Below are positions 1 through 64,000 of a stretch of 64,000 nt of DNA, piece after piece. Below the pieces are notes generated by a model. That model saw nothing but the letters and a program-made list of their open reading frames with translations, was not told the origin of the DNA and made no database searches. The translations under genes and the position numbers were made by a program. Each line of letters begins with the position of its first letter. Position 1 is the stretch's first letter. Source of the DNA: Anaeroplasmataceae bacterium (GTDB taxonomy: Bacteria; Bacillota_I; Bacilli_A; Acholeplasmatales; Anaeroplasmataceae); contig JAIDZC010000018.1 in NCBI GenBank assembly GCA_029057785.1, positions 1 to 64,000 on the forward strand, given 5' to 3'.

Positions 1-158
1 TATAGAATGAAGCTATCTCATTCATTTTTTTTGCTGTCCATTGTTCATCTTCTTTGAATCTCAAATCAGGAACATTAATACTTATAACGTTATTATTATC
101 TACATTAGAGTCTATTTTTATTAAAATAGATATTGACTATAAAGGAGGTATAAAAAAT

Positions 159-1085
159 ATGGTCAATAAAACAAAATTTGAAGTCATAGCTGAGCTATGG
201 AAGAAGGACAAGAAGCAATATGTAAAAACATCAACATATTCAGCTTATAGTCTTTTAGTGGATAATCATCTTATCCCAGAGTTTAAAGGAAAGGAGGATA
301 TAACAGAATCTTTAGTGCAGGAATATGTATTAAAAGAATTGAGTAATGGTCTTAATGAGAAAACTATTAAAGACATACTTATAGTTTTAAAAATGATTCT
401 TAAGTTTGGTGTTAAGTATGAAATGATAGAATATCAGCAAATTGATATCAAGTTTCCTACTAATCACGAGAAAAAAGTAGTGGATGTTCTTTCTAGAGAC
501 AATCAAAAAAAATTGATGGAGTATCTCAATGAGAATTTTACATTTAAAAATTTAGGAATTGTTATTTGTCTGTCAGCAGGTTTGCGAATAGGAGAGCTAT
601 GTGCTTTGAAATGGGGAGATATAGATATGGAAGAGTCTGTCATGAGAATTCGTCATACTATTCAAAGAATATACATTACAGACGAAGGAGACAAAAAATA
701 TACAAAAATTTTGATCGATACTCCTAAAACTAAAGAGTCTATTCGAGATATACCTTTGTCAAATTCTTTAATTAAAATATTAAAACCATTATCCAAGGTT
801 GTAAATAAAGAGTATTATGTTTTGACAAACGAAGCAGTTCCAACAGAACCTAGAACATATAGAAACTATTATAAAAGACTTCTTAAAAAATTAGATATTC
901 CTGATATAAAATTTCATGGTTTACGGCATAGTTTTGCTACTAGATGTATTGAGGCAAATAGTGATTATAAGACTGTTAGTGTTATATTAGGACATTCTAA
1001 TATCAGCACTACTTTAAATCTTTATGTGCATCCAAATAAGGAACAAAAAAAGAAATGTATTGATAAAATGCTAAGATCTTTTTAG
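159..1085 (+). CDS. Tyrosine recombinase/phage-type integrase
   Basis: LRIGELCALKWGDID, HGLRHSFATRC, LGHSNISTTLNLYVH motifs; ATG at 159 preceded by AAAGGAGG, so the ORF-track N-terminal extension is probably not translated. Confidence 0.93.
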   Translation: MVNKTKFEVIAELWKKDKKQYVKTSTYSAYSLLVDNHLIPEFKGKEDITESLVQEYVLKELSNGLNEKTIKDILIVLKMILKFGVKYEMIEYQQIDIKFPTNHEKKVVDVLSRDNQKKLMEYLNENFTFKNLGIVICLSAGLRIGELCALKWGDIDMEESVMRIRHTIQRIYITDEGDKKYTKILIDTPKTKESIRDIPLSNSLIKILKPLSKVVNKEYYVLTNEAVPTEPRTYRNYYKRLLKKLDIPDIKFHGLRHSFATRCIEANSDYKTVSVILGHSNISTTLNLYVHPNKEQKKKCIDKMLRSF

Positions 1086-1286
1086 TGAAAATAGAAATTT
1101 TAAAATGCATTAATACTTGCTTTTATAATAAAAACTGTCCAGTAAGGTAAAGAAATATCACTATATTAAATTTTAAATACTTGTGTTTTTATTAAGGTAA
1201 GTTTAGTATAGCAGAACATGTCCTAGCCCTTGCATTTATGCAGGGGCTTTTTAAATACAGGCAAAATTCCTATTTTGGGGGGAGGA

Positions 1287-1324
1287 CTATTTATTTCTTA
1301 GTATCATACTAAGTAGTAAATAAG
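1287..1324. repeat. Imperfect inverted repeat/hairpin (ctatttatttcttagtat-catactaagtagtaaataag)
   Basis: Arms read directly: CTTAGTAT/ATACTAAG core plus flanking TTTA/TAAA. Confidence 0.6.
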
Positions 1325-1732
1325 AGTTACTAGGTTCGGGTTCAAACAGCGAAGAAGACCATAGGTTTCTTCCCATAACTTAAAAAATAAACCAATCTTC
1401 ATTAGACATAAGAAATTTATTTCTCCATATATTTAATAATTTTTTATTTTCTTTTTAAAAACATACTTCACAAAAATAAATTATTTTCTAGTATAGGCTG
1501 AAAAAAGAAAAGGAGAATTTATTCCTATGCTTAACCATAAATCTATCTAGTAAAAAATCAAGGTTTAGTCCTTGCAGTTGAAGGGGGCTATACTAATAGC
1601 CCCCTGAACGCAAACTAAACCACCTTTTAGATATGATGAATTTGATCTATTCTTAAGTCAATATTGAAGAGGTTTAAAACATAGAACAAACTTTCTCCTG
1701 CATAAAATTATTTACAAGAATGGAGAAAGCTT

Positions 1733-1888
1733 ATGCCTAATAAATCAGAATATAAAGTAGAAAGGACCTTTTCAACCAATGGTCCTACCTTACTAGAAAA
1801 AATAATGGAGTATCTTTTTGAACAGGAGGATATAATTATAGATGAATCTAGAATTGAACCACCATCAGAATTTAATAGAAATATATAA
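1733..1888 (+). CDS. Small ORF (MPNKSEYKVERTFSTNGPTLLEKIMEYLFEQEDIIIDESRIEPPSEFNRNI), recombinase-associated accessory peptide?
   Basis: 51-aa ORF, too short for the ORF track, upstream of the serine recombinase remnant. Confidence 0.4.
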   Translation: MPNKSEYKVERTFSTNGPTLLEKIMEYLFEQEDIIIDESRIEPPSEFNRNI

Positions 1889-2561
1889 TGTTGTTATCTA
1901 TTGTTGTCTTTCTAAAGAAGATAGCAAAGGGACAGAATCTAACTCTATTACTAGTCAAAAAGAAAGCCTAACCGATTATGTAAAACGACAAGGATGGTTT
2001 TTACATAAAGTCTACATTGATGATGAATTTTCTGGAGTATTCTTTGATAGACCTGCATTTAAAGATATGATCTCTGATATTGAGAAAGGATATTTAAACT
2101 TTGTCGTAGTCAAAGATTTATCACGTCTAGAAAGAAATTATCTAGACAGTGGATATTACATAGAATAATATTTTCTAGAACACAACATTCGATTTGTTGC
2201 GGTGAATGATTCCCTAGATTCAATAGATGGTGAAAATGATTTTGGACCCTTTAAAAATATTATCAATGAATGGTATGCTAAAGATATATCAAAAAAGATA
2301 AAATTTAGCTTTAACACAAAAGCCAAACAAGGAAACTTAATTCAAGGCTTTGCTCCTTATGGTTATGTTAAAGCTAAAGATTCCTTAGATTTTGAAATTG
2401 ATGAAGAAGCAGCTAAAGTCATCTCATATATTTTCAAAAGCATCTATAATAAAATCCCTGCTAAAGAAGTTATTGATACCTTAAAAAAAATTAGGTCTAT
2501 ATATCAGGATATTATAACTATATTAAAAAGAATGTATGTAAAGAAAAATATGACTACATAA
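1842..2561 (+). pseudogene. Decayed large serine recombinase
   Basis: ORFs 1842-2168 and 2202-2561 are in the same frame, split by one TAA at 2166-2168 (GYYIE*YFLEHNIRFVAVND); resolvase motifs SITSQKESL, VVVKDLSRLERN, NEWYAKDISKKIK; C-terminal DNA-binding part missing. Confidence 0.85.
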
Positions 2562-2627
2562 GTGAGGAAAAGAAATACGCTTGGAATTATTGAAAATTAG
2601 ACAGTATTCTTACAAACGAAATCCATA

Positions 2628-2666
2628 TTGATTATTCTCCTAAAAAGTGATATAATTTAGGAGAAT
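2628..2666 (+). promoter_or_regulatory. Promoter with 11-bp perfect inverted-repeat operator, upstream of fic
   Basis: TTGATT (2628-2633), 17-nt spacer, TATAAT (2651-2656); attctcctaaa (2634-2644)/tttaggagaat (2656-2666). Confidence 0.75.
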
Positions 2667-2688
2667 AAAGAATGGATAGGAGATTGAA

Positions 2689-3741
2689 ATGAGATTTTTT
2701 GATTATAAAAAATTAGAAACAAGAACATGGGATAAGGAAATTCTTAATTATGTTGGTAACATTCATGAATTTAGGGGAAGGCAACAATTATTTATCGAAC
2801 AAAAGCCAGAAGAATTAAATCGCCTTGTAGAGCTTGCCAAAATTCAAAGTACAGAAGCTTCTAATGAAATAGAAGGTATAAGAACTACTAACGCAAGATT
2901 ACACCAGCTAATGAACGATAAAATCACTCCTAAAAACAGGGATGAAAAAGAAATATTAGGATATAGGTATGCTCTCAAATTGATTCATGAGAATTATGAA
3001 TATATCCCAATTAGACCTAATTTCATTTTGCAGTTACATAAAGAGATGTATCAATTTATGGATGTAAATTATGGTGGCAAATTTAAGGATGTGCCAAATG
3101 AAATAGCTGCTCATTATCCAGATGGACATAAGGAGGTTATATTTAAGCCATTAGAGCCTTTTGAGACACCTGCAGCTGTTGAAAGCTTATGTAATGAATA
3201 TAATAAAGCTATTTCCAGTGGCACTGTAGATCCATTAGTAGCAATTCCAGTATTTATTCATGATTTCTTGTGTATTCATCCTTTTAATGATGGTAATGGA
3301 AGAATGTCCAGGCTTTTAACAACATTATTGCTATATAGAAGTGGTTATATGGTTGGAAAATATATATCTCTTGAAAAAAAGATTCAAATAACAAAAGATG
3401 AATATTATGATGCTTTAGAAAAGAGCTCAAAGAGTTGGCATGAAGAAGCAAATAATGATACTGCTTTTGTAAAGTATTTACTTGGAGTAATTCTTGCTTC
3501 CTATAGGGATTTTGAAGAAAGAATCAGATTAACTATGACTACCAAGAAACTATCTGCAAAAGAGATGGTAGAAGTTGCTATAAATAAGAAAATAGGAAAA
3601 TTAACTAAAAGTGATATTATGGAATTATGTCCTGCTATAGCAAGGTCTTCTATCGAAAAAGCTCTAAAAGAATTATGTGAAGAAGGTAAACTTATAAAAC
3701 ATGGTGGTGGACGTTCTACATTTTATTCTCATAAGAGTTAA
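2689..3741 (+). CDS. Fic family protein (AMPylase) with C-terminal winged helix
   Basis: IHPFNDGNGRMSRLL matches HxFx(D/E)GNGRxxR; SNEIEG inhibitory-helix motif; C-terminal helical/HTH-like region. Confidence 0.92.
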   Translation: MRFFDYKKLETRTWDKEILNYVGNIHEFRGRQQLFIEQKPEELNRLVELAKIQSTEASNEIEGIRTTNARLHQLMNDKITPKNRDEKEILGYRYALKLIHENYEYIPIRPNFILQLHKEMYQFMDVNYGGKFKDVPNEIAAHYPDGHKEVIFKPLEPFETPAAVESLCNEYNKAISSGTVDPLVAIPVFIHDFLCIHPFNDGNGRMSRLLTTLLLYRSGYMVGKYISLEKKIQITKDEYYDALEKSSKSWHEEANNDTAFVKYLLGVILASYRDFEERIRLTMTTKKLSAKEMVEVAINKKIGKLTKSDIMELCPAIARSSIEKALKELCEEGKLIKHGGGRSTFYSHKS

Positions 3742-3756
3742 AGGTGGTTTTAGATT

Positions 3757-4956
3757 ATGAAAGAATTATTTCAAATGGTTTTAGAAAATTACATAGATAA
3801 CGAGAAAAAAGTTGATTCGAATTCTAAGATGTATGATCTATTAATTAGAATGCTTCCTTGGAAATTAGAAACGTTTCTTAAAAGATCTGATTTTTGTATT
3901 AAAGGTTCAATGGGAAAGGGAATGAAAACTCCTTATCCCTGGGTTGCTATTATGAATAAATCTATAACTGAAACCACACAAAAGGGTTTATATATAGTTT
4001 ATTTGTTTAAAAGAGATATGAGTGGATTTTATTTAGCATTATCACAAGGAATAACACATTTTGAAAGGTTATATGATTCTAAAAAATATGTATATGCAAT
4101 GAAAGTTTCAAAATATTTTGCCTCACAAATTGAAGACACATCTTTTACAAATAAAAGTATTGTTTTAGGTGATGGGCATCAAGATTTAGGGTATGGCTAT
4201 GAAAGAGCAACTATCATTTCTAAGTATTATTCAAGTAATAATTTTACTAATGAAGAGTTGGAAACTGATTTAAAAGAAATGATAGAAGTTTATGATATGA
4301 TTGTTAAGCATATGGGAAATAACAGATATGATAAAATCATTAAAAATGTTATTTCAGGAGAAGAGAATAGTTTAATCAAAGCTGATGAAGCTATAAAACA
4401 GATAAAAGAAACACTTGCACCTATGGAAATGACGCCTAATCCCCCTTTAAGAAACCTTATAGAAGTTTCTCCTTATATGGATAGAACAAGCAAATTTAAC
4501 CGCATTACCAATCCTAAAGTAAGTAAAACAGATTATTTGAAGAAGAGTATGATTGATGCAAGAAATGGTTTGATAGGTGAAGAATTAGTATTGATTTATG
4601 AAATAGAAAGGTTAAGAAAACTAGGATTACTATGGCATGCTGCAAATGTCAAGTGGTGTTCAATAGAATCAGATGCTTATGGGTATGATATAGAATCTTT
4701 TGATCTAGATACAAATGGAAATGTTATACCTATAAAAATAGAAGTGAAAAGTACTGTTAATAAACTCGATACAGAATTTTTTATTAGCAAGAATGAATTA
4801 GAAACTTCCAGAAAATATAATAATAGCTATTTTATTTACAGAATTTATGATCTTAATTCTTTAACGCCAAAATTTTATAGAGCTTGTGGTGAAATTGAAG
4901 ATAATTTTTTTGTTGATCCCGTATCTTTTAAAGTACACTATAAATATAGTGTTTAA
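3757..4956 (+). CDS. McrB_N (DUF3578)-like + DUF3883 (PD-(D/E)xK-like) protein, putative modification-dependent nuclease
   Basis: N-terminal FCIKGSMGKGMKTPYPWVAIMN and YIVYLFKRDMSGFYLALSQG resemble McrB_N; C-terminal ARNGLIGEELVLIYE...GYDIESF...IKIEVKST resembles DUF3883. Confidence 0.72.
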   Translation: MKELFQMVLENYIDNEKKVDSNSKMYDLLIRMLPWKLETFLKRSDFCIKGSMGKGMKTPYPWVAIMNKSITETTQKGLYIVYLFKRDMSGFYLALSQGITHFERLYDSKKYVYAMKVSKYFASQIEDTSFTNKSIVLGDGHQDLGYGYERATIISKYYSSNNFTNEELETDLKEMIEVYDMIVKHMGNNRYDKIIKNVISGEENSLIKADEAIKQIKETLAPMEMTPNPPLRNLIEVSPYMDRTSKFNRITNPKVSKTDYLKKSMIDARNGLIGEELVLIYEIERLRKLGLLWHAANVKWCSIESDAYGYDIESFDLDTNGNVIPIKIEVKSTVNKLDTEFFISKNELETSRKYNNSYFIYRIYDLNSLTPKFYRACGEIEDNFFVDPVSFKVHYKYSV

Positions 4957-4991
4957 AATAGTAAAAAAATGACTTATTAGGATAATAGCTC

Positions 4992-5290
4992 TTGATTGAA
5001 AAAATCATTTATGTTATAGTATGCATTTAATAAGAGAACAAATTATTAAAGATTTAGTTTTTGCCAAGAAGTTAAGAAAAAGAACCTTTTTTAAGCTTTT
5101 GCATTGCTATAAACTAATATTTTTCTCAAGTGGTTATTGTTGAAAAAATATTGTGAGATTTGAAATTCTAGCTTTTAAAAATAAGAAATGCTGAAGAAAA
5201 ACATTTTTTTAAAACTTGAGAGTTGGGCTAGAAGTGAAATTTATTGTTAAACAAACCGTCAAAAATGTGGATGATTTTTGACGGTTTTCT
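4992..5290 (+). ncRNA. Putative ~265-nt structured intergenic transcript
   Basis: TTGATT (4992-4997)-17 nt-TATAGT (5015-5020) promoter; strong terminator AACCGTCAAAAAT...ATTTTTGACGGTTTT (5254-5287); only a ~40-codon ORF inside. Confidence 0.45.
5254..5290 (+). terminator. Rho-independent terminator
   Basis: Perfect stem AACCGTCAAAAAT/ATTTTTGACGGTT followed by TTCTT. Confidence 0.8.
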
Positions 5291-5440
5291 TATGAACATA
5301 GTCGAATGATGAGAGTACTTGTTAATATTTATTTTGTTTGAATAGAATAGTCATAAAACATTATTATTTAATAATTGAAAAAAATGTAAAATTATGTTAA
5401 AATCATTCTGTTATTTAAATGAAAAGGAGGTAGTATATAT

Positions 5441-6505
5441 ATGAGAGAAAATGACAAATATTTTAAGCAATGGAAAATTAAACAAGATATAAAAAAATTT
5501 GAGATAAATGTATTAAAAAAACAGCAACGTAAAATAAGAAGAAAAGAAAAATTATATTCAAAAAAGGAAGAACAAAATTCGAACTTTGAAAAGAATCTTA
5601 AGGAAGAAACCTTTGTAGTACCAGAAAATTTTAGCATTATCAACAATCCAAATGAGACAATTGATTTTTTCAATAAAATATATAAAGTGATTGATAAAAA
5701 TCCTCAAAAAACAAAGCTTTTTCTAGATATGTCTTCAGTAAATCAAATAACAGTAGATGCACTTATTTATTTGATAGCTTTAATTAAAAATATCAGACAA
5801 ATGTCAACTACTATTTTTGCAGTTGGTGGGAATATGCCTAAAAATGATAAATGTAAGTTATTAGTTAGTGAGTCAGGATTTTTAGATCATGTCCAGGCAA
5901 CCTATATTCCTACTAAATATAATAATAATAAGATTCGAATTAGGTCTGGTGGAAAATTTGAATCAAATATTATAAAAGAGATTATTGATTTTATTTGTGA
6001 AGACAATAAAGCATCTGTCAATATTAATACTAAATCCCTATATACTATAATCGGAGAAATAATGAATAATTCTATTCATCATGCATATGATGAAGATGTG
6101 AAATATGAGCAAAAGTGGCTTATATTTGTAGAAAAAACAAGCACCAAATATAAGTTTACTCTCTTAGATACTGGATTAGGAATTCCGTACACTGTAAATA
6201 AAAAAATTATTTTAGAAAGTTCGTTATTAACAAAAGATTTTAAGTTGCTTGAATCAGCATTAGAAGGGAAAAAATTAAGAACTCAAACTAAGAAATCATA
6301 TAGAGGGAAGGGGTTACCAGAGATTAAGCGCCAAGTATTTAATGGTGTGATAAATAATATGAGTATAATCAGTTGCAAAGCAAGTTGTAAACTTTATGAA
6401 AAGCAAACTAAAATAGAGGGTAATGATTTAAATAGTTCATTAAGAGGAACTTTATATTATTGGGAAATAATTAAAAATGAGGAGGTGCAATATGTTAATA
6501 ATTAA
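5441..6505 (+). CDS. STAS-like + GHKL (HATPase_c) protein
   Basis: GEIMNNSIHHA (N box), DTGLGIP (G1), GKGLPEIK (G2); N-terminal LFLDMSSVNQITVDALIYLIALIK STAS-like. Confidence 0.75.
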   Translation: MRENDKYFKQWKIKQDIKKFEINVLKKQQRKIRRKEKLYSKKEEQNSNFEKNLKEETFVVPENFSIINNPNETIDFFNKIYKVIDKNPQKTKLFLDMSSVNQITVDALIYLIALIKNIRQMSTTIFAVGGNMPKNDKCKLLVSESGFLDHVQATYIPTKYNNNKIRIRSGGKFESNIIKEIIDFICEDNKASVNINTKSLYTIIGEIMNNSIHHAYDEDVKYEQKWLIFVEKTSTKYKFTLLDTGLGIPYTVNKKIILESSLLTKDFKLLESALEGKKLRTQTKKSYRGKGLPEIKRQVFNGVINNMSIISCKASCKLYEKQTKIEGNDLNSSLRGTLYYWEIIKNEEVQYVNN

Positions 6506-6818
6506 TATTGCGAAAGATTTTTCAGAAATACCAGGAGCGCGTTTTAGAGAAGATGGTGAGTATTCTGGGGAAGAATTTAGAGAGGACTACTTGATTCCTA
6601 AATTTGAGGAAGCACTTAAAGCAAAAGAAAAATTATTTATTGATTTTGATGGGGGATATGGATATTTGATTTCATTTTTAGAGGAAGCCTTTGGTGGTTT
6701 AGCTCGAATTTATGATTCGAAAATAGTTTTAAATACGCTTGAATTCAAATCAGAAGAGGAGAAAGCATTAATTGAAAAAGTTCAAAACTATATCAAAAAT
6801 GCAAAAAAAGTACAATGA
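6477..6818 (+). CDS. DUF4325-like (STAS-like) protein
   Basis: IAKDFSEIPGARFREDGEYSGEEFREDYLIPKFEEAL...FIDFDGGYGYLISFLEEAFGGL; overlaps the upstream CDS. Confidence 0.7.
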   Translation: MRRCNMLIINIAKDFSEIPGARFREDGEYSGEEFREDYLIPKFEEALKAKEKLFIDFDGGYGYLISFLEEAFGGLARIYDSKIVLNTLEFKSEEEKALIEKVQNYIKNAKKVQ

Positions 6819-7375
6819 AAAAGAGACATGTTTTATTAATTTGTCTACCTATTTTGATCATACTTATCTTTTCTTTAATTTGGATTTTTTCTAAATTTAA
6901 AAATGATAAATTTTGGGATGCTAATTTCTACGAAATCATATCGGTATTTTTGACTGCATTAATTGGTGTACTTGGATTTGCCATAACAGTGTATATGGTA
7001 ACTGATGTGGAAGAAAAACGGAGATATGTTGATGCGTTAGTTTTAATTTTAGATAAAATAGATGAAATTATTAGCACAGATGACCTTATTCCGCGTGCAA
7101 TTGAACAAGGTAGTCCAGAGTATAAAAAGATGATATCAAGCAAGAGAAATGTGACAAATTATATTGATATTCTTCGAAAGAATTCAGAAGTGTTGAAAAT
7201 TAAAAATGACATTCAATTTATTTTTGATAAATTTCATGAATATGAAATATGTATTGATACTTGTTGTATTTCTAAAGTGATAACTGAAGAGATTTGTGTA
7301 GAATTAGGCAATATTTTAGGACTGATACAAGGTAAGATTTGTGAAGTTAGAGTTTCAATTTATAGCAATAAATAA
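6815..7375 (+). CDS. Two-TM membrane protein with cytosolic C-terminus
   Basis: TM1 VLLICLPILIILIFSLIWIF, TM2 IISVFLTALIGVLGFAITVYMV; overlaps the upstream stop by 4 nt. Confidence 0.6.
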   Translation: MKKRHVLLICLPILIILIFSLIWIFSKFKNDKFWDANFYEIISVFLTALIGVLGFAITVYMVTDVEEKRRYVDALVLILDKIDEIISTDDLIPRAIEQGSPEYKKMISSKRNVTNYIDILRKNSEVLKIKNDIQFIFDKFHEYEICIDTCCISKVITEEICVELGNILGLIQGKICEVRVSIYSNK

Positions 7376-7421
7376 TCTTTCTCTATTTTTTAATTCTTTA
7401 ATCACTAATAATAACATTTAA

Positions 7422-7466
7422 TCAAATAGTCGGGTTGAATATAGAAACAACCCGACTATTTGATTT
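7422..7466 (+). terminator. Terminator after the GHKL/STAS/TM trio
   Basis: caaatagtcgggttg...caacccgactatttg then TTTTTTG. Confidence 0.85.
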
Positions 7467-7481
7467 TTTGTTGTAAATTTT

Positions 7482-7580
7482 TTGAAATGATGGTAAAATC
7501 AATTATACAGTTTTAATTCGAAAAGCCTATTAGTGGTGTTCTACTAGGAAAAATTCGAATTAGAGGAAATAGGCTTATAT
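7482..7580 (+). ncRNA. Putative pseudoknotted 5' leader of the UvrD-nuclease operon
   Basis: TTGAAA...TATACA promoter; interleaved 9-bp stems 7514-7522/7554-7562 and 7523-7531/7568-7576. Confidence 0.5.
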
Positions 7581-7667
7581 ATAGAGCAAGGTAAGTTAAG
7601 ATAGACATAAATGATAGCTAGTTCAATACATAAAAGTGATTGCGGTTCTTTTTATGGGAGGTACATT

Positions 7668-10600
7668 ATGGCACTTTTTTCAATTGTCAAAAGAAAAAAT
7701 AAAAAAGTTAATAAGACTGAAAATATAGAAATTATTTCAAAAAATGAAGAACCTAAAGAGGTAAAACAAATTTTGTCTATCTATGATGAGTATGAAAAAA
7801 TTTTGGGACAAGATAGATTCATATCGAGAAAAGATATGTTATCTTTTTCTTTAAAGTATGAAGAAGATATAAAATTTCTATGTGAACTAGATAAAAGAGA
7901 ATTATTATTAGGTATTTGTAAAGACACTCCTTATGATGAAGTTAAGAATAAATTAAATATTTTAAGAAATATAGATGTGAATATTGAAAAAAGAAATCAT
8001 TATTATGTTGAAAATGAAAAGAATAAGTATAAGTCTTATTTTGATACGATTTTAAATTCATGTGATCCAAACATCTTATTAGATGATGATCAAAGAAATT
8101 GTATTGTTTATGATGAAGATTATTCTTTGGTAATTGCAGGTGCAGGTGCAGGTAAAACTACGACTATCGCTGCCAAGGTGAAATATTTAGTAGATAAAAA
8201 AGGAATACTTCCAGAGGAGATTTTAATTGTTTCATTCACTAATAAGGCAGTAGATGAGTTAAAGGAGAGAGTAAATAAGCAATTGAATATTTCCTGCCCA
8301 ATTACAACTTTTCATTCTGCGGGAATAGCTATAATAAAAAAAGACAAGCCAAATGAAAAAATCCAAGCTGTATCTGAAGGTTTTTTATATGTTGCAGTGA
8401 GAGATTATTTAAAGGATGGAATCAAAATGAATCCATCCTTGATAGATAAAGTGATACTTCTCTTTGGTACATATTTTGAAACTCCATTTCAAGAAGGTAG
8501 TTTAAAAGACTTCTTTACTTATTTATCAAGATCTGATTTTTCTACTATGAAAAGTAATTTAGGCGAATTTAATCAGCAAATAATTGATAAAAGAACTAAA
8601 AAACTTTATACAATTAATGATGAAAGAGTAAGATCTCAGCAAGAAGTACAGATAGCAAACTTTTTATATATAAATAATATTGACTATAAATATGAAGATT
8701 CATACGAATTTAATATGCAGAATAGTGATAAAATTTATACTCCTGATTTTCATATTTTTCAGAACAATTTAAATTATTACGTTGAACATTTTGCTTTATC
8801 ACAAAAAGGAGAAAACTCTAGGTTTACTGAATTTGAAATCCAAAAATATAAGAAAGCTATTAATGACAAAGTAAAACTTCATAGAGCTAAAGGGACAAAC
8901 CTCATATATACTTGGTCTAAATATAATGATGGCAGATCTCTTTTGGAGCATTTAGAAGAGGAACTATGTAAAGCAGGATTCGTTTTAAAAAGAAAATCGA
9001 CAGAAGAAATATTTGATAAGCTAAGTGCTAATGAGGAAAATAAATATATTGCTCCATTAATTAAACTTTTATGTTTATTTATTTCAAATTTTAAAGTTAA
9101 TGGATATAATGAATCTACATTTGCCAAAATGAAGAATGATATGGATAATGTTAGAACTAATCTATTTTTAGATTTAGCTTATGGTGCTTATCTTTTTTAT
9201 CAACAACGACTTTCTACAGCTAATAGAGTAGATTTTTCTGATATGATAAATGAGTCTGCTAGACTACTGCAACAGAAAAAGGAATTAAAAGAAAAATTAC
9301 CTTTTAAATATATAATAGTTGATGAATATCAAGATATTTCAAGGCAACGTTTTGACTTGACAAAAGCTTTGTCTGATGTATGTGATGCAAAAATTGTGGC
9401 GGTTGGGGATGACTGGCAATCTATTTATGCTTTTAGTGGCTCTGATATTACACTCTTTACGCAGTTTAAAGAAAAGATGGGTTATGCAAAAGAATTGAAA
9501 ATTGTAAAGACCTATCGTAATCCTCAAGAAGTGATAGATATAGCAGGTAATTTTGTACAAGAAAATACTTCACAAATAAAAAAGGAATTAATCTCTCCTA
9601 AGCATATTGATAAACCAGTGGTGATTTATTCATATAATGATGATTATCAAGACTTAAAAGAAAAAGGCTTTAAGAATGAGATGGAAGCTAGAGCCAAGAT
9701 GATTGAGGATGTAATAGGAAAAGTGGTATCTTATAATACAGTTGAGGGAAAATCTAAGAAATCATCTATTCTTTTAATTGGGCGATATAATTTTGATGCA
9801 CATAAATTAGGAAATACAAAATATTTTTGTTATGATGAAAATAAAAAAACTATAAGTTCAAATAAATATCCAAATGTCAATATTGAATTCTTAACAGCTC
9901 ATAGTTCAAAAGGACTAGGATATGATAACGTAATTATTATAAATGCAATAGATACTTTATTTGGGTTTCCAGCACAGTTAGAGATTGATCCAGTACTAAA
10001 ACTAGTTATACAAGAAGATTCTGCCATCGAATATGCTGAAGAGAGAAGATTGTTTTATGTTGCAATGACTAGAACCAAAAACAGAGTTTTTATAGTGGCA
10101 CCATCTACAAGACCATCTCAGTTTATTCTAGAGCTAAAAGAAAAATATTCAAAAGTTGAGCTTGTTGGTGAATTAAATCCTAAGTATAAATATATTAATA
10201 ATAAAATTTGTCCTATTTGTGGATATCCATTACAATTGAAATATAATCCAAATTATGGCTTGAGATTATATATGTGTACCAATGAACCGGAAATTTGTGA
10301 ATTTATGACAAACGACATTCATGGAGGTAAAATGGCGATTTGTAAATGTGACTCCTGTAAAGATGGTTATTTGATTGTTAAGCAAAGTAAAACAAATGCA
10401 TATTTTTTAGGATGTACCAACTATTATAGCATAAATTGTACTCGTCAAATTTCTAAAAGTGAATACTATAGAAAGCATAATTTAGTTGATAAAGAATTTG
10501 ATTTAAATGAGTTAATAAATAAGCAAGTCTCAATAAAGAATAATGATAATGAGACTCTAGCAATTCATGATAGTTGTGTTGAAGCAAAGACTGAAATTGA

Positions 10601-11054
10601 GCCAAAAGAAGCTACTATTGCAATAGATTTAAATGAGTTTCAAAAGTTTTATGATGCCTTGTTAGAATATAGAAATTTAAAAGCTAGTCGTCCAGGAAGA
10701 AGATTTTATGTTTTACCAGAAGAGATTATTTATACAATATACAAAGAAATGCCTTTAACAATTAAAGAACTTGCTAATATAAAAGGTATAGGCGAAATAA
10801 AGTTAGAGCGGTATGGAGAAGATTTGATTTCAATAATTAATAATCACTTGAATTTAAAAGAAATTCCAAGACCAATAGTATCTAGAGCCCAAGATAATAG
10901 AGAATTAATTGGAAACAAATGGACATCTTCTGAAGAAAAACAATTAATTGAAGAATTTTCTCATGGGATGAAAATGCCAGAAATTGCAAAGATTCATTCT
11001 AGAACAACAGGCGGAATTAGAGCAAGATTGAAGAAATTAGGTGTTATTGAATAA
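7668..11054 (+). CDS. UvrD-like SF1 helicase with inserted PD-(D/E)xK-like nuclease, Zn fingers, HRDC-like domain, C-terminal HTH-like domain
   Basis: GAGAGKTTT, YIIVDEYQDIS, VGDDWQSIYAFSGSD, LTAHSSKGLGYDNVII; insertion RSQQEVQIANFL...YTPDFHIF...YYVEHFAL; CPICGYPLQLKYNPNYGLRLYMCTN; GGAGG RBS before ATG 7668. Confidence 0.85.
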   Translation: MALFSIVKRKNKKVNKTENIEIISKNEEPKEVKQILSIYDEYEKILGQDRFISRKDMLSFSLKYEEDIKFLCELDKRELLLGICKDTPYDEVKNKLNILRNIDVNIEKRNHYYVENEKNKYKSYFDTILNSCDPNILLDDDQRNCIVYDEDYSLVIAGAGAGKTTTIAAKVKYLVDKKGILPEEILIVSFTNKAVDELKERVNKQLNISCPITTFHSAGIAIIKKDKPNEKIQAVSEGFLYVAVRDYLKDGIKMNPSLIDKVILLFGTYFETPFQEGSLKDFFTYLSRSDFSTMKSNLGEFNQQIIDKRTKKLYTINDERVRSQQEVQIANFLYINNIDYKYEDSYEFNMQNSDKIYTPDFHIFQNNLNYYVEHFALSQKGENSRFTEFEIQKYKKAINDKVKLHRAKGTNLIYTWSKYNDGRSLLEHLEEELCKAGFVLKRKSTEEIFDKLSANEENKYIAPLIKLLCLFISNFKVNGYNESTFAKMKNDMDNVRTNLFLDLAYGAYLFYQQRLSTANRVDFSDMINESARLLQQKKELKEKLPFKYIIVDEYQDISRQRFDLTKALSDVCDAKIVAVGDDWQSIYAFSGSDITLFTQFKEKMGYAKELKIVKTYRNPQEVIDIAGNFVQENTSQIKKELISPKHIDKPVVIYSYNDDYQDLKEKGFKNEMEARAKMIEDVIGKVVSYNTVEGKSKKSSILLIGRYNFDAHKLGNTKYFCYDENKKTISSNKYPNVNIEFLTAHSSKGLGYDNVIIINAIDTLFGFPAQLEIDPVLKLVIQEDSAIEYAEERRLFYVAMTRTKNRVFIVAPSTRPSQFILELKEKYSKVELVGELNPKYKYINNKICPICGYPLQLKYNPNYGLRLYMCTNEPEICEFMTNDIHGGKMAICKCDSCKDGYLIVKQSKTNAYFLGCTNYYSINCTRQISKSEYYRKHNLVDKEFDLNELINKQVSIKNNDNETLAIHDSCVEAKTEIEPKEATIAIDLNEFQKFYDALLEYRNLKASRPGRRFYVLPEEIIYTIYKEMPLTIKELANIKGIGEIKLERYGEDLISIINNHLNLKEIPRPIVSRAQDNRELIGNKWTSSEEKQLIEEFSHGMKMPEIAKIHSRTTGGIRARLKKLGVIE

Positions 11055-11089
11055 ATAATTACAAGTTATTTTATAGTAGGAGAAATATA

Positions 11090-12355
11090 ATGAAAATAGA
11101 TGAATTAAAAATCGAGTCAAAGAAGTGTGAAACCTTTTTAGATTGGATAAAATTAGAGAAAAAATTAAAGGTTTCAGACTTTTTTTTGACTAACTTTCAA
11201 AGACTTAGGGGTGTAATGAAAGTTAAAAAAAACAAAATTAGATTTTCGTTTTCATATAGAAACAATTATTTTCTTTTCTTAATAACAAATAGTTATATGG
11301 ATTTTAAGATTGATAACATAAAAATTTATCATTTAAATTTTTTATTTGATTATAAATATAAAGAAATTAGTACAAGGGACATTTATAAGTATATTGACAC
11401 AATTGCTTGTAGTGTAGAAATAGCATTTAATGCTAATCAATTAGATTTTGAAGAGAAACTTACAAAAGCTTTGTCATTTGGAGAAAAACTGGATACGATG
11501 CAATGTTTGTCAATAGATGATTTACATAAAATTTTAAATTACGGCAATGTACACTTAGATTTTTTATCATTTAAATTTAATGGAGAAACTCATTTTTATA
11601 GAATTCGAGCAAATGCTCAACATGCAGATATAAAGAGAACAAAAGACTGTTTGGCTCCACCTTTTGAACTTGTGACGAAACAAGAAAGATTTAATCAAAA
11701 GAAAGAAAGTATTTTATATGGAAGTTTATTTTCACCAAACCCTTGTTTTCAAGAGACAAATTTAAAATTGGGTGAGAAATACATTTTTTTAAAAGGAACT
11801 TTAATTGAAGACCTGAAACTGACAGGATTTATAAACCCAGGCTTGGATTATTTTATAGAAAATAAAGAACAAGATTTTATTGTCAACCTGTTAAATATTT
11901 TTAAAATGAGCAAGGTTGAGAAAATAACTCAAATAAGCGTTGATGAACAAAATAACATATATGATTTAACAAATTATTTAAAGACTTATGCATGTAAATA
12001 TGTGAAGCAGGATGGCTTTTTATATTATTCATCAAAAACCCAAGTGAATTATAATGTTGCACTAAATAATAATAGAAAGATTAAAATAAAAGAAATATAT
12101 GAATGTTTTACTTTAAATGATTTTGATGAGTATAATCAATGCATAAATTCGGTTTATGAAGCAAAAATTAATAATGATAATATCACATGGCTAAAGAGAA
12201 TAAAACCTCAATTGGACTATTGCTCTAATTTTCCAACTAGTGATATGGGTGATAATAGTAAATATTATTTGAATAAGCAATTACGTGAAATAGAAATATT
12301 GAATGGGGATCCCATCGGATATGACGTGAATGGGAGGTCTTTAAAAAAGAAATAG
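11090..12355 (+). CDS. Hypothetical protein, probable partner of the UvrD-nuclease
   Basis: 36-nt gap from the helicase stop, GTAGGAG RBS; no family recognised. Confidence 0.75.
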   Translation: MKIDELKIESKKCETFLDWIKLEKKLKVSDFFLTNFQRLRGVMKVKKNKIRFSFSYRNNYFLFLITNSYMDFKIDNIKIYHLNFLFDYKYKEISTRDIYKYIDTIACSVEIAFNANQLDFEEKLTKALSFGEKLDTMQCLSIDDLHKILNYGNVHLDFLSFKFNGETHFYRIRANAQHADIKRTKDCLAPPFELVTKQERFNQKKESILYGSLFSPNPCFQETNLKLGEKYIFLKGTLIEDLKLTGFINPGLDYFIENKEQDFIVNLLNIFKMSKVEKITQISVDEQNNIYDLTNYLKTYACKYVKQDGFLYYSSKTQVNYNVALNNNRKIKIKEIYECFTLNDFDEYNQCINSVYEAKINNDNITWLKRIKPQLDYCSNFPTSDMGDNSKYYLNKQLREIEILNGDPIGYDVNGRSLKKK

Positions 12356-12500
12356 ATAATATTTATAGTGAAGTTTAGTTTTGTTTATTTAGCTAAAGAA
12401 AATTTAAGCGAAATAATGAAAGATCAATTGAATTTACATTAATTGGCTTGTTAAGCGGTTCTATGCGTGATATTTGCAATATAAAAATGAAAATAAAATC

Positions 12501-12640
12501 TTGCTTTTTGTAAAAAAAAGTGTAAAATATAACTGCACAACGTAAATACTAAGGGGTGTATAATCCTTCGTTGTGCAAAACTATAGGAATACACCCTGCA
12601 GATTTTTTTCACATGTTTATTGACATGTGTTTTTTTTGTG
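12501..12640 (+). ncRNA. Putative small RNA (RNA1) with its own promoter, H-type pseudoknot potential and terminator
   Basis: TTGCTT (12501-12506)/TAAAAT (12523-12528); tgcacaacg 12534-12542 with cgttgtgca 12569-12577; gggtgtat 12554-12561 with atacaccc 12589-12596; terminator cacatgt-ttattg-acatgtg-T8. Confidence 0.55.
12610..12639 (+). terminator. Terminator of RNA1, overlapping the helicase promoter
   Basis: CACATGT TTATTG ACATGTG TTTTTTTT; TTGACA -35 lies in the loop/3' arm. Confidence 0.7.
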
Positions 12641-12647
12641 TTATAAT
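12620..12647 (+). promoter_or_regulatory. Promoter of the helicase-HNH cassette
   Basis: TTGACA (12620-12625), 16 nt, TATAAT (12642-12647). Confidence 0.75.
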
Positions 12648-12880
12648 AAATATGCACAACGAAGGTAACCACGTTTGGTTCCACCCCAAAAAGGTTTGTT
12701 ATAAATAATATAGCAAGTCTGAGTAGGTTTTGTATTCCTATAGGTACAAGAGAATATTGTACTTATAAAAAGATTAGAGAGACTATGTTTAATATTTTAA
12801 TGCGCGCAAAGTAGAATTTTTTAATATTTTTATTTTGTTCAATTTTTTCTTGCCAAATTTGATAAAATGGAGGAGATAAT

Positions 12881-15388
12881 ATGGATGTCAAATTGAAATT
12901 AAATCATTTTTCTGATCTTTCTGAAGAATCACTTTATTATATACAAAGTGTAAGAATGTTAGGAAATAGGTTTGTTAAGATTACTACTAATGAATTAAAA
13001 GTACAATATGATAAAAAGGATAATAGACTTATCAGATCCATAGACAATCTAAAATTGATTTATGAATTAGAGCATGGATGCTTATTATTATTGGGTAATT
13101 TAGGTTGTACTTTTAGAGATGGCTTTAAAGGAGAATTTTTCTGTAAGAAGGTCATAATAGAAGAAAATACTAATTTTATGGATATTAGAGGTGCAGAGGC
13201 ATATATTGATTTTTCAGATCCTTTAAATGCAATCTCTAATGATGATTTTTATGAGGAATTGGAAGAACTTAAAAACAATCCAGATTTAGTTTATAATATT
13301 GGTCAATTTGATGAGTTTATGGAATTGTTTCAGTTTTATAAGAGTTTATCAAGTGAATTAAGCAATAATATTTCTTATGAGATAAGTCGCATTTCAAAAG
13401 AGTATTGCTTTATTTCTATAAATGAAAAGGATTTTGATTTAGAGTATAAAGAAGAAGTGCTTGATAATAACAATGTATTAATAGGCTATAGATTTGAAGA
13501 GTATCAATATGAGCAACTAAAAAACGATTTAAAGGACAAGGTTTCTTTTCTATTTGACATTGAAATAAAAGGAGATAGTGAAGCATTTAGAAAAATCAAA
13601 AGTATAGGTTTAGAAAATATTTATTTATCAGAGTTTAAAGTCATTACTGAAAAAGAAATATCTAAGATTGTTCAGGTTCAAATTTATAATTTATATTGTA
13701 CAAAGGATAAAATCATTATATCTGGAGAATTGAAAAACAATGATTTAAAAGAATTCACTTTCCTTAATTTGTATGATATGGGACAGAAAATCAAAGTGGA
13801 ATCTATTGACAATTCTTTAAAATTGATTAAACAGGGAGCAACTGGATCTGCAAGTGAGTTATTAAGATATTTAATCGGAGATGAACTAATGCCCAATCAT
13901 CCACGTCATACTAATCGAAACATGGAAAAATATATGGATGGATTAAATGAATCCCAAAGACAAGCATTTTTAATGGCTATAGATGGTTCTCCAGTAAGCT
14001 TAATCAAAGGACCTCCTGGAACTGGAAAAACGCATGTTATAAATGCAATTGTTCAGTATATTACAAAAGAACTAGAAGAAAAAGTTATTATTTCTTCTCA
14101 AACTCATATTGCTATTGATAATGTTTTGGATAAATTGATGAGTAATAGTGATGCGATTATACCAAATCGTATAACAAACAGAAAAAATAAATATAGTGGT
14201 TCGGAAATTGATAAAACATTATATAGAACATGGGGACTTAGTTTTTTTGAACATAATAAAAAAGCTTCTAATTCATCCTTGGCTTCTAAAATCGCTTCTG
14301 ATATTAATAATTTTAAAGGCGAACCGAAGTTTATCTATTCTTTAGAAACAGAACCATCTGAATATTCAGTGATTGGTGCAACAACAACTACAAGTGCAAT
14401 TGCAGGGAAAAAGGGACTTGAAGTATTAAGAGGATATAATTGGCTGATCATTGATGAGGTTTCTAAGTGTCCAATTACAGAAGTATTAAGATATTTGCCC
14501 TATGTAGAAAAAATCATTATGGTGGGCGATGATTTCCAATTGGCTCCATTATTGGAGTTTACAAAAGAGGAAGTAGAGAATTTACCTTCATATGATGAAG
14601 ATTTATTTGAAAAGCTTAAGAGCATGTATGAAAATTCTGTTTTTGCAAAAACATTAGAAAAAGCAAAAAAGTGCAATCGTGTGGTTCAATTAAATGAAAA
14701 TTATCGTTCTGTAAAAGATGTTTTAGAATTATATAATGTATTTTATAATGGTTCTTTGATAGGAAGAAGAGAAGAAATCAATCCATTAAAAGTAGAGATT
14801 AATTCAAAACGTTTAAAACCAGAATGTGATGTCTTTTTTGTTGAAGTCAAGAATGGCAAAGAAGTTTTAGAGGGAACTTCGCGATATAACATAGAAGAAA
14901 TCAATGCAACAAGAGATATTTTGAAAGAATTAGTTGAAACGACTGTAAATCCAGAAAAAGTTTCTATTGCAGCAATATTTCCTTATGCAGCTCAAATTAG
15001 TAAATTTCATAAATTAAACATTGATTTAATCAATAAAGCTAAACAAGTATTTAAATCATTTGAAATTGATACAGTGGATGCATTTCAAGGGAAAGAAGCC
15101 GACATTGTTTTATGTAATACAGTCGTTGCTGATGCCACAAAGAGAAATTTCCTTAATGATTTTAGAAGAATCAATGTATCTATGTCTCGTGCAAAAGATA
15201 AGTTGATTGTTTTTGGTAATAGCATAATACTATCCAAAATAGAAATGAGCATATTAGGAGGACCTAAAAGAAGATTCTTTAAGGATATTATTGATTATAT
15301 AAAGTCTCATAATGGGAACATAACTTATGATGGAGGAATTCGAGATGAAATTACAAGCAAAACTACAATTAAATTTGCAAAGTATTAG
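12881..15388 (+). CDS. SF1 (Upf1/DNA2-like AAA_11/AAA_12) helicase
   Basis: GPPGTGKTHVINAI, WLIIDEVSKCP, MVGDDFQLAP, VDAFQGKEADIVLCNTV, RRINVSMSRAKDKLIVFGN. Confidence 0.88.
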   Translation: MDVKLKLNHFSDLSEESLYYIQSVRMLGNRFVKITTNELKVQYDKKDNRLIRSIDNLKLIYELEHGCLLLLGNLGCTFRDGFKGEFFCKKVIIEENTNFMDIRGAEAYIDFSDPLNAISNDDFYEELEELKNNPDLVYNIGQFDEFMELFQFYKSLSSELSNNISYEISRISKEYCFISINEKDFDLEYKEEVLDNNNVLIGYRFEEYQYEQLKNDLKDKVSFLFDIEIKGDSEAFRKIKSIGLENIYLSEFKVITEKEISKIVQVQIYNLYCTKDKIIISGELKNNDLKEFTFLNLYDMGQKIKVESIDNSLKLIKQGATGSASELLRYLIGDELMPNHPRHTNRNMEKYMDGLNESQRQAFLMAIDGSPVSLIKGPPGTGKTHVINAIVQYITKELEEKVIISSQTHIAIDNVLDKLMSNSDAIIPNRITNRKNKYSGSEIDKTLYRTWGLSFFEHNKKASNSSLASKIASDINNFKGEPKFIYSLETEPSEYSVIGATTTTSAIAGKKGLEVLRGYNWLIIDEVSKCPITEVLRYLPYVEKIIMVGDDFQLAPLLEFTKEEVENLPSYDEDLFEKLKSMYENSVFAKTLEKAKKCNRVVQLNENYRSVKDVLELYNVFYNGSLIGRREEINPLKVEINSKRLKPECDVFFVEVKNGKEVLEGTSRYNIEEINATRDILKELVETTVNPEKVSIAAIFPYAAQISKFHKLNIDLINKAKQVFKSFEIDTVDAFQGKEADIVLCNTVVADATKRNFLNDFRRINVSMSRAKDKLIVFGNSIILSKIEMSILGGPKRRFFKDIIDYIKSHNGNITYDGGIRDEITSKTTIKFAKY

Positions 15389-16775
15389 TAATACCATTGT
15401 AGTATCTTATAACACATATGAAAAAGCATCTTTTGATCAATACTTGGCTGTCTCTGTTGTAAGCAACACCTCCATAACAAGCCGAGCAGAAAAATATATT
15501 GATGATATTACTGGTAAAGGAAGCTTAAACGCTCATTTTAAAAAAATGATTCAACGAGCTCAAAAATTTGATGATGATACAAAACGGAAAATATTAGATA
15601 GTTCTTTATATCCAACTGTAAAAATTGACAAATCAAATCATTATACGTATTATCCAGATTTTAATGTTTCGATTTTTAATAAAAGGCATTTCAAGGGAGA
15701 TTTGAAAAAAAAATCTCAAGAAGATATGCAAAAAATTTTATTAATGGATGAAGATGTTATAGATATTGATTATGATAAGAAAGAACATTTTCAAAAGGAT
15801 ATGTATTTGGTAGAATTCGATGATTTTAAAATCAAAATAAACCTATTTAATGAGTGGTATGAGTTGAAAGATTCAAGATTTCAAGATTTAATATCTTATG
15901 ATATAGAAGGAATAGAAAGATATGAGGGTAGTGTATCCACTGATGCTGATGGGGAAGGATGGGTAATTCTAAGTAATAGTGCATTAAACAATTTAATCAA
16001 TATGTCGCATTTCTTTTATAATAGAGAAGGAAATCACATAGGGATTTTGACTGATTATTTAAAATTAACAAAAATAATTAAAGTTTATGGCTTATATTTT
16101 TATAAAGAAAAAATATGCTCATTTGACAAAAAAAATTCTGAATTATGTAATGAAACTTTAAAGTATTTAATAAAAACAAATTCAATAAATGAGATTAAAA
16201 CTAAAACGTTATTGAAAATATTAGAAGTAGTGGAAAATATTTCATCTCAACAAGTAATCAATTATATTTTGGATAGAAAAGAATCAAAGGAGTTAGCACT
16301 TTTTGGATTGTCCCTATTGAAGAAAGGATTAGAGATAGGTTGGACAAATACTACTTTAAAACAGTTTAAAGCATTTTGTTCTATGAATGATTTGAACACT
16401 CTTTACAGAGTTGCTCCGGAGATTGGATATAGTCCAATAGAACTAACGAAAATAGATGATAATTTGTTGAATGAACAAGACAAAATTATCAAAGAAGAAT
16501 ATTTAAATAATAGGAACAAAATGATTGATGAAATCGATAGGAAGGTTGGAGCAATTACAAACTCAGGAATTCGTGAGCGTGCGAAAAAAGTAAATTCATC
16601 CGAATTTACAAAAAAATTTAATAACAAACTTAAAACAATGCTTGCCCATAAGAAAGACGACATAAAAAACTATTCGGATGATAAACTTAAGAATTATTAC
16701 GAAGAAGTAGTAGTTTTTTATGAAGACTATGTACAGATGGAAGACATAATAAAACTATATGAAGAAAGGAAGTAA
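15345..16775 (+). CDS. Hypothetical protein, overlapping the helicase C-terminus
   Basis: GGAGG RBS then ATG 15345, 44-nt overlap with the helicase stop; no family recognised. Confidence 0.75.
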   Translation: MKLQAKLQLNLQSISNTIVVSYNTYEKASFDQYLAVSVVSNTSITSRAEKYIDDITGKGSLNAHFKKMIQRAQKFDDDTKRKILDSSLYPTVKIDKSNHYTYYPDFNVSIFNKRHFKGDLKKKSQEDMQKILLMDEDVIDIDYDKKEHFQKDMYLVEFDDFKIKINLFNEWYELKDSRFQDLISYDIEGIERYEGSVSTDADGEGWVILSNSALNNLINMSHFFYNREGNHIGILTDYLKLTKIIKVYGLYFYKEKICSFDKKNSELCNETLKYLIKTNSINEIKTKTLLKILEVVENISSQQVINYILDRKESKELALFGLSLLKKGLEIGWTNTTLKQFKAFCSMNDLNTLYRVAPEIGYSPIELTKIDDNLLNEQDKIIKEEYLNNRNKMIDEIDRKVGAITNSGIRERAKKVNSSEFTKKFNNKLKTMLAHKKDDIKNYSDDKLKNYYEEVVVFYEDYVQMEDIIKLYEERK

Positions 16776-16780
16776 TTGAA

Positions 16781-17092
16781 ATGTCAAAATACACAACAAT
16801 TGAAATTTGGAATGAAGTTTATGGGAATAAAGAGGATGTATATGATTATGCAGGTAGATTGATGAAAAAATCCGCTTGTGGCAATCCTGATAGCAAGTAT
16901 CATCCAACATTAGACCATATTAGACCTATATCTAAGGGAGGTAAAGATATAAAAGGAAATCTTAAAATATGTCACACACTTACCAATGAAGAAAAAGATG
17001 ATGATTTCCCTCATTGGACGGCTAATGGTAAAAAATTTAAAGCCAAAAAGAAAGATGGAGAATCAGGTTCTTATATTGTTGTACCAAATTAA
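16781..17092 (+). CDS. HNH endonuclease
   Basis: TLDHIRPISKGGKDIKGNLKICHTLTNEEK. Confidence 0.85.
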   Translation: MSKYTTIEIWNEVYGNKEDVYDYAGRLMKKSACGNPDSKYHPTLDHIRPISKGGKDIKGNLKICHTLTNEEKDDDFPHWTANGKKFKAKKKDGESGSYIVVPN

Positions 17093-17115
17093 AAAATGAA
17101 GGGAGGTAAAAATAA

Positions 17116-17280
17116 ATGGGAAAAAATGGACAAGGTGTATCATCTAATACACATACTCAGCAACAAAGAGATCATTATGCTAATCAGCATAATCCTAACA
17201 ATCCTGCTTATCAAGCAAATAATAATAACCATGCTAATCAGTTAAATCCTAATAATCCAAATTATAAAGGAAAGCGATAG
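17116..17280 (+). CDS. 54-aa Asn-rich micropeptide with two tandem repeats
   Basis: MGKNGQGVSSNTHTQQQRDHYANQHNPNNPAYQANNNNHANQLNPNNPNYKGKR; RBS GGGAGGT; below the ORF-track threshold. Confidence 0.75.
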   Translation: MGKNGQGVSSNTHTQQQRDHYANQHNPNNPAYQANNNNHANQLNPNNPNYKGKR

Positions 17281-17288
17281 GATTAACT

Positions 17289-17340
17289 CAAAAGACTTAC
17301 CAATAAAGACTACTTAGGAAATTGGTAAGTCTTTTGTTTT
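17289..17340 (+). terminator. Terminator after the micropeptide
   Basis: AAAAGACTTACCAAT...ATTGGTAAGTCTTTTG. Confidence 0.8.
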
Positions 17341-17396
17341 TGAAATTTTAACATTATGTAAGAAGAATGAATTAAATTTTTAAAAAGGCAATAAAA

Positions 17397-17453
17397 ATAA
17401 AATACCCTACAGAAATACACTTTATATTGTGTATCTTGTAGGGTATTTTTAAT
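17397..17453 (-). terminator. Terminator for the vWA gene (long hairpin, probably bidirectional)
   Basis: AAAATACCCTACA..ATACAC..GTGTAT..TGTAGGGTATTTTT. Confidence 0.8.
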
Positions 17454-17476
17454 TAAAATGATTTGTAAATCAAAAA

Positions 17477-18844
17477 TTATATTTCTATATCGCAACATTT
17501 AAAGTCAAAATCAATATAGTTTGCAATTAGTCTTACTTTGTATTTCTTTGTACTGCACATAGCACAAGAACTTCCATTATCTATGTCTCCAGGGATTACA
17601 AATTTAATGCACCGAAGAGTAACATTTTGACAAGTTGTGCCTGTAAGAGCAGGTATTGTCAATGTCTTCATACCTCGAGTATGTTCTTCATCGTTGCAGT
17701 CAATTTCGTTTAATAAAATAGCTAACGCAACTCTTTTATTCGGACAAACATCATTAATAGATACATCAAACTGAAAGATATGACCTAAGGATTCTAAGCT
17801 GACATCTCCCAAGTCAAATTCAATAGAATCCTCACAACCATTAATGCTTACATCAATAGGGTCAGGACATGGTTCTATAATGATATTAGAACAATCAATT
17901 TCTATTGTAGGATTAGGGAAAGTCGCAGTATTTCCTTCGGTGTCACTATAAGCGATACTTTCATTTACGACTGTAGTTCCTGTACATACTCCATTATGCT
18001 GAACAGTAAATACTAAAGAAGCACCTTCGCTTTGTGTTACGCCAAGCTCATCGATTTTCCATTCAATTGTATTTGAATCAAGTAAGCTTGCAGTCCCTTT
18101 TGTAGGGGCAGACATTGCTGTTATTTTAAAGCAATCCGAAATCTTGTCAGTAAGAACTATATTAGTTGCTCCTGGTTTAGAAATGTTGTTTGCTAAATCC
18201 TCAAATAAATCCTCTAGTTCTGTATCATTTGGTGTGATGGCAACATAGGCTGAATCTGGATCAGATGACCAGTCATTTAATGCCTGAACATCAATTCCTC
18301 CATTACCAGAAAGACCAATACAATAGATAATAACCCCTTCAGCCTTTGCCTGTGTTGCAACAGTATTTGGATTTCCACCTGCAGTAGTTACGCCATCGGT
18401 AAACATGACCATAACTTTGGCATTAGAAGAACTCATATCAAATAAATCTAGAGCTTTAGTGAAGGCATCTGCATGATTGGTAGAACCGCCAGCATTAAGA
18501 GAATCCACTGCAGCTTTTAAATCTGCAACAGAAGTGATCAGTTGTGTATTTTGTGTTGCGGTATCTGCAAAGCTTACAATTCCAATCCGACTACCATTTC
18601 CTATTTGTCCATCCTGTGTGCCGTCTGTAGCCTCATCAATTATATCAATGAACTTTTTCGCTCCATTTTTCATATTTGTTAAAGGACTTCCTGCCATACT
18701 GCCAGACCTGTCTAGAATTAAGACAATATCAGTAGGATTAGAAACGATATCAGGTGCCGCCGTTAGAGATAATGTTACTTGAAATGATTCATTGCATTTT
18801 ATACTGGTTTTATTAATTTCCTTATTTGAAACAGTTAAACCCAT
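17477..18844 (-). CDS. von Willebrand factor A domain protein with Cys-rich C-terminus, no signal peptide
   Basis: DIVLILDRSGSMAGSP (MIDAS DxSxS), MFTDGVTT; C-terminal multiple Cys. Confidence 0.88.
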   Translation of the reverse strand: MGLTVSNKEINKTSIKCNESFQVTLSLTAAPDIVSNPTDIVLILDRSGSMAGSPLTNMKNGAKKFIDIIDEATDGTQDGQIGNGSRIGIVSFADTATQNTQLITSVADLKAAVDSLNAGGSTNHADAFTKALDLFDMSSSNAKVMVMFTDGVTTAGGNPNTVATQAKAEGVIIYCIGLSGNGGIDVQALNDWSSDPDSAYVAITPNDTELEDLFEDLANNISKPGATNIVLTDKISDCFKITAMSAPTKGTASLLDSNTIEWKIDELGVTQSEGASLVFTVQHNGVCTGTTVVNESIAYSDTEGNTATFPNPTIEIDCSNIIIEPCPDPIDVSINGCEDSIEFDLGDVSLESLGHIFQFDVSINDVCPNKRVALAILLNEIDCNDEEHTRGMKTLTIPALTGTTCQNVTLRCIKFVIPGDIDNGSSCAMCSTKKYKVRLIANYIDFDFKCCDIEI

Positions 18845-19201
18845 AATTTCTTAACCTCCTTTTCTTATCTCCCTTTTTTGAAAAAGGGTTCTCTATAATT
18901 TATGCTAGTTTAAAGATGTATTTTAGGCAATAAAATCTCTTTGAAAAAGATTGAAAGAAGAATTGCTTAAGATTTTATAATATAGATTACAAAAGACTGA
19001 TTAATGAAAAAGAAAAGATAGGAATTAGTGACAATTTTTTTTAAATTTGCTTAAAAAATTGAAAAAGTATTGTTTTATTTTGCAATAATGTGTATTATAT
19101 TCATTGGTAAAGAAAATAGGTGTTTGTTAATTTAAAATGCATTAAATTATATAGAAGTTAGTTGAATAAAAATGATTAACGAAATTGAGGAGGTTTAGAA
19201 G

Positions 19202-21094
19202 ATGGATAATACATGGAGATTCCCAGGGAATGGATATACACAGGATCAGGGTTTAGATACCTCAGATATGGAAACATTCAAAAAGGATCCTATTGCATCC
19301 TTAGCCAGAGAGCTTTGTCAGAATTCTATAGATGCTAGAATGAAAACAGCTAAGGGGCCTGTTCGAATTGAATTCAAATCCTTTTCTATAAAAAGAGAAG
19401 AAATTCCACAGGTTAATCTGATTGAAAAACAAATCTTGGCATGTAGAGAAACATGGGAAAACAATCAAAAAATATCTGATCAGCTAGAAAAAATGGTTGA
19501 GCAAATCAAGAAAGAAAAAATTTCCTGTCTTAGAATCAGTGATTTTAACACTAAAGGTCTTGTCGGTGTAAGTGGTGGAGATAATACACCATGGCATTAT
19601 ATGATTCATGGTTCAGGCTTATCCAATAAATCTGCTACTAGTGGTGGTTCTAAGGGTATTGGTAAATTCGCAACCTTTGTCACTTCTTACTTTCATACAG
19701 TCTTTTATTCTACAGTAACAGAAGCAAAAGAAAAAGGCTATCAAGGAATATGTAAGCTTTGTTCTGCAAAACAGGAAGGAACTACAGAAAAAACAATTGG
19801 TATAGGATATTTTGGTTCCTCTATTAAAAATGAACCCATTTCAGGGGAATTCAACTTGGATAAGGGATTTAAAAGAGGCGGAAAGACAGGAACAGATATC
19901 TTTATTTTAGGCTTTAAGAATCCATCTAGCTGGAAGGCAGATATTATATCTAAGATTTTGGAAAGCTTTATCAGTGCCATTATTTTTGGTGATTTAGAAA
20001 TCATTGTAGATGATATCAACCTAAATAAAGAGAATCTTAAAAATATTGTTTATAATGAAAGTCTTATTAATAAATCCAGCAGAAGATCCATTATCTCTCA
20101 GTATCTTTTACTTACAGATACTGAACATAGATTTGAGGATACAATTGATTTCAAAGAATTAGGAAAAGCTAAATTATACTTAATGGAATTTAATAGTGAA
20201 AATGAACATCTCGCAACAAATGGATGTGTTATGATTCGATATCCGTTAATGAAGATTCGTGATATTGAAAAAATAACAACTCTGCCTTGTAGTGCGATGT
20301 GTATCATAGAAGATAATAAATTAAACGCTATTTTAAGAAGTATAGAAAACCCACAGCATACGAACTGGGAATTTAATCGTATTGAAGAAGATGCCAAGCG
20401 AGCAGAAGTCAGAGGGATTTATAAACAGTTATTAGATGAAATAAGAAATTTAATTTCTGGTCATCTCGCATCCAGTGATAGCTTTCAAACTGAGGTTGCA
20501 GGGGCTGGAAATTTCATTCCCGGTATGGATGATGAAGAGAAGAATGCAGATCTTCAAAAAGGAATTCTAGATACACCTAGTATTACAACTAAGAAAGTAA
20601 AATCCAGTGATCTTAAATTAAAAGCTTATGTAGCTGATGAAGAAGGCGATGAGGAAATAGAGGTAGAAGATGAAGAAGAATTCTTAAAAGAATTAGAGGG
20701 GCATCAAAGAGCCTCAGGGGGTATTTCTAAGTCTGGAAATGGAGAAAGAAAGGACAATCTATTTGGAGGAACGCATAAAATAAAGGTTTCCGAGCTAAAA
20801 GGTATGTCTTATCGATTGATGTGTATCAATAAAAAGTTACGTATGTATGCAGTCGTATTTACATCTGATTTTGAGGAAAAAGATGCAATGCTAGAATTAT
20901 ATGCATTAGATGACAGCGGTACAAAATCACAAGTACTTATAATGGCTGGTACAATTAATGGGCAACAGGCTCAAATCATAAATAGAAAAAGAATCAAGTT
21001 TTCTATGAGAAAGAATCAAAAAATCAAAATAGAAATGATTACAGACCAAACAGAATTATTTAGTAGTGAGGTAAGAGTATATGCGTATAGGTAA
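19202..21094 (+). CDS. GHKL-family ATPase (large, uncharacterised)
   Basis: LARELCQNSIDARM (N box), LRISDFNTKGL (G1), GGSKGIGKFATF (G2); acidic linker EEGDEEIEVEDEEEF. Confidence 0.75.
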   Translation: MDNTWRFPGNGYTQDQGLDTSDMETFKKDPIASLARELCQNSIDARMKTAKGPVRIEFKSFSIKREEIPQVNLIEKQILACRETWENNQKISDQLEKMVEQIKKEKISCLRISDFNTKGLVGVSGGDNTPWHYMIHGSGLSNKSATSGGSKGIGKFATFVTSYFHTVFYSTVTEAKEKGYQGICKLCSAKQEGTTEKTIGIGYFGSSIKNEPISGEFNLDKGFKRGGKTGTDIFILGFKNPSSWKADIISKILESFISAIIFGDLEIIVDDINLNKENLKNIVYNESLINKSSRRSIISQYLLLTDTEHRFEDTIDFKELGKAKLYLMEFNSENEHLATNGCVMIRYPLMKIRDIEKITTLPCSAMCIIEDNKLNAILRSIENPQHTNWEFNRIEEDAKRAEVRGIYKQLLDEIRNLISGHLASSDSFQTEVAGAGNFIPGMDDEEKNADLQKGILDTPSITTKKVKSSDLKLKAYVADEEGDEEIEVEDEEEFLKELEGHQRASGGISKSGNGERKDNLFGGTHKIKVSELKGMSYRLMCINKKLRMYAVVFTSDFEEKDAMLELYALDDSGTKSQVLIMAGTINGQQAQIINRKRIKFSMRKNQKIKIEMITDQTELFSSEVRVYAYR

Positions 21095-21986
21095 AAGACT
21101 ATTTCCATATCCGTTATTGAATAATAATCCCTTATATTCTCAATACGTCAATTCAAGTATCTCCTTTAAATATAATGAAGTCATTACGAAAACTCAGTTT
21201 ATTTTAGATGACATCCAGTGCAATATTGATTGTGAATATCTCACTTCTTTAATTGAAGATGGTTATGCAGAAGCTGTATTGGTCGTAGAGTGTGCACAAA
21301 CAATGTTAAGAAAGCATTATACAATTACCGATGATATGAATGACATTAAGATTCCTTTGATGGATGTAAGTGGGAAGGTGGATATTTCCTTATTTGTTGT
21401 TGCAATCAAGGATATTCCAAATTTTAAGTGTAATGATTTTTTAGATGACTATGGGGATTATGAGTTTTTTATTGAAAAAAATGACATCCTTGCAGTAGAT
21501 GATGGATATACTAGCCGCATTGAATTTAATGAAGATGATAATGGCGAAAAATCCTCAATTTTCCTTTTGATTAAGGATACCAATATAAATGACAAAACAA
21601 TGAAAGTGGATTTATCCGATGAAAAGATTATTATTTCCCTTCCTACGGACCAATGGAATGAATACGATAAAACTAAACAAATCAAGCAGTTTCAAAATCT
21701 TTACTTTTCCATTATTGCAGTACCAGCACTAAGCTATGCTTTAGCGGAGATGCAAAGAGTAGGAGACAATGTAGATAATATCAGAATCGAAAAAAAGTGG
21801 TTTAATGCGTTTTGTATAGCTTATGAAAACAGGAATGGAATAGAACTCACGGATGATTTATTTATGCAGATGAATCCGTATAATGAAGCACAAAAGCTTT
21901 TGAATAATCCTGTAACAAAGGCCTTAGATGATATATTCTCATTGACTATGACTATGGGAGGTATTGATGATGGAAATCAATATTAA
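21081..21986 (+). CDS. Hypothetical, GHKL operon protein 2
   Basis: Overlaps the upstream CDS by 14 nt. Confidence 0.75.
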   Translation: MRIGKRLFPYPLLNNNPLYSQYVNSSISFKYNEVITKTQFILDDIQCNIDCEYLTSLIEDGYAEAVLVVECAQTMLRKHYTITDDMNDIKIPLMDVSGKVDISLFVVAIKDIPNFKCNDFLDDYGDYEFFIEKNDILAVDDGYTSRIEFNEDDNGEKSSIFLLIKDTNINDKTMKVDLSDEKIIISLPTDQWNEYDKTKQIKQFQNLYFSIIAVPALSYALAEMQRVGDNVDNIRIEKKWFNAFCIAYENRNGIELTDDLFMQMNPYNEAQKLLNNPVTKALDDIFSLTMTMGGIDDGNQY

Positions 21987-22710
21987 ATTTATGAAGGAAA
22001 GTGCATATTTGACACTTCAAAAGAATCCTGAAGAAGTTTATAATCACATTTTAAACTATCCTAAAGATTCTTCTTGGCTAAGAGATTATCTAGGATTTGA
22101 GCCCTATGAAGTAAAAGAGTATTCTATTGATGATTTCCAATTGAAGGTTTCCGAAAACTATAATAAGGTTGCATATGAGAATAGTATTGTCTTGTATGAG
22201 CATTTAAAGCATTTGCCAAGATACATTTTATGTAATCCTAGATTTTGGGCATGGATTACCTTTGAAAAGGCCTATCAAGTAGCTCAAGCTACTAGTAATC
22301 TATCGAGTTCCTCTTTAATCTCCTCAGCATGGCTCATAACAAATTCTAGAAGATCATTAATGCTAGGCGTGATTTCAAGATTTTTCTATATGGTACAGAT
22401 TTCTGTAGATGAGACCAGAAAGGATAAATATGAATTGACAAGATATCTTATGTCTAATGCTGAAACCTATAGAAATTTTTGTTATCGAAATATGGGAATG
22501 CTAAAGAATGTTACCTTAGCAGTCATTCGTGCACAAAAGGATATATGTGAGCGATTAAATATAACCTTGGTCAATAAACAGAGTGCAGAGATGGTGAAAG
22601 AAACCTCTAAAATTGGTTCAGTTATGCTAATCGATGTGATGTCAGAAAAAGAAGTATATGAGATTGTTTTCCCTAAATTTCTAAGATTAGTGGTAAACGT
22701 AAAAGAATAA
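21964..22710 (+). CDS. Hypothetical, GHKL operon protein 3 (DUF6339-like?)
   Basis: Overlaps the upstream CDS by 23 nt; LPRYILCNPRFWAWITFEKAYQ...LARLWW-like RRSLMLGVISRFFYMVQISVDETR; family name is only a tentative recollection. Confidence 0.65.
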   Translation: MMMEINIKFMKESAYLTLQKNPEEVYNHILNYPKDSSWLRDYLGFEPYEVKEYSIDDFQLKVSENYNKVAYENSIVLYEHLKHLPRYILCNPRFWAWITFEKAYQVAQATSNLSSSSLISSAWLITNSRRSLMLGVISRFFYMVQISVDETRKDKYELTRYLMSNAETYRNFCYRNMGMLKNVTLAVIRAQKDICERLNITLVNKQSAEMVKETSKIGSVMLIDVMSEKEVYEIVFPKFLRLVVNVKE

Positions 22711-22929
22711 GTGTTTTAGAAAATCATTTATTGAATGATTAGAAGTGAATAAAAATATACTGAATCTAATGAGATTTATACATTTTGGGGAGTCTAATTT
22801 ACAGATTTCCCTTTTCTTTAGGAAAAATATTTCTTTTTAATTGTATTTCTTTCCATAAAAAGAAAGAATGTGATTAAAATGGTAAAATAAAGAAAAGAGA
22901 GTTTGCAGTATAAGAGAGGATGTATAAAT

Positions 22930-23208
22930 ATGAAGACGAGATTAGAAGAGATAATAAAAAGAAGAGGATTAGAAAGAAAAATCATTGCACGGGATTTAGA
23001 GATTGAAAGAAGAACATTAGATAATTATATAAATGAAGTTACTTTGATGAATAGTGATATTATTACAAAGCTTGCAAAGTATTTAAATGTATCAACAGAT
23101 TATTTATTGGGAGTAGATACACTAGAAGATGAATTTCTAAATGAGAAGATAGAGACGATTTGTAGTGAACTAAAAGAAATGGTGTTTCATTTAAATCATA
23201 AAAAATAA
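22930..23208 (+). CDS. XRE-family HTH regulator
   Basis: LEEIIKRRGLERKIIARDLEIERRTLDNYINEV...LAKYLNVSTDYLLG. Confidence 0.85.
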   Translation: MKTRLEEIIKRRGLERKIIARDLEIERRTLDNYINEVTLMNSDIITKLAKYLNVSTDYLLGVDTLEDEFLNEKIETICSELKEMVFHLNHKK

Positions 23209-23211
23209 AAT

Positions 23212-23240
23212 ATAGGCAACCTAAATTTAGGTTGCTTTTT
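23212..23240 (+). terminator. Terminator (20-nt perfect palindrome GCAACCTAAATTTAGGTTGC + T5)
   Basis: Read directly. Confidence 0.8.
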
Positions 23241-23288
23241 GACATTTTTCTTTTTAATTTTTTTAAAATGTGTTAAACTATTATATAG

Positions 23289-23771
23289 GTGATGAATTTG
23301 AAAAATAAAGAACTCGTTCAAGTGTTGATTGATAAAAACTTTAAAATGAGCTGTGCAGAAAGCTGTACAGGTGGTCTATTGGCCTCTTCAATTGTTGAGG
23401 TACCTGCTGCCTCTCAGGTCTTTGATATGTCCTTTGTGACCTATGCCAATGAAGCAAAGGTACAATTGATTGATGTGAAAGAAAAAACGATTGAAACTTA
23501 TGGAGTGGTTAGTGAAGAGGTTGCAAGAGAAATGGCTATAGGCTGTGCAAAAAAAGCAAGTGCACATATAGGCGTTGGTATCTCTGGAATAGCTGGTCCT
23601 ACAGGGGCAACCCCTACAAAGCCTATTGGTATGGTATGCTTTGGTTTTTATATTAATGGAACGGTGTATACCTTTACTAAACAGTTTGGAAACATCGGAA
23701 GAACAGAGGTAAGAGAAGCTTCTGTTACTTTTGTTATCGATACATTACTTGAGCTTTTAAAGTCAGCATAA
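23289..23771 (+). CDS. cinA: CinA C-terminal family (nicotinamide-nucleotide amidase)
   Basis: MSCAESCTGGLLASSIVEVPAAS, VGISGIAGPTGATPTKPIG; only the C-terminal PncC-like domain. Confidence 0.9.
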   Translation: MMNLKNKELVQVLIDKNFKMSCAESCTGGLLASSIVEVPAASQVFDMSFVTYANEAKVQLIDVKEKTIETYGVVSEEVAREMAIGCAKKASAHIGVGISGIAGPTGATPTKPIGMVCFGFYINGTVYTFTKQFGNIGRTEVREASVTFVIDTLLELLKSA

Positions 23772-23842
23772 GCTGATTTTATTTTTTGTCGTAATTTGAG
23801 TTTCTTTGTGGTAGAATAGAAGAAGTGTGTGGAGGATAGAGT

Positions 23843-24460
23843 ATGAAGCCAATTTTAATTGCAATAGCTGGTGGTACAGCAAGTGGGAAAACAACAGTAG
23901 TAGATGAGATTATCAATCATTTTCATTCTGAAGATGTGGCAGTAATCTGTCAGGACAACTACTATAAAGCTCAGGATGAGTTATCTTTAGAGGAACGAAG
24001 AAAAATCAACTATGATCATCCGAATTCCTTTGATTTAGATTTGCTATATGATGATCTTTCTAAACTGATGGAAGGAAAGGAGATTCTTTCTCCAGTTTAT
24101 GATTTTAAGGAGCATAATCGTAAGAAGGATGAAACAACTTTGATTCCTTCCACAAAGGTCATTATATTAGAAGGTATTCTTGCGTTATATGATTCGAGAA
24201 TCAGAAGCTTAAGTGATATTTTAATCTATGTAGAATCTGACCCAGATGTACGCTTTATTCGTAGATTAAAAAGAGATATTCATGAACGTGGCAGAGATTT
24301 GGATAGTGTCATTATGCAATATTTAAGTACAGTAAAGCCGATGTATGATGAGTACATTGCTCCTACAAAGCGTTTTGCAGATATTATTATTCCTAATGAT
24401 ACGAAGCATGATGTTGCGATTGAAATTTTGGCAGCAAAAATAAAGGACATTATAAAATAA
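23843..24460 (+). CDS. udk: Uridine kinase
   Basis: GGTASGKTTV, QDNYYKAQDEL, NYDHPNSFDLDLL. Confidence 0.95.
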   Translation: MKPILIAIAGGTASGKTTVVDEIINHFHSEDVAVICQDNYYKAQDELSLEERRKINYDHPNSFDLDLLYDDLSKLMEGKEILSPVYDFKEHNRKKDETTLIPSTKVIILEGILALYDSRIRSLSDILIYVESDPDVRFIRRLKRDIHERGRDLDSVIMQYLSTVKPMYDEYIAPTKRFADIIIPNDTKHDVAIEILAAKIKDIIK

Positions 24461-24469
24461 AAAAATGAC

Positions 24470-24655
24470 TTCACAAATAGTTATTTTTGTGTTATAGTAA
24501 GTATGTGGCTAGCAGAAGTTTATAGGCAAGGGCTCTACTTCCTATAGATGGTCAAGACAACTGAATTGTCGTAGAGAGAGTTTCTTATGGTGATAAGATA
24601 GCGTGATTGAAAATGATGAGTATAAATGTACTCTCAAATTTCATCACGCTTTTTA
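24470..24655 (+). ncRNA. Structured leader RNA of unknown class
   Basis: TTCACA-17-TATAGT promoter; TATAGG/CCTATA hairpin whose loop CTCTAC (24533-24538) matches GTAGAG (24571-24576); GACAA-CTGAA-TTGTC; TCTTAT/ATAAGA; terminator AGCGTGAT...ATCACGCTTTTTATTTT. Confidence 0.6.
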
Positions 24656-24707
24656 TTTTATACAGAAACGAAATAACTTTATTTTATTATTACAAGGAGG
24701 AAAGAGT

Positions 24708-24935
24708 ATGAGAGACTATAATGAAATGGAAATGAAAGTATTGGAGTGTATTGAAAAGCATCCTTCTATAACGATAGAAGAAATGTGTGCATCCCTTTAT
24801 TTGGGTAGAACCTCTCTAACAAGATATCTTCGTATTTTTAAAGAAGAGGAGTTGATTTATGATAATGGGAAAAAAAGACCAGATTATCAAAGATTATTGA
24901 CAAATAAAGGACGACTTTTATTGACAAAAAAATAA
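24708..24935 (+). CDS. Small winged-helix regulator
   Basis: MEMKVLECIEKHPSITIEEMCASLYLGRTSLTRYLRIFKEEELI; RBS AAGGAGG before ATG 24708; upstream ORF extension lies in the terminator. Confidence 0.7.
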   Translation: MRDYNEMEMKVLECIEKHPSITIEEMCASLYLGRTSLTRYLRIFKEEELIYDNGKKRPDYQRLLTNKGRLLLTKK

Positions 24936-24978
24936 AATCCTTTTATAATTATAAGAAGTGATAAAAGGAGTTGATTGT

Positions 24979-26229
24979 ATGCAAAATAAAGTTAGTGAAC
25001 GATGCGCATTAGATAAACATGCTAAATTTTATTATGCTTCAAATCGACTATTTTTCGAGCTTAAAATCATTCGAATCCTTTTATATCTTCTAGCAATTAT
25101 TCCAGTTGTTATCACGGTTTTACCACAGATTAAATCTAATCAAATTTCAAATGTGATTTGTACAATTGTTTCTTTCGCAATTACTTTAATCAATGAATCT
25201 ACAAGTTCTTTTATGAATAAACACAAGGATTACGCAATTTATTCTTTACAATTATATGAAACAGGAATTACAGGATCCACATTTTCTAAGATTGAATATG
25301 ATCGAGAGCTTACGAACGATTTAAATGAACTTGCTATTAGAAGAGGAATTCCTAAGATGAAGCAGCAGGAGGAATATCACACTGTATGTGTTCCAAAGGA
25401 TATTTCAGATGAATATAGTTATTTATATATCTGCAGAATTAACGCTGCAACAAACAAGTATTTATTAAGTAGAGTGATTTATATTTATTTCTTTATCTTA
25501 ATAGCAATCGTAGCTATATTCATTGGTGCTATTTTCCTAAAAAAAGAGACAAGTCAGTATTTGATTTTACTTATAGGATTCTACCCGTTAATTAGCCCTA
25601 TCATTAAAGATTTAAATAGTGCTAAGGAATGTACTAGAGACTGTACAAAGGTTTGTGCAGATATTGATAATTATTTTGCTGATGGAGATGCATCTGTAGA
25701 ACGTCTTGCAAGAATGCATTATTATGTTCAGCAAATTGAATTTGAAATGTTTTCAAGCAGACCAACGATTTATAAATTATTTAAAAAGTTATTTAGTGGT
25801 GGCGTAGAAGTTTTACAGGATGGTGTGACTGAACGTTTTAGATCTTCCATTGTGGAATTGAAACAAAAATCATTAATGAATAAAGGATTGCTATCTCAAC
25901 CTAAGGGCAAATCTTTAATTACTCAAAAAGAATATGATTTAGAGCAATTGAAAAAAATTGAAAAGCAGAAAAAGGTAGTCAAGATTACAAAACCAATCGA
26001 ATCCAAAACGATAACGCCTAAACCTACACAGGTAAAACCAGTAGTTAAATCTTCTGAAACCAAGACTCAACCTAAAAGGCCTGCAAAGGCAACATCAGTC
26101 AAATCAGCAACGAAACCTGTGCCAGTAAAAAAGAAGGAGACTCCTAAAACTGTCAAAAAAATACCAGCTCCAAAGGCTACTGGACAAAAGAAAACAAAGG
26201 ATACGACAACAAAGAAAAATACCAAATAG
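24979..26229 (+). CDS. S-4TM-like putative pore-forming membrane protein with Lys/Pro-rich tail
   Basis: Two TM hairpins (IIRILLYLLAIIPVVITV/ISNVICTIVSFAITLI and VIYIYFFILIAIVAIFIGAIF/YLILLIGFYPLISPII); repetitive KPTQVKPVVKSS... tail. Confidence 0.65.
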   Translation: MQNKVSERCALDKHAKFYYASNRLFFELKIIRILLYLLAIIPVVITVLPQIKSNQISNVICTIVSFAITLINESTSSFMNKHKDYAIYSLQLYETGITGSTFSKIEYDRELTNDLNELAIRRGIPKMKQQEEYHTVCVPKDISDEYSYLYICRINAATNKYLLSRVIYIYFFILIAIVAIFIGAIFLKKETSQYLILLIGFYPLISPIIKDLNSAKECTRDCTKVCADIDNYFADGDASVERLARMHYYVQQIEFEMFSSRPTIYKLFKKLFSGGVEVLQDGVTERFRSSIVELKQKSLMNKGLLSQPKGKSLITQKEYDLEQLKKIEKQKKVVKITKPIESKTITPKPTQVKPVVKSSETKTQPKRPAKATSVKSATKPVPVKKKETPKTVKKIPAPKATGQKKTKDTTTKKNTK

Positions 26230-26275
26230 ATTTCTATGTTTTTCTATTGTAATATTATAGGAAAAAGTGTATAAT

Positions 26276-26410
26276 ACATTATGTCCATAAAGAGAAGATG
26301 AGAGACAAGCTCTGTGACTCTTCAGCAACCTTTTCAGTAAGGTGCTAATGCTTGTATGATGGCGATAAAATGTAATTGATTTCAAAAGCCATCATTACGA
26401 TGGTTTTTAT
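26276..26410 (+). promoter_or_regulatory. SAM-I-type riboswitch with terminator/antiterminator
   Basis: AGAGAAGATGAGAGACAAGCTCTGTGACTCTTCAGCAACCTTTTCAGTAAGGTGCTAATGCTTG...GATAAAA; ATGATGGC (antiterminator arm) complements GCCATCAT of the GCCATC/GATGGT-T5 terminator. Confidence 0.75.
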
Positions 26411-26440
26411 TATAAACAAAAAAAGAAAGGATGGGATGAT

Positions 26441-28759
26441 ATGATCGCAAGCATTGTTGTGGACATTGCAGCTAAACAAGTAAATCAAACTTTTGATTAT
26501 ATGGTTCCATCTCATCTTGAGGGTATCCTGCAGGTTGGCTATAGAGTCCGTGTGATTTTTGGAAATCGTACCGTATTAGGCTTTGTAGTAGAGCTGAAGG
26601 ATAAAACGGAGTTTAAGAAAAAACTACGTGAAATCAGTGATATTGTAGATGTTTATCCTGTGCTAAATGAAGAATTTGTAAATTTAGCAAAATTTATTGC
26701 AAATCATAATTTTTCTTATTATGCAGTTGCATTGCAAACAATGATCCCTTCTGCTCTTAAAATCAAATATCAAAAGATTGCCAGAGTGAAGGATATCCCT
26801 GAAGAATTAAATGACATTTTCAAAGGAAAAAAAGAGATTAGTATTGATAATAGAACCCCAGAAGAACTGAGTAGAATTTATAAAGCACATAAACAAGGAC
26901 TTCTTGAACTGGATACCAAATTTAAGCAGAACAGAAAAGAAAAGACCGTGGAATATGTCTTTATAAAGGATGATACCATACTTCCTAAAAGTAAGCAGGG
27001 AACAAAGCTTTTAGAGTATTTAAAGGAATTAGATGAGGTAACTTCTGTCCCAATGGTATTAGAAAACACAGGTTTTTCCAAAGGCGTACTGGATAATTTA
27101 ATTAAACAAGGAACGCTTGGTTCCTATAAGAAAGAAGTATTAAAAACAGATAGTATACCGATTACAGAAATCCCACCTTATGAACTGAATGCTTCCCAAA
27201 AGAAAGCTTATGAATCACTTTCCTATAATGAAACAAAAACCTACCTATTACATGGTGTAACGGGAAGTGGAAAGACTATTGTCTATATTCACTGGATTAA
27301 GGATGTTTTGGCTATGGGCAAGCAGGCATTGCTGTTAGTACCTGAAATTTCCTTAACTCCTCAGATTACATCTATTTTCCAAAGCCATTTTGGAAATGAA
27401 GTAGCTATTCTACATTCTAGATTATCTGTGTATGATCGCTATACAGCATGGAAAAAGATATTAACCCATCAGGTTCGAATTGTTATAGGAGCTCGTTCTG
27501 CAATATTTGCACCTTTAGATCAGCTAGGAATCATCATCATTGATGAGGAGCATGAACAATCCTATATACAGGATAATAACCCAAAATATAACGCGATTGA
27601 GATTGCCAAGCTTAGAAGCCAAACGCACAAATGCCCGCTGGTATTGGGAAGTGCTACACCAAACGTCTGTGATTATTACCAGGCGATAGAAGGTGAATAT
27701 GAATTACTTACCATGCCAACACGTGCAAATCAGCATCCGCTTCCTAAGAAAATGCTTGTTGATATGCGTGAAGAACTAAAATCAGGAAACAAGTCTGTGT
27801 TCTCTAGAAATTTACAAAAAAGATTAATAGAGGTTTATGGAAGAAATGAACAGTCCATATTATTTTTAAACAGAAGAGGACATTCCTCTTTTGTAATGTG
27901 CAGAAGCTGTGGAGAGGTTATAGAATGTCCACATTGCGATGTGTCCTTAACCTATCATTCTGGGACAAACACATTAGTTTGTCATCATTGTGGCTATAAA
28001 CAAATGAATGTGGAAAGCTGTCCGGCATGTGGTAGCTCAAAGATCCGCTTTGTTGGAAGTGGTACAGAAAAAGTGATGGAAGAGATTCAAAATCTTTTAC
28101 CAGAAGCCAGGGTTCTTCGTGTAGATTTAGATACCACATCTAAGATGGTGGATTATGAAACTGCCTTTGAACAATTTAAAAAGCATGAAGCAGATATTAT
28201 GGTTGGAACGCAGATGATTGCCAAGGGATTAGATTTTGCCGATGTCACTTTGGTAGGTATCATCAATGCAGACTTAGCACTTCATTATCCTAGCTATGCT
28301 TCTAATATGACGGCCTATAACCTGATTGAGCAGGTTTCTGGAAGAGCCGGACGAGGTAACAAAACAGGAGAGGTTATTATTCAAACCTACCAGCCAGAAC
28401 ACTTTGTTTTGGAAACATCTATGAAAAATGATTTTGATGGGTTCTTTAAAAAAGAAATTGCCAACAGAAAAATTACAGGGATGCCTCCTTTTTCTTTGGC
28501 AATAGAGATTATGATTGAATCTGAAAATTTGTCTATGGCAAAAACGGAAAGCTATCGTATGATACAGGCACTAAAATCAGTTGCTAAAGAAAGTGAAATC
28601 TTGGGACCAGCAGAAGGACTGCCTTTTCGCTTACATGATATGTATAGGTTCACGATTCAGCTTAAAATTGTAGAAGATGCTGTAATGGATAAGATTAGTG
28701 AAATCTATCCAATGTATCAAACGAATAAAGATGTGAATATAAAAATTACAAGGATGTGA
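26441..28759 (+). CDS. priA: Primosomal protein N' (PriA helicase)
   Basis: GVTGSGKTIVYI, IIIDEEHEQSY, Zn cysteines CRSCGEVIECPHCD...CHHCGYK...CPACG. Confidence 0.97.
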   Translation: MIASIVVDIAAKQVNQTFDYMVPSHLEGILQVGYRVRVIFGNRTVLGFVVELKDKTEFKKKLREISDIVDVYPVLNEEFVNLAKFIANHNFSYYAVALQTMIPSALKIKYQKIARVKDIPEELNDIFKGKKEISIDNRTPEELSRIYKAHKQGLLELDTKFKQNRKEKTVEYVFIKDDTILPKSKQGTKLLEYLKELDEVTSVPMVLENTGFSKGVLDNLIKQGTLGSYKKEVLKTDSIPITEIPPYELNASQKKAYESLSYNETKTYLLHGVTGSGKTIVYIHWIKDVLAMGKQALLLVPEISLTPQITSIFQSHFGNEVAILHSRLSVYDRYTAWKKILTHQVRIVIGARSAIFAPLDQLGIIIIDEEHEQSYIQDNNPKYNAIEIAKLRSQTHKCPLVLGSATPNVCDYYQAIEGEYELLTMPTRANQHPLPKKMLVDMREELKSGNKSVFSRNLQKRLIEVYGRNEQSILFLNRRGHSSFVMCRSCGEVIECPHCDVSLTYHSGTNTLVCHHCGYKQMNVESCPACGSSKIRFVGSGTEKVMEEIQNLLPEARVLRVDLDTTSKMVDYETAFEQFKKHEADIMVGTQMIAKGLDFADVTLVGIINADLALHYPSYASNMTAYNLIEQVSGRAGRGNKTGEVIIQTYQPEHFVLETSMKNDFDGFFKKEIANRKITGMPPFSLAIEIMIESENLSMAKTESYRMIQALKSVAKESEILGPAEGLPFRLHDMYRFTIQLKIVEDAVMDKISEIYPMYQTNKDVNIKITRM

Positions 28760-28763
28760 AAAT

Positions 28764-29675
28764 ATGAAAATTGTATTTATGGGAACTCCCGATTTTGCAG
28801 TACCAATTTTAGAAGCACTACATAAAAAATATGAAATTGTACTTGTCATTAGTCAGCCCAACAAATTAAAGAAGAAAGGGCAATGGATAGATACACCGGT
28901 TGCCGCTACAGCCAAGCGTTTGGGGGTACCTCTTTATCAACCTGAAAAGGTCGGGGCAGATGTTGAGTATATCAAAAGTTTTCAAGGAGACGTGTTAGTG
29001 ACTGCAGCCTTTGGACAGTATATCCCTTCTAAGGTACTTGCCTTATTTAAAAAGACAATGAATGTGCATGGTTCCTTACTTCCAAAATATCGTGGAGGAG
29101 CACCAATACAGCGTTCTATTATGAATGGTGATACAAAAACAGGTATTACCATTATAGAAATGGCAAAAAAACTAGATGCAGGAATAATGTATGCGAAAAG
29201 GGAATGTCCAATTTTAGATGGTGATACCTCTAGTATGATGTTTGAAAAGCTTTCTATAATTGGAAGAGATTTGCTATTGGAGGTCATAGAAGATATTTAT
29301 TCAGGAAAGCTTATAGGTGAGGTCCAAAATGAAGCTGAGGTTACCTATGCACCTAATTTGACACCAGAAGAAGAAATCATAGATTTTAATCGTCCTGCAA
29401 AGGATATAGTTCATCAGATTATGGGCTTATCCTTAGAACCAGGGGCTACAATTCTATTTAAGGATTTAAAACTAAAAGTCTTTCAGGCCAAGGTTGTGGA
29501 GGATACTTCAAACCATGTTCCAGGAACAGTTTTATCTCTAAAGAAACAGGTTTTGATTAAAGCTTTAGATGATGCAGTAAGCTTGGGTTTGATTTTAATT
29601 CCAGGCAAAAAGATGCTTCCTGCAAAGGATTTTGTCAATGGTCAAAAAATTTTAAAAGAGTTTGATGTCATTTAA
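28764..29675 (+). CDS. fmt: Methionyl-tRNA formyltransferase
   Basis: MKIVFMGTPDFAVPILEAL; NVHGSLLPKYRGGAPIQRSI. Confidence 0.97.
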   Translation: MKIVFMGTPDFAVPILEALHKKYEIVLVISQPNKLKKKGQWIDTPVAATAKRLGVPLYQPEKVGADVEYIKSFQGDVLVTAAFGQYIPSKVLALFKKTMNVHGSLLPKYRGGAPIQRSIMNGDTKTGITIIEMAKKLDAGIMYAKRECPILDGDTSSMMFEKLSIIGRDLLLEVIEDIYSGKLIGEVQNEAEVTYAPNLTPEEEIIDFNRPAKDIVHQIMGLSLEPGATILFKDLKLKVFQAKVVEDTSNHVPGTVLSLKKQVLIKALDDAVSLGLILIPGKKMLPAKDFVNGQKILKEFDVI

Positions 29676-29711
29676 TGTCAGATATGGTATAATGGTATTT
29701 GAAATGAGGAG

Positions 29712-31025
29712 GTGGAATATTTGTCGTTAAAAAATAAAATTAAAAATACAAAGTTTTTTAACAATGCCTTTGGGTTTGAAAGTGGAATTGATATCGCTAA
29801 TGAAACACAAGTGCTCTATAGAAAAAATATTGTTATAAAGAATATTATCTTTTTATCGAACCTAGTATTCACCTTGATTTTTACAGTACTATCGTTTGGA
29901 GAAAAAAGTAATTTATTGTTGGCAGGTTTATTGTTTATTGTAACCTTTGTTTTAAATATTTATTTAAAGCGAAGTATTAACAAAAACCCTGATAACTATA
30001 CTTCACAAGAGATAGCAAGCTATTTATCGTGCTTTTATATGCTCGCTTTAGCAATAGTTCTTTATATCAAATTAAAGTTTGGAGAAATCAAATATTTACA
30101 GGAATGTGGATATATTTTACTATATTATTCCTTGGCTATATGTTCCTTTTACCAAAATAAAAAGTTATTAAAAACAGTATTTGTGTGGACCCTTATTGCA
30201 GTTACATTCTTGCATTTTTCAGTAACCTATACCATAATATGGTCTGATATTGCTAAGGATATTAGTAAAATTTTTACGGAGCTTTTTGTGAGTGAAGAAT
30301 TTAGGGATATTTTACTAAGAACCTTATTATTATGTATTTATATGTTGGTTTTATATAGTATTGTAACTATGAGTGGTTATATGCAGGAAGAACGTAAAAA
30401 GGAGCTCATGAAGCGTAGAGAGGTACAAGAGGATTTCACCAATGTTGTTACAAAAATATTTGAGGTAACTCTTGACAATTCCTCTCGAAGTGAAGAGGAC
30501 AAACAAAATGTATATATTGTATCAAAAATGTCTAGGCGTTTAGCAGAGCTTTTGAGTTTACCGGATGAAGAAATCCATATGATAGATATACAGTCGAAAA
30601 TTCATATTGAACAAAGCGTGAACTTTTCTCCTGATGCAAGTATGAATGAAGATGAAAAGTATGCATTGTTAAAAGAACAAACGAATTTAGGAAGCATAAT
30701 CATATCTAGATTACAGCTAGAAAGAAAATGCGAGAATATGATTCGTTCTACCTTCGAGGGTTCTAATACAGAAGAATTCATTGTGCGTATGAATTCAATA
30801 CAAAATGAAATGGCTGCCCAGATTATCTTAATCTGTGAGCTCTACGTAACCATGCGTAGTATTAAATCTTATAAAAAAGCGTATAGTCATAAGGTAACAA
30901 TGCAGTATTTGAGTGAGCATTTTAATGTTTACTTTGATAGAAATGTCTTTGAACGATTTGATCGTTTTAAAGATGAATTTGAGAAAATATATGATGGAAA
31001 TGAAGGAGTAGAAAATGACTTATAA
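29712..31025 (+). CDS. Membrane protein with degenerate HD-GYP-like C-terminal domain
   Basis: 4-6 TM segments, then VYIVSKMSRRLAELLSLPDEEIHMIDIQSKIH...ICELYVTMRSIKSYKKAYS resembling HD-GYP without HD/GYP residues; alternative TTG start ~29721. Confidence 0.6.
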   Translation: MEYLSLKNKIKNTKFFNNAFGFESGIDIANETQVLYRKNIVIKNIIFLSNLVFTLIFTVLSFGEKSNLLLAGLLFIVTFVLNIYLKRSINKNPDNYTSQEIASYLSCFYMLALAIVLYIKLKFGEIKYLQECGYILLYYSLAICSFYQNKKLLKTVFVWTLIAVTFLHFSVTYTIIWSDIAKDISKIFTELFVSEEFRDILLRTLLLCIYMLVLYSIVTMSGYMQEERKKELMKRREVQEDFTNVVTKIFEVTLDNSSRSEEDKQNVYIVSKMSRRLAELLSLPDEEIHMIDIQSKIHIEQSVNFSPDASMNEDEKYALLKEQTNLGSIIISRLQLERKCENMIRSTFEGSNTEEFIVRMNSIQNEMAAQIILICELYVTMRSIKSYKKAYSHKVTMQYLSEHFNVYFDRNVFERFDRFKDEFEKIYDGNEGVENDL

Positions 31026-31266
31026 TTATGAAACAAAGGGCACTTGCTCTAAAAAAATTACATTTGATTTAGATGAAAACGGAAACCTACATAATGTTTG
31101 TTTTATGGGAGGATGCAATGGAAATTTAAAGGCTATTGGTAAACTTGTAGAAGGAAAATCTGCTGAAGAAGTTGTTCAGATCTTAGAAGGAAACACCTGT
31201 GGTCCAAGAGCTACTTCATGTGCAGATCAACTTGCAAAGGCAATTTTGGAGGCAATCCATGCGTAG
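31015..31266 (+). CDS. TSCPD domain protein (TIGR03905-like)
   Basis: [37 protein letters not shown]...[19 protein letters not shown]. Confidence 0.85.
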
Positions 31267-32416
31267 ATTATTTACATCAGAGTCTGTTACAGAAGGACAT
31301 CCTGATAAAATTGCTGACCAGATTTCAGATGCAATTTTAGATGATATTTTAGCTCATGATCCAAACGCAAGAGTTGCTTGTGAAACCATTTGTACTACAG
31401 GACTCGTTATGGTTTTTGGAGAAATAACAACGAATCATTATGTTGATTTGCAGAAGATTGTTCGTAAAACTGTTTCTGATATAGGATATACAAGAGGCAA
31501 GTATGGATTTGATGCAGATAATCTTGCCGTATTATCCGCTATTGATCCTCAGTCTCCAGATATTGCTATGGGAGTTGATGAAACAAATGATCATGAGCAA
31601 GGAGCTGGAGATCAGGGACTAATGTTTGGATATGCCTGTGATGAAACAGAAGAATGCATGCCTATGGCAATTGCCTTAGCTCATAAGCTTGCTCAAAAAT
31701 TAACAGAGGTAAGAAAACAAAATATTTTGCCTTATTTAAGACCAGATGGAAAAACCCAAGTAACTGTTGAATATGATGAAACAGGCAAGATTGCAAGAAT
31801 TGATACAATTCTAATTTCTACTCAGCATTCTCCTGAAGTTGATATGAATACTCTTGCAAAGGATATTAAAAAAGAGGTTGTTGACAAGGTTGTTCCTAAT
31901 CATCTAGTAGATTCCAAAACAAGATATTTATTCAATCCGACTGGCCGTTTTGTTGTAGGTGGACCTGCAGGAGATTCAGGCTTGACTGGAAGAAAAATCA
32001 TTGTAGATACGTATGGTGGAGCTGCTCCACATGGTGGTGGCTGTTTTTCAGGCAAGGACCCTTCAAAGGTAGACCGCAGTGCATCTTATATGGCAAGATA
32101 TATTGCAAAGAATGTTGTTGCTGCAAAACTTGCAAAAAAATGCCAGATTCAGATATCTTATGCCATTGGACTTGCAGAGCCTACCTCTGTACTTGTAGAT
32201 ACCTTTGGTACAGCTGTTGTTGATGAAGAAAAGATTGCAGAAGCAATCCGCAAAGTCTTCCCGCTTACACCTAAAGGCATCATTCAGACATTGGATTTAA
32301 AGCGTCCCATTTATCTTCAAACTGCAGCCTATGGTCATTTTGGTAGAACGGATTTAGATTTGCCTTGGGAAAAATGCGATAAAACTGCAGAATTAAGAAA
32401 GTTATTGTTGAAATAA
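31259..32416 (+). CDS. metK: S-adenosylmethionine synthetase
   Basis: [51 protein letters not shown] 31259 overlaps the TSCPD stop. Confidence 0.97.
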
Positions 32417-32487
32417 TGTTGTTTTTTGTTGAGTTTAAGTATATAATTAAAATAAGATAAAACTTGTGTGATTGGAGGAAATGACAA

Positions 32488-33057
32488 ATGAGTATGACAG
32501 GTATTATTATTCTTGTAGTTATAGGTGTTATTGTATTACTTGTACTTTGTGTGATTGGCTGGATTATCTCAACACGTAATAAATTTATTCGTATGGAACA
32601 GGATGTTGAAAATTCTGAATCTCGTATTGATGTATATTTAACAAAGAGATTTGATTTATTAACAAAAATGTATGATACTACTAAAGGATATATGAAGCAT
32701 GAAAAAGAAACCTTAGCTGCCATTATAGGAATGCGTAACCCAGGTGTTAATGCTTCTTTAAAGGAAAAAGCAAACTTTAATGAAAGACTTTCTTCAGCTG
32801 CAAGAGAAATGAGAATGGTTGTTGAGCGTTACCCTGAATTAAAAGCAGATAGAATGTTTAACAATCTTCAACAGGCTCAATCTGAAGTAGAAGAAAATTT
32901 ACAGGCTGCTCGTAGCAATTTCAATTCAAATGTTGCAAGCTTTAATAAAGCAATCCTAACATTCCCTGCATCTATAGTTGCAGGCTCAAGATTCACTAAA
33001 AAGGAATACTTTGAAGCAGAAGAACAAAAGAGACAAGACGTTAAAATGGAATTCTAA
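32488..33057 (+). CDS. lemA: LemA family protein
   Basis: N-terminal TM, NKFIRMEQDVENSESRIDVYLTKRFDLLTKM, SFNKAILTFPASIVAG. Confidence 0.9.
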   Translation: MSMTGIIILVVIGVIVLLVLCVIGWIISTRNKFIRMEQDVENSESRIDVYLTKRFDLLTKMYDTTKGYMKHEKETLAAIIGMRNPGVNASLKEKANFNERLSSAAREMRMVVERYPELKADRMFNNLQQAQSEVEENLQAARSNFNSNVASFNKAILTFPASIVAGSRFTKKEYFEAEEQKRQDVKMEF

Positions 33058-33122
33058 AAAAGTAAGGCTTTACTCAAACTTGGGTAAAGTTTTCTTTTGT
33101 CTTTATTAAAAGGAGAAATTAT

Positions 33123-33857
33123 ATGGATAAATACGAAGAATTAAAACATATCATTAAAGAAAGTAAAAATATAGTTGTCTTTACTGGAGCAGGGATATCT
33201 GTGCCTTCTGGTATTCCTGATTTTCGTTCTGCAAGAGGAGTATATAGTGAACAATTCAAAGAATATTCCCCAGAAGAAATAATTTCTCATTCCTTTTTCA
33301 TGGAACAACCAAATCTCTTTTATGAATTCTATGGAAGCAAAATGGTTTTTCCTAATGCCAAACCCAATTTAGCACATCTGTATTTTGCAAAATTACCAAA
33401 CGTTTCAGCTGTGGTAACACAAAACATTGATGGATTACATCAGGAAGCAGGAAGCAAAATCGTATATGAGCTTCATGGAAGTGTATTAAGAAACTACTGT
33501 ATGAAATGTCATAAATTCTATGATGTGAAAGATATTGATGTCCACAAGCCTTCCTATTGTAGTTGTGGAGGAATGATTAAACCAGATGTGGTTTTATATG
33601 AAGAACCATTAGATAATAAGGTAGTGTACCCAGCGATAGATGCGATTGCAGAAGCTGATACAATGATTGTAGTTGGAACCTCTTTAGTGGTATATCCTGC
33701 TGCATCCTACTTGCAGTTTTTTAGAGGCAAGCATTTAATTTTGATCAATAAGTCGACAACCTCCTATGATTCTAAGGCTGAATTGGTATTTAATGAAGAT
33801 GTAATAGAAGTTGTGAAAAAACTAGAAGAAAAAAGGGTTGTTAGAAACTTTTTATAG
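33123..33857 (+). CDS. cobB: Sir2-family NAD-dependent deacylase
   Basis: VVFTGAGISVPSGIPDFRS, TQNIDGLHQEAGS, CMKCHKFYD...CSCGGMIKPDVVLYEE. Confidence 0.95.
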   Translation: MDKYEELKHIIKESKNIVVFTGAGISVPSGIPDFRSARGVYSEQFKEYSPEEIISHSFFMEQPNLFYEFYGSKMVFPNAKPNLAHLYFAKLPNVSAVVTQNIDGLHQEAGSKIVYELHGSVLRNYCMKCHKFYDVKDIDVHKPSYCSCGGMIKPDVVLYEEPLDNKVVYPAIDAIAEADTMIVVGTSLVVYPAASYLQFFRGKHLILINKSTTSYDSKAELVFNEDVIEVVKKLEEKRVVRNFL

Positions 33858-33880
33858 TTTCTCAACAGCCCTTTTTCTTT

Positions 33881-34861
33881 TTACTTATAGTAGGCGATTT
33901 TGTAGAAGTAAGGATAGTTTGCCATAACTTCACTTAGCTTTGTTTTTGTAGAAGCTGGATCATGAACGATGAAGCTACTTGCTGAAAGTGAGTTAGCTCC
34001 AGTGAAACCTACAACTAAAACCCAATGTTGTCCACCATTTACTGTCTTTAAACCAATCAAAACAGGTTGATTATTTTTCAATTTAGTATAGATTGTGTTT
34101 AGATAGGTAGTAGCAGTTGAAGTGGTGTAGTTGCTTGGCCAGTATAGTGAGCCATCTGCAGTATAGCTTGAACTATTTCTTATAGTTGCAGGAGTTTTTT
34201 CAAGTCCTGTACGATAGCTTTCGCTCATAGCCATACATGTGGTTAAGCAACCAATTTCTCTAATGGTTTGTCCTCTTGAACCAAGAGTTAGATTTGCCCA
34301 TCTAGAATCATATTGTTTATAACTTACCACGGATAAGGAAACAGCACTATAGGTAGTGTTACTAACCAAATAAGAATTGGATACGTATCCTATTTTATTT
34401 CCTTCAAATAATACTTTGGAAAAAGCTCCACTATTGGCTAATACAACAACATAATCATTGTGTCTCACCTTTTCAAATTGTGCATAAGAAGTGGAAGGAC
34501 CAGTACGAACGTTTAGATTTGAACCATCCCCTGTGTCTACTCGTTTGACGTTGCTAGATAGAATGGTAACATAATCCTTATGTACATAGCCATAAGTGTT
34601 TTCTAAATATTCTACATAATAAAAGCTTCCTTTTTCATTTAGAATAGTAAGATAAGAATTATCCTTTACCTTTCCTATTATGGAAGATGAAGTTGAGCTG
34701 TTTGCTCGAACATTAAGATTTGTTCCATTTGTTTCTACAATACCTGCCCTACTAGATGCGGTAGCAGCATTAGCCTTTGGGAATATATTTAGACTAAATA
34801 AAGCTATCAGCGCTCCTAGAAATATAAGTATTTTTTTCATTATATCTACCTCCACTACCAT
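33881..34861 (-). CDS. Secreted SH3b + C39-like peptidase
   Basis: Signal peptide; NLNVRANSSTSSSIIG and NLNVRTGPSTSYAQFEKV; GCLTTCMAMSESY...GGQHWVLVVGF. Confidence 0.88.
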   Translation of the reverse strand: MVVEVDIMKKILIFLGALIALFSLNIFPKANAATASSRAGIVETNGTNLNVRANSSTSSSIIGKVKDNSYLTILNEKGSFYYVEYLENTYGYVHKDYVTILSSNVKRVDTGDGSNLNVRTGPSTSYAQFEKVRHNDYVVVLANSGAFSKVLFEGNKIGYVSNSYLVSNTTYSAVSLSVVSYKQYDSRWANLTLGSRGQTIREIGCLTTCMAMSESYRTGLEKTPATIRNSSSYTADGSLYWPSNYTTSTATTYLNTIYTKLKNNQPVLIGLKTVNGGQHWVLVVGFTGANSLSASSFIVHDPASTKTKLSEVMANYPYFYKIAYYK

Positions 34862-34907
34862 TATAAAGAAAATACCAACCCCTTGGGCTGGTAATATTTA
34901 GCAGTGA

Positions 34908-35567
34908 TTATAAAACAAGATAGGAGAATGCATCAAAGATTTTTAGTTTCCAAGCGGCTTCGCTATGCTCTTTATTCTCATCTGTATTGATAATGGCATT
35001 TGGGAAAAATTCTTTTAAGAACTCTGTATGCTTTAAGCACAAACCATTTTCCTCCAGTTTTCCTGAATATATGTAGCACAGGTTATTTTCTGGTATAGCT
35101 AAAGCTTTTACTGCATCAGGGTTTATCATTGGAGATAGAAGAATCATACCTTTAAAAATTTCACTTTGGTTTAAAGCAATAGCCGTATAGCATGCTTTTG
35201 AACAGCCAAAAGAATAGATGTAGTTATTCATACGATATCTTCCTGATAAATAGGGATGAATGGCTGAAACGATAAAATCAGCTAATGTCTTTGATTCATA
35301 TTCTTCATTTCTTCGGTCAGGATTGCTCGCAGCTGCAATTCCTATATAGATAGCTTCTTTCCCTTCAAAGGATAATTCTTCAATCACATGATCTAAGCCC
35401 AAAGACACGCCTCTATAGGAATCCTCATCCTTATAAAGATTTTGTCCATCTAATAAATAGATTACAGGATAATATCTTGAGGTATTGTTATACTCCTTTG
35501 GTAAGGCTATGGATATTCGGATTGCACGATTTAAAGGAAAGCAGTTTATTTTGAATCCTTCTAACAT
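34908..35567 (-). CDS. Esterase (alpha/beta hydrolase, D-family)
   Basis: YYPVIYLLDGQNLY, IYSFGCSKACYTAI. Confidence 0.75.
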   Translation of the reverse strand: MLEGFKINCFPLNRAIRISIALPKEYNNTSRYYPVIYLLDGQNLYKDEDSYRGVSLGLDHVIEELSFEGKEAIYIGIAAASNPDRRNEEYESKTLADFIVSAIHPYLSGRYRMNNYIYSFGCSKACYTAIALNQSEIFKGMILLSPMINPDAVKALAIPENNLCYIYSGKLEENGLCLKHTEFLKEFFPNAIINTDENKEHSEAAWKLKIFDAFSYLVL

Positions 35568-35701
35568 AAAACATCACCTACTACCATTATACTTTATTTT
35601 TCGCGTTTTTAAAGAAAATAAAAATATTTGGCAAACAACTATTGACAGTGCCAAAATATAAGTATATAATTAAGTGTGTGATTTGAAATGGAGGACAATA
35701 T

Positions 35702-37594
35702 ATGAAAGAAAAAATGGAATTTAAAACAGAGACAAAACGTTTGTTAGATATGATGATTAACTCTATCTATACGCATAAAGAAATTTTTTTAAGAGAATTA
35801 ATCTCTAATGCAAGTGATGCAATTGATAAAAGACATTATTTGTCTTTAACAGATTCTACTAAGGCAGCAGATGCTTATGAGATTTTAGTAGAAGCAGATA
35901 AAGAGAATCGTACCTTAACTATTACAGATAATGGTATTGGTATGACTAAAGAGGATTTAATTGAACATTTGGGAACCATTGCTAAAAGTGGTAGTAAGGA
36001 ATTCTTAGAAAAGATTGAGAAGGAGAAGACTCCTGATGTAGATATTATTGGTCAGTTTGGTGTTGGATTCTATTCAGCATTTATGGTAGCTAAGGAAATT
36101 ACAGTATATACAAAATCTGTAACTGATGGTACAGCACATGTATTTACATCCTTAGGATTAGATTCTTATGACATTGATGAATGTGATAAGAAGGATTTTG
36201 GTACAAAGATTGTAATTTCTTTAAGAGAAAATACTGAGGATATCAACTATGATGAGTATTTAGATGAATATCAAATTAAGGAATTAATCAAAAAGTATTC
36301 TGATTATGTAAGATATCCAATTAAGACTTGGGTAACTAAATATGATGAAAAAAAAGATGACAAGGATGAGGAAGAGCATACACATCTAGAGCTTGAAACC
36401 ATCAACTCTATGCTTCCTATCTGGAAAAAGAATAAGAGCGAAATAACAGATGAGGAATTAAATAATTTCTATAAATCTAAGTTTATGGACTATCAGGATC
36501 CTATCACAACCATCCATGTAAATGTAGAGGGTATGCTTACCTACAATGCGTTATTATTTATTCCTAAAAAGCCTATTTATAATTTTGGTGATCAAAATGA
36601 AAGAGGACTTCAGCTATATACAAAGGGAGTATTCATTTTAGACAAATGTAAGGATTTAATTCCTGAATACCTACGCTTTGTAAAGGGCTTAGTAGATTCA
36701 GCAGATCTTCCTTTAAATATTTCTCGTGAAATGCTACAAGAGGATCGTTCTATTAAGAAGATAGCTACAAATGTGGAAAAGAAGATTTTAGCTGAGCTTG
36801 GTCGTATGCTTAAAAATGATCGTGAAAAATATGAAGAGTTCTTTAATGATTATGGTATTAACTTGAAATATGGTCTATATGAGGAATATGGTGCTAAAAA
36901 GGATTCTTTAAAGGATTTAATTATTCTTTCCAGTCTAAACCAAGAAAAACGTATTTCCTTTGCAGAATATAAGGAAGCTATGGTAGAAGGCCAAAAGGAA
37001 ATCTATTATGCAGTAGGTAAGGATAAGGATGCAGTATTAAAGCTTCCTCAAATGGATTTAATTAAAAATAAAGGCTATGATGTGTTAATCTTATCAGATG
37101 ATGTAGATGAATTCATGCTTCAAATATTAGCTGAATACGATGGAGTGAAATTTAAATCTATTAATCAAGGTGATTTAGATTTAATTGATGAAGAGGCAGC
37201 TAAAAAGATTGATGATTTAAAGGAAGAAAAGAAAGATATTTTAGAGGATATCAAAAAAGCATTACCAGAGTGCAAGGATGTCATCTTCTCTAAGCGTTTA
37301 GTAGAAGCGCCTTGTTGCTTGTCAGCAGCAGAAGGTCTATCCTTTGAAATGGAGCGTGTTTTACAGGCCCAGCATCAAGGTCACGGAATGAAGGCAGAAC
37401 GTATTTTAGAAATCAATCCTAATCATGCTGTATTCCAAGCAATGGAAACAGCTTATGCTAAGGATAAGGATAGCTTATCTAAATATGCTAAACTTCTTTA
37501 CACACAAGCTTTATTAATGGAAGGAATTCTTCCAACAGATCCTCAGGAATTTTCAAATAGCTTATGTGAGCTTATGGTAAATTCTGTTAAGTAA
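35702..37594 (+). CDS. htpG: HSP90 family chaperone HtpG
   Basis: FLRELISNASDAIDK, DNGIGMTKEDLIEHLGTIAKSG, GQFGVGFYSAFMVA. Confidence 0.97.
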   Translation: MKEKMEFKTETKRLLDMMINSIYTHKEIFLRELISNASDAIDKRHYLSLTDSTKAADAYEILVEADKENRTLTITDNGIGMTKEDLIEHLGTIAKSGSKEFLEKIEKEKTPDVDIIGQFGVGFYSAFMVAKEITVYTKSVTDGTAHVFTSLGLDSYDIDECDKKDFGTKIVISLRENTEDINYDEYLDEYQIKELIKKYSDYVRYPIKTWVTKYDEKKDDKDEEEHTHLELETINSMLPIWKKNKSEITDEELNNFYKSKFMDYQDPITTIHVNVEGMLTYNALLFIPKKPIYNFGDQNERGLQLYTKGVFILDKCKDLIPEYLRFVKGLVDSADLPLNISREMLQEDRSIKKIATNVEKKILAELGRMLKNDREKYEEFFNDYGINLKYGLYEEYGAKKDSLKDLIILSSLNQEKRISFAEYKEAMVEGQKEIYYAVGKDKDAVLKLPQMDLIKNKGYDVLILSDDVDEFMLQILAEYDGVKFKSINQGDLDLIDEEAAKKIDDLKEEKKDILEDIKKALPECKDVIFSKRLVEAPCCLSAAEGLSFEMERVLQAQHQGHGMKAERILEINPNHAVFQAMETAYAKDKDSLSKYAKLLYTQALLMEGILPTDPQEFSNSLCELMVNSVK

Positions 37595-37732
37595 AACATA
37601 AAACCAAAAAATTAGGCGTGGCATCAAAATGCTACGTTTTTTCTATATAAGCCATCCTACAAATTATTTGTTTTTGATATTAGATATGATATAATGATTG
37701 TGTGATGAACAGGAATTTAAAAGGAGACAAAA

Positions 37733-38527
37733 ATGAAAGATAATATCGATTTACGATTACTAGAAAAACGTATAAAAATATATAAAAATCTTACAGTTAT
37801 TTTTACAATACTTTCCCCACTTGCACTACTTGGTGTAGGATTGAAATATCCGTACTCGTATTGTTTCGTAGCGTTATGTTGTTTGTTTTTTATAGTTGCC
37901 GTTATATTTGCTGTCCTTATGCATCATACACAAAAACAAATTACAGGAACTGTAGCATATTTAAAAAAAGCAAGTGATAATATAGTAACCTCAAACTACA
38001 TACTAACCGGATTTCTTAATGGCGCATATGCTGCATTAGACTTTAAGCAATGTGGTGAGCTTGGTTTTGTTAATTTTACGAGGGAAGGTATAAAGTTTTC
38101 GGCAGAAGGCAAATTTGCCATCCAAAAAGACTTTAAAGGAATTAAAGGCAATCATTTAGCATTACAAATATGCGGAACAAAGCTGGTATCTACACCAGAA
38201 GAGTATGATGATGTACTTGATTATGAAAGCAATCTATTTAAGATAAATATCGGCTATTTCGAAGATTGCCCTTTTACTGAAGAAAATGATTCTGGTTTAA
38301 TTTTACCAGAGGATGACTTAACAGGTAAAGAAATATTTTTTGCATCAAACAATGGCTATTGTTGCGACTTGGATACAGCTGAAAGTGATGATATCGATTA
38401 TGGCGTATTTGCTATATTAGAACATACAGAAGATAGTCTTACGATAAGCTTTAAATGCAAGGTCAAATGTGGTGTTGTTGATGTGATTTATGGTAAAGTA
38501 AAGCTTATTTGTGATACACAAGAATAA
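37733..38527 (+). CDS. Hypothetical membrane-anchored protein
   Basis: Two N-terminal TM segments; RBS AAGGAG. Confidence 0.65.
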   Translation: MKDNIDLRLLEKRIKIYKNLTVIFTILSPLALLGVGLKYPYSYCFVALCCLFFIVAVIFAVLMHHTQKQITGTVAYLKKASDNIVTSNYILTGFLNGAYAALDFKQCGELGFVNFTREGIKFSAEGKFAIQKDFKGIKGNHLALQICGTKLVSTPEEYDDVLDYESNLFKINIGYFEDCPFTEENDSGLILPEDDLTGKEIFFASNNGYCCDLDTAESDDIDYGVFAILEHTEDSLTISFKCKVKCGVVDVIYGKVKLICDTQE

Positions 38528-38576
38528 ATAAAATGACTGGATGAGAGATTTCAATTTATAATATCTGGAGGCATAG

Positions 38577-39068
38577 ATGAAAAAGAAAAAGATTAAGACA
38601 ATAAATCCTAGATTTATGTTTTGGTTTATTGCGGTATTTATGATTGGGGTTATCGCTGTGTCTTTGATGACGTATTCCCTCATATATGATAACCTACAAA
38701 CAGCATGGCCACTTTATTTAGGTGTTTCTATATTTGGGATATTCTTTATTGTTGGATTTGTTGGTATTGTTGTTTTGTTGCGAAAATATTTGATATTGAA
38801 AAGTGTATTAAAGCATGGCACAAATACTATTGGAACCTATGAGGATACTGGAAGAACTATTGGTTGGGGTACAGGAGGAGGACGTACCTCAAATGGATTC
38901 AGTGCATTTTATAATCAAATTATATTTTCATATAAGGTAAATGGAGAAAAGCGTGAATATAAGAGTTGTACAGTTTATCTTGAATCCGAGGTAATCAAGT
39001 TATTAAAAATGAGAACCTTTGCAATCAAATGCAAAGGCAAACATGCTATTATTTGTGAAGGCTTATAG
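38577..39068 (+). CDS. Hypothetical two-TM protein (DUF3592-like)
   Basis: TM pair then KHGTNTIGTYEDTGRTIGWG...QIIFSYKVNGEKREYKS. Confidence 0.6.
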   Translation: MKKKKIKTINPRFMFWFIAVFMIGVIAVSLMTYSLIYDNLQTAWPLYLGVSIFGIFFIVGFVGIVVLLRKYLILKSVLKHGTNTIGTYEDTGRTIGWGTGGGRTSNGFSAFYNQIIFSYKVNGEKREYKSCTVYLESEVIKLLKMRTFAIKCKGKHAIICEGL

Positions 39069-39101
39069 TTATAAATTGAATTTAAAGAAAGGACTATAAA
39101 A

Positions 39102-39557
39102 ATGGTAATTGGAATCATTGGAGAAAACTGCAGTGGAAAATCTACACTTGCAGAAGCAATAAAAAAAGAAATAGAAGCAGAGATAATTACAGGTAAGGAT
39201 TATCTTAGAATGGCTAAATCAGAAAGTGAAGCAATTTCACTATTTAAAATGAAATTGAAAGATGCATTACATGCAGATCAAAATATTATTTATGTCATTT
39301 CAGAAAAAGAGCATATTCGCTTGCTTCCTGATGGTGCTGTTAGAATCCTTGTAAAAGCAGATATCAATACAATAAAAGAACGTTTCAAGGCAAGAATGCA
39401 TGGCAATCTACCTGTCCCAGTTGAGCAAATGCTTGAACGTAAGCATGGTATGTTTGATAATGAAATGTGTGATTATCAATTTGATGGTATATCGAAAGAT
39501 GTTACAGAGATTTGTAATGCTATTAAAAATAGTATAGATTTGAACAAGAAACAGTAA
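39102..39557 (+). CDS. P-loop nucleoside/nucleotide kinase-like protein
   Basis: GIIGENCSGKSTLAEAI Walker A. Confidence 0.7.
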   Translation: MVIGIIGENCSGKSTLAEAIKKEIEAEIITGKDYLRMAKSESEAISLFKMKLKDALHADQNIIYVISEKEHIRLLPDGAVRILVKADINTIKERFKARMHGNLPVPVEQMLERKHGMFDNEMCDYQFDGISKDVTEICNAIKNSIDLNKKQ

Positions 39558-39575
39558 TTTAACGGAGGAATAATA

Positions 39576-41561
39576 GTGAAATCAAAAAAACTGCGTATTA
39601 TTGCGATTATTTCAGCTGTCGTGTTTGCGGTTGCAATCATTATTGCGATAGCCGTGTGTGTAAGCAAATACAATACCGATGACGGTGGCGACGATACCGT
39701 TCCGGCAAGCATACCTATCACATACGAAAAATTGAATAGAGGGCTTGTCGTTACCCGTGGCGGCAATAAAGGAAATATTGCGTACGTATCTTGGCGTTTT
39801 TTGGTCAGCGATTCCGAGGGCACTACCTTTGACGTGTACAGAAAGAACGGAGATGAAACGGTTAAGCTCAACGACGAGCCGATTGCCGACTCCACCTTCT
39901 ATATTGACGAGGGGATAGATAAAACGAAAGAATACATCTATCACGTCGTGGCAAATACCGACAGTATGTCGGAAGAGAGCGAGGAATATACCTTAAAAGC
40001 CAACACGACTTCTGGTTGCTTTTTCATAGTACCTATTAAAGATGGAATAAAAATCAAAAACGTATGGGTGGGCGACTTGAACGGCGACGGTGCGTATGAT
40101 TACGTATTGGATAGAGTTACGGGCAACGAAACGGTTGACGATAGTGCCGATGACGACACCGTGCAGAGCCGCTTTTTAGACGGAGACGCAGGCACGCAAT
40201 CCATTGAAGCTTATTTAAATGACGGCACTTTCCTTTGGAACATAGACCTCGGCAAAAACAGCACTTATAAATATAACATTGAGCCGAGTGCCACTACTAT
40301 ATCCGTAGGTCATTGGGACGGCGTAAGTGTTTACGATTTAGACGGCGACGGCAAAGCGGAAGTTTATATTAGAATTGCTAACGGCGTAACCTTCGGCGAC
40401 GGCACGAAGTTTGAATACGAGGACGATAAAACTTGGGACTATAACGGCACGACGTACGATTGGCATCAGTGGATAGCAAGAATTGACGGTATGACGGGCA
40501 AGCTCGTAGATAAAGTGCCTATCCCTGACGACTATATTGAACATGGCTGTATGGCAGCGCAGTTCGGCGTAGGTTTTTTAGACGGTAAAAATCCTTCACT
40601 CGTTGCCGTAATGAAAAACAGAACTGACGATAAATACCATACCTTCAATATGATGATTTGCGCATTCAGCGTAAAAGACGGTGCGCTTAAAATGGATTGG
40701 AAGTGGAAAGCGCACGACGAAGGAATAGAATTACCCGAAGGGCACCAATTCAGAATTTGCGACGTGGACTTCGACGGCAAGGACGAAATTTTGGAAATAG
40801 GTTTCTGCCTTAACGGCGACGGCACTTTGCGGTACTCTCTTGCCCCTTACGGAGTAAACCACGGCGACAGATTTTACGTCGGCAGGTTCAATAAAACCGA
40901 TAACTTTATGACAGGTTACGGTATAACGCAAAACAACGATGAGAAACTTTGGGAGTATTGCTATAACGCCTCAACGGGCGAAATGCTGTGGCGGCACTAT
41001 GGTGAAAGCATAATTGACGTAGGACGTGGTTGTGCTGCCGATATTGACCCAACAATGGACGGTGTAGAGGTTTGGTCTTATAGCGGCATTTACAATGCAA
41101 AGACGGACAAGCTATTATCTGAAAAGGGACAGACAATGTGGCCCGATATAAATATTCAATGGGATGGCGATTTATTATACGAGTCGTGCCACGGAAACAA
41201 TAATTCTGTTTACATCGAGCAATGGGATTACGAAAACAAATCAGTTTCAAGGGTTGACAGCCTTTACAGCATATACAACAAAAGCGTCGGACATTATGCT
41301 TCTGCCGACACGACGGGCAAATATCCGCTATTCGTTGGTGATATTATAGGTGACTGGCGTGAGGAAGTAATTGTAATCGACTACACCGATAACTGTCTTG
41401 TAATTTATACTACACAACAAGAAACTGATTACCGTATTCCTACGCTTGCGCAAGATTCCACTTACAGGGCGTGGATGACGGTAAAGGGTTATAAACAAGG
41501 CTCTACCACCTCGTTTTACTTTGGTGCAGATATGGACATTAAAAAGACTTTCCAAAGTTAA
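39576..41561 (+). CDS. Rhamnogalacturonan lyase-like (PL11-type) lipo/secreted protein
   Basis: LNRGLVVTRGGNKGNIAYVSWRFLVSDSEGTTFDVYRK; VWVGDLNGDGAYDYVLDR; DLDGDGKAEVYIR; clearly higher GC than flanks. Confidence 0.8.
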   Translation: MKSKKLRIIAIISAVVFAVAIIIAIAVCVSKYNTDDGGDDTVPASIPITYEKLNRGLVVTRGGNKGNIAYVSWRFLVSDSEGTTFDVYRKNGDETVKLNDEPIADSTFYIDEGIDKTKEYIYHVVANTDSMSEESEEYTLKANTTSGCFFIVPIKDGIKIKNVWVGDLNGDGAYDYVLDRVTGNETVDDSADDDTVQSRFLDGDAGTQSIEAYLNDGTFLWNIDLGKNSTYKYNIEPSATTISVGHWDGVSVYDLDGDGKAEVYIRIANGVTFGDGTKFEYEDDKTWDYNGTTYDWHQWIARIDGMTGKLVDKVPIPDDYIEHGCMAAQFGVGFLDGKNPSLVAVMKNRTDDKYHTFNMMICAFSVKDGALKMDWKWKAHDEGIELPEGHQFRICDVDFDGKDEILEIGFCLNGDGTLRYSLAPYGVNHGDRFYVGRFNKTDNFMTGYGITQNNDEKLWEYCYNASTGEMLWRHYGESIIDVGRGCAADIDPTMDGVEVWSYSGIYNAKTDKLLSEKGQTMWPDINIQWDGDLLYESCHGNNNSVYIEQWDYENKSVSRVDSLYSIYNKSVGHYASADTTGKYPLFVGDIIGDWREEVIVIDYTDNCLVIYTTQQETDYRIPTLAQDSTYRAWMTVKGYKQGSTTSFYFGADMDIKKTFQS

Positions 41562-41603
41562 ATTTCAATTTATCTTTCTAATCTAAGTATAGTTAAAACC
41601 AAA

Positions 41604-41632
41604 ACCTCTCGAATTGCTCGAGAGGTTTTTTG
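41604..41632. terminator. Bidirectional terminator
   Basis: AAACCTCTCGA-ATTGC-TCGAGAGGTTTTTT. Confidence 0.85.
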
Positions 41633-41676
41633 TTTATTCGTTTTTTCTTCTTAATAAGAAGTGTATTTTTGAAACA

Positions 41677-41877
41677 TTATTTTGCTTCATAGCCTGCATC
41701 AGCAACAGCCTTAGTTAATGCTTCTTTAGAAAGATTCTTTCCAGTTACAGTTGCAGATTTCTTTTCTAATGAAACAAGAACTGTTTCAACTCCAGCAACG
41801 CCACTAAGTGCCTTTTCAACATGAGCTTGGCAATGCTTACACATCATTCCTTCAACGCTTAAAGTAATTGTTTCCAT
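41677..41877 (-). CDS. copZ: Possible independent CopZ product from an internal start within copA
   Basis: Minus strand aaaaaggagggaacaaaATGgaaacaattactttaagc. Confidence 0.55.
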   Translation of the reverse strand: METITLSVEGMMCKHCQAHVEKALSGVAGVETVLVSLEKKSATVTGKNLSKEALTKAVADAGYEAK

Positions 41878-44130
41878 TTTGTTCCCTCCTTTTTCTTTAG
41901 TCTTTTTTGTTTTAAATGTATTTAATCTTAGTGCATTTGTTACAACAAATACACTACTAAAACTCATTGCTAGTGCTGCAATCATTGGATTGAGCTTAAT
42001 ATGAAATGCATAGTAGAAGATACCTGAAGCTAGGATAATACCGATAGCATTATAGAAGAATGCCCAAAATAAATTTCCTTTAATATTATTAATAGTACGT
42101 CTACTTAATTTAATAGCACTATACACATCAGATAAGGAATTAGAAACTAAGATAATATCAGCAGCCTCTATTGCGATATCAGCACCTCTTCCTATAGCAA
42201 TTCCAATATCTGCACTCATTAAGGCAGGAGCATCATTGATACCATCGCCTACCATAGCAACTTTCTTTCCTTTTTCCTGTTCCGCCTTAACAACGTTTTG
42301 TTTTTCATCAGGAAGTACATCACTGATAACACGATCAATTCCAACCTCATTTGCAATACTTGCAGCAGTAGAAGCATTATCACCAGTAAGCATTATTACT
42401 TCAAGACCTAACTGTTTTAATTGAGCAATACCTGCCTTTGAATCCTTTTTGATTTCATCCTTGACTGCAATCACACCAATAAGCACATCATGTTTTGCGA
42501 CAAAGAGAGGAGTAACTCCAGGTTTACAAACCCTTTGGATTCTTGGATCCTCTGTATCTAGTTTTATTCCAAGAGTAGTTAAATAGTTTTTATTTCCTAT
42601 ATAATAGAATTGTTTTTCAATTTCTCCTTCAATACCTAATCCTGCATGACTATCATATTTTTCAAGTGCATAAGGTTCAAGATTGTTTTCTACTGCCTTA
42701 GTAACAATAGCAGAAGCAAGAGGGTGCTCTGACTTTTGTTCTAGAGTATAAGCTATTCTTAAAAGGTCATCATCTGTAAAGCATAAGTGGTCTACAACCT
42801 TAGGCTTACCCTCTGTAATTGTTCCTGTTTTATCTAGAATAATTGTTTTTATTGAATGTGTTCTTTCTAGAATTTCTGCATTTTTAATTAATAGTCCATT
42901 TCTTGCTGCAACACCGGTAGCCACCATTATAGCAACGGGAGTTGCAAGACCTAATGCACAAGGACACGCAATGACTAAAACGGATATTCCTATTCCGAAT
43001 GCAAAGCTTGGACCTTCTAAGAAACAAAATACAATAAAGCTAATTAAAGCAATCAGCATTACTGCTGGAACGAAGAAGAAGGAGATTTTATCTGCAAGCT
43101 TTGAGATTGGGGCTTTGGAATTTGCGGCTTCTTCAACAAGCTTGATAATTGTATGAATGGTAGTATCTTCTCCAACCTTTGTTGCCTCAATCACTACATA
43201 GCCACTTGTTAAAATAGTAGAAGAAATTGCCTCCTCATTTACTTCTTTATAAACTGGAATACTCTCTCCTGTAATATTACTCTGATCAAATGAGCCACTA
43301 CCTTCAATAATGATTCCATCTACAGGAACCTGCATTCCCTTTTTCACGATAATATGGTCATGGAGTTTAACCTCTTCAACAAAAATTTCTATTTCCTTTC
43401 CATCTCGGATTAGAAGTGCAGTTTTTGGTGCTAAGTCCATAAGCTTCTCGATAGAAGCATTTGTCTTTTTCTTTGACTTTCCTTCTAAGTATTTTCCTAA
43501 AGATACTAATACTAAAATGGTTGAGGCAGATTCTAAGTAAAGCTCATGAGCTAGATGCGTTATATCCTGACCTATACCTAATCGATATGCCATAAGATAA
43601 ATGATATAAATGCCATATAATAAACTTGCAGAAGAACCTAAAGCAATTAAACTATCCATATTAGGAGATAACTTTATAAGTCTTTTAAAACCATTGATAT
43701 AATAATTACGATATAATATAATCACAGGAAGAGTTAAAAGAAATTCTGTAATTGCAAGGATTAATGGATTGTCTTCAAATATAGGCGGTATAGGAATATA
43801 CATCATTGGTCCCATTGCCAAATAAAATACAAGAAGAGCAAATACCGCAGCAATAATTAAGGTTCTGCCTTTATGTTCCTCCTGGTGTTTTACTTTAACA
43901 GTTTCTTTTTGTTCATTTAAGAAGGCTTTGTATCCTGCCTTTTCAACAGCACTCATAATGATTTCATCCTTTAGAATTGTTTCATCATAAGTTACATCCA
44001 TTGTGTTAGCAAGTAGATTGACATTACAGCTTTCTATTCCCTCTAGTTTTTCCACTGCGTGCTGGACATGACTTTGACAGGCAGAACAAGTCATTCCTTC
44101 AATTTTAAATTTTCTTTTCATTTTATTCAC
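41677..44130 (-). CDS. copA: Cu+ P1B-ATPase CopA fused to C-terminal CopZ-like HMA domain
   Basis: GMTCSACQSHV, CPCALGLATP, DKTGTITEGK, C-terminal GMMCKHCQAHV. Confidence 0.95.
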   Translation of the reverse strand: MNKMKRKFKIEGMTCSACQSHVQHAVEKLEGIESCNVNLLANTMDVTYDETILKDEIIMSAVEKAGYKAFLNEQKETVKVKHQEEHKGRTLIIAAVFALLVFYLAMGPMMYIPIPPIFEDNPLILAITEFLLTLPVIILYRNYYINGFKRLIKLSPNMDSLIALGSSASLLYGIYIIYLMAYRLGIGQDITHLAHELYLESASTILVLVSLGKYLEGKSKKKTNASIEKLMDLAPKTALLIRDGKEIEIFVEEVKLHDHIIVKKGMQVPVDGIIIEGSGSFDQSNITGESIPVYKEVNEEAISSTILTSGYVVIEATKVGEDTTIHTIIKLVEEAANSKAPISKLADKISFFFVPAVMLIALISFIVFCFLEGPSFAFGIGISVLVIACPCALGLATPVAIMVATGVAARNGLLIKNAEILERTHSIKTIILDKTGTITEGKPKVVDHLCFTDDDLLRIAYTLEQKSEHPLASAIVTKAVENNLEPYALEKYDSHAGLGIEGEIEKQFYYIGNKNYLTTLGIKLDTEDPRIQRVCKPGVTPLFVAKHDVLIGVIAVKDEIKKDSKAGIAQLKQLGLEVIMLTGDNASTAASIANEVGIDRVISDVLPDEKQNVVKAEQEKGKKVAMVGDGINDAPALMSADIGIAIGRGADIAIEAADIILVSNSLSDVYSAIKLSRRTINNIKGNLFWAFFYNAIGIILASGIFYYAFHIKLNPMIAALAMSFSSVFVVTNALRLNTFKTKKTKEKGGNKMETITLSVEGMMCKHCQAHVEKALSGVAGVETVLVSLEKKSATVTGKNLSKEALTKAVADAGYEAK

Positions 44131-44424
44131 CTACTGAAATCTTTTAAATAAGTCAACAATCTCATCTAGTACTTCATCATTTCCAGTTAATATATTTTCC
44201 TTGACACAAGTTTTTATGTGCTTATCTAACATAAAATTCGCAAAGGATTTAATAGATTTATCAATAGCTGATAACTGAATCAGAATCTCATCACAATAGC
44301 GGTCATCCTGAATCATATTTGCAATACCTCTGATTTGTCCTTCAATTCGATTTAAACGATTTGTTAAAACCTTCTTGTCTTCCTCAGAGCGATAAGTCCT
44401 TTTTTCTTCATTGCAACAATCCAT
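44131..44424 (-). CDS. csoR: CsoR-family copper-sensing repressor
   Basis: DKKVLTNRLNRIEGQIRGIANMIQDDRYCDEILIQLSAIDKSIKSFANFMLDKHIKTCV. Confidence 0.93.
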   Translation of the reverse strand: MDCCNEEKRTYRSEEDKKVLTNRLNRIEGQIRGIANMIQDDRYCDEILIQLSAIDKSIKSFANFMLDKHIKTCVKENILTGNDEVLDEIVDLFKRFQ

Positions 44425-44445
44425 AAAAAACACCTCTTTCTTATT

Positions 44446-44478
44446 TATATTATATACCCATAAGGGGTATGTTGTCAA
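44446..44478 (-). promoter_or_regulatory. CsoR operator within the csoR-copA promoter
   Basis: ATACCCATAAGGGGTAT palindrome (44454-44470) between minus-strand TTGACA and TATAAT. Confidence 0.8.
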
Positions 44479-44543
44479 TAAAAATAAGATTCAATTTTTT
44501 AAAAGAAATTGACAAAGAAATAAATTTGAGATATGATAGAAAT

Positions 44544-44700
44544 ACTTAAGGGAGTAGATGACCTATATGGCAGTATATTTCGTCAGGACGAAGGAAACTT
44601 CCGGAATTACTTGAAACATCAAGACTTAAATATAGTAGTATTACTATGCTTGTCTTGTGACATACTATAATTAGACAGGCTAGTGCCTGTTTTATTTTTG
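44544..44700 (+). promoter_or_regulatory. Mn2+-sensing (yybP-ykoY) riboswitch with terminator
   Basis: TTAAGGGAGTAG...CGTCAGGACGAAGGAAACTTCCGGAAT...CATCAAGACTTAA; competing CAAGAC/GTCTTG stem; terminator CAGGC-TAGT-GCCTG-TTTTATTTTT. Confidence 0.82.
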
Positions 44701-44710
44701 AGGTGAGAAT

Positions 44711-47470
44711 ATGGAAGAGAACACAAAATTTGAACAGAAGAGTATTGAAGAAACAAAAGAAATCTTAAATACAGATTCAGCAAAAGGTCTTATAACAGAG
44801 GAAGCAGAAAATAGAATTTCCTTATATGGACCAAATGAGTTACAGGAAAAAAAGAAGAAGTCCTGGTTTAAAATCTTTTTAAGTGAATTAAACAATCCGA
44901 TGATATTTGTTTTATTTGCCGCAATTGCTGTGACATTAGGACTATCTATATATGAGACCATTGTCACTTTAAAAGCAAATGAACCTTTTGACTTCTTATC
45001 TACAGGAGACTGGCCAGATGTCATTATAATACTTGCCGTAATTATTTTGAATTCTGTTATTGGTACAATTCAGGAGCTTAAGGCAGAAAGCTCTTTAGAA
45101 GCACTAAAGAAAATGTCAAGTCCAGAATCCACAGTAATCCGTGATGGAATGCACAAAAAAATTAAATCAAGTCAGCTGGTTGTTGGAGATGTTGTTGTAT
45201 TAGAAGAAGGAGATACAGTAGGTGCTGACTTAAGACTCATCGAAAGTGTAAACTTGAAGATTAATGAGTCTTCCTTGACAGGAGAGTCTGTACCAATTGA
45301 AAAGGATGCAGACCTAGTATTTCAAAATGAAGTTGGAATAGGAGATCGCCTCAATTGTGCTTATATGTCAACAACAGTAAGCTATGGCCGTGGGTTAGGA
45401 ATTGTCAGCAAAACTGGTATGCAAACAGAAATAGGTAAAATTGCAGGTGCTATTTCTGATACTAAAGTGGAACCAACTCCACTACAAAAGGTTCTTGCAA
45501 AGCTATCTAAGGTTTTAGGAATCTTAACACTTGCAATAGTAGTTGTAGTACTACTTGTAGATATTATTTGGATTTGTGTAGATGGTAAAGGAACAATCCT
45601 TGAGGCATACATTGAAGCTATTTTAACAGCCATTTCTTTAGCTGTGGCTGCAATCCCCGAAGGCTTACCTGCAGTAGTAACTATTGTGTTATCTATAGGA
45701 GTCCAAAAGATGGTTAAGGCAAATACTGTAGTACGTAAGCTACCTAGTGTAGAAACCTTAGGTGCTGTTCAGATTGTGTGCTCAGATAAAACAGGTACAT
45801 TAACTCAAAATCGTATGACCGTCGTAGAGGCATATGCAAAAGGAAAATATTATAAGAGTGATGCCTTTACTAAAGAGAATAAGGATGAGGATATTCACCT
45901 TTTAGCAAAGGGAATGAGTCTTTGTTCAAATGCCACAGTAGATGAAGGCTTATATGGAGATCCAACAGAGATTGCCCTAGTCATGTTTGCAAATAGCTTT
46001 GGTCTCTCTAAGAAAGAATTAGAAGAGCAGTTTCCAAGAGTTGATGAGTTACCTTTTGATAGTGTTCGTAAAATGATGTCTACCAAGCATCAAATAAATG
46101 AAGATACAGTAATTTATACAAAAGGTGCTTTAGATAGTATTTTAAAAGGAACTACCCATATTTTTGAAGATGGTAAAACTAGAATTATAGAAGAATCTGA
46201 TATTCAAAAAATTAATGAGGCAAATTCTTATTTTTCCGGTAAGGCTTTACGTGTACTAGCATTGGCCTATACAACTGAATCTGCCATAACAGAAGAAAAT
46301 ATGGTGTTTGTTGGATTAGTAGCCATGATAGACCCACCACGAAAAGAAGCAAAGGCAGCTGTTGAAAAATTTAATACTGCTGGAATTAAAACGGTAATGA
46401 TTACAGGAGATCACAAGGATACAGCTTTTGCAGTAGCTAAAGAATTAGGAATATGTGAAAAAATAGAGGAATGTCATACAGGGGCAGAAATAGATAGGCT
46501 AAATGAAGAAGAGCTGAAAGAGGTATGTAAAACGGCCCGTGTATTTGCCAGAGTTTCTCCACAGAATAAAGTAGATATTGTCAAAGCCTTCCAAACACTT
46601 GGAAATACTGTTGCAATGACAGGAGATGGTGTCAATGATGCTCCAAGCTTAAAGACAGCCAATATTGGTATTGCAATGGGAATTACAGGAACAGATGTTG
46701 CTAAGGGTGCTGCAGATATGGTTTTAACGGATGACAATTTTGCCTCTATTGAAAAAGCTGTAGAGGAAGGAAGAGGCATATTTGCCAACATTCGTAAAAC
46801 AGTATTCTTCCTTTTAGGAAGTAATATTGCAGAGGTATTTGCTTTATTTTTCTTAATCTGCTTGGGTCTTCCTACACCTTTAATTGCAATTCATCTTTTA
46901 TGGGTAAATTTAGTTACAGATTCCTTACCTGCAATAGCTTTAGGCATGCAACCTAAGGATAAGGATATTATGAAAGACAAGCCTAGGGATTCAAAGGAAA
47001 GTATCTTTGCTCATGGTGGTTTAATTTTAACTTTAGGATATGGCATCGTGATTACCTTTGCTGTTATTATGGCTTACTTTACGTGTGGGTGGTTAAATGG
47101 TGCTGTTTCTTTGATGGATATAAAAGCTTTATATAATAGTAATCCTCAAATTCTTCATCAAGCCCAAACTATGGCATTTACAACTTTGGCCTTATGTGAA
47201 CTATTCCATATGTTAGGAATGAGTAATGTAAATCGTAGTTTTATTTATGTAGTTAAGGATAAGAACTGGATGTTATTTATAGCTTTCTTTATTGGTATAA
47301 TTTTACAGTTTTTTGTTGTACAAACTCCAGGTGTAAAAGAAGTATTTTCAACCTATAGCCTAACAGGAGCAGAATGGGGAATAATGCTTGGTTTATCTTT
47401 ACTTCCACTTGTTGTTCATGAAATTGTTGTGTTGATAAATATATTGAGAAAGAACAAAATTGACAAGTAA
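44711..47470 (+). CDS. P2-type cation-transporting ATPase (Ca2+/Mn2+)
   Basis: CSDKTGTLTQNRM, TGDGVNDAPSLKTANIGIAMGITGTDVAKGAADM; downstream of a Mn riboswitch. Confidence 0.93.
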   Translation: MEENTKFEQKSIEETKEILNTDSAKGLITEEAENRISLYGPNELQEKKKKSWFKIFLSELNNPMIFVLFAAIAVTLGLSIYETIVTLKANEPFDFLSTGDWPDVIIILAVIILNSVIGTIQELKAESSLEALKKMSSPESTVIRDGMHKKIKSSQLVVGDVVVLEEGDTVGADLRLIESVNLKINESSLTGESVPIEKDADLVFQNEVGIGDRLNCAYMSTTVSYGRGLGIVSKTGMQTEIGKIAGAISDTKVEPTPLQKVLAKLSKVLGILTLAIVVVVLLVDIIWICVDGKGTILEAYIEAILTAISLAVAAIPEGLPAVVTIVLSIGVQKMVKANTVVRKLPSVETLGAVQIVCSDKTGTLTQNRMTVVEAYAKGKYYKSDAFTKENKDEDIHLLAKGMSLCSNATVDEGLYGDPTEIALVMFANSFGLSKKELEEQFPRVDELPFDSVRKMMSTKHQINEDTVIYTKGALDSILKGTTHIFEDGKTRIIEESDIQKINEANSYFSGKALRVLALAYTTESAITEENMVFVGLVAMIDPPRKEAKAAVEKFNTAGIKTVMITGDHKDTAFAVAKELGICEKIEECHTGAEIDRLNEEELKEVCKTARVFARVSPQNKVDIVKAFQTLGNTVAMTGDGVNDAPSLKTANIGIAMGITGTDVAKGAADMVLTDDNFASIEKAVEEGRGIFANIRKTVFFLLGSNIAEVFALFFLICLGLPTPLIAIHLLWVNLVTDSLPAIALGMQPKDKDIMKDKPRDSKESIFAHGGLILTLGYGIVITFAVIMAYFTCGWLNGAVSLMDIKALYNSNPQILHQAQTMAFTTLALCELFHMLGMSNVNRSFIYVVKDKNWMLFIAFFIGIILQFFVVQTPGVKEVFSTYSLTGAEWGIMLGLSLLPLVVHEIVVLINILRKNKIDK

Positions 47471-47594
47471 GAAGATAAAACAATAAGGTATGGTTGTTAA
47501 AAAATTCAATGTTTGAAATAAAAGGTCTTCTTAATAAGGAAGAACCTTTTTATTAATATGGCATAAAAAAACCTCCGCATATAGCGAATGTCAT

Positions 47595-47906
47595 TTATAG
47601 TATTTCTTTTTGCTTTGAATATTTGAATCTTAATAATTCAATAGAGGAAGTTTCCTCGTTTATTCTGTAAACCAGAATATAATTTTTTATATTTGTATGT
47701 CGAATGGTATTATCTCTTATAAAATAATAAGAACAGTCAGGATAGGAATAAGGAAATATGCAGATATTTTCTATAGTTTTTTCAATATAAGAAAGTAATT
47801 CTGAAGCTGATTTTCTATTCATAAGATTAACTGAGATGTAATTCAAAGCAGTTTCTATATCGTTTATTGCTAAGTCAGTGAATTTAAAACTATATTTATT
47901 CGCCAT
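47595..47906 (-). CDS. RelE/ParE-family toxin
   Basis: YSFKFTDLAINDIETALNYI...IENICIFPYSYPDC...NIKNYILVYRI; adjacent antitoxin. Confidence 0.85.
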   Translation of the reverse strand: MANKYSFKFTDLAINDIETALNYISVNLMNRKSASELLSYIEKTIENICIFPYSYPDCSYYFIRDNTIRHTNIKNYILVYRINEETSSIELLRFKYSKQKEIL

Positions 47907-48156
47907 ATTTTGCTTTTAATTCTGCAAGAGTAAGCCTGCCATCATGCAGTCTTTCTTTCTTGGCATTTTCTATACCAGCTAAAATACTTTCATACATTTC
48001 AATTCTAGCTAGTTTTTCTTCATAGGTTTTCATACTCATAACAACCATATCACCATATCCATTTTTAGTCACAAAAATAGGTTCATTAGAGGTTGAACAT
48101 AGTTCTGAAATTTTATTCGTATCTCTTAAATCTTTAATAGGAATAATTTGCGGCAT
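47896..48156 (-). CDS. Phd/YefM-family antitoxin
   Basis: IIPIKDLRDTNKISELCSTSNEPIFVTKNGYGDMVVMSMKTYEE. Confidence 0.88.
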   Translation of the reverse strand: MPQIIPIKDLRDTNKISELCSTSNEPIFVTKNGYGDMVVMSMKTYEEKLARIEMYESILAGIENAKKERLHDGRLTLAELKAKYGE

Positions 48157-48184
48157 AATATCATCCTTTCTACCATTATTATAG

Positions 48185-48194
48185 CATAATTATG
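48185..48194. promoter_or_regulatory. Palindrome CATAATTATG in the TA promoter, candidate autoregulatory operator
   Basis: Located between minus-strand TTGATA and TATAAT. Confidence 0.5.
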
Positions 48195-48281
48195 TCACAA
48201 TTATCAAGGATTAAGCTTTGTAAAATATATTAATATATAAAAAACAGATTGGTATTTGTACTGAACCAATCTGTTTTTTTA

Positions 48282-49529
48282 TTATGCTTGATTATATTTG
48301 TTTTTAATATATTGGTCAATCTCTTCAGCAACCTTCTTTGTTGCTGCTACAGCTTCAACCACAGTTCTAGCACCTGATACAACATCACCTGCTGCATAGA
48401 CACCAGGACGAGTAGTAGCACCCTTTTCAGAGGTTTCAATTAAACCTCTTTGGTTTGTATCAATCTGTTTTGTATTTTTAACTATATTGGTTTGTGCACC
48501 TTGACCTATCGCAATGATAACAGAAGAGCTATTGATTTTATAAGGATGTTCGGAATCATTTTTATAGGATACGGTTCCATCTTCATTTTCAATCTTTAGA
48601 ACAGGTTCAACGATAATGCCATCTGGTTCAATTTTTACAGTGTTTAGATAGTAGTTCATCTTAACACCATCAACCTCAGCTAGCATCAATTCTTCCTCAA
48701 GAGCTGTTACCTCTTCACGTCCACGGAAGAAGATGATATCTACCTTGGCTGCAGTTTTTCTTAAAATCGTTCTTGCAGCATCCATTGCGACATTACCTGC
48801 ACCAATAATTACAACATGATCTCCTAAATTATTATAGGAATCAGGATTTTTTAAGAAGTCAATAGCAAAGTGAACATTTCCTAATGTCTCACCGGGTATC
48901 CTTAATCTATTCGGCTTCCAAACACCAGTACCAATGAAGATTGCATCATAGCCATCTTCAAACATATCATCTATTGTAACAGTAGGACCAATCAGTGTAT
49001 TTGGCCTGAATTTGATTCCTAGATCAGTCATTCGTTTTAGCATTTTATCTAATATAGATTTTGGGAGTCTAAATTCAGGTATACCATAACGTAAGACACC
49101 ACCAATTTTATCCTTTGAATCAATGACTGTAACATCATACCCCTTTTGGGCAAGTAAAATTGCTAAAGTTAAACCAGCAGGACCAGCACCTATGATACCT
49201 ACCAAATGTCCATTTTTTTCTCCTGGTTCTAGTTTGGCCTTGTCTAAGAAGAAGCTAGAAATGTAGTGTTCAACCTCAAAAAATTTAATTGGAGAACCTT
49301 TATGGTTTAAAACACAATGTCCCATACAGTTTTTCTCATGTGGACAGATTAATGAACAAACAGCAGATAATGGGTTATTTTCAAACAGCATAGCTCCTGC
49401 CTCATCCATTTTTCCTTCTAAAAACATTTGCATGATTGTAGGAATTTCTGTACGAACTGGACATCCTTCCTTACATAATGGTCTTTTACATTTTAAGCAG
49501 CGTTGTGCTTCTTGTATAATATCACTCAC
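48282..49529 (-). CDS. NAD(P)-dependent oxidoreductase, glutamate synthase small subunit-like
   Basis: AQRCLKCKRPLCKEGCPVRTEIP; GIIGAGPAGLTLAILLAQKGYDVTV. Confidence 0.92.
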   Translation of the reverse strand: MSDIIQEAQRCLKCKRPLCKEGCPVRTEIPTIMQMFLEGKMDEAGAMLFENNPLSAVCSLICPHEKNCMGHCVLNHKGSPIKFFEVEHYISSFFLDKAKLEPGEKNGHLVGIIGAGPAGLTLAILLAQKGYDVTVIDSKDKIGGVLRYGIPEFRLPKSILDKMLKRMTDLGIKFRPNTLIGPTVTIDDMFEDGYDAIFIGTGVWKPNRLRIPGETLGNVHFAIDFLKNPDSYNNLGDHVVIIGAGNVAMDAARTILRKTAAKVDIIFFRGREEVTALEEELMLAEVDGVKMNYYLNTVKIEPDGIIVEPVLKIENEDGTVSYKNDSEHPYKINSSSVIIAIGQGAQTNIVKNTKQIDTNQRGLIETSEKGATTRPGVYAAGDVVSGARTVVEAVAATKKVAEEIDQYIKNKYNQA

Positions 49530-49624
49530 TGTTTTTCACCTCATATTAACTATTATACCTTTTTTTCTAATAAATTGAAAGCGTTTTATTTATTTTCTTA
49601 TTACATTTGTGATACAATTATAGT

Positions 49625-50446
49625 ATGAAGCAAAATGAACTAATTATGAATGTAGAAAAAGAAGATATTTTATCGGAAATATTAAAGAAAAACGTCTCAA
49701 AGCGGTTTTATCGTTTTTTAAAGTATAGTAAGGCAGAGGTTCTTGTGAATGGGGAGACCTTAGAATGGTATAAAAAGGTTTCTAAAGGCTCAGAAATAAA
49801 AGTTATTTATACAACCTTTGATAAAGAAATTGATTGGCCTAAAACAGAAAAACTACCTAAAGTTGTTTTAGAAACGGATCATTATTTGATTGTGGATAAG
49901 GAACCCAATCTATTGACTATCCCTACTAAGGGCAATCCCAATAGCCTATACCAGCAGTTAGTGGCTTACTTAGGAGAACAGAATATTCATATTTTGAATC
50001 GTTTGGATAAGGAAACAAGCGGTCTTGTTGTAGTAGCAAAGGATCGTTATGCCGCAAGTCTTTTAGAGCCTACCCATGAGCATATGATTAGAAAATATTT
50101 ATGCTTAGTAGAAGGAAAGGTTGAAGCTTCAGCTACAATTAAAAACTATATAGCTAAAGAAGAAAACTCCAATAAAAGATATGTCAGTGAGGAAGGGAAG
50201 CTTGCTATTAGTCATTATCACAGCATAGAATCTAGTGAAGAGGCAAGTCTTTTGGAATTTGTTTTAGAAACAGGCAGAACTCATCAAATTCGAGTACATA
50301 CAAGTCATATGGGGCATCCTATTGTTGGAGATAAGCTTTATGGTGGAAAAGAAAATTCGGTTTTATGTTTAACCAGCTATAGTGTAGAATTTATAGATCC
50401 TTTTACAAATGAAACAATTCATTGCATGATAGAGAAGGAGTGGTAA
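49625..50446 (+). CDS. RluA-family pseudouridine synthase
   Basis: HILNRLDKETSGLVVVAKD; LETGRTHQIRVHTSHMGHPIVGDKLYGG. Confidence 0.95.
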   Translation: MKQNELIMNVEKEDILSEILKKNVSKRFYRFLKYSKAEVLVNGETLEWYKKVSKGSEIKVIYTTFDKEIDWPKTEKLPKVVLETDHYLIVDKEPNLLTIPTKGNPNSLYQQLVAYLGEQNIHILNRLDKETSGLVVVAKDRYAASLLEPTHEHMIRKYLCLVEGKVEASATIKNYIAKEENSNKRYVSEEGKLAISHYHSIESSEEASLLEFVLETGRTHQIRVHTSHMGHPIVGDKLYGGKENSVLCLTSYSVEFIDPFTNETIHCMIEKEW

Positions 50447-50447
50447 G

Positions 50448-51188
50448 ATGGAAGAGGATAAGAAAAAAAGATATAAAATGATTCGTATCGTTATTCAGTT
50501 AGTTCTGATTGGATTTCTTTTAGGACTGGCTATATATGCATGTGTAGAACTATATCCTGTCTTTAATCGTATGCAAAAGGATGATGCATATTTAGAAGAG
50601 GTTTTAACCTCTATTCGTGCCTATGGCAATATCAGCTGGCTAATTCTTATTGGTATGCAAATCATACAAACAGTACTTGCCATTATACCAGCAGGACCAG
50701 TAGTCATTCTTACAGGTATGCTTTATCCTCCTGTTCTTGCAGTGATCATTTGCTTGGTTGGTGAAACACTTGGTGCGTTAGTGGTTATTGGTTTAGTAAA
50801 GCTATTTGGCTATAGTTTCTTATCTTTATTTGTTGATCCAGAAAAAACAAAAAAGTTTAAGCTTTTAGAAGATGGAAAGCGTTGTGGAGTTTTAATGTTT
50901 TCTTATTTATTAATTCCATTCTTACCAAAAGATCCTATTGCTTTTATTGTGCCCTTTACCAAAGTAAAGGTTAGATATTTTGTGCTCATCAATATTTTTG
51001 CAAGGCTTCCTATGACCGTAGTATCTGTTATCATTGGAAACTCGGTAATCACTGGAAACTATGTTGCCGCTATCATTATCGCCTCTATCAGCTTTTTACT
51101 GGCTATTTTATGCTTTTCTTTTAATAAAAAAATTGTTGCCTGCTTAGATAGATTCACTTCAAAAAAATCTGAAACTGAAGTTGAATAA
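50448..51188 (+). CDS. TVP38/TMEM64 (VTT domain) membrane protein
   Basis: IPAGPVVILTGMLYPPVLAVIICLVGETLGALVVIGLVKLFG; RLPMTVVSVIIGN. Confidence 0.85.
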   Translation: MEEDKKKRYKMIRIVIQLVLIGFLLGLAIYACVELYPVFNRMQKDDAYLEEVLTSIRAYGNISWLILIGMQIIQTVLAIIPAGPVVILTGMLYPPVLAVIICLVGETLGALVVIGLVKLFGYSFLSLFVDPEKTKKFKLLEDGKRCGVLMFSYLLIPFLPKDPIAFIVPFTKVKVRYFVLINIFARLPMTVVSVIIGNSVITGNYVAAIIIASISFLLAILCFSFNKKIVACLDRFTSKKSETEVE

Positions 51189-51232
51189 TTACATAAATTT
51201 GTGTCCATACTATTCTTGAAAGGAAGAAGAGT

Positions 51233-51562
51233 ATGACAAACGTAAATTGTAATGTTAAGATGTGTGGGTATAATGAAGATTCAAAATGTGCAAAAAAACA
51301 CATCAATGTGGAAGGATTATTTGCTAAGAGTAAGATTGGAACCTTCTGCCAAAGCTTTAAAAACCCGCATAATTCTGATATTTTAATTTCAGAAATGGCA
51401 AAAGAAATGTCTGCAGAGGCTACACCAGTGAAGGTATTATGTAGTGCAAACTACTGCATCCATAACGAAAATAACGAGTGTTACGCAAAGGACATTAGTA
51501 TTGGCAATGAAAATGCTAGCTATCGTAGTGAAACAGAATGCGATAGTTTTAAAGCTCGTTAA
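51233..51562 (+). CDS. DUF1540 protein (two Cys4 repeats)
   Basis: VNCNVKMCGYNEDSKCAKKHINVEG and VLCSANYCIHNENNECYAKDISIG. Confidence 0.85.
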   Translation: MTNVNCNVKMCGYNEDSKCAKKHINVEGLFAKSKIGTFCQSFKNPHNSDILISEMAKEMSAEATPVKVLCSANYCIHNENNECYAKDISIGNENASYRSETECDSFKAR

Positions 51563-52127
51563 AGAAAAAACTTAGATCAAAAGAAAATAATTCTGGATGA
51601 AATTGAATCCCATAGATAGGTAAAGATTTATGTTTGATGACTTCAATTTCACCATCTAAGCTAGTTCCTAAAACTTCTAATTCAGGGGCTAGTTTATCAA
51701 TGCTTTGATGATGGAAGGAATTGACTAACATATGGCGATTTCCCATAGAGATGAAATGATTTTCATTCATGTGGTGAACGATATTTTGTTTTAAGGTTCC
51801 TCCTAAAAACACATTGATACTTTGTATACCTCTACAAATTCCAAGTAGAGGTTTTTTTGTTTGATAGGCAAAAAGAATGATTTTTTTATCTAACATATCC
51901 ATTTCATAATCAATATGATTTGAAGCATAGTTTTCTTGATTATAATGAATTGGATCTATATCATAGCCTCCTGGAAGTATAAATGCGTCAAAAGAATTTA
52001 AATTTGTTTCTAGTGTAATAAAGTCATAGGTATGTCCATATTTTTTCAGCATATAAAGGTAGCTTTGATGAACAAAATAATCGGTTTCATTTTTACGTAT
52101 TGCAACACCAAATTTCATGAAGATCAC
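51549..52127 (-). CDS. Gamma-glutamyl-gamma-aminobutyrate hydrolase family (class I GATase)
   Basis: FILPGGYDIDPIHY; PLLGICRGIQSINVFLGG; IYGIQFHPE. Confidence 0.9.
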   Translation of the reverse strand: MIFMKFGVAIRKNETDYFVHQSYLYMLKKYGHTYDFITLETNLNSFDAFILPGGYDIDPIHYNQENYASNHIDYEMDMLDKKIILFAYQTKKPLLGICRGIQSINVFLGGTLKQNIVHHMNENHFISMGNRHMLVNSFHHQSIDKLAPELEVLGTSLDGEIEVIKHKSLPIYGIQFHPELFSFDLSFFFNEL

Positions 52128-52187
52128 CTATCTTAAGTATATTGATAAGTTTTAAGAATTATGAGATAATAGAACAGGTGATAAGAA

Positions 52188-52865
52188 ATGATAGAAGAAA
52201 TTAAAGGAAAATTAAATGAATTATCTACTACCAAAACACAGAATTTTTCTAGTAAACTCATTCCCAACAGTCTTCCGATATTGGGATGCACATTTCCTTC
52301 TTTAAGAAAATTAGCCAAGGAAATATGTAAAGGAGAATATCAAACCTTTTTAAAAGAATATGATCAAAGCTCCTTTGAACTACAGCTTTTATATGCTTAT
52401 GTCATTTCTTCTGCAAAAATGAGCATAGAAGAACGAATAGAGCTTTTAAGAAAATTTGTCCCAACAATACAAGATTGGGCTGTTTGTGATGGTTTGATTA
52501 GCTCATTAAAATGCACAAAGAAATATCCTAAAGAAATGCTAGAGTTTATTTTAGAGTATCAAAATAGTCATAAAGAGTTTGAGGTACGGTTTTTAGCAGA
52601 AATGCTGATGGCTTATTACCTTACCCCAGATTATGTTCAGCAGGCAGTAGAAATCATATATACTTTAGATATAAAAGCCTATTATGCTAAAATGGGAGTG
52701 GCTTGGTATATTGCAACCCTCATGATTCATTATAAGGAATATGCTTTTGAATTATTAGAAAAATTAGATGATCCTGTTACAATCGGATTAGCGATTCGTA
52801 AAATCAGAGATTCTTATAGAATATCAAAAGAAATTAAAGAAGAGGTTTTATTCTATAAGAAATAA
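52188..52865 (+). CDS. DNA alkylation repair protein (AlkD-like)
   Basis: LGCTFPSLRKLAKEI; IQDWAVCDGLISSLK; AWYIATLMIHY. Confidence 0.85.
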   Translation: MIEEIKGKLNELSTTKTQNFSSKLIPNSLPILGCTFPSLRKLAKEICKGEYQTFLKEYDQSSFELQLLYAYVISSAKMSIEERIELLRKFVPTIQDWAVCDGLISSLKCTKKYPKEMLEFILEYQNSHKEFEVRFLAEMLMAYYLTPDYVQQAVEIIYTLDIKAYYAKMGVAWYIATLMIHYKEYAFELLEKLDDPVTIGLAIRKIRDSYRISKEIKEEVLFYKK

Positions 52866-52980
52866 TTTTTTTGATAAAATATGCAAGATATTTCATAAAG
52901 TATCATATTTCATTTTAAATTTAAGACAATCTATGATATAATACTAACAAATATGTTTTTATTTTAGAAAGGAGAAACGT

Positions 52981-54369
52981 ATGGATAAAAAAATAGCTAA
53001 AAAAATTTTATTAGAGTGCCTTACAACTGGTGGCGATTATGCTGAAATCTTTTTAGAGGATACAGTGAAAAACTCTATTAGAAGAGTAGGTGCTCAAATT
53101 GAGGATATTAATGCCAGTCATCTTTATGGTGCTGCAATTCGTATCTTAAAGGAAAATGCTGAGGTATACGGATATACCAATGATGTAAGTGAAAAAGGAT
53201 TATTGAAATTAGCAAAAAGCTTAAGAACGGCTTATCATAGTGAGGTAGTTGTTGCAGATTTTGATTTTACAGATTGTGAAACAGCAAAGGATACAGCATT
53301 TAAGGTATTATCAAAAGATATTCCAAATTCTAAAAAGTTAAGTTATTTAGAAACTTGTACAAATACGATTCAGGCATATAGTCCTAAAATCGTTCAGGCA
53401 GTTGCTAACTTTTCTGATGAAACACAGGTTGTGACAATTGCCAATAGTAAGGGTGTCTATAAAACAGATACAAGAAATCATCAAAGAGTTGCTGCTATCG
53501 CAATAGCGAGTGATGGTAAATCAATGGAACAGGCTTCTAATTCCTATGGGGGAAATTTTGATATTGCAAATTTTGATTCCTTTGATTTTGTAGATTTTTC
53601 AAAGAAGGTTGCAGAGGCTGCAGTTGAAACACTTTCTGCCGATGAAATGGTGGGTGGCGTTTATGATGTAGTCATTCATAATGCTTTTGGAGGAGTTATT
53701 TTCCATGAGGCTTGTGGGCATGCTTTAGAGGCAACAAGTGTTGCTAAAGGAATGTCTGTGTTCTGTGGCAAAATGGGTGAAAAGATTGCTGCAGATTGTG
53801 TTACTGCCATTGATGATGGTACAATCCCTAATGAATGGGGTAGTGCAAATATAGACGATGAAGGTAATCCTACAAAGAAGAACGTCTTAATTGAAAATGG
53901 TATCTTAAAGAGTTATATGGTAGATATGCGAAATGGCAGAAGAATGAATGCAGCTCCTACTGGTTCAACTAGACGTCAAAGCTATCGCTTCTCTCCAACC
54001 TCTAGAATGACGAATACCTATATTGCTAATGGACCTTATACACCAGAAGAAATTATTGCAAATACTAAGTTTGGTTTATTTGCTAAGACAATGGCTGGTG
54101 GTTCAGTTAATCCTGCAACAGGTGAATTTAACTTCTCTGTTGGTGAGGCATTTATGATTGAAGATGGAAAGCTTACTAAGCGTGTTAAGGGGGCTACTCT
54201 TATCGGAAATGGTAAGGATACAATTCTTAATATTGATATGGTTGCCAATAACCAAAGCTTTGGCTATGGTATGTGTGGTTCATCCTCTGGTAGTATTCCA
54301 GCGTGTGTGGGTCAGCCAACGATTCGTGTAAAGCAAATGACTGTCGGTGGAAATGGAGGAAATAAGTAA
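52981..54369 (+). CDS. tldD: TldD metalloprotease subunit
   Basis: FHEACGHALEATSVAKGMSVF; MVDMRNGRRMN. Confidence 0.95.
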   Translation: MDKKIAKKILLECLTTGGDYAEIFLEDTVKNSIRRVGAQIEDINASHLYGAAIRILKENAEVYGYTNDVSEKGLLKLAKSLRTAYHSEVVVADFDFTDCETAKDTAFKVLSKDIPNSKKLSYLETCTNTIQAYSPKIVQAVANFSDETQVVTIANSKGVYKTDTRNHQRVAAIAIASDGKSMEQASNSYGGNFDIANFDSFDFVDFSKKVAEAAVETLSADEMVGGVYDVVIHNAFGGVIFHEACGHALEATSVAKGMSVFCGKMGEKIAADCVTAIDDGTIPNEWGSANIDDEGNPTKKNVLIENGILKSYMVDMRNGRRMNAAPTGSTRRQSYRFSPTSRMTNTYIANGPYTPEEIIANTKFGLFAKTMAGGSVNPATGEFNFSVGEAFMIEDGKLTKRVKGATLIGNGKDTILNIDMVANNQSFGYGMCGSSSGSIPACVGQPTIRVKQMTVGGNGGNK

Positions 54370-55694
54370 TGAATTTCGAGAAATTAAAAAAAGCTGCATT
54401 AAAGGCAGGAATTACTGACATTGAAATTTATGAATCTGCTTCTAATGGAATAGAGATTTCTATGTTTAATGGCGTTGTTGAAAATAACACCTCTGCCGCT
54501 ACAAAAGTATGTGCCATCCGTGGTGTTTATCAAAATCAAATTGTTACAGTTTATGAAGAAAATTGTGATGATGAAATGATTCCATCTGTGATTGAAAGAA
54601 TTAAAGATAACTGCTCTATTAAAAATCAAAAGGATCCTTTCTTTATTTATTCAGGAGACAAGGAATATCCAAAGCTAAAAGAAAAGACCCATGACTTTGA
54701 TGCGTTTACTTTAGAGGATAAGGTCAATCTTTGTACAAAGCTTACAAGTTTAATGAAAGAAAAAAGTCCATATGTACAGATGACTGAGGTTTCTTATTCT
54801 GAAGAAGAAACTACCACTACAATTGTGAACTCTAATGGTCTTGATGTGAAAAGACATTCTAGATATGCGTTTTTAGTTGCAGAAGCTGTATGTGTTAAGG
54901 ATGGCGAAACCAAAACAGGTTTTGATTATATCCGTTTAGAAAATATTAAGGATGCTGACATTAATACATTAGCTCAGGAAGCAGTAGATTCAGCTGTATC
55001 TACCTTTGGGGCAGATAGTATTGCCTCAGGTGCTTATCCAGTAGTTTTAGATAAGAAGGTAGTGAGTAGCTTACTTGGAGCTTTCGCAAATGTGTTTTCT
55101 GCAGATGCGGTTTTAAAGAACATGTCTTTTTTAAAGGATAAGGTAGGAGAAGCAGTCTTTGGAAATAATATCACTTTAATGGATGATCCGTTATCTTTAG
55201 ACGCTCCTAGTCAGTCTGCCTTTGATGATGAGGGAGTTGCAAGCTATACTAAGGCTGTAGTCGAAAATGGTGTATTAAAGACCTATTTACATAACCTAAA
55301 AACTGCAGCTATGATGAATGTAAAATCAACAGGAAATGGATATAAGGGAGGAGTTCAAACAAGTGTTGGAGTTCAGCCTTCTAATTTATATTTAAAGGCA
55401 GGCGATACTTCCTTAGAGGATATGCTTGCTAAAGTAGGAAATGGAGTTTATATTACATCTGTGACTGGTCTTCATGCAGGTTTAAATCCAGTGAGTGGAT
55501 CATTCAATTTACAATCCAGTGGATTTTTAATTGAAAATGGAGTGAAGACAAAACCTGTGACATTGATTATTGTATCAGGAACTCTACAGGAACTTTTGAA
55601 TAATGTAAGTGCTGTAGGAAGCGATTTTGAATTTAAGAGAGGAGTCGGTGCGCCTAGTCTTATGGTAAAGTCTATGGCCATCTCAGGAAAATAA
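54369..55694 (+). CDS. pmbA: PmbA/TldE subunit
   Basis: DIEIYESASNGIEISMFNGVVENN; TldD family C-terminal pattern; TAATG overlap with tldD. Confidence 0.93.
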   Translation: MNFEKLKKAALKAGITDIEIYESASNGIEISMFNGVVENNTSAATKVCAIRGVYQNQIVTVYEENCDDEMIPSVIERIKDNCSIKNQKDPFFIYSGDKEYPKLKEKTHDFDAFTLEDKVNLCTKLTSLMKEKSPYVQMTEVSYSEEETTTTIVNSNGLDVKRHSRYAFLVAEAVCVKDGETKTGFDYIRLENIKDADINTLAQEAVDSAVSTFGADSIASGAYPVVLDKKVVSSLLGAFANVFSADAVLKNMSFLKDKVGEAVFGNNITLMDDPLSLDAPSQSAFDDEGVASYTKAVVENGVLKTYLHNLKTAAMMNVKSTGNGYKGGVQTSVGVQPSNLYLKAGDTSLEDMLAKVGNGVYITSVTGLHAGLNPVSGSFNLQSSGFLIENGVKTKPVTLIIVSGTLQELLNNVSAVGSDFEFKRGVGAPSLMVKSMAISGK

Positions 55695-55695
55695 T

Positions 55696-56364
55696 ATGGA
55701 ATGTTTAAGAATGCGTCAAACCTATAGTTATATAGGAGATTTAACAGAATTTTTAATTCAAAATGAACAAAGAATTAAAAATTTAATGATTGATTATGAA
55801 ATTCAATCTAAAGTGGATACCTTACAAGATGGTAGAGAAGTGAAAAGCTTAATGTTTACAAAACAAAATGTAAACGTACGTTTTATGCCAAATCGTATTG
55901 ATTATACCTTTTCTTTTCCTACTCCTAGTACAGATCCTAAAGGTGTATATGCTGCAGCAAAAGATTATTTTAAATTGTTTTCAGAAATATTCTATGATAT
56001 TAAAGCTCAAAGAATTGCCATTGTAAGTCAAGGATTTATCAAGAATAATGAAAATGAAGCTATATCAGATTTCACAAATAAAATGGGATTCACATCTGTA
56101 TTTGGAATGTCCAATGAATTACATTTTAAAATTAACAATCCAAAAACAATCTTTGAACCAATCAATTCAGTTTTAAATATTGATATGGGAGAGGCTAAAA
56201 ATAATAAAACTCAAGAAGTAATGAAGGTTTTGTTGGTTAGCATTGATGTTAATACCTTGGCAGCAAACAATGTACCACGCTTTAATCCAAGAAATTTTGA
56301 TGCAGATTTTAAAGAATTATTTGATGAAGTAGAAGCAAAACACGTTGAATTAATAAGATATTAA
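55696..56364 (+). CDS. Hypothetical protein co-transcribed with tldD-pmbA
   Basis: 1-nt gap after pmbA stop; no family recognised; terminator AAACCATCTT/AAGATGGTTT follows. Confidence 0.75.
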   Translation: MECLRMRQTYSYIGDLTEFLIQNEQRIKNLMIDYEIQSKVDTLQDGREVKSLMFTKQNVNVRFMPNRIDYTFSFPTPSTDPKGVYAAAKDYFKLFSEIFYDIKAQRIAIVSQGFIKNNENEAISDFTNKMGFTSVFGMSNELHFKINNPKTIFEPINSVLNIDMGEAKNNKTQEVMKVLLVSIDVNTLAANNVPRFNPRNFDADFKELFDEVEAKHVELIRY

Positions 56365-56437
56365 AAACAAAACCATCTTAACTAAAGATGGTTTTGTTGC
56401 AATAAAAAATGGGCTCTTACGAACCCATTTTTTTATA

Positions 56438-57010
56438 TTACTTTACGATTGTACCAAATACTTGACCAGCTAAAGCTCCAGCATTAGATTCATCAGTATC
56501 TACGTGCATTGCTAAAGCGTAAGTAGAAGAAACACGAATAACAGTGTCACCAAAGATTAAAGATCTACCTGTTTCGTTTGTTACCTTAACTTGTACAATT
56601 TGACCATTTTTAACGCCAAATTCTTCAGCATCAGTTGGAGTCATGTGGACATGACGCTTTGCAACAATAACACCTTGAGTTAATTCTACCTCTCCTGCAG
56701 GACCAACAAGCTTACAGCCAGCAGAACCAGCAACATCACCAGATTCACGAATTGGAGCAGAAATACCTAATGTACGTGCATCAGATAAAGAAACTTCAAC
56801 CTGATCTTCCTTTCTTTCTGGTCCTAAGATAGAACAATTTAATTCTCCCTTAGGTCCAACAACCTTTACCTTTTGGTTAGAAGCAAATTGTCCAGGTTGA
56901 GATAACATTTTCTTAACCTCTAAAACTGCACCCTTGCCAAAAAGCTTTTCTAAGGTTTCCTTAGTAACATGTACGTGTCTAGCACTTGTTTCAATAATAA
57001 ATTCTTTCAT
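56438..57010 (-). CDS. pduL: PduL phosphate propanoyltransferase/acetyltransferase
   Basis: SARHVHVTKETLEKLFGKGAVL; VAKRHVHMTPTDAEEFGVKNGQ. Confidence 0.93.
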   Translation of the reverse strand: MKEFIIETSARHVHVTKETLEKLFGKGAVLEVKKMLSQPGQFASNQKVKVVGPKGELNCSILGPERKEDQVEVSLSDARTLGISAPIRESGDVAGSAGCKLVGPAGEVELTQGVIVAKRHVHMTPTDAEEFGVKNGQIVQVKVTNETGRSLIFGDTVIRVSSTYALAMHVDTDESNAGALAGQVFGTIVK

Positions 57011-57187
57011 AAAGTCATTAATCCTTTCAAAATTAATATTTTGCTCCTCTATTATACCATAAAATGTAAATTTTGTATCCTTTTTAAAAATTTTCTTTTA
57101 ATTTCATATTCTTCATTTTCAACAATAGGAAAGAAGATAAGGTTGTAATTTATTTTGTTTTATTGTATGATAAAGGAGGTGATTTAG

Positions 57188-57475
57188 ATGATTTATAACA
57201 TATTAGGAATTATTATTGGCATATTTGTATTAATCAATTCCATTTTATTAATCGTAAGTAAAAAAGAAAAGCAATTTGTTTGTATTATAAATTTATTCTT
57301 GGCTATAGGCTTTATAGGAACGGGAATAGGGGGCTTTTTTATTCCTAAGGATTTAGACTATATTACGATTATTTTGTTATTTATATTTGCAGTTTTATTT
57401 TTGGTTCAATACTATGTATTCTTAAAAAAGAACCAAGCACCCCAGAAGCATAAAGTAAATTCTAGCAAAAAGTAG
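57188..57475 (+). CDS. Small membrane protein
   Basis: Three hydrophobic segments; RBS AAAGGAGGTG. Confidence 0.6.
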   Translation: MIYNILGIIIGIFVLINSILLIVSKKEKQFVCIINLFLAIGFIGTGIGGFFIPKDLDYITIILLFIFAVLFLVQYYVFLKKNQAPQKHKVNSSKK

Positions 57476-58237
57476 CTTATGATAAGGAAGATCCTCCGCA
57501 ATAGATAAGATTTGTAGGTGCTCAGAGATACCTAAAAACCCCATAGCCATATAAACTATTAAAGGATTAGTAGTTTTTTGCATTCCCCCAAGGATTTCAA
57601 GAAATGGATAAATTACGGGGTCCCCCTGTAAAAGAATTTTAATGAGTACTCTAAAGATAATTAAAATACCTAAAACCTGTAAAACAATCTGAATATTTTT
57701 TTGAATAGAGGAAAACAAAAATTTCAAGTAGGAAATCGGTTCTATAGAATTACTAGAACTGATTTTTTCTTTTTTATTAAAGATATGCATCCATATCGAT
57801 GCTAGAATAAGTAAACTTACATAATAAATTGGAACAAGAATTGCAAATTGTTTACATAATAATAAAGTATAGGGTAAGGAAAGAGTAGAGAATGCACAAA
57901 TCAGATTATGATACTCTCTTTTAGAGATTTCATTTCGCTCATAGCTTGCTTTAAAGAGTTTAGTGGAAGCTGGAGATCCACATAATAAGCTGAATAGAAT
58001 TAAAAACGCACTCTTTTCATTGTGTATATGAAATATAAATTTGAAAGGCTTAAAAAGGAGCTTGCTTACTTTAGAGATTAATGGCATATGCTCAATAAAA
58101 TCTATTACAACAAAACTAGGATACATAATGGGTAAAAGAACTGTGAACCACATTTGGCAGGCTTCATAAACTTCTTTGGAAACTGTAGAAGGATTAGTTA
58201 TTAAAAGATAAAGAATAAGTAAGAGTATAATAGTCAT
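57422..58237 (-). CDS. YlbJ-like/nucleoside recognition (Gate) membrane protein
   Basis: CQMWFTVLLPIMYPSFVVIDFI; LLCGSPASTKLFKASYE. Confidence 0.65.
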   Translation of the reverse strand: MTIILLLILYLLITNPSTVSKEVYEACQMWFTVLLPIMYPSFVVIDFIEHMPLISKVSKLLFKPFKFIFHIHNEKSAFLILFSLLCGSPASTKLFKASYERNEISKREYHNLICAFSTLSLPYTLLLCKQFAILVPIYYVSLLILASIWMHIFNKKEKISSSNSIEPISYLKFLFSSIQKNIQIVLQVLGILIIFRVLIKILLQGDPVIYPFLEILGGMQKTTNPLIVYMAMGFLGISEHLQILSIAEDLPYHKLLFARIYFMLLGCLVLF

Positions 58238-58365
58238 AGAATCACATTTAATTATATTTTTAACCTAGTCTTTTTATACGCAATCATTCATCTTTAAATT
58301 ATATTGGTATTTATTTCAAATTAAAGTATCCTATTATTTATAGTATAATAGATGATAAACTATCA

Positions 58366-58396
58366 TTGACAAATTTGAGTGGGGGGGGGGCATAAT
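58366..58396 (+). promoter_or_regulatory. Candidate phase-variable promoter with G10 in the spacer
   Basis: TTGACA (58366-58371), 19-nt spacer containing G10 (58381-58390), CATAAT (58391-58396). Confidence 0.55.
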
Positions 58397-58597
58397 AAAA
58401 TTAAAGATAAGTGTAGTGTAAAATGTTAGTAGGAATAAATATCCTTATGATGGTATTACAATGAAGCTAAGAATCTTTTTATCAGTACATTGTCTAAAAA
58501 CAAGCTTTTTTATTGTTCTATAGATAAAAAAATGCTAAAATAATATTGTAATAACCAATGGGATGTAATTTATGATTTCAGCTGGAGGTTTAGAAGT

Positions 58598-61500
58598 ATG
58601 AAAAAAATAAAAATTATTATTTCATTAATCTTTATTGTATTCTTTGTTGTGCTTTTTTCTTCTTGTGAAAAAAAGCATACGCACAACTATTCTGCAGAAT
58701 GGACTATAGACAAGGAAGCAACCTGTACAGAAGTAGGAAGTAAATCTCATCACTGTTTAGGTTGTAATGAAAATATTGATGTTACAGAAATACCTGTGAT
58801 AGACCATAGTTACGGAAGTTGGAAAACAACGAAAGAACCAACTGAAGAAACTACAGGCTTAAAAGAAAGAGAATGTAGTAAATGCCACTATAAAGAAACA
58901 GAAGCATTACCAGTTTTAGATCATACGCACAACTATTCTACAGAATGGACCATAGACAAAGAAGCAACCTGTACAGAAGTGGGAAGTAAATCACATCATT
59001 GTTTAGGCTGTAGTGAAAAAATAGATATTACAGAAATACCAATGATAGACCACAGTTATGGAAGTTGGACAACAACGAAAGAACCAACTGAAGAAACTAC
59101 AGGCTTGAAAGAAAGAGAATGTAGTAGTTGTCATAATAAAGAAACTAAAACAATACCAGCGTTAGACCATACACACAACTATTCTACAGAATGGACAATA
59201 GATAAGGAAGCCACTTGTACGAAGGCTGGAAGTAAATCCCATCATTGCTTAGGCTGTGATGCCAAGGCAGATATCACCACTATACCATCTCTTGGTCATA
59301 GTTTTGAAAACTGGATTTTAACAGTTGAGCCAAGCTTAAACTCTAGAGGCTTGTTAACTAGAGTTTGTGAGAGCAATTCAGATCATAAAGAAACTTATGT
59401 TATGCCTATATTAAATAAGATAGATTATTCTTATTATCTAATTGGATCTTCGCTTTGTGATGAAGCAGGATTAGAAAAATATATTTTCACAAAGGACGGA
59501 GATGTATTTGAGTTTACAAATGAAGTCAAACCACTAGATCATAGTTTTGGAGAATGGATTACGACAACAGAGCCAACCGAAGAAACAGAAGGATTAAAAG
59601 AAAGAGAATGTAGCACATGTCATACTAAAGAAATAGAGACTCTTCCAATGTTAGACCATCTTCATAATTATTCCAATGAATGGGTAATGGATAAGGAGCC
59701 GACCTGTTTAGAAGCGGGAAGCAAATCCCACCATTGTTTAGAGTGTGATTCAAAGACAGATATTACACCTATCCCAGCATTAGGTCATAGCTTTGGAAAC
59801 TGGGTAGTAACAATGCATCCAGATTGTACCTCCTATGGTCTATTGACTAGAGTATGTAGTATTAATTCAAGCCATAAGGAAACATACTTATTGCATGAAT
59901 TTAATAAAGTAGATTATCAATATCAATTAGAGAAAAGCCCACTATGTGATGAGGCAGGCTTAGAAAAATATATTTTCATTAAAGATGGAGACATATTTGA
60001 GTTTACAAATGAAATTGAAGCCACAGGACATAGTTTTGGAGAATGGACCACAACAAAGGAACCAACAGAGACAGCTACAGGAATAAAAGAAAGAGAATGT
60101 AGTGGATGTCATATTAAAGAAACACAAACTCTTCCAGTATTAGAGCATGTACATAAGTACTCCTCTGAGTGGACAATAGATATAGAGGCTACCTGCACAA
60201 AGATAGGAAGTAAATCACATCATTGTTTAGGCTGTGAAGATAAAATAGACATTACTGAAATTCCAATGCTTGACCATAGTTTTGGAGTGTGGATTATAAC
60301 AAAAGAAGCAACAGAAGAATCTGAAGGCTCAAGGGAAAGAGAATGTGCTGCTTGTCATTTCAAAGAAACAGAGATCATACCTATATTAAGTCATACACAT
60401 AATTATTCTTCTGACTGGATTATTGATAAGGCAGCCACCTGTACAGAAACCGGAAGCAAATCTTATCATTGCCTAGGATGTGGAAATAAGAAAGATATCA
60501 CCTCTATTCCAGCAACTGGTCATAGTTTTGGAAGCTGGACATTAATAACAGAACCAAGCTTTTCTTCTGAAGGCTTATTAACTCGAGTTTGTAGCAGTGA
60601 TTCAAATCATAAGAATACCTATATTTTATCAAAGCTTAATGAACAAAATTATAGATATAAATTAGTACAAAGATCATTATGTGATACAAAAGGAATAGAA
60701 AAATATACATTCATTAAGGATGATGATATATTTGAGTTTACAAGAGAACTAGAAGAATTAGGACATAGTTTTGGAAACTGGCAGGTTACAACTGAGCCAA
60801 GTCTAACTTCTACAGGAGTATTAACGAAAGTTTGTAGCAGAGATTCAAATCATAAAGAAACATTTATCTTACCTCTGCTAAATGTAGATGCTTATACTTA
60901 CAGACTTGTATCTAAAGGAACTTGTATCAGACCTAGTAGTGAAACCTATGAATATAAGAAAGATAATCAAACCTTTAAATTTTATGTAGGTCAACTTACT
61001 TCTCATTCTACTGGAGCTAATTTGTACTATAATGAAACTATACATTGGGCTTTATGTAGTGTTTGTGGTAGTCCAATAGAAGCTAATCATGATTTTATAG
61101 ATGACGATTGTTCTAACTGTAATTATAATAAAGTCCTTGGAACGAAGGGTTTACTTTATGTGGAGAATACTGCTCAGGGATATACAGTTCGTAAAGGAAC
61201 TGTTCAAGATTTAACCATCATAATACCTGAAAAGTATAATAACCTACCTGTAGTAAACATATCCTCTTTTTCTAGTAGCAAAATTGTTAGCATTGTGATA
61301 CCAAAAAGTGTAACAAGTATACAATCCAATGCATTCAGTGATTGTAGCAAACTAGTAAATGTTTATTATGAAGGAAGCATAGAGGATTGGTGTAATATAA
61401 ATTTTGCTAGTGATTCTTCAAATCCAATGTATTATGCAAACCATTTCTATTTGAGAAATAATGACAATGCTTGGGAAGAAATCACCAGCATAAATATACC

Positions 61501-63334
61501 ATCTACTATAACGGAAATAGGAAATTATCAATTCTATGGGTTTACATATTTGAGTTCAATAGAAATCCCAAATAGTGTGACAAGTATAGGAAATAGTGCC
61601 TTCTATGCTTGTCACAGTTTAGAAAGCATAGAAATTCCACAAAATGTAACGAGTATAGAAACAGAGACCTTCTATGATTGTAGCAGTCTAGAAAGCATAG
61701 GAATCCCACGAAATGTAACAAGTATAGGAAAACGGGCTTTCTATAGGTGTAGCAGTCTTACAGATTTAATTATTCCAAACAATGTAACAGATATAGGATA
61801 TGATGCTTTCTATAAATGTGATGGTCTTATAAGTGTCTACTATGAAGGAACATTAGAAGAATGGTGTGTTATTCAATTTGGTAATCTTAGTTTGGGTGAT
61901 GAATCAAATCCAATGCATTATGCAAGTCATTTCTATTTAAGAAATAGTAATAATGAATGGGAAGAAATCGCAAGTGATATTGTGATACCAAAAAGTATTA
62001 CAAGTATAGGTGAATATGCTTTCGATGGCTTTAACAATTTAACTAATGTTTATTATGAAGGAACATTGGAAGAATGGTGCAATATAGAATTTGGAAATGT
62101 GAAATCTAGTCCAATGCATTATGCAAGTCATTTCTATCTAAAAAATAGTAACAACGAGTGGGAAGAAATCACAAATGACATTGTGATACCAAAAAGCCTA
62201 ACAACAATAAAGGACTGTGCTTTTGCTGGTTTTAACAATCTAATCAACGTTTACTACGAAGGAACTATAGAAGAATGGTGTAATATAGAATTTAGTGGAT
62301 ATTATGTTTTAGGTAATCCAATGTATTATGCAAGTCATTTCTATATAAGAGATAGTAATAATGAATGGGAAGAAGTTATAAATATTGAGATTCCTGATAC
62401 AATCACAGAAATTGGGCATGCACAATTTGCAGGGTTTAATATGTCTACTCTAACAATTCCTGGAAGTGTTACGAGGATAGATATGATTGCATTTTATAAT
62501 TGCGAAAATCTAACTAAAGTCATTATAGAAGAAGGGGTAGTAGAATTAGGAAGATCTGTATTTGAAGGCTGTAGCAATCTAACGAGTGTTTTCCTTCCAC
62601 AAAGCTTGACCCAGTTTGATATGCTTGGATTTGACAAGTGTGAGAGATTTACATCAGTTTATTATGAAGGAAGTATAGAGGATTGGTGTGCCATTAATTT
62701 CAATAATGTGAGTAAAAATCCAATGTTTTTTGCAAATCGTTTCTATTTGAGAAACAGTAATAATTCTTGGGAGGAACTTACTCATCTTATACTTCCTAAA
62801 AACATTACTACAATAGGAAGTTATCAATTTGCAAAATTTAGTAATGTAATTGCTCTCACTATTCCTAAAACCTTAAAAAGGATAGAAACTGCTGCTTTTC
62901 AAGGTTGGGAATCTCTTACGAATGTTTATTATGAAGGAAGTATTGAAGATTGGCTTCAAATAGAGTTTCCAACAACCTACTCTAATCCAATGATGTATGC
63001 AAGCCATTTATTTGTACAAGGGGAAGACGGAGAATGGATAGAAGTTCAAGAAATTAAAATTCCTTCTAGTATAACACAATTAAAAGCACGAGTATTTTCT
63101 GGCTATACTGCTTCCATAAATATCATAATTCCAGATACTGTTAAATCTATTAGTACATATTCTTTTAGCAATTGTAAAGCTATTGTTTTATGTGAAAGCT
63201 CAAATATTAATGCGACTTGGGAGACAACTTTCAATAATAATAAGGTTTCTCATTATTGGTATAGTGATATAGAACCAACTGGTTCTGGAAACTGGTGGCA
63301 CTATGTAGATGGAGTCCCAGTGATTTGGTCATAA
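58598..63334 (+). CDS. Giant surface lipoprotein: Cys/His-rich repeats + BspA-type LRR_5 repeats
   Basis: Lipobox LFSSC; repeated HNYS.EWTIDKEATCTE.GSKSHHCLGC..; ITSIGNSAFYACHSLESIEIP LRR units; VYYEGSIEDWCNI repeats. Confidence 0.9.
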   Translation: MKKIKIIISLIFIVFFVVLFSSCEKKHTHNYSAEWTIDKEATCTEVGSKSHHCLGCNENIDVTEIPVIDHSYGSWKTTKEPTEETTGLKERECSKCHYKETEALPVLDHTHNYSTEWTIDKEATCTEVGSKSHHCLGCSEKIDITEIPMIDHSYGSWTTTKEPTEETTGLKERECSSCHNKETKTIPALDHTHNYSTEWTIDKEATCTKAGSKSHHCLGCDAKADITTIPSLGHSFENWILTVEPSLNSRGLLTRVCESNSDHKETYVMPILNKIDYSYYLIGSSLCDEAGLEKYIFTKDGDVFEFTNEVKPLDHSFGEWITTTEPTEETEGLKERECSTCHTKEIETLPMLDHLHNYSNEWVMDKEPTCLEAGSKSHHCLECDSKTDITPIPALGHSFGNWVVTMHPDCTSYGLLTRVCSINSSHKETYLLHEFNKVDYQYQLEKSPLCDEAGLEKYIFIKDGDIFEFTNEIEATGHSFGEWTTTKEPTETATGIKERECSGCHIKETQTLPVLEHVHKYSSEWTIDIEATCTKIGSKSHHCLGCEDKIDITEIPMLDHSFGVWIITKEATEESEGSRERECAACHFKETEIIPILSHTHNYSSDWIIDKAATCTETGSKSYHCLGCGNKKDITSIPATGHSFGSWTLITEPSFSSEGLLTRVCSSDSNHKNTYILSKLNEQNYRYKLVQRSLCDTKGIEKYTFIKDDDIFEFTRELEELGHSFGNWQVTTEPSLTSTGVLTKVCSRDSNHKETFILPLLNVDAYTYRLVSKGTCIRPSSETYEYKKDNQTFKFYVGQLTSHSTGANLYYNETIHWALCSVCGSPIEANHDFIDDDCSNCNYNKVLGTKGLLYVENTAQGYTVRKGTVQDLTIIIPEKYNNLPVVNISSFSSSKIVSIVIPKSVTSIQSNAFSDCSKLVNVYYEGSIEDWCNINFASDSSNPMYYANHFYLRNNDNAWEEITSINIPSTITEIGNYQFYGFTYLSSIEIPNSVTSIGNSAFYACHSLESIEIPQNVTSIETETFYDCSSLESIGIPRNVTSIGKRAFYRCSSLTDLIIPNNVTDIGYDAFYKCDGLISVYYEGTLEEWCVIQFGNLSLGDESNPMHYASHFYLRNSNNEWEEIASDIVIPKSITSIGEYAFDGFNNLTNVYYEGTLEEWCNIEFGNVKSSPMHYASHFYLKNSNNEWEEITNDIVIPKSLTTIKDCAFAGFNNLINVYYEGTIEEWCNIEFSGYYVLGNPMYYASHFYIRDSNNEWEEVINIEIPDTITEIGHAQFAGFNMSTLTIPGSVTRIDMIAFYNCENLTKVIIEEGVVELGRSVFEGCSNLTSVFLPQSLTQFDMLGFDKCERFTSVYYEGSIEDWCAINFNNVSKNPMFFANRFYLRNSNNSWEELTHLILPKNITTIGSYQFAKFSNVIALTIPKTLKRIETAAFQGWESLTNVYYEGSIEDWLQIEFPTTYSNPMMYASHLFVQGEDGEWIEVQEIKIPSSITQLKARVFSGYTASINIIIPDTVKSISTYSFSNCKAIVLCESSNINATWETTFNNNKVSHYWYSDIEPTGSGNWWHYVDGVPVIWS
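58677..60500 (+). repeat. Tandem ~245-370-bp coding repeats in the lipoprotein gene
   Basis: Units starting near 58680, 58924, 59169, 59656, 60148, 60394 share near-identical DNA (e.g. gaagcaacctgtacagaagt.ggaagtaaatc). Confidence 0.8.
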
Positions 63335-63379
63335 AAAAAGAAGTAATTTAACCTCTAAATAAGGATAAATAAAATAGAC

Positions 63380-63432
63380 TCTATAAAGTAGACACATTAA
63401 AATGTGAAAATTTTATAGAGCCTTTTATTTTT
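63380..63432 (+). terminator. Terminator after the lipoprotein gene
   Basis: CTCTATAAA...TTTATAGAG-CCTTTTATTTTT. Confidence 0.65.
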
Positions 63433-63442
63433 AATATAAGAA

Positions 63443-63595
63443 ATGTTGAGAACAGTACTATTTGTTAGCAGGTCAAGATACTTATTGATAAAAAGGCTTG
63501 GACTCGGAAGTTATGAAGAGTACATGGATTACTTGGAGTTTGTGGAAATTCAATTGAAACAAATAGAAAAGACCTTGAATGTAGGACAAGTTTAA
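63443..63595 (+). CDS. 50-aa orphan ORF or gene remnant
   Basis: MLRTVLFVSRSRYLLIKRLGLGSYEEYMDYLEFVEIQLKQIEKTLNVGQV; end overlaps the terminator AAAAGACCTTGAAT/ATTCAAGGTCTTTT. Confidence 0.35.
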   Translation: MLRTVLFVSRSRYLLIKRLGLGSYEEYMDYLEFVEIQLKQIEKTLNVGQV

Positions 63596-63683
63596 TCATC
63601 CTTATTCAAGGTCTTTTATTTATAATAAAACTAGTTTATTGATAAGTATTATCATTTATGTTATAATAAACGATATAAAAAAA

Positions 63684-63731
63684 TGGCGACTCGGACAGGA
63701 TTCGAACCTGCGACCGACGGCTTAGAAGCCA
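63684..63731 (-). other. 3' half of tRNA-Arg(UCU) = probable att site of an integrative element extending right
   Basis: Minus strand CTTCTAAGCCGTCGGTCGCAGGTTCGAATCCTGTCCGAGTCGCCA: anticodon loop, T arm, acceptor 3' strand and CCA intact; 5' of the anticodon loop does not pair. Confidence 0.75.
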
Positions 63732-64000
63732 AGTGACCAACATTCAATATCTTATTTTTTCGTTAATATTCTTTATAAAATAGACAATATCTTATAAAAT
63801 AGTTCTCTATAACTTCTATAACTTCTATATCGTTTTAATAATTCATATAAGTTTCCCGTAAAAAATCCCGCACGATTTTTCCCCGCACAATCCCGCATAA
63901 TTTGTTAATTCATCAAGACAAGATCATACATGAATTATTAAGAGATTAAGCCTGTAAAATCGAAAATGTAAAACAACCAACTAATTTAAAATTCTATCAA

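Follow-up and report, generated by a model that had tools for sequence, protein, structure and literature searches.

Organization of the locus

We analysed a stretch of 64,000 nt, here called the window, from an Anaeroplasmataceae bacterium (positions 1-64,000 of the forward strand of contig JAIDZC010000018.1, assembly GCA_029057785.1). Upstream of genes for an SF1 helicase and a 482-aa orphan protein, p482, it carries a predicted small RNA (RNA1) and the structured leader of the operon mRNA (RNA2), each with its own promoter (Table 1). A first-pass annotation had located here two copies of a 9-mer, two complementary pairs of 13-nt segments, a GGGGTG/CACCCC match and the arms of a pseudoknot, and all of these coordinates proved correct.

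Table 1. Features of the RNA1-RNA2 region and the downstream operon (positions in the window).
Feature	Position	Strand	Remarks
P1, promoter of RNA1, TTGCTT-16-TAAAAT	12501-12528	+	8/12 in the window (weak)
RNA1, small RNA with its own intrinsic terminator	12534 to ~12637 (end of T-run)	+	Predicted transcript
RNA1 segment a, TGCACAACG	12534-12542	+	Self-fold partner 12569-12577; duplicates RNA2 5' end
RNA1 segment b	12553-12561	+	Partner 12589-12596 (pseudoknot) or RNA2 12682-12687
RNA1 segment c	12565-12577	+	13-nt pairing with RNA2 12653-12665
RNA1 segment d	12581-12593	+	13-nt pairing with RNA2 12731-12743
RNA1 segment e, ATACACCC	12589-12596	+	3' arm of pseudoknot; overlaps d
RNA1 intrinsic terminator	12610-12637	+	Found in 13/13 loci tested
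P2, promoter of operon mRNA, TTGACA-16-TATAAT	12620-12647	+	12/12 sigma-70 match; -35 overlaps terminator
RNA2, structured leader of operon mRNA	12653-12880	+	Ends at helicase start codon (12881)
RNA2 segment a'	12653-12665	+	Target for RNA1 c; copy of a, then AAGG
RNA2 stem A, AACCA/TGGTT	12667-12680	+	9 distinct fully paired arm sequences in 14 loci
RNA2 segment f, CACCCC	12682-12687	+	Partner of RNA1 b, or final CC with GG of GAGTAGG
RNA2 core, AAAAAGG-stem B-TCTGAGTAGG	12688-12727	+	Sequence near-invariant
RNA2 segment d'	12731-12743	+	Target for RNA1 d; missing from group 2 loci
RNA2 hairpin C	12744-12762	+	3' of d'
SF1 (UPF1/DNA2-like) helicase, core gene	12881-15388	+	MkoA-like in helicase domain only; IGHMBP2-like
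p482, 482-aa orphan protein, core gene	15327-16775	+	Overlaps helicase end
Small HNH protein, accessory	16781-17092	+	Not conserved at homologous loci

RNA1 is made up, in order, of segment a, a loop, b (GGGTG), c (CCTT followed by the complement of a), d, e (CACCC) and the terminator. Alone, it could fold as an H-type pseudoknot with arms 12534-12542/12569-12577 (a:c) and 12554-12561/12589-12596 (b:e), in which the first four nucleotides of c, CCTT, are unpaired. The fold energy of the RNA1 region was better than that of shuffled sequences (z = -3.8). Direct repeats near RNA1 were limited to the promoter and S1 copies, with TGCACAACG present at 12534-12542 and 12653-12661, and the pseudoknot unit was single. 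The terminator reads CACATGTT-TATT-GACATGTG (12610-12629) followed by T8, and the -35 element of the second promoter (TTGACA, 12620-12625) was found within its loop and 3' arm, as had been proposed; the TATAAT element lies at 12642-12647.

RNA2 runs from a' through stem A, f (CACCC), AAAAAGG, stem B and TCTGAGTAGG to d' and hairpin C. The fold of the leader alone was unremarkable against shuffles (z = -1.5), and only some leaders showed a U-rich terminator, either just behind stem B or more distally. When the RNA1 sites were blocked in silico, leaders folded free and bound by RNA1 showed no consistent change at the Shine-Dalgarno sequence or the start codon. A leaderless peptide read by eye inside RNA2 was discarded, its frame not being conserved. 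Rfam returned no family above its gathering cut-off; identity with the best match, tsr26 (23.6 bits versus 141), was rejected, as the score is far under threshold and the similarity falls mostly over promoter and terminator. The literature search found no paper describing the RNA1-RNA2 pair. Judged by Rfam and the literature searched, the pair is a conserved one not described before.

The operon and its neighbours

The HNH protein and a 54-aa micropeptide had been counted as members of the system, an assignment that we do not follow since neither is conserved; the core is the helicase plus p482. The predicted structure of p482 was confident (mean pLDDT 88), and a Foldseek search with the model found nothing under E 0.1 in PDB or BFVD; the protein possibly has a new fold arrangement. 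A sequence search of PDB gave no relatives of p482, nor any informative match to the CARF-like protein described below. p482 was absent from the phage and plasmid records searched, the helicase had no match in plasmids, and neither protein, nor the RNA2 core pattern, matched viral contigs.

The first gene 3' of RNA2 is the helicase in the window and in L024, and a protein of 115-461 aa at the other loci. Viperin is encoded in L034 (7051-7905; NF038283, E 1e-71, above cut-off) and a homologue in L029 (895-1752), preceded in both RNA-bearing operons by a 151-aa protein. A gene of the 151-aa family comes first after RNA2 in L057/L063, L064 and L065 (reverse strand), with an apparent ATT, ATC or ATA start; such starts resemble infC and hint at initiation-level control. 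Other variable neighbours were DEDDh exonucleases and ThiC-like proteins, and a ThiC-like radical SAM protein also adjoins the CARF-type operon in L017 (2482-3639) and L036 (10778-11923; Pfam 6.8e-94 in L036). A Cas9 gene lies shortly downstream of the helicase-p482 operon in the Mollicute L063 (reverse strand, ~6865). Elsewhere in the window, a 630-aa protein (19202-21094) matched PDC-M33A, a candidate defence model of PADLOC (1.4e-142), and 7611-11054 encodes a large UvrD helicase, so that the window resembles a defence island; a SAM riboswitch (Rfam RF00162) lies at 26282-26365. The viperin, CARF and WYL neighbours, together with a patchy spread over phyla, suggest that the helicase-p482 operon is probably a mobile antiviral defence.

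Distribution of the RNA pair

Homologous operons were reached through p482, and helicase alignment led to 28 loci in genome contigs, the relatives being mostly metagenome-assembled genomes (L005, L006 and L007 duplicate L013, L034 and L029, respectively). The layout RNA1-terminator-promoter-RNA2 recurs at 14 other loci of Bacillota and Mycoplasmatota, 15 with the window. Both RNAs lie upstream of the operon in L013, L034, L014, L018, L021, L023, L025, L026, L035 and L038, and they are also present in Mycoplasma testudinis (L024) and three more Mollicutes (L057, identical to L063; L064; L065). At the 15 loci both promoters are retained and the two RNAs are 115-149 nt apart on one strand. P1 scored 7-12/12 at the 14 other loci, and the means for the two promoters were 9.9 and 10.5 of 12, versus 6.8 at random control places. 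One locus, L029, has RNA2, and RNA1 was found neither upstream nor elsewhere in this incomplete genome. R1/R2 matches in G605 and G1113 (both E near 1e-3) were rejected as chance; the former falls inside a protease gene and the motif is absent from the latter.

Pairing between RNA1 and RNA2

In the window, segments c and d are exact reverse complements of a' and d', and GGGGTG in b (12553-12558) is complementary to f. Such matches might be due to chance or be the relic of an inverted duplication, as the region is AT-rich and short matches are common in it. In the 247 bases from 12534 to 12780, however, at least one perfect inverted match of at least 13 nt arose in 3 of 3,000 dinucleotide shuffles and at least two in none of 3,000, which bears out the view of the first-pass annotation that the two 13-nt matches are not accidental. 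The same annotation had proposed looking for compensatory changes at homologous loci, a test that could have overturned the switch hypothesis; we ran it on elements aligned by hand at nine group-1 loci (and also in a seven-locus version), and the hypothesis survived. The c:a' helix was paired in 115/117 cells with two-sided changes at 8/13 positions, and d:d' in 107/117 cells with changes at 9/13, so that, across the nine diverged loci, 17 of the 26 positions in the two RNA1:RNA2 helices carry two-sided compensatory changes. The self-stem a:c of RNA1 was paired in 79/81 cells, with two-sided changes at 7/9 positions. Pairing was lost when partners were swapped between loci: the observed level was reached in 4 of 200,000 permutations for c:a', none of 200,000 for d:d' and 4 of 200,000 for a:c, figures that are not strict probabilities because the loci share ancestry, and among which a few ties are expected because certain loci have identical S1. 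Stem B, within RNA2, occurs as ten arm pairs, all paired save one position in L024. Two-sided changes so numerous appear to have no other ready explanation than kept pairing; they refute an origin by chance or duplication, whose probability we put at practically nil, and we regard the pairing of RNA1 with RNA2 as virtually certain.

The third contact, b:f, is constant within group 1, altered as a unit in group 2 (L021, L023, L025, L026, L035 and L038) and broken in L014. In group 2, whose rows are near copies of each other, c, b, a' and f have a different sequence but remain complementary to their partners. These loci lack d:d', and in them the loop of RNA1 complements that of stem A. Complexes of RNA1 with RNA2 were 13-25 kcal/mol better than the separate RNAs at 15/15 loci, and duplex energies were strongest inside a kin group. 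The joint fold places c with a' and b with f around stem A as a three-way junction, to which group 1 adds d with d'.

Exchange with CARF-sigma and WYL regulators

Not all helicase-p482 operons carry the RNAs. RNA2 was found at 16 loci, versus a CARF-sigma or WYL regulator at 10 others, and the two kinds occurred together at none. In L015, L016, L017, L019, L020, L028, L031 and L036, a stand-alone CARF2 protein (PADLOC, E 1.9e-78) and then a weakly sigma-70-like protein (E 2e-4) lie directly upstream of helicase-p482, a possible candidate, judging from gene order and profile matches, for a CARF-driven sigma switch outside type III CRISPR. A WYL regulator (E 7e-10) was identified by Pfam in L012 and a look-alike by eye in L030. 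Whole-genome searches with the RNA2 model covered 12 RNA-bearing genomes and 16 others, ten of which have CARF or WYL. A single copy came up in 11 of the 12, the weak match in L024 being missed genome-wide and coming from local search only, and no copy in any of the 16. Placing the RNA label on the helicase tree takes four changes; the WYL pair groups as sister to the window, and group 2 falls inside a clade containing CARF loci. As the RNAs are exchangeable with known regulators, they are most simply regulators themselves. This exchange of RNA, CARF-sigma and WYL on one gene pair constitutes a natural experiment.

A proposed two-RNA switch and its alternatives

The small RNA or conformational switch tied to the operon, as envisaged in the first-pass annotation, is strongly supported by its 15 loci, by compensation both in trans and in the self-fold, and by two promoters with a terminator between them. 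That it gates expression is also made plausible by the position of RNA2 in the 5' leader and by the replacement of the RNAs by CARF-sigma or WYL proteins at homologous operons. We consider it likely that the operon is regulated by RNA1 and RNA2, and somewhat likely that this control is repression. Our preferred reading, held with moderate confidence, is that the two form a dedicated switch for the helicase-p482 operon in which RNA1 acts in trans as an antisense RNA, probably repressively. RNA1 would be made continuously and fold as the H-type pseudoknot. The self-fold leaves the first four bases of c unpaired, and these could therefore act as a toehold: through this CCTT (CCCT in group 2) RNA1 would invade the operon mRNA at its 5' end, while the b:f and d:d' contacts would reshape the leader around stem A and the AAAAAGG...GAGUAGG element. 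The complex would lower operon output, perhaps, though we are less sure here, through cleavage by a duplex RNase or loss of ribosome or polymerase passage. With RNA1 lost or held closed, for example on transcription shut-off in infection, the defence genes might rise, a step of which we are likewise less sure. The RNA pair would fill the role of the CARF-sigma or WYL regulators of sister operons. Points that weigh against this reading are the inconsistent folding effect at the ribosome-binding site, the RNA2 of L029 with no RNA1 found beside it, the invariance of b:f in group 1 and its break in L014, the lack of d:d' in group 2 and the weak P1 of the window. Whether the pair itself is the infection sensor is a more tentative matter: an RNA-only two-state device, alternating between the RNA1 pseudoknot and the RNA1:RNA2 complex, may conceivably read a ligand, a nuclease or a phage-caused shut-off of transcription in place of CARF or WYL protein sensing, a proposal that we find possible but doubtful.

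RNA1 could instead be an activator, with b:f preventing an RNA2 hairpin (f-stem B-GAGUAGG) that stops transcription or translation. A terminator-like hairpin with a U-run is a candidate in the window, L023, L025 and L026, and in the RNAalifold structure the CC of f is joined to the final GG. The U-run is nevertheless absent after the hairpin at six loci (L013, L014, L018, L034, L057 and L064), so what is conserved is not a terminator, and L029 retains the operon without RNA1; we judge activation unlikely. Cis action, by contrast, would have a single long transcript from P1 run past the terminator as a riboswitch, trans pairing being secondary. The close spacing of the two RNAs on one strand means that read-through would join them, but every locus has a second promoter, with a start at the second S1 copy, and keeps the terminator between, which makes this account very improbable.

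The RNA pair might also belong to the working machinery of helicase and p482, as a bipartite scaffold or guide like tracrRNA:crRNA, much as the first-pass annotation had suggested in naming it a possible functional component of the helicase/HNH machinery. The dual-RNA geometry, three-way junction and invariant single-stranded motifs, with their potential for protein binding, fit this idea, and the RNA follows the core genes rather than any single accessory gene. Against it, RNA2 was found neither nearby nor elsewhere in the genome for ten helicase-p482 operons, eight of CARF type and two of WYL type, and no variable guide-like segment or repeat array was seen. We disfavour a machine component, and rate it as improbable, because the helicase-p482 pair also occurs without the RNAs. 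The regulatory switch is the reading that we retain, and because some relatives have a known protein sensor at the position of the RNAs, it looks like a new RNA-based control of bacterial immunity. If the RNAs do the job of ligand-sensing proteins, bacterial immunity has an RNA route to the decision on when to act. With viperin and CARF among its associates, the helicase-p482 pair is itself a candidate defence system, and its p482 is without a known fold match.

Comparison with known systems

The closest parallels are type I toxin-antitoxin systems (IstR-1/tisB, OrzO/zorO, OhsC/shoB and AgrB/dinQ), in which a small RNA likewise lies beside its target (PMC4147584, PMC11264685). Type I small RNAs use short stretches to pair with a 5' UTR that is long and structured, well upstream of the start codon, and in zor/orz the pairing segments differ among copies while pairing is retained (PMC4147584, PMC11264685). 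The antitoxins are, however, divergent and the target peptide is typically <60 aa (PMC4147584, PMC11264685), whereas RNA1 is in tandem with its target, has up to three pairing sites and a conserved pseudoknot alternative, and faces an operon for a helicase and a large orphan protein. RNA1 is complementary to the 5' UTR of its target mRNA; this target is no small hydrophobic toxic peptide, and because of this the pair stands outside the type I family. In timP/TimR, mutually exclusive mRNA conformations and a pseudoknot also govern small RNA pairing (PMC11228461), but the pseudoknot is in the mRNA there and in the small RNA here.

ToxIN, a type III system acting in phage defence, shares the order of pseudoknot small RNA, terminator and protein gene; ToxI consists of tandem repeats and binds the toxin protein (PMC4147584), whereas RNA1 pairs with RNA. 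Tandem pseudoknot repeats of ~36 nt are absent from the locus, and scans with Pfam, PADLOC and NCBIfam found no ToxN-family endoribonuclease downstream. Unlike CRISPR dual RNAs, the pair has no cas effector among the scanned operon proteins and no repeat-spacer array in 12360-12900; the Cas9 gene of L063 is the only one near a relative. The helicase domain has MkoA of Mokosh (MkoA/MkoC) as its closest PADLOC match (E 9e-74), but the profile matched only at 517-1102 of 1112, p482 is present with no PLD nuclease match, and the operon thus differs from full-length MkoA/MkoC with a PLD partner or domain. The CARF and WYL defence regulators sit where the RNA pair does, upstream of helicase-p482 in sister operons; they are proteins thought to sense ligands (PMC4012209), and here that place is taken by two RNAs.
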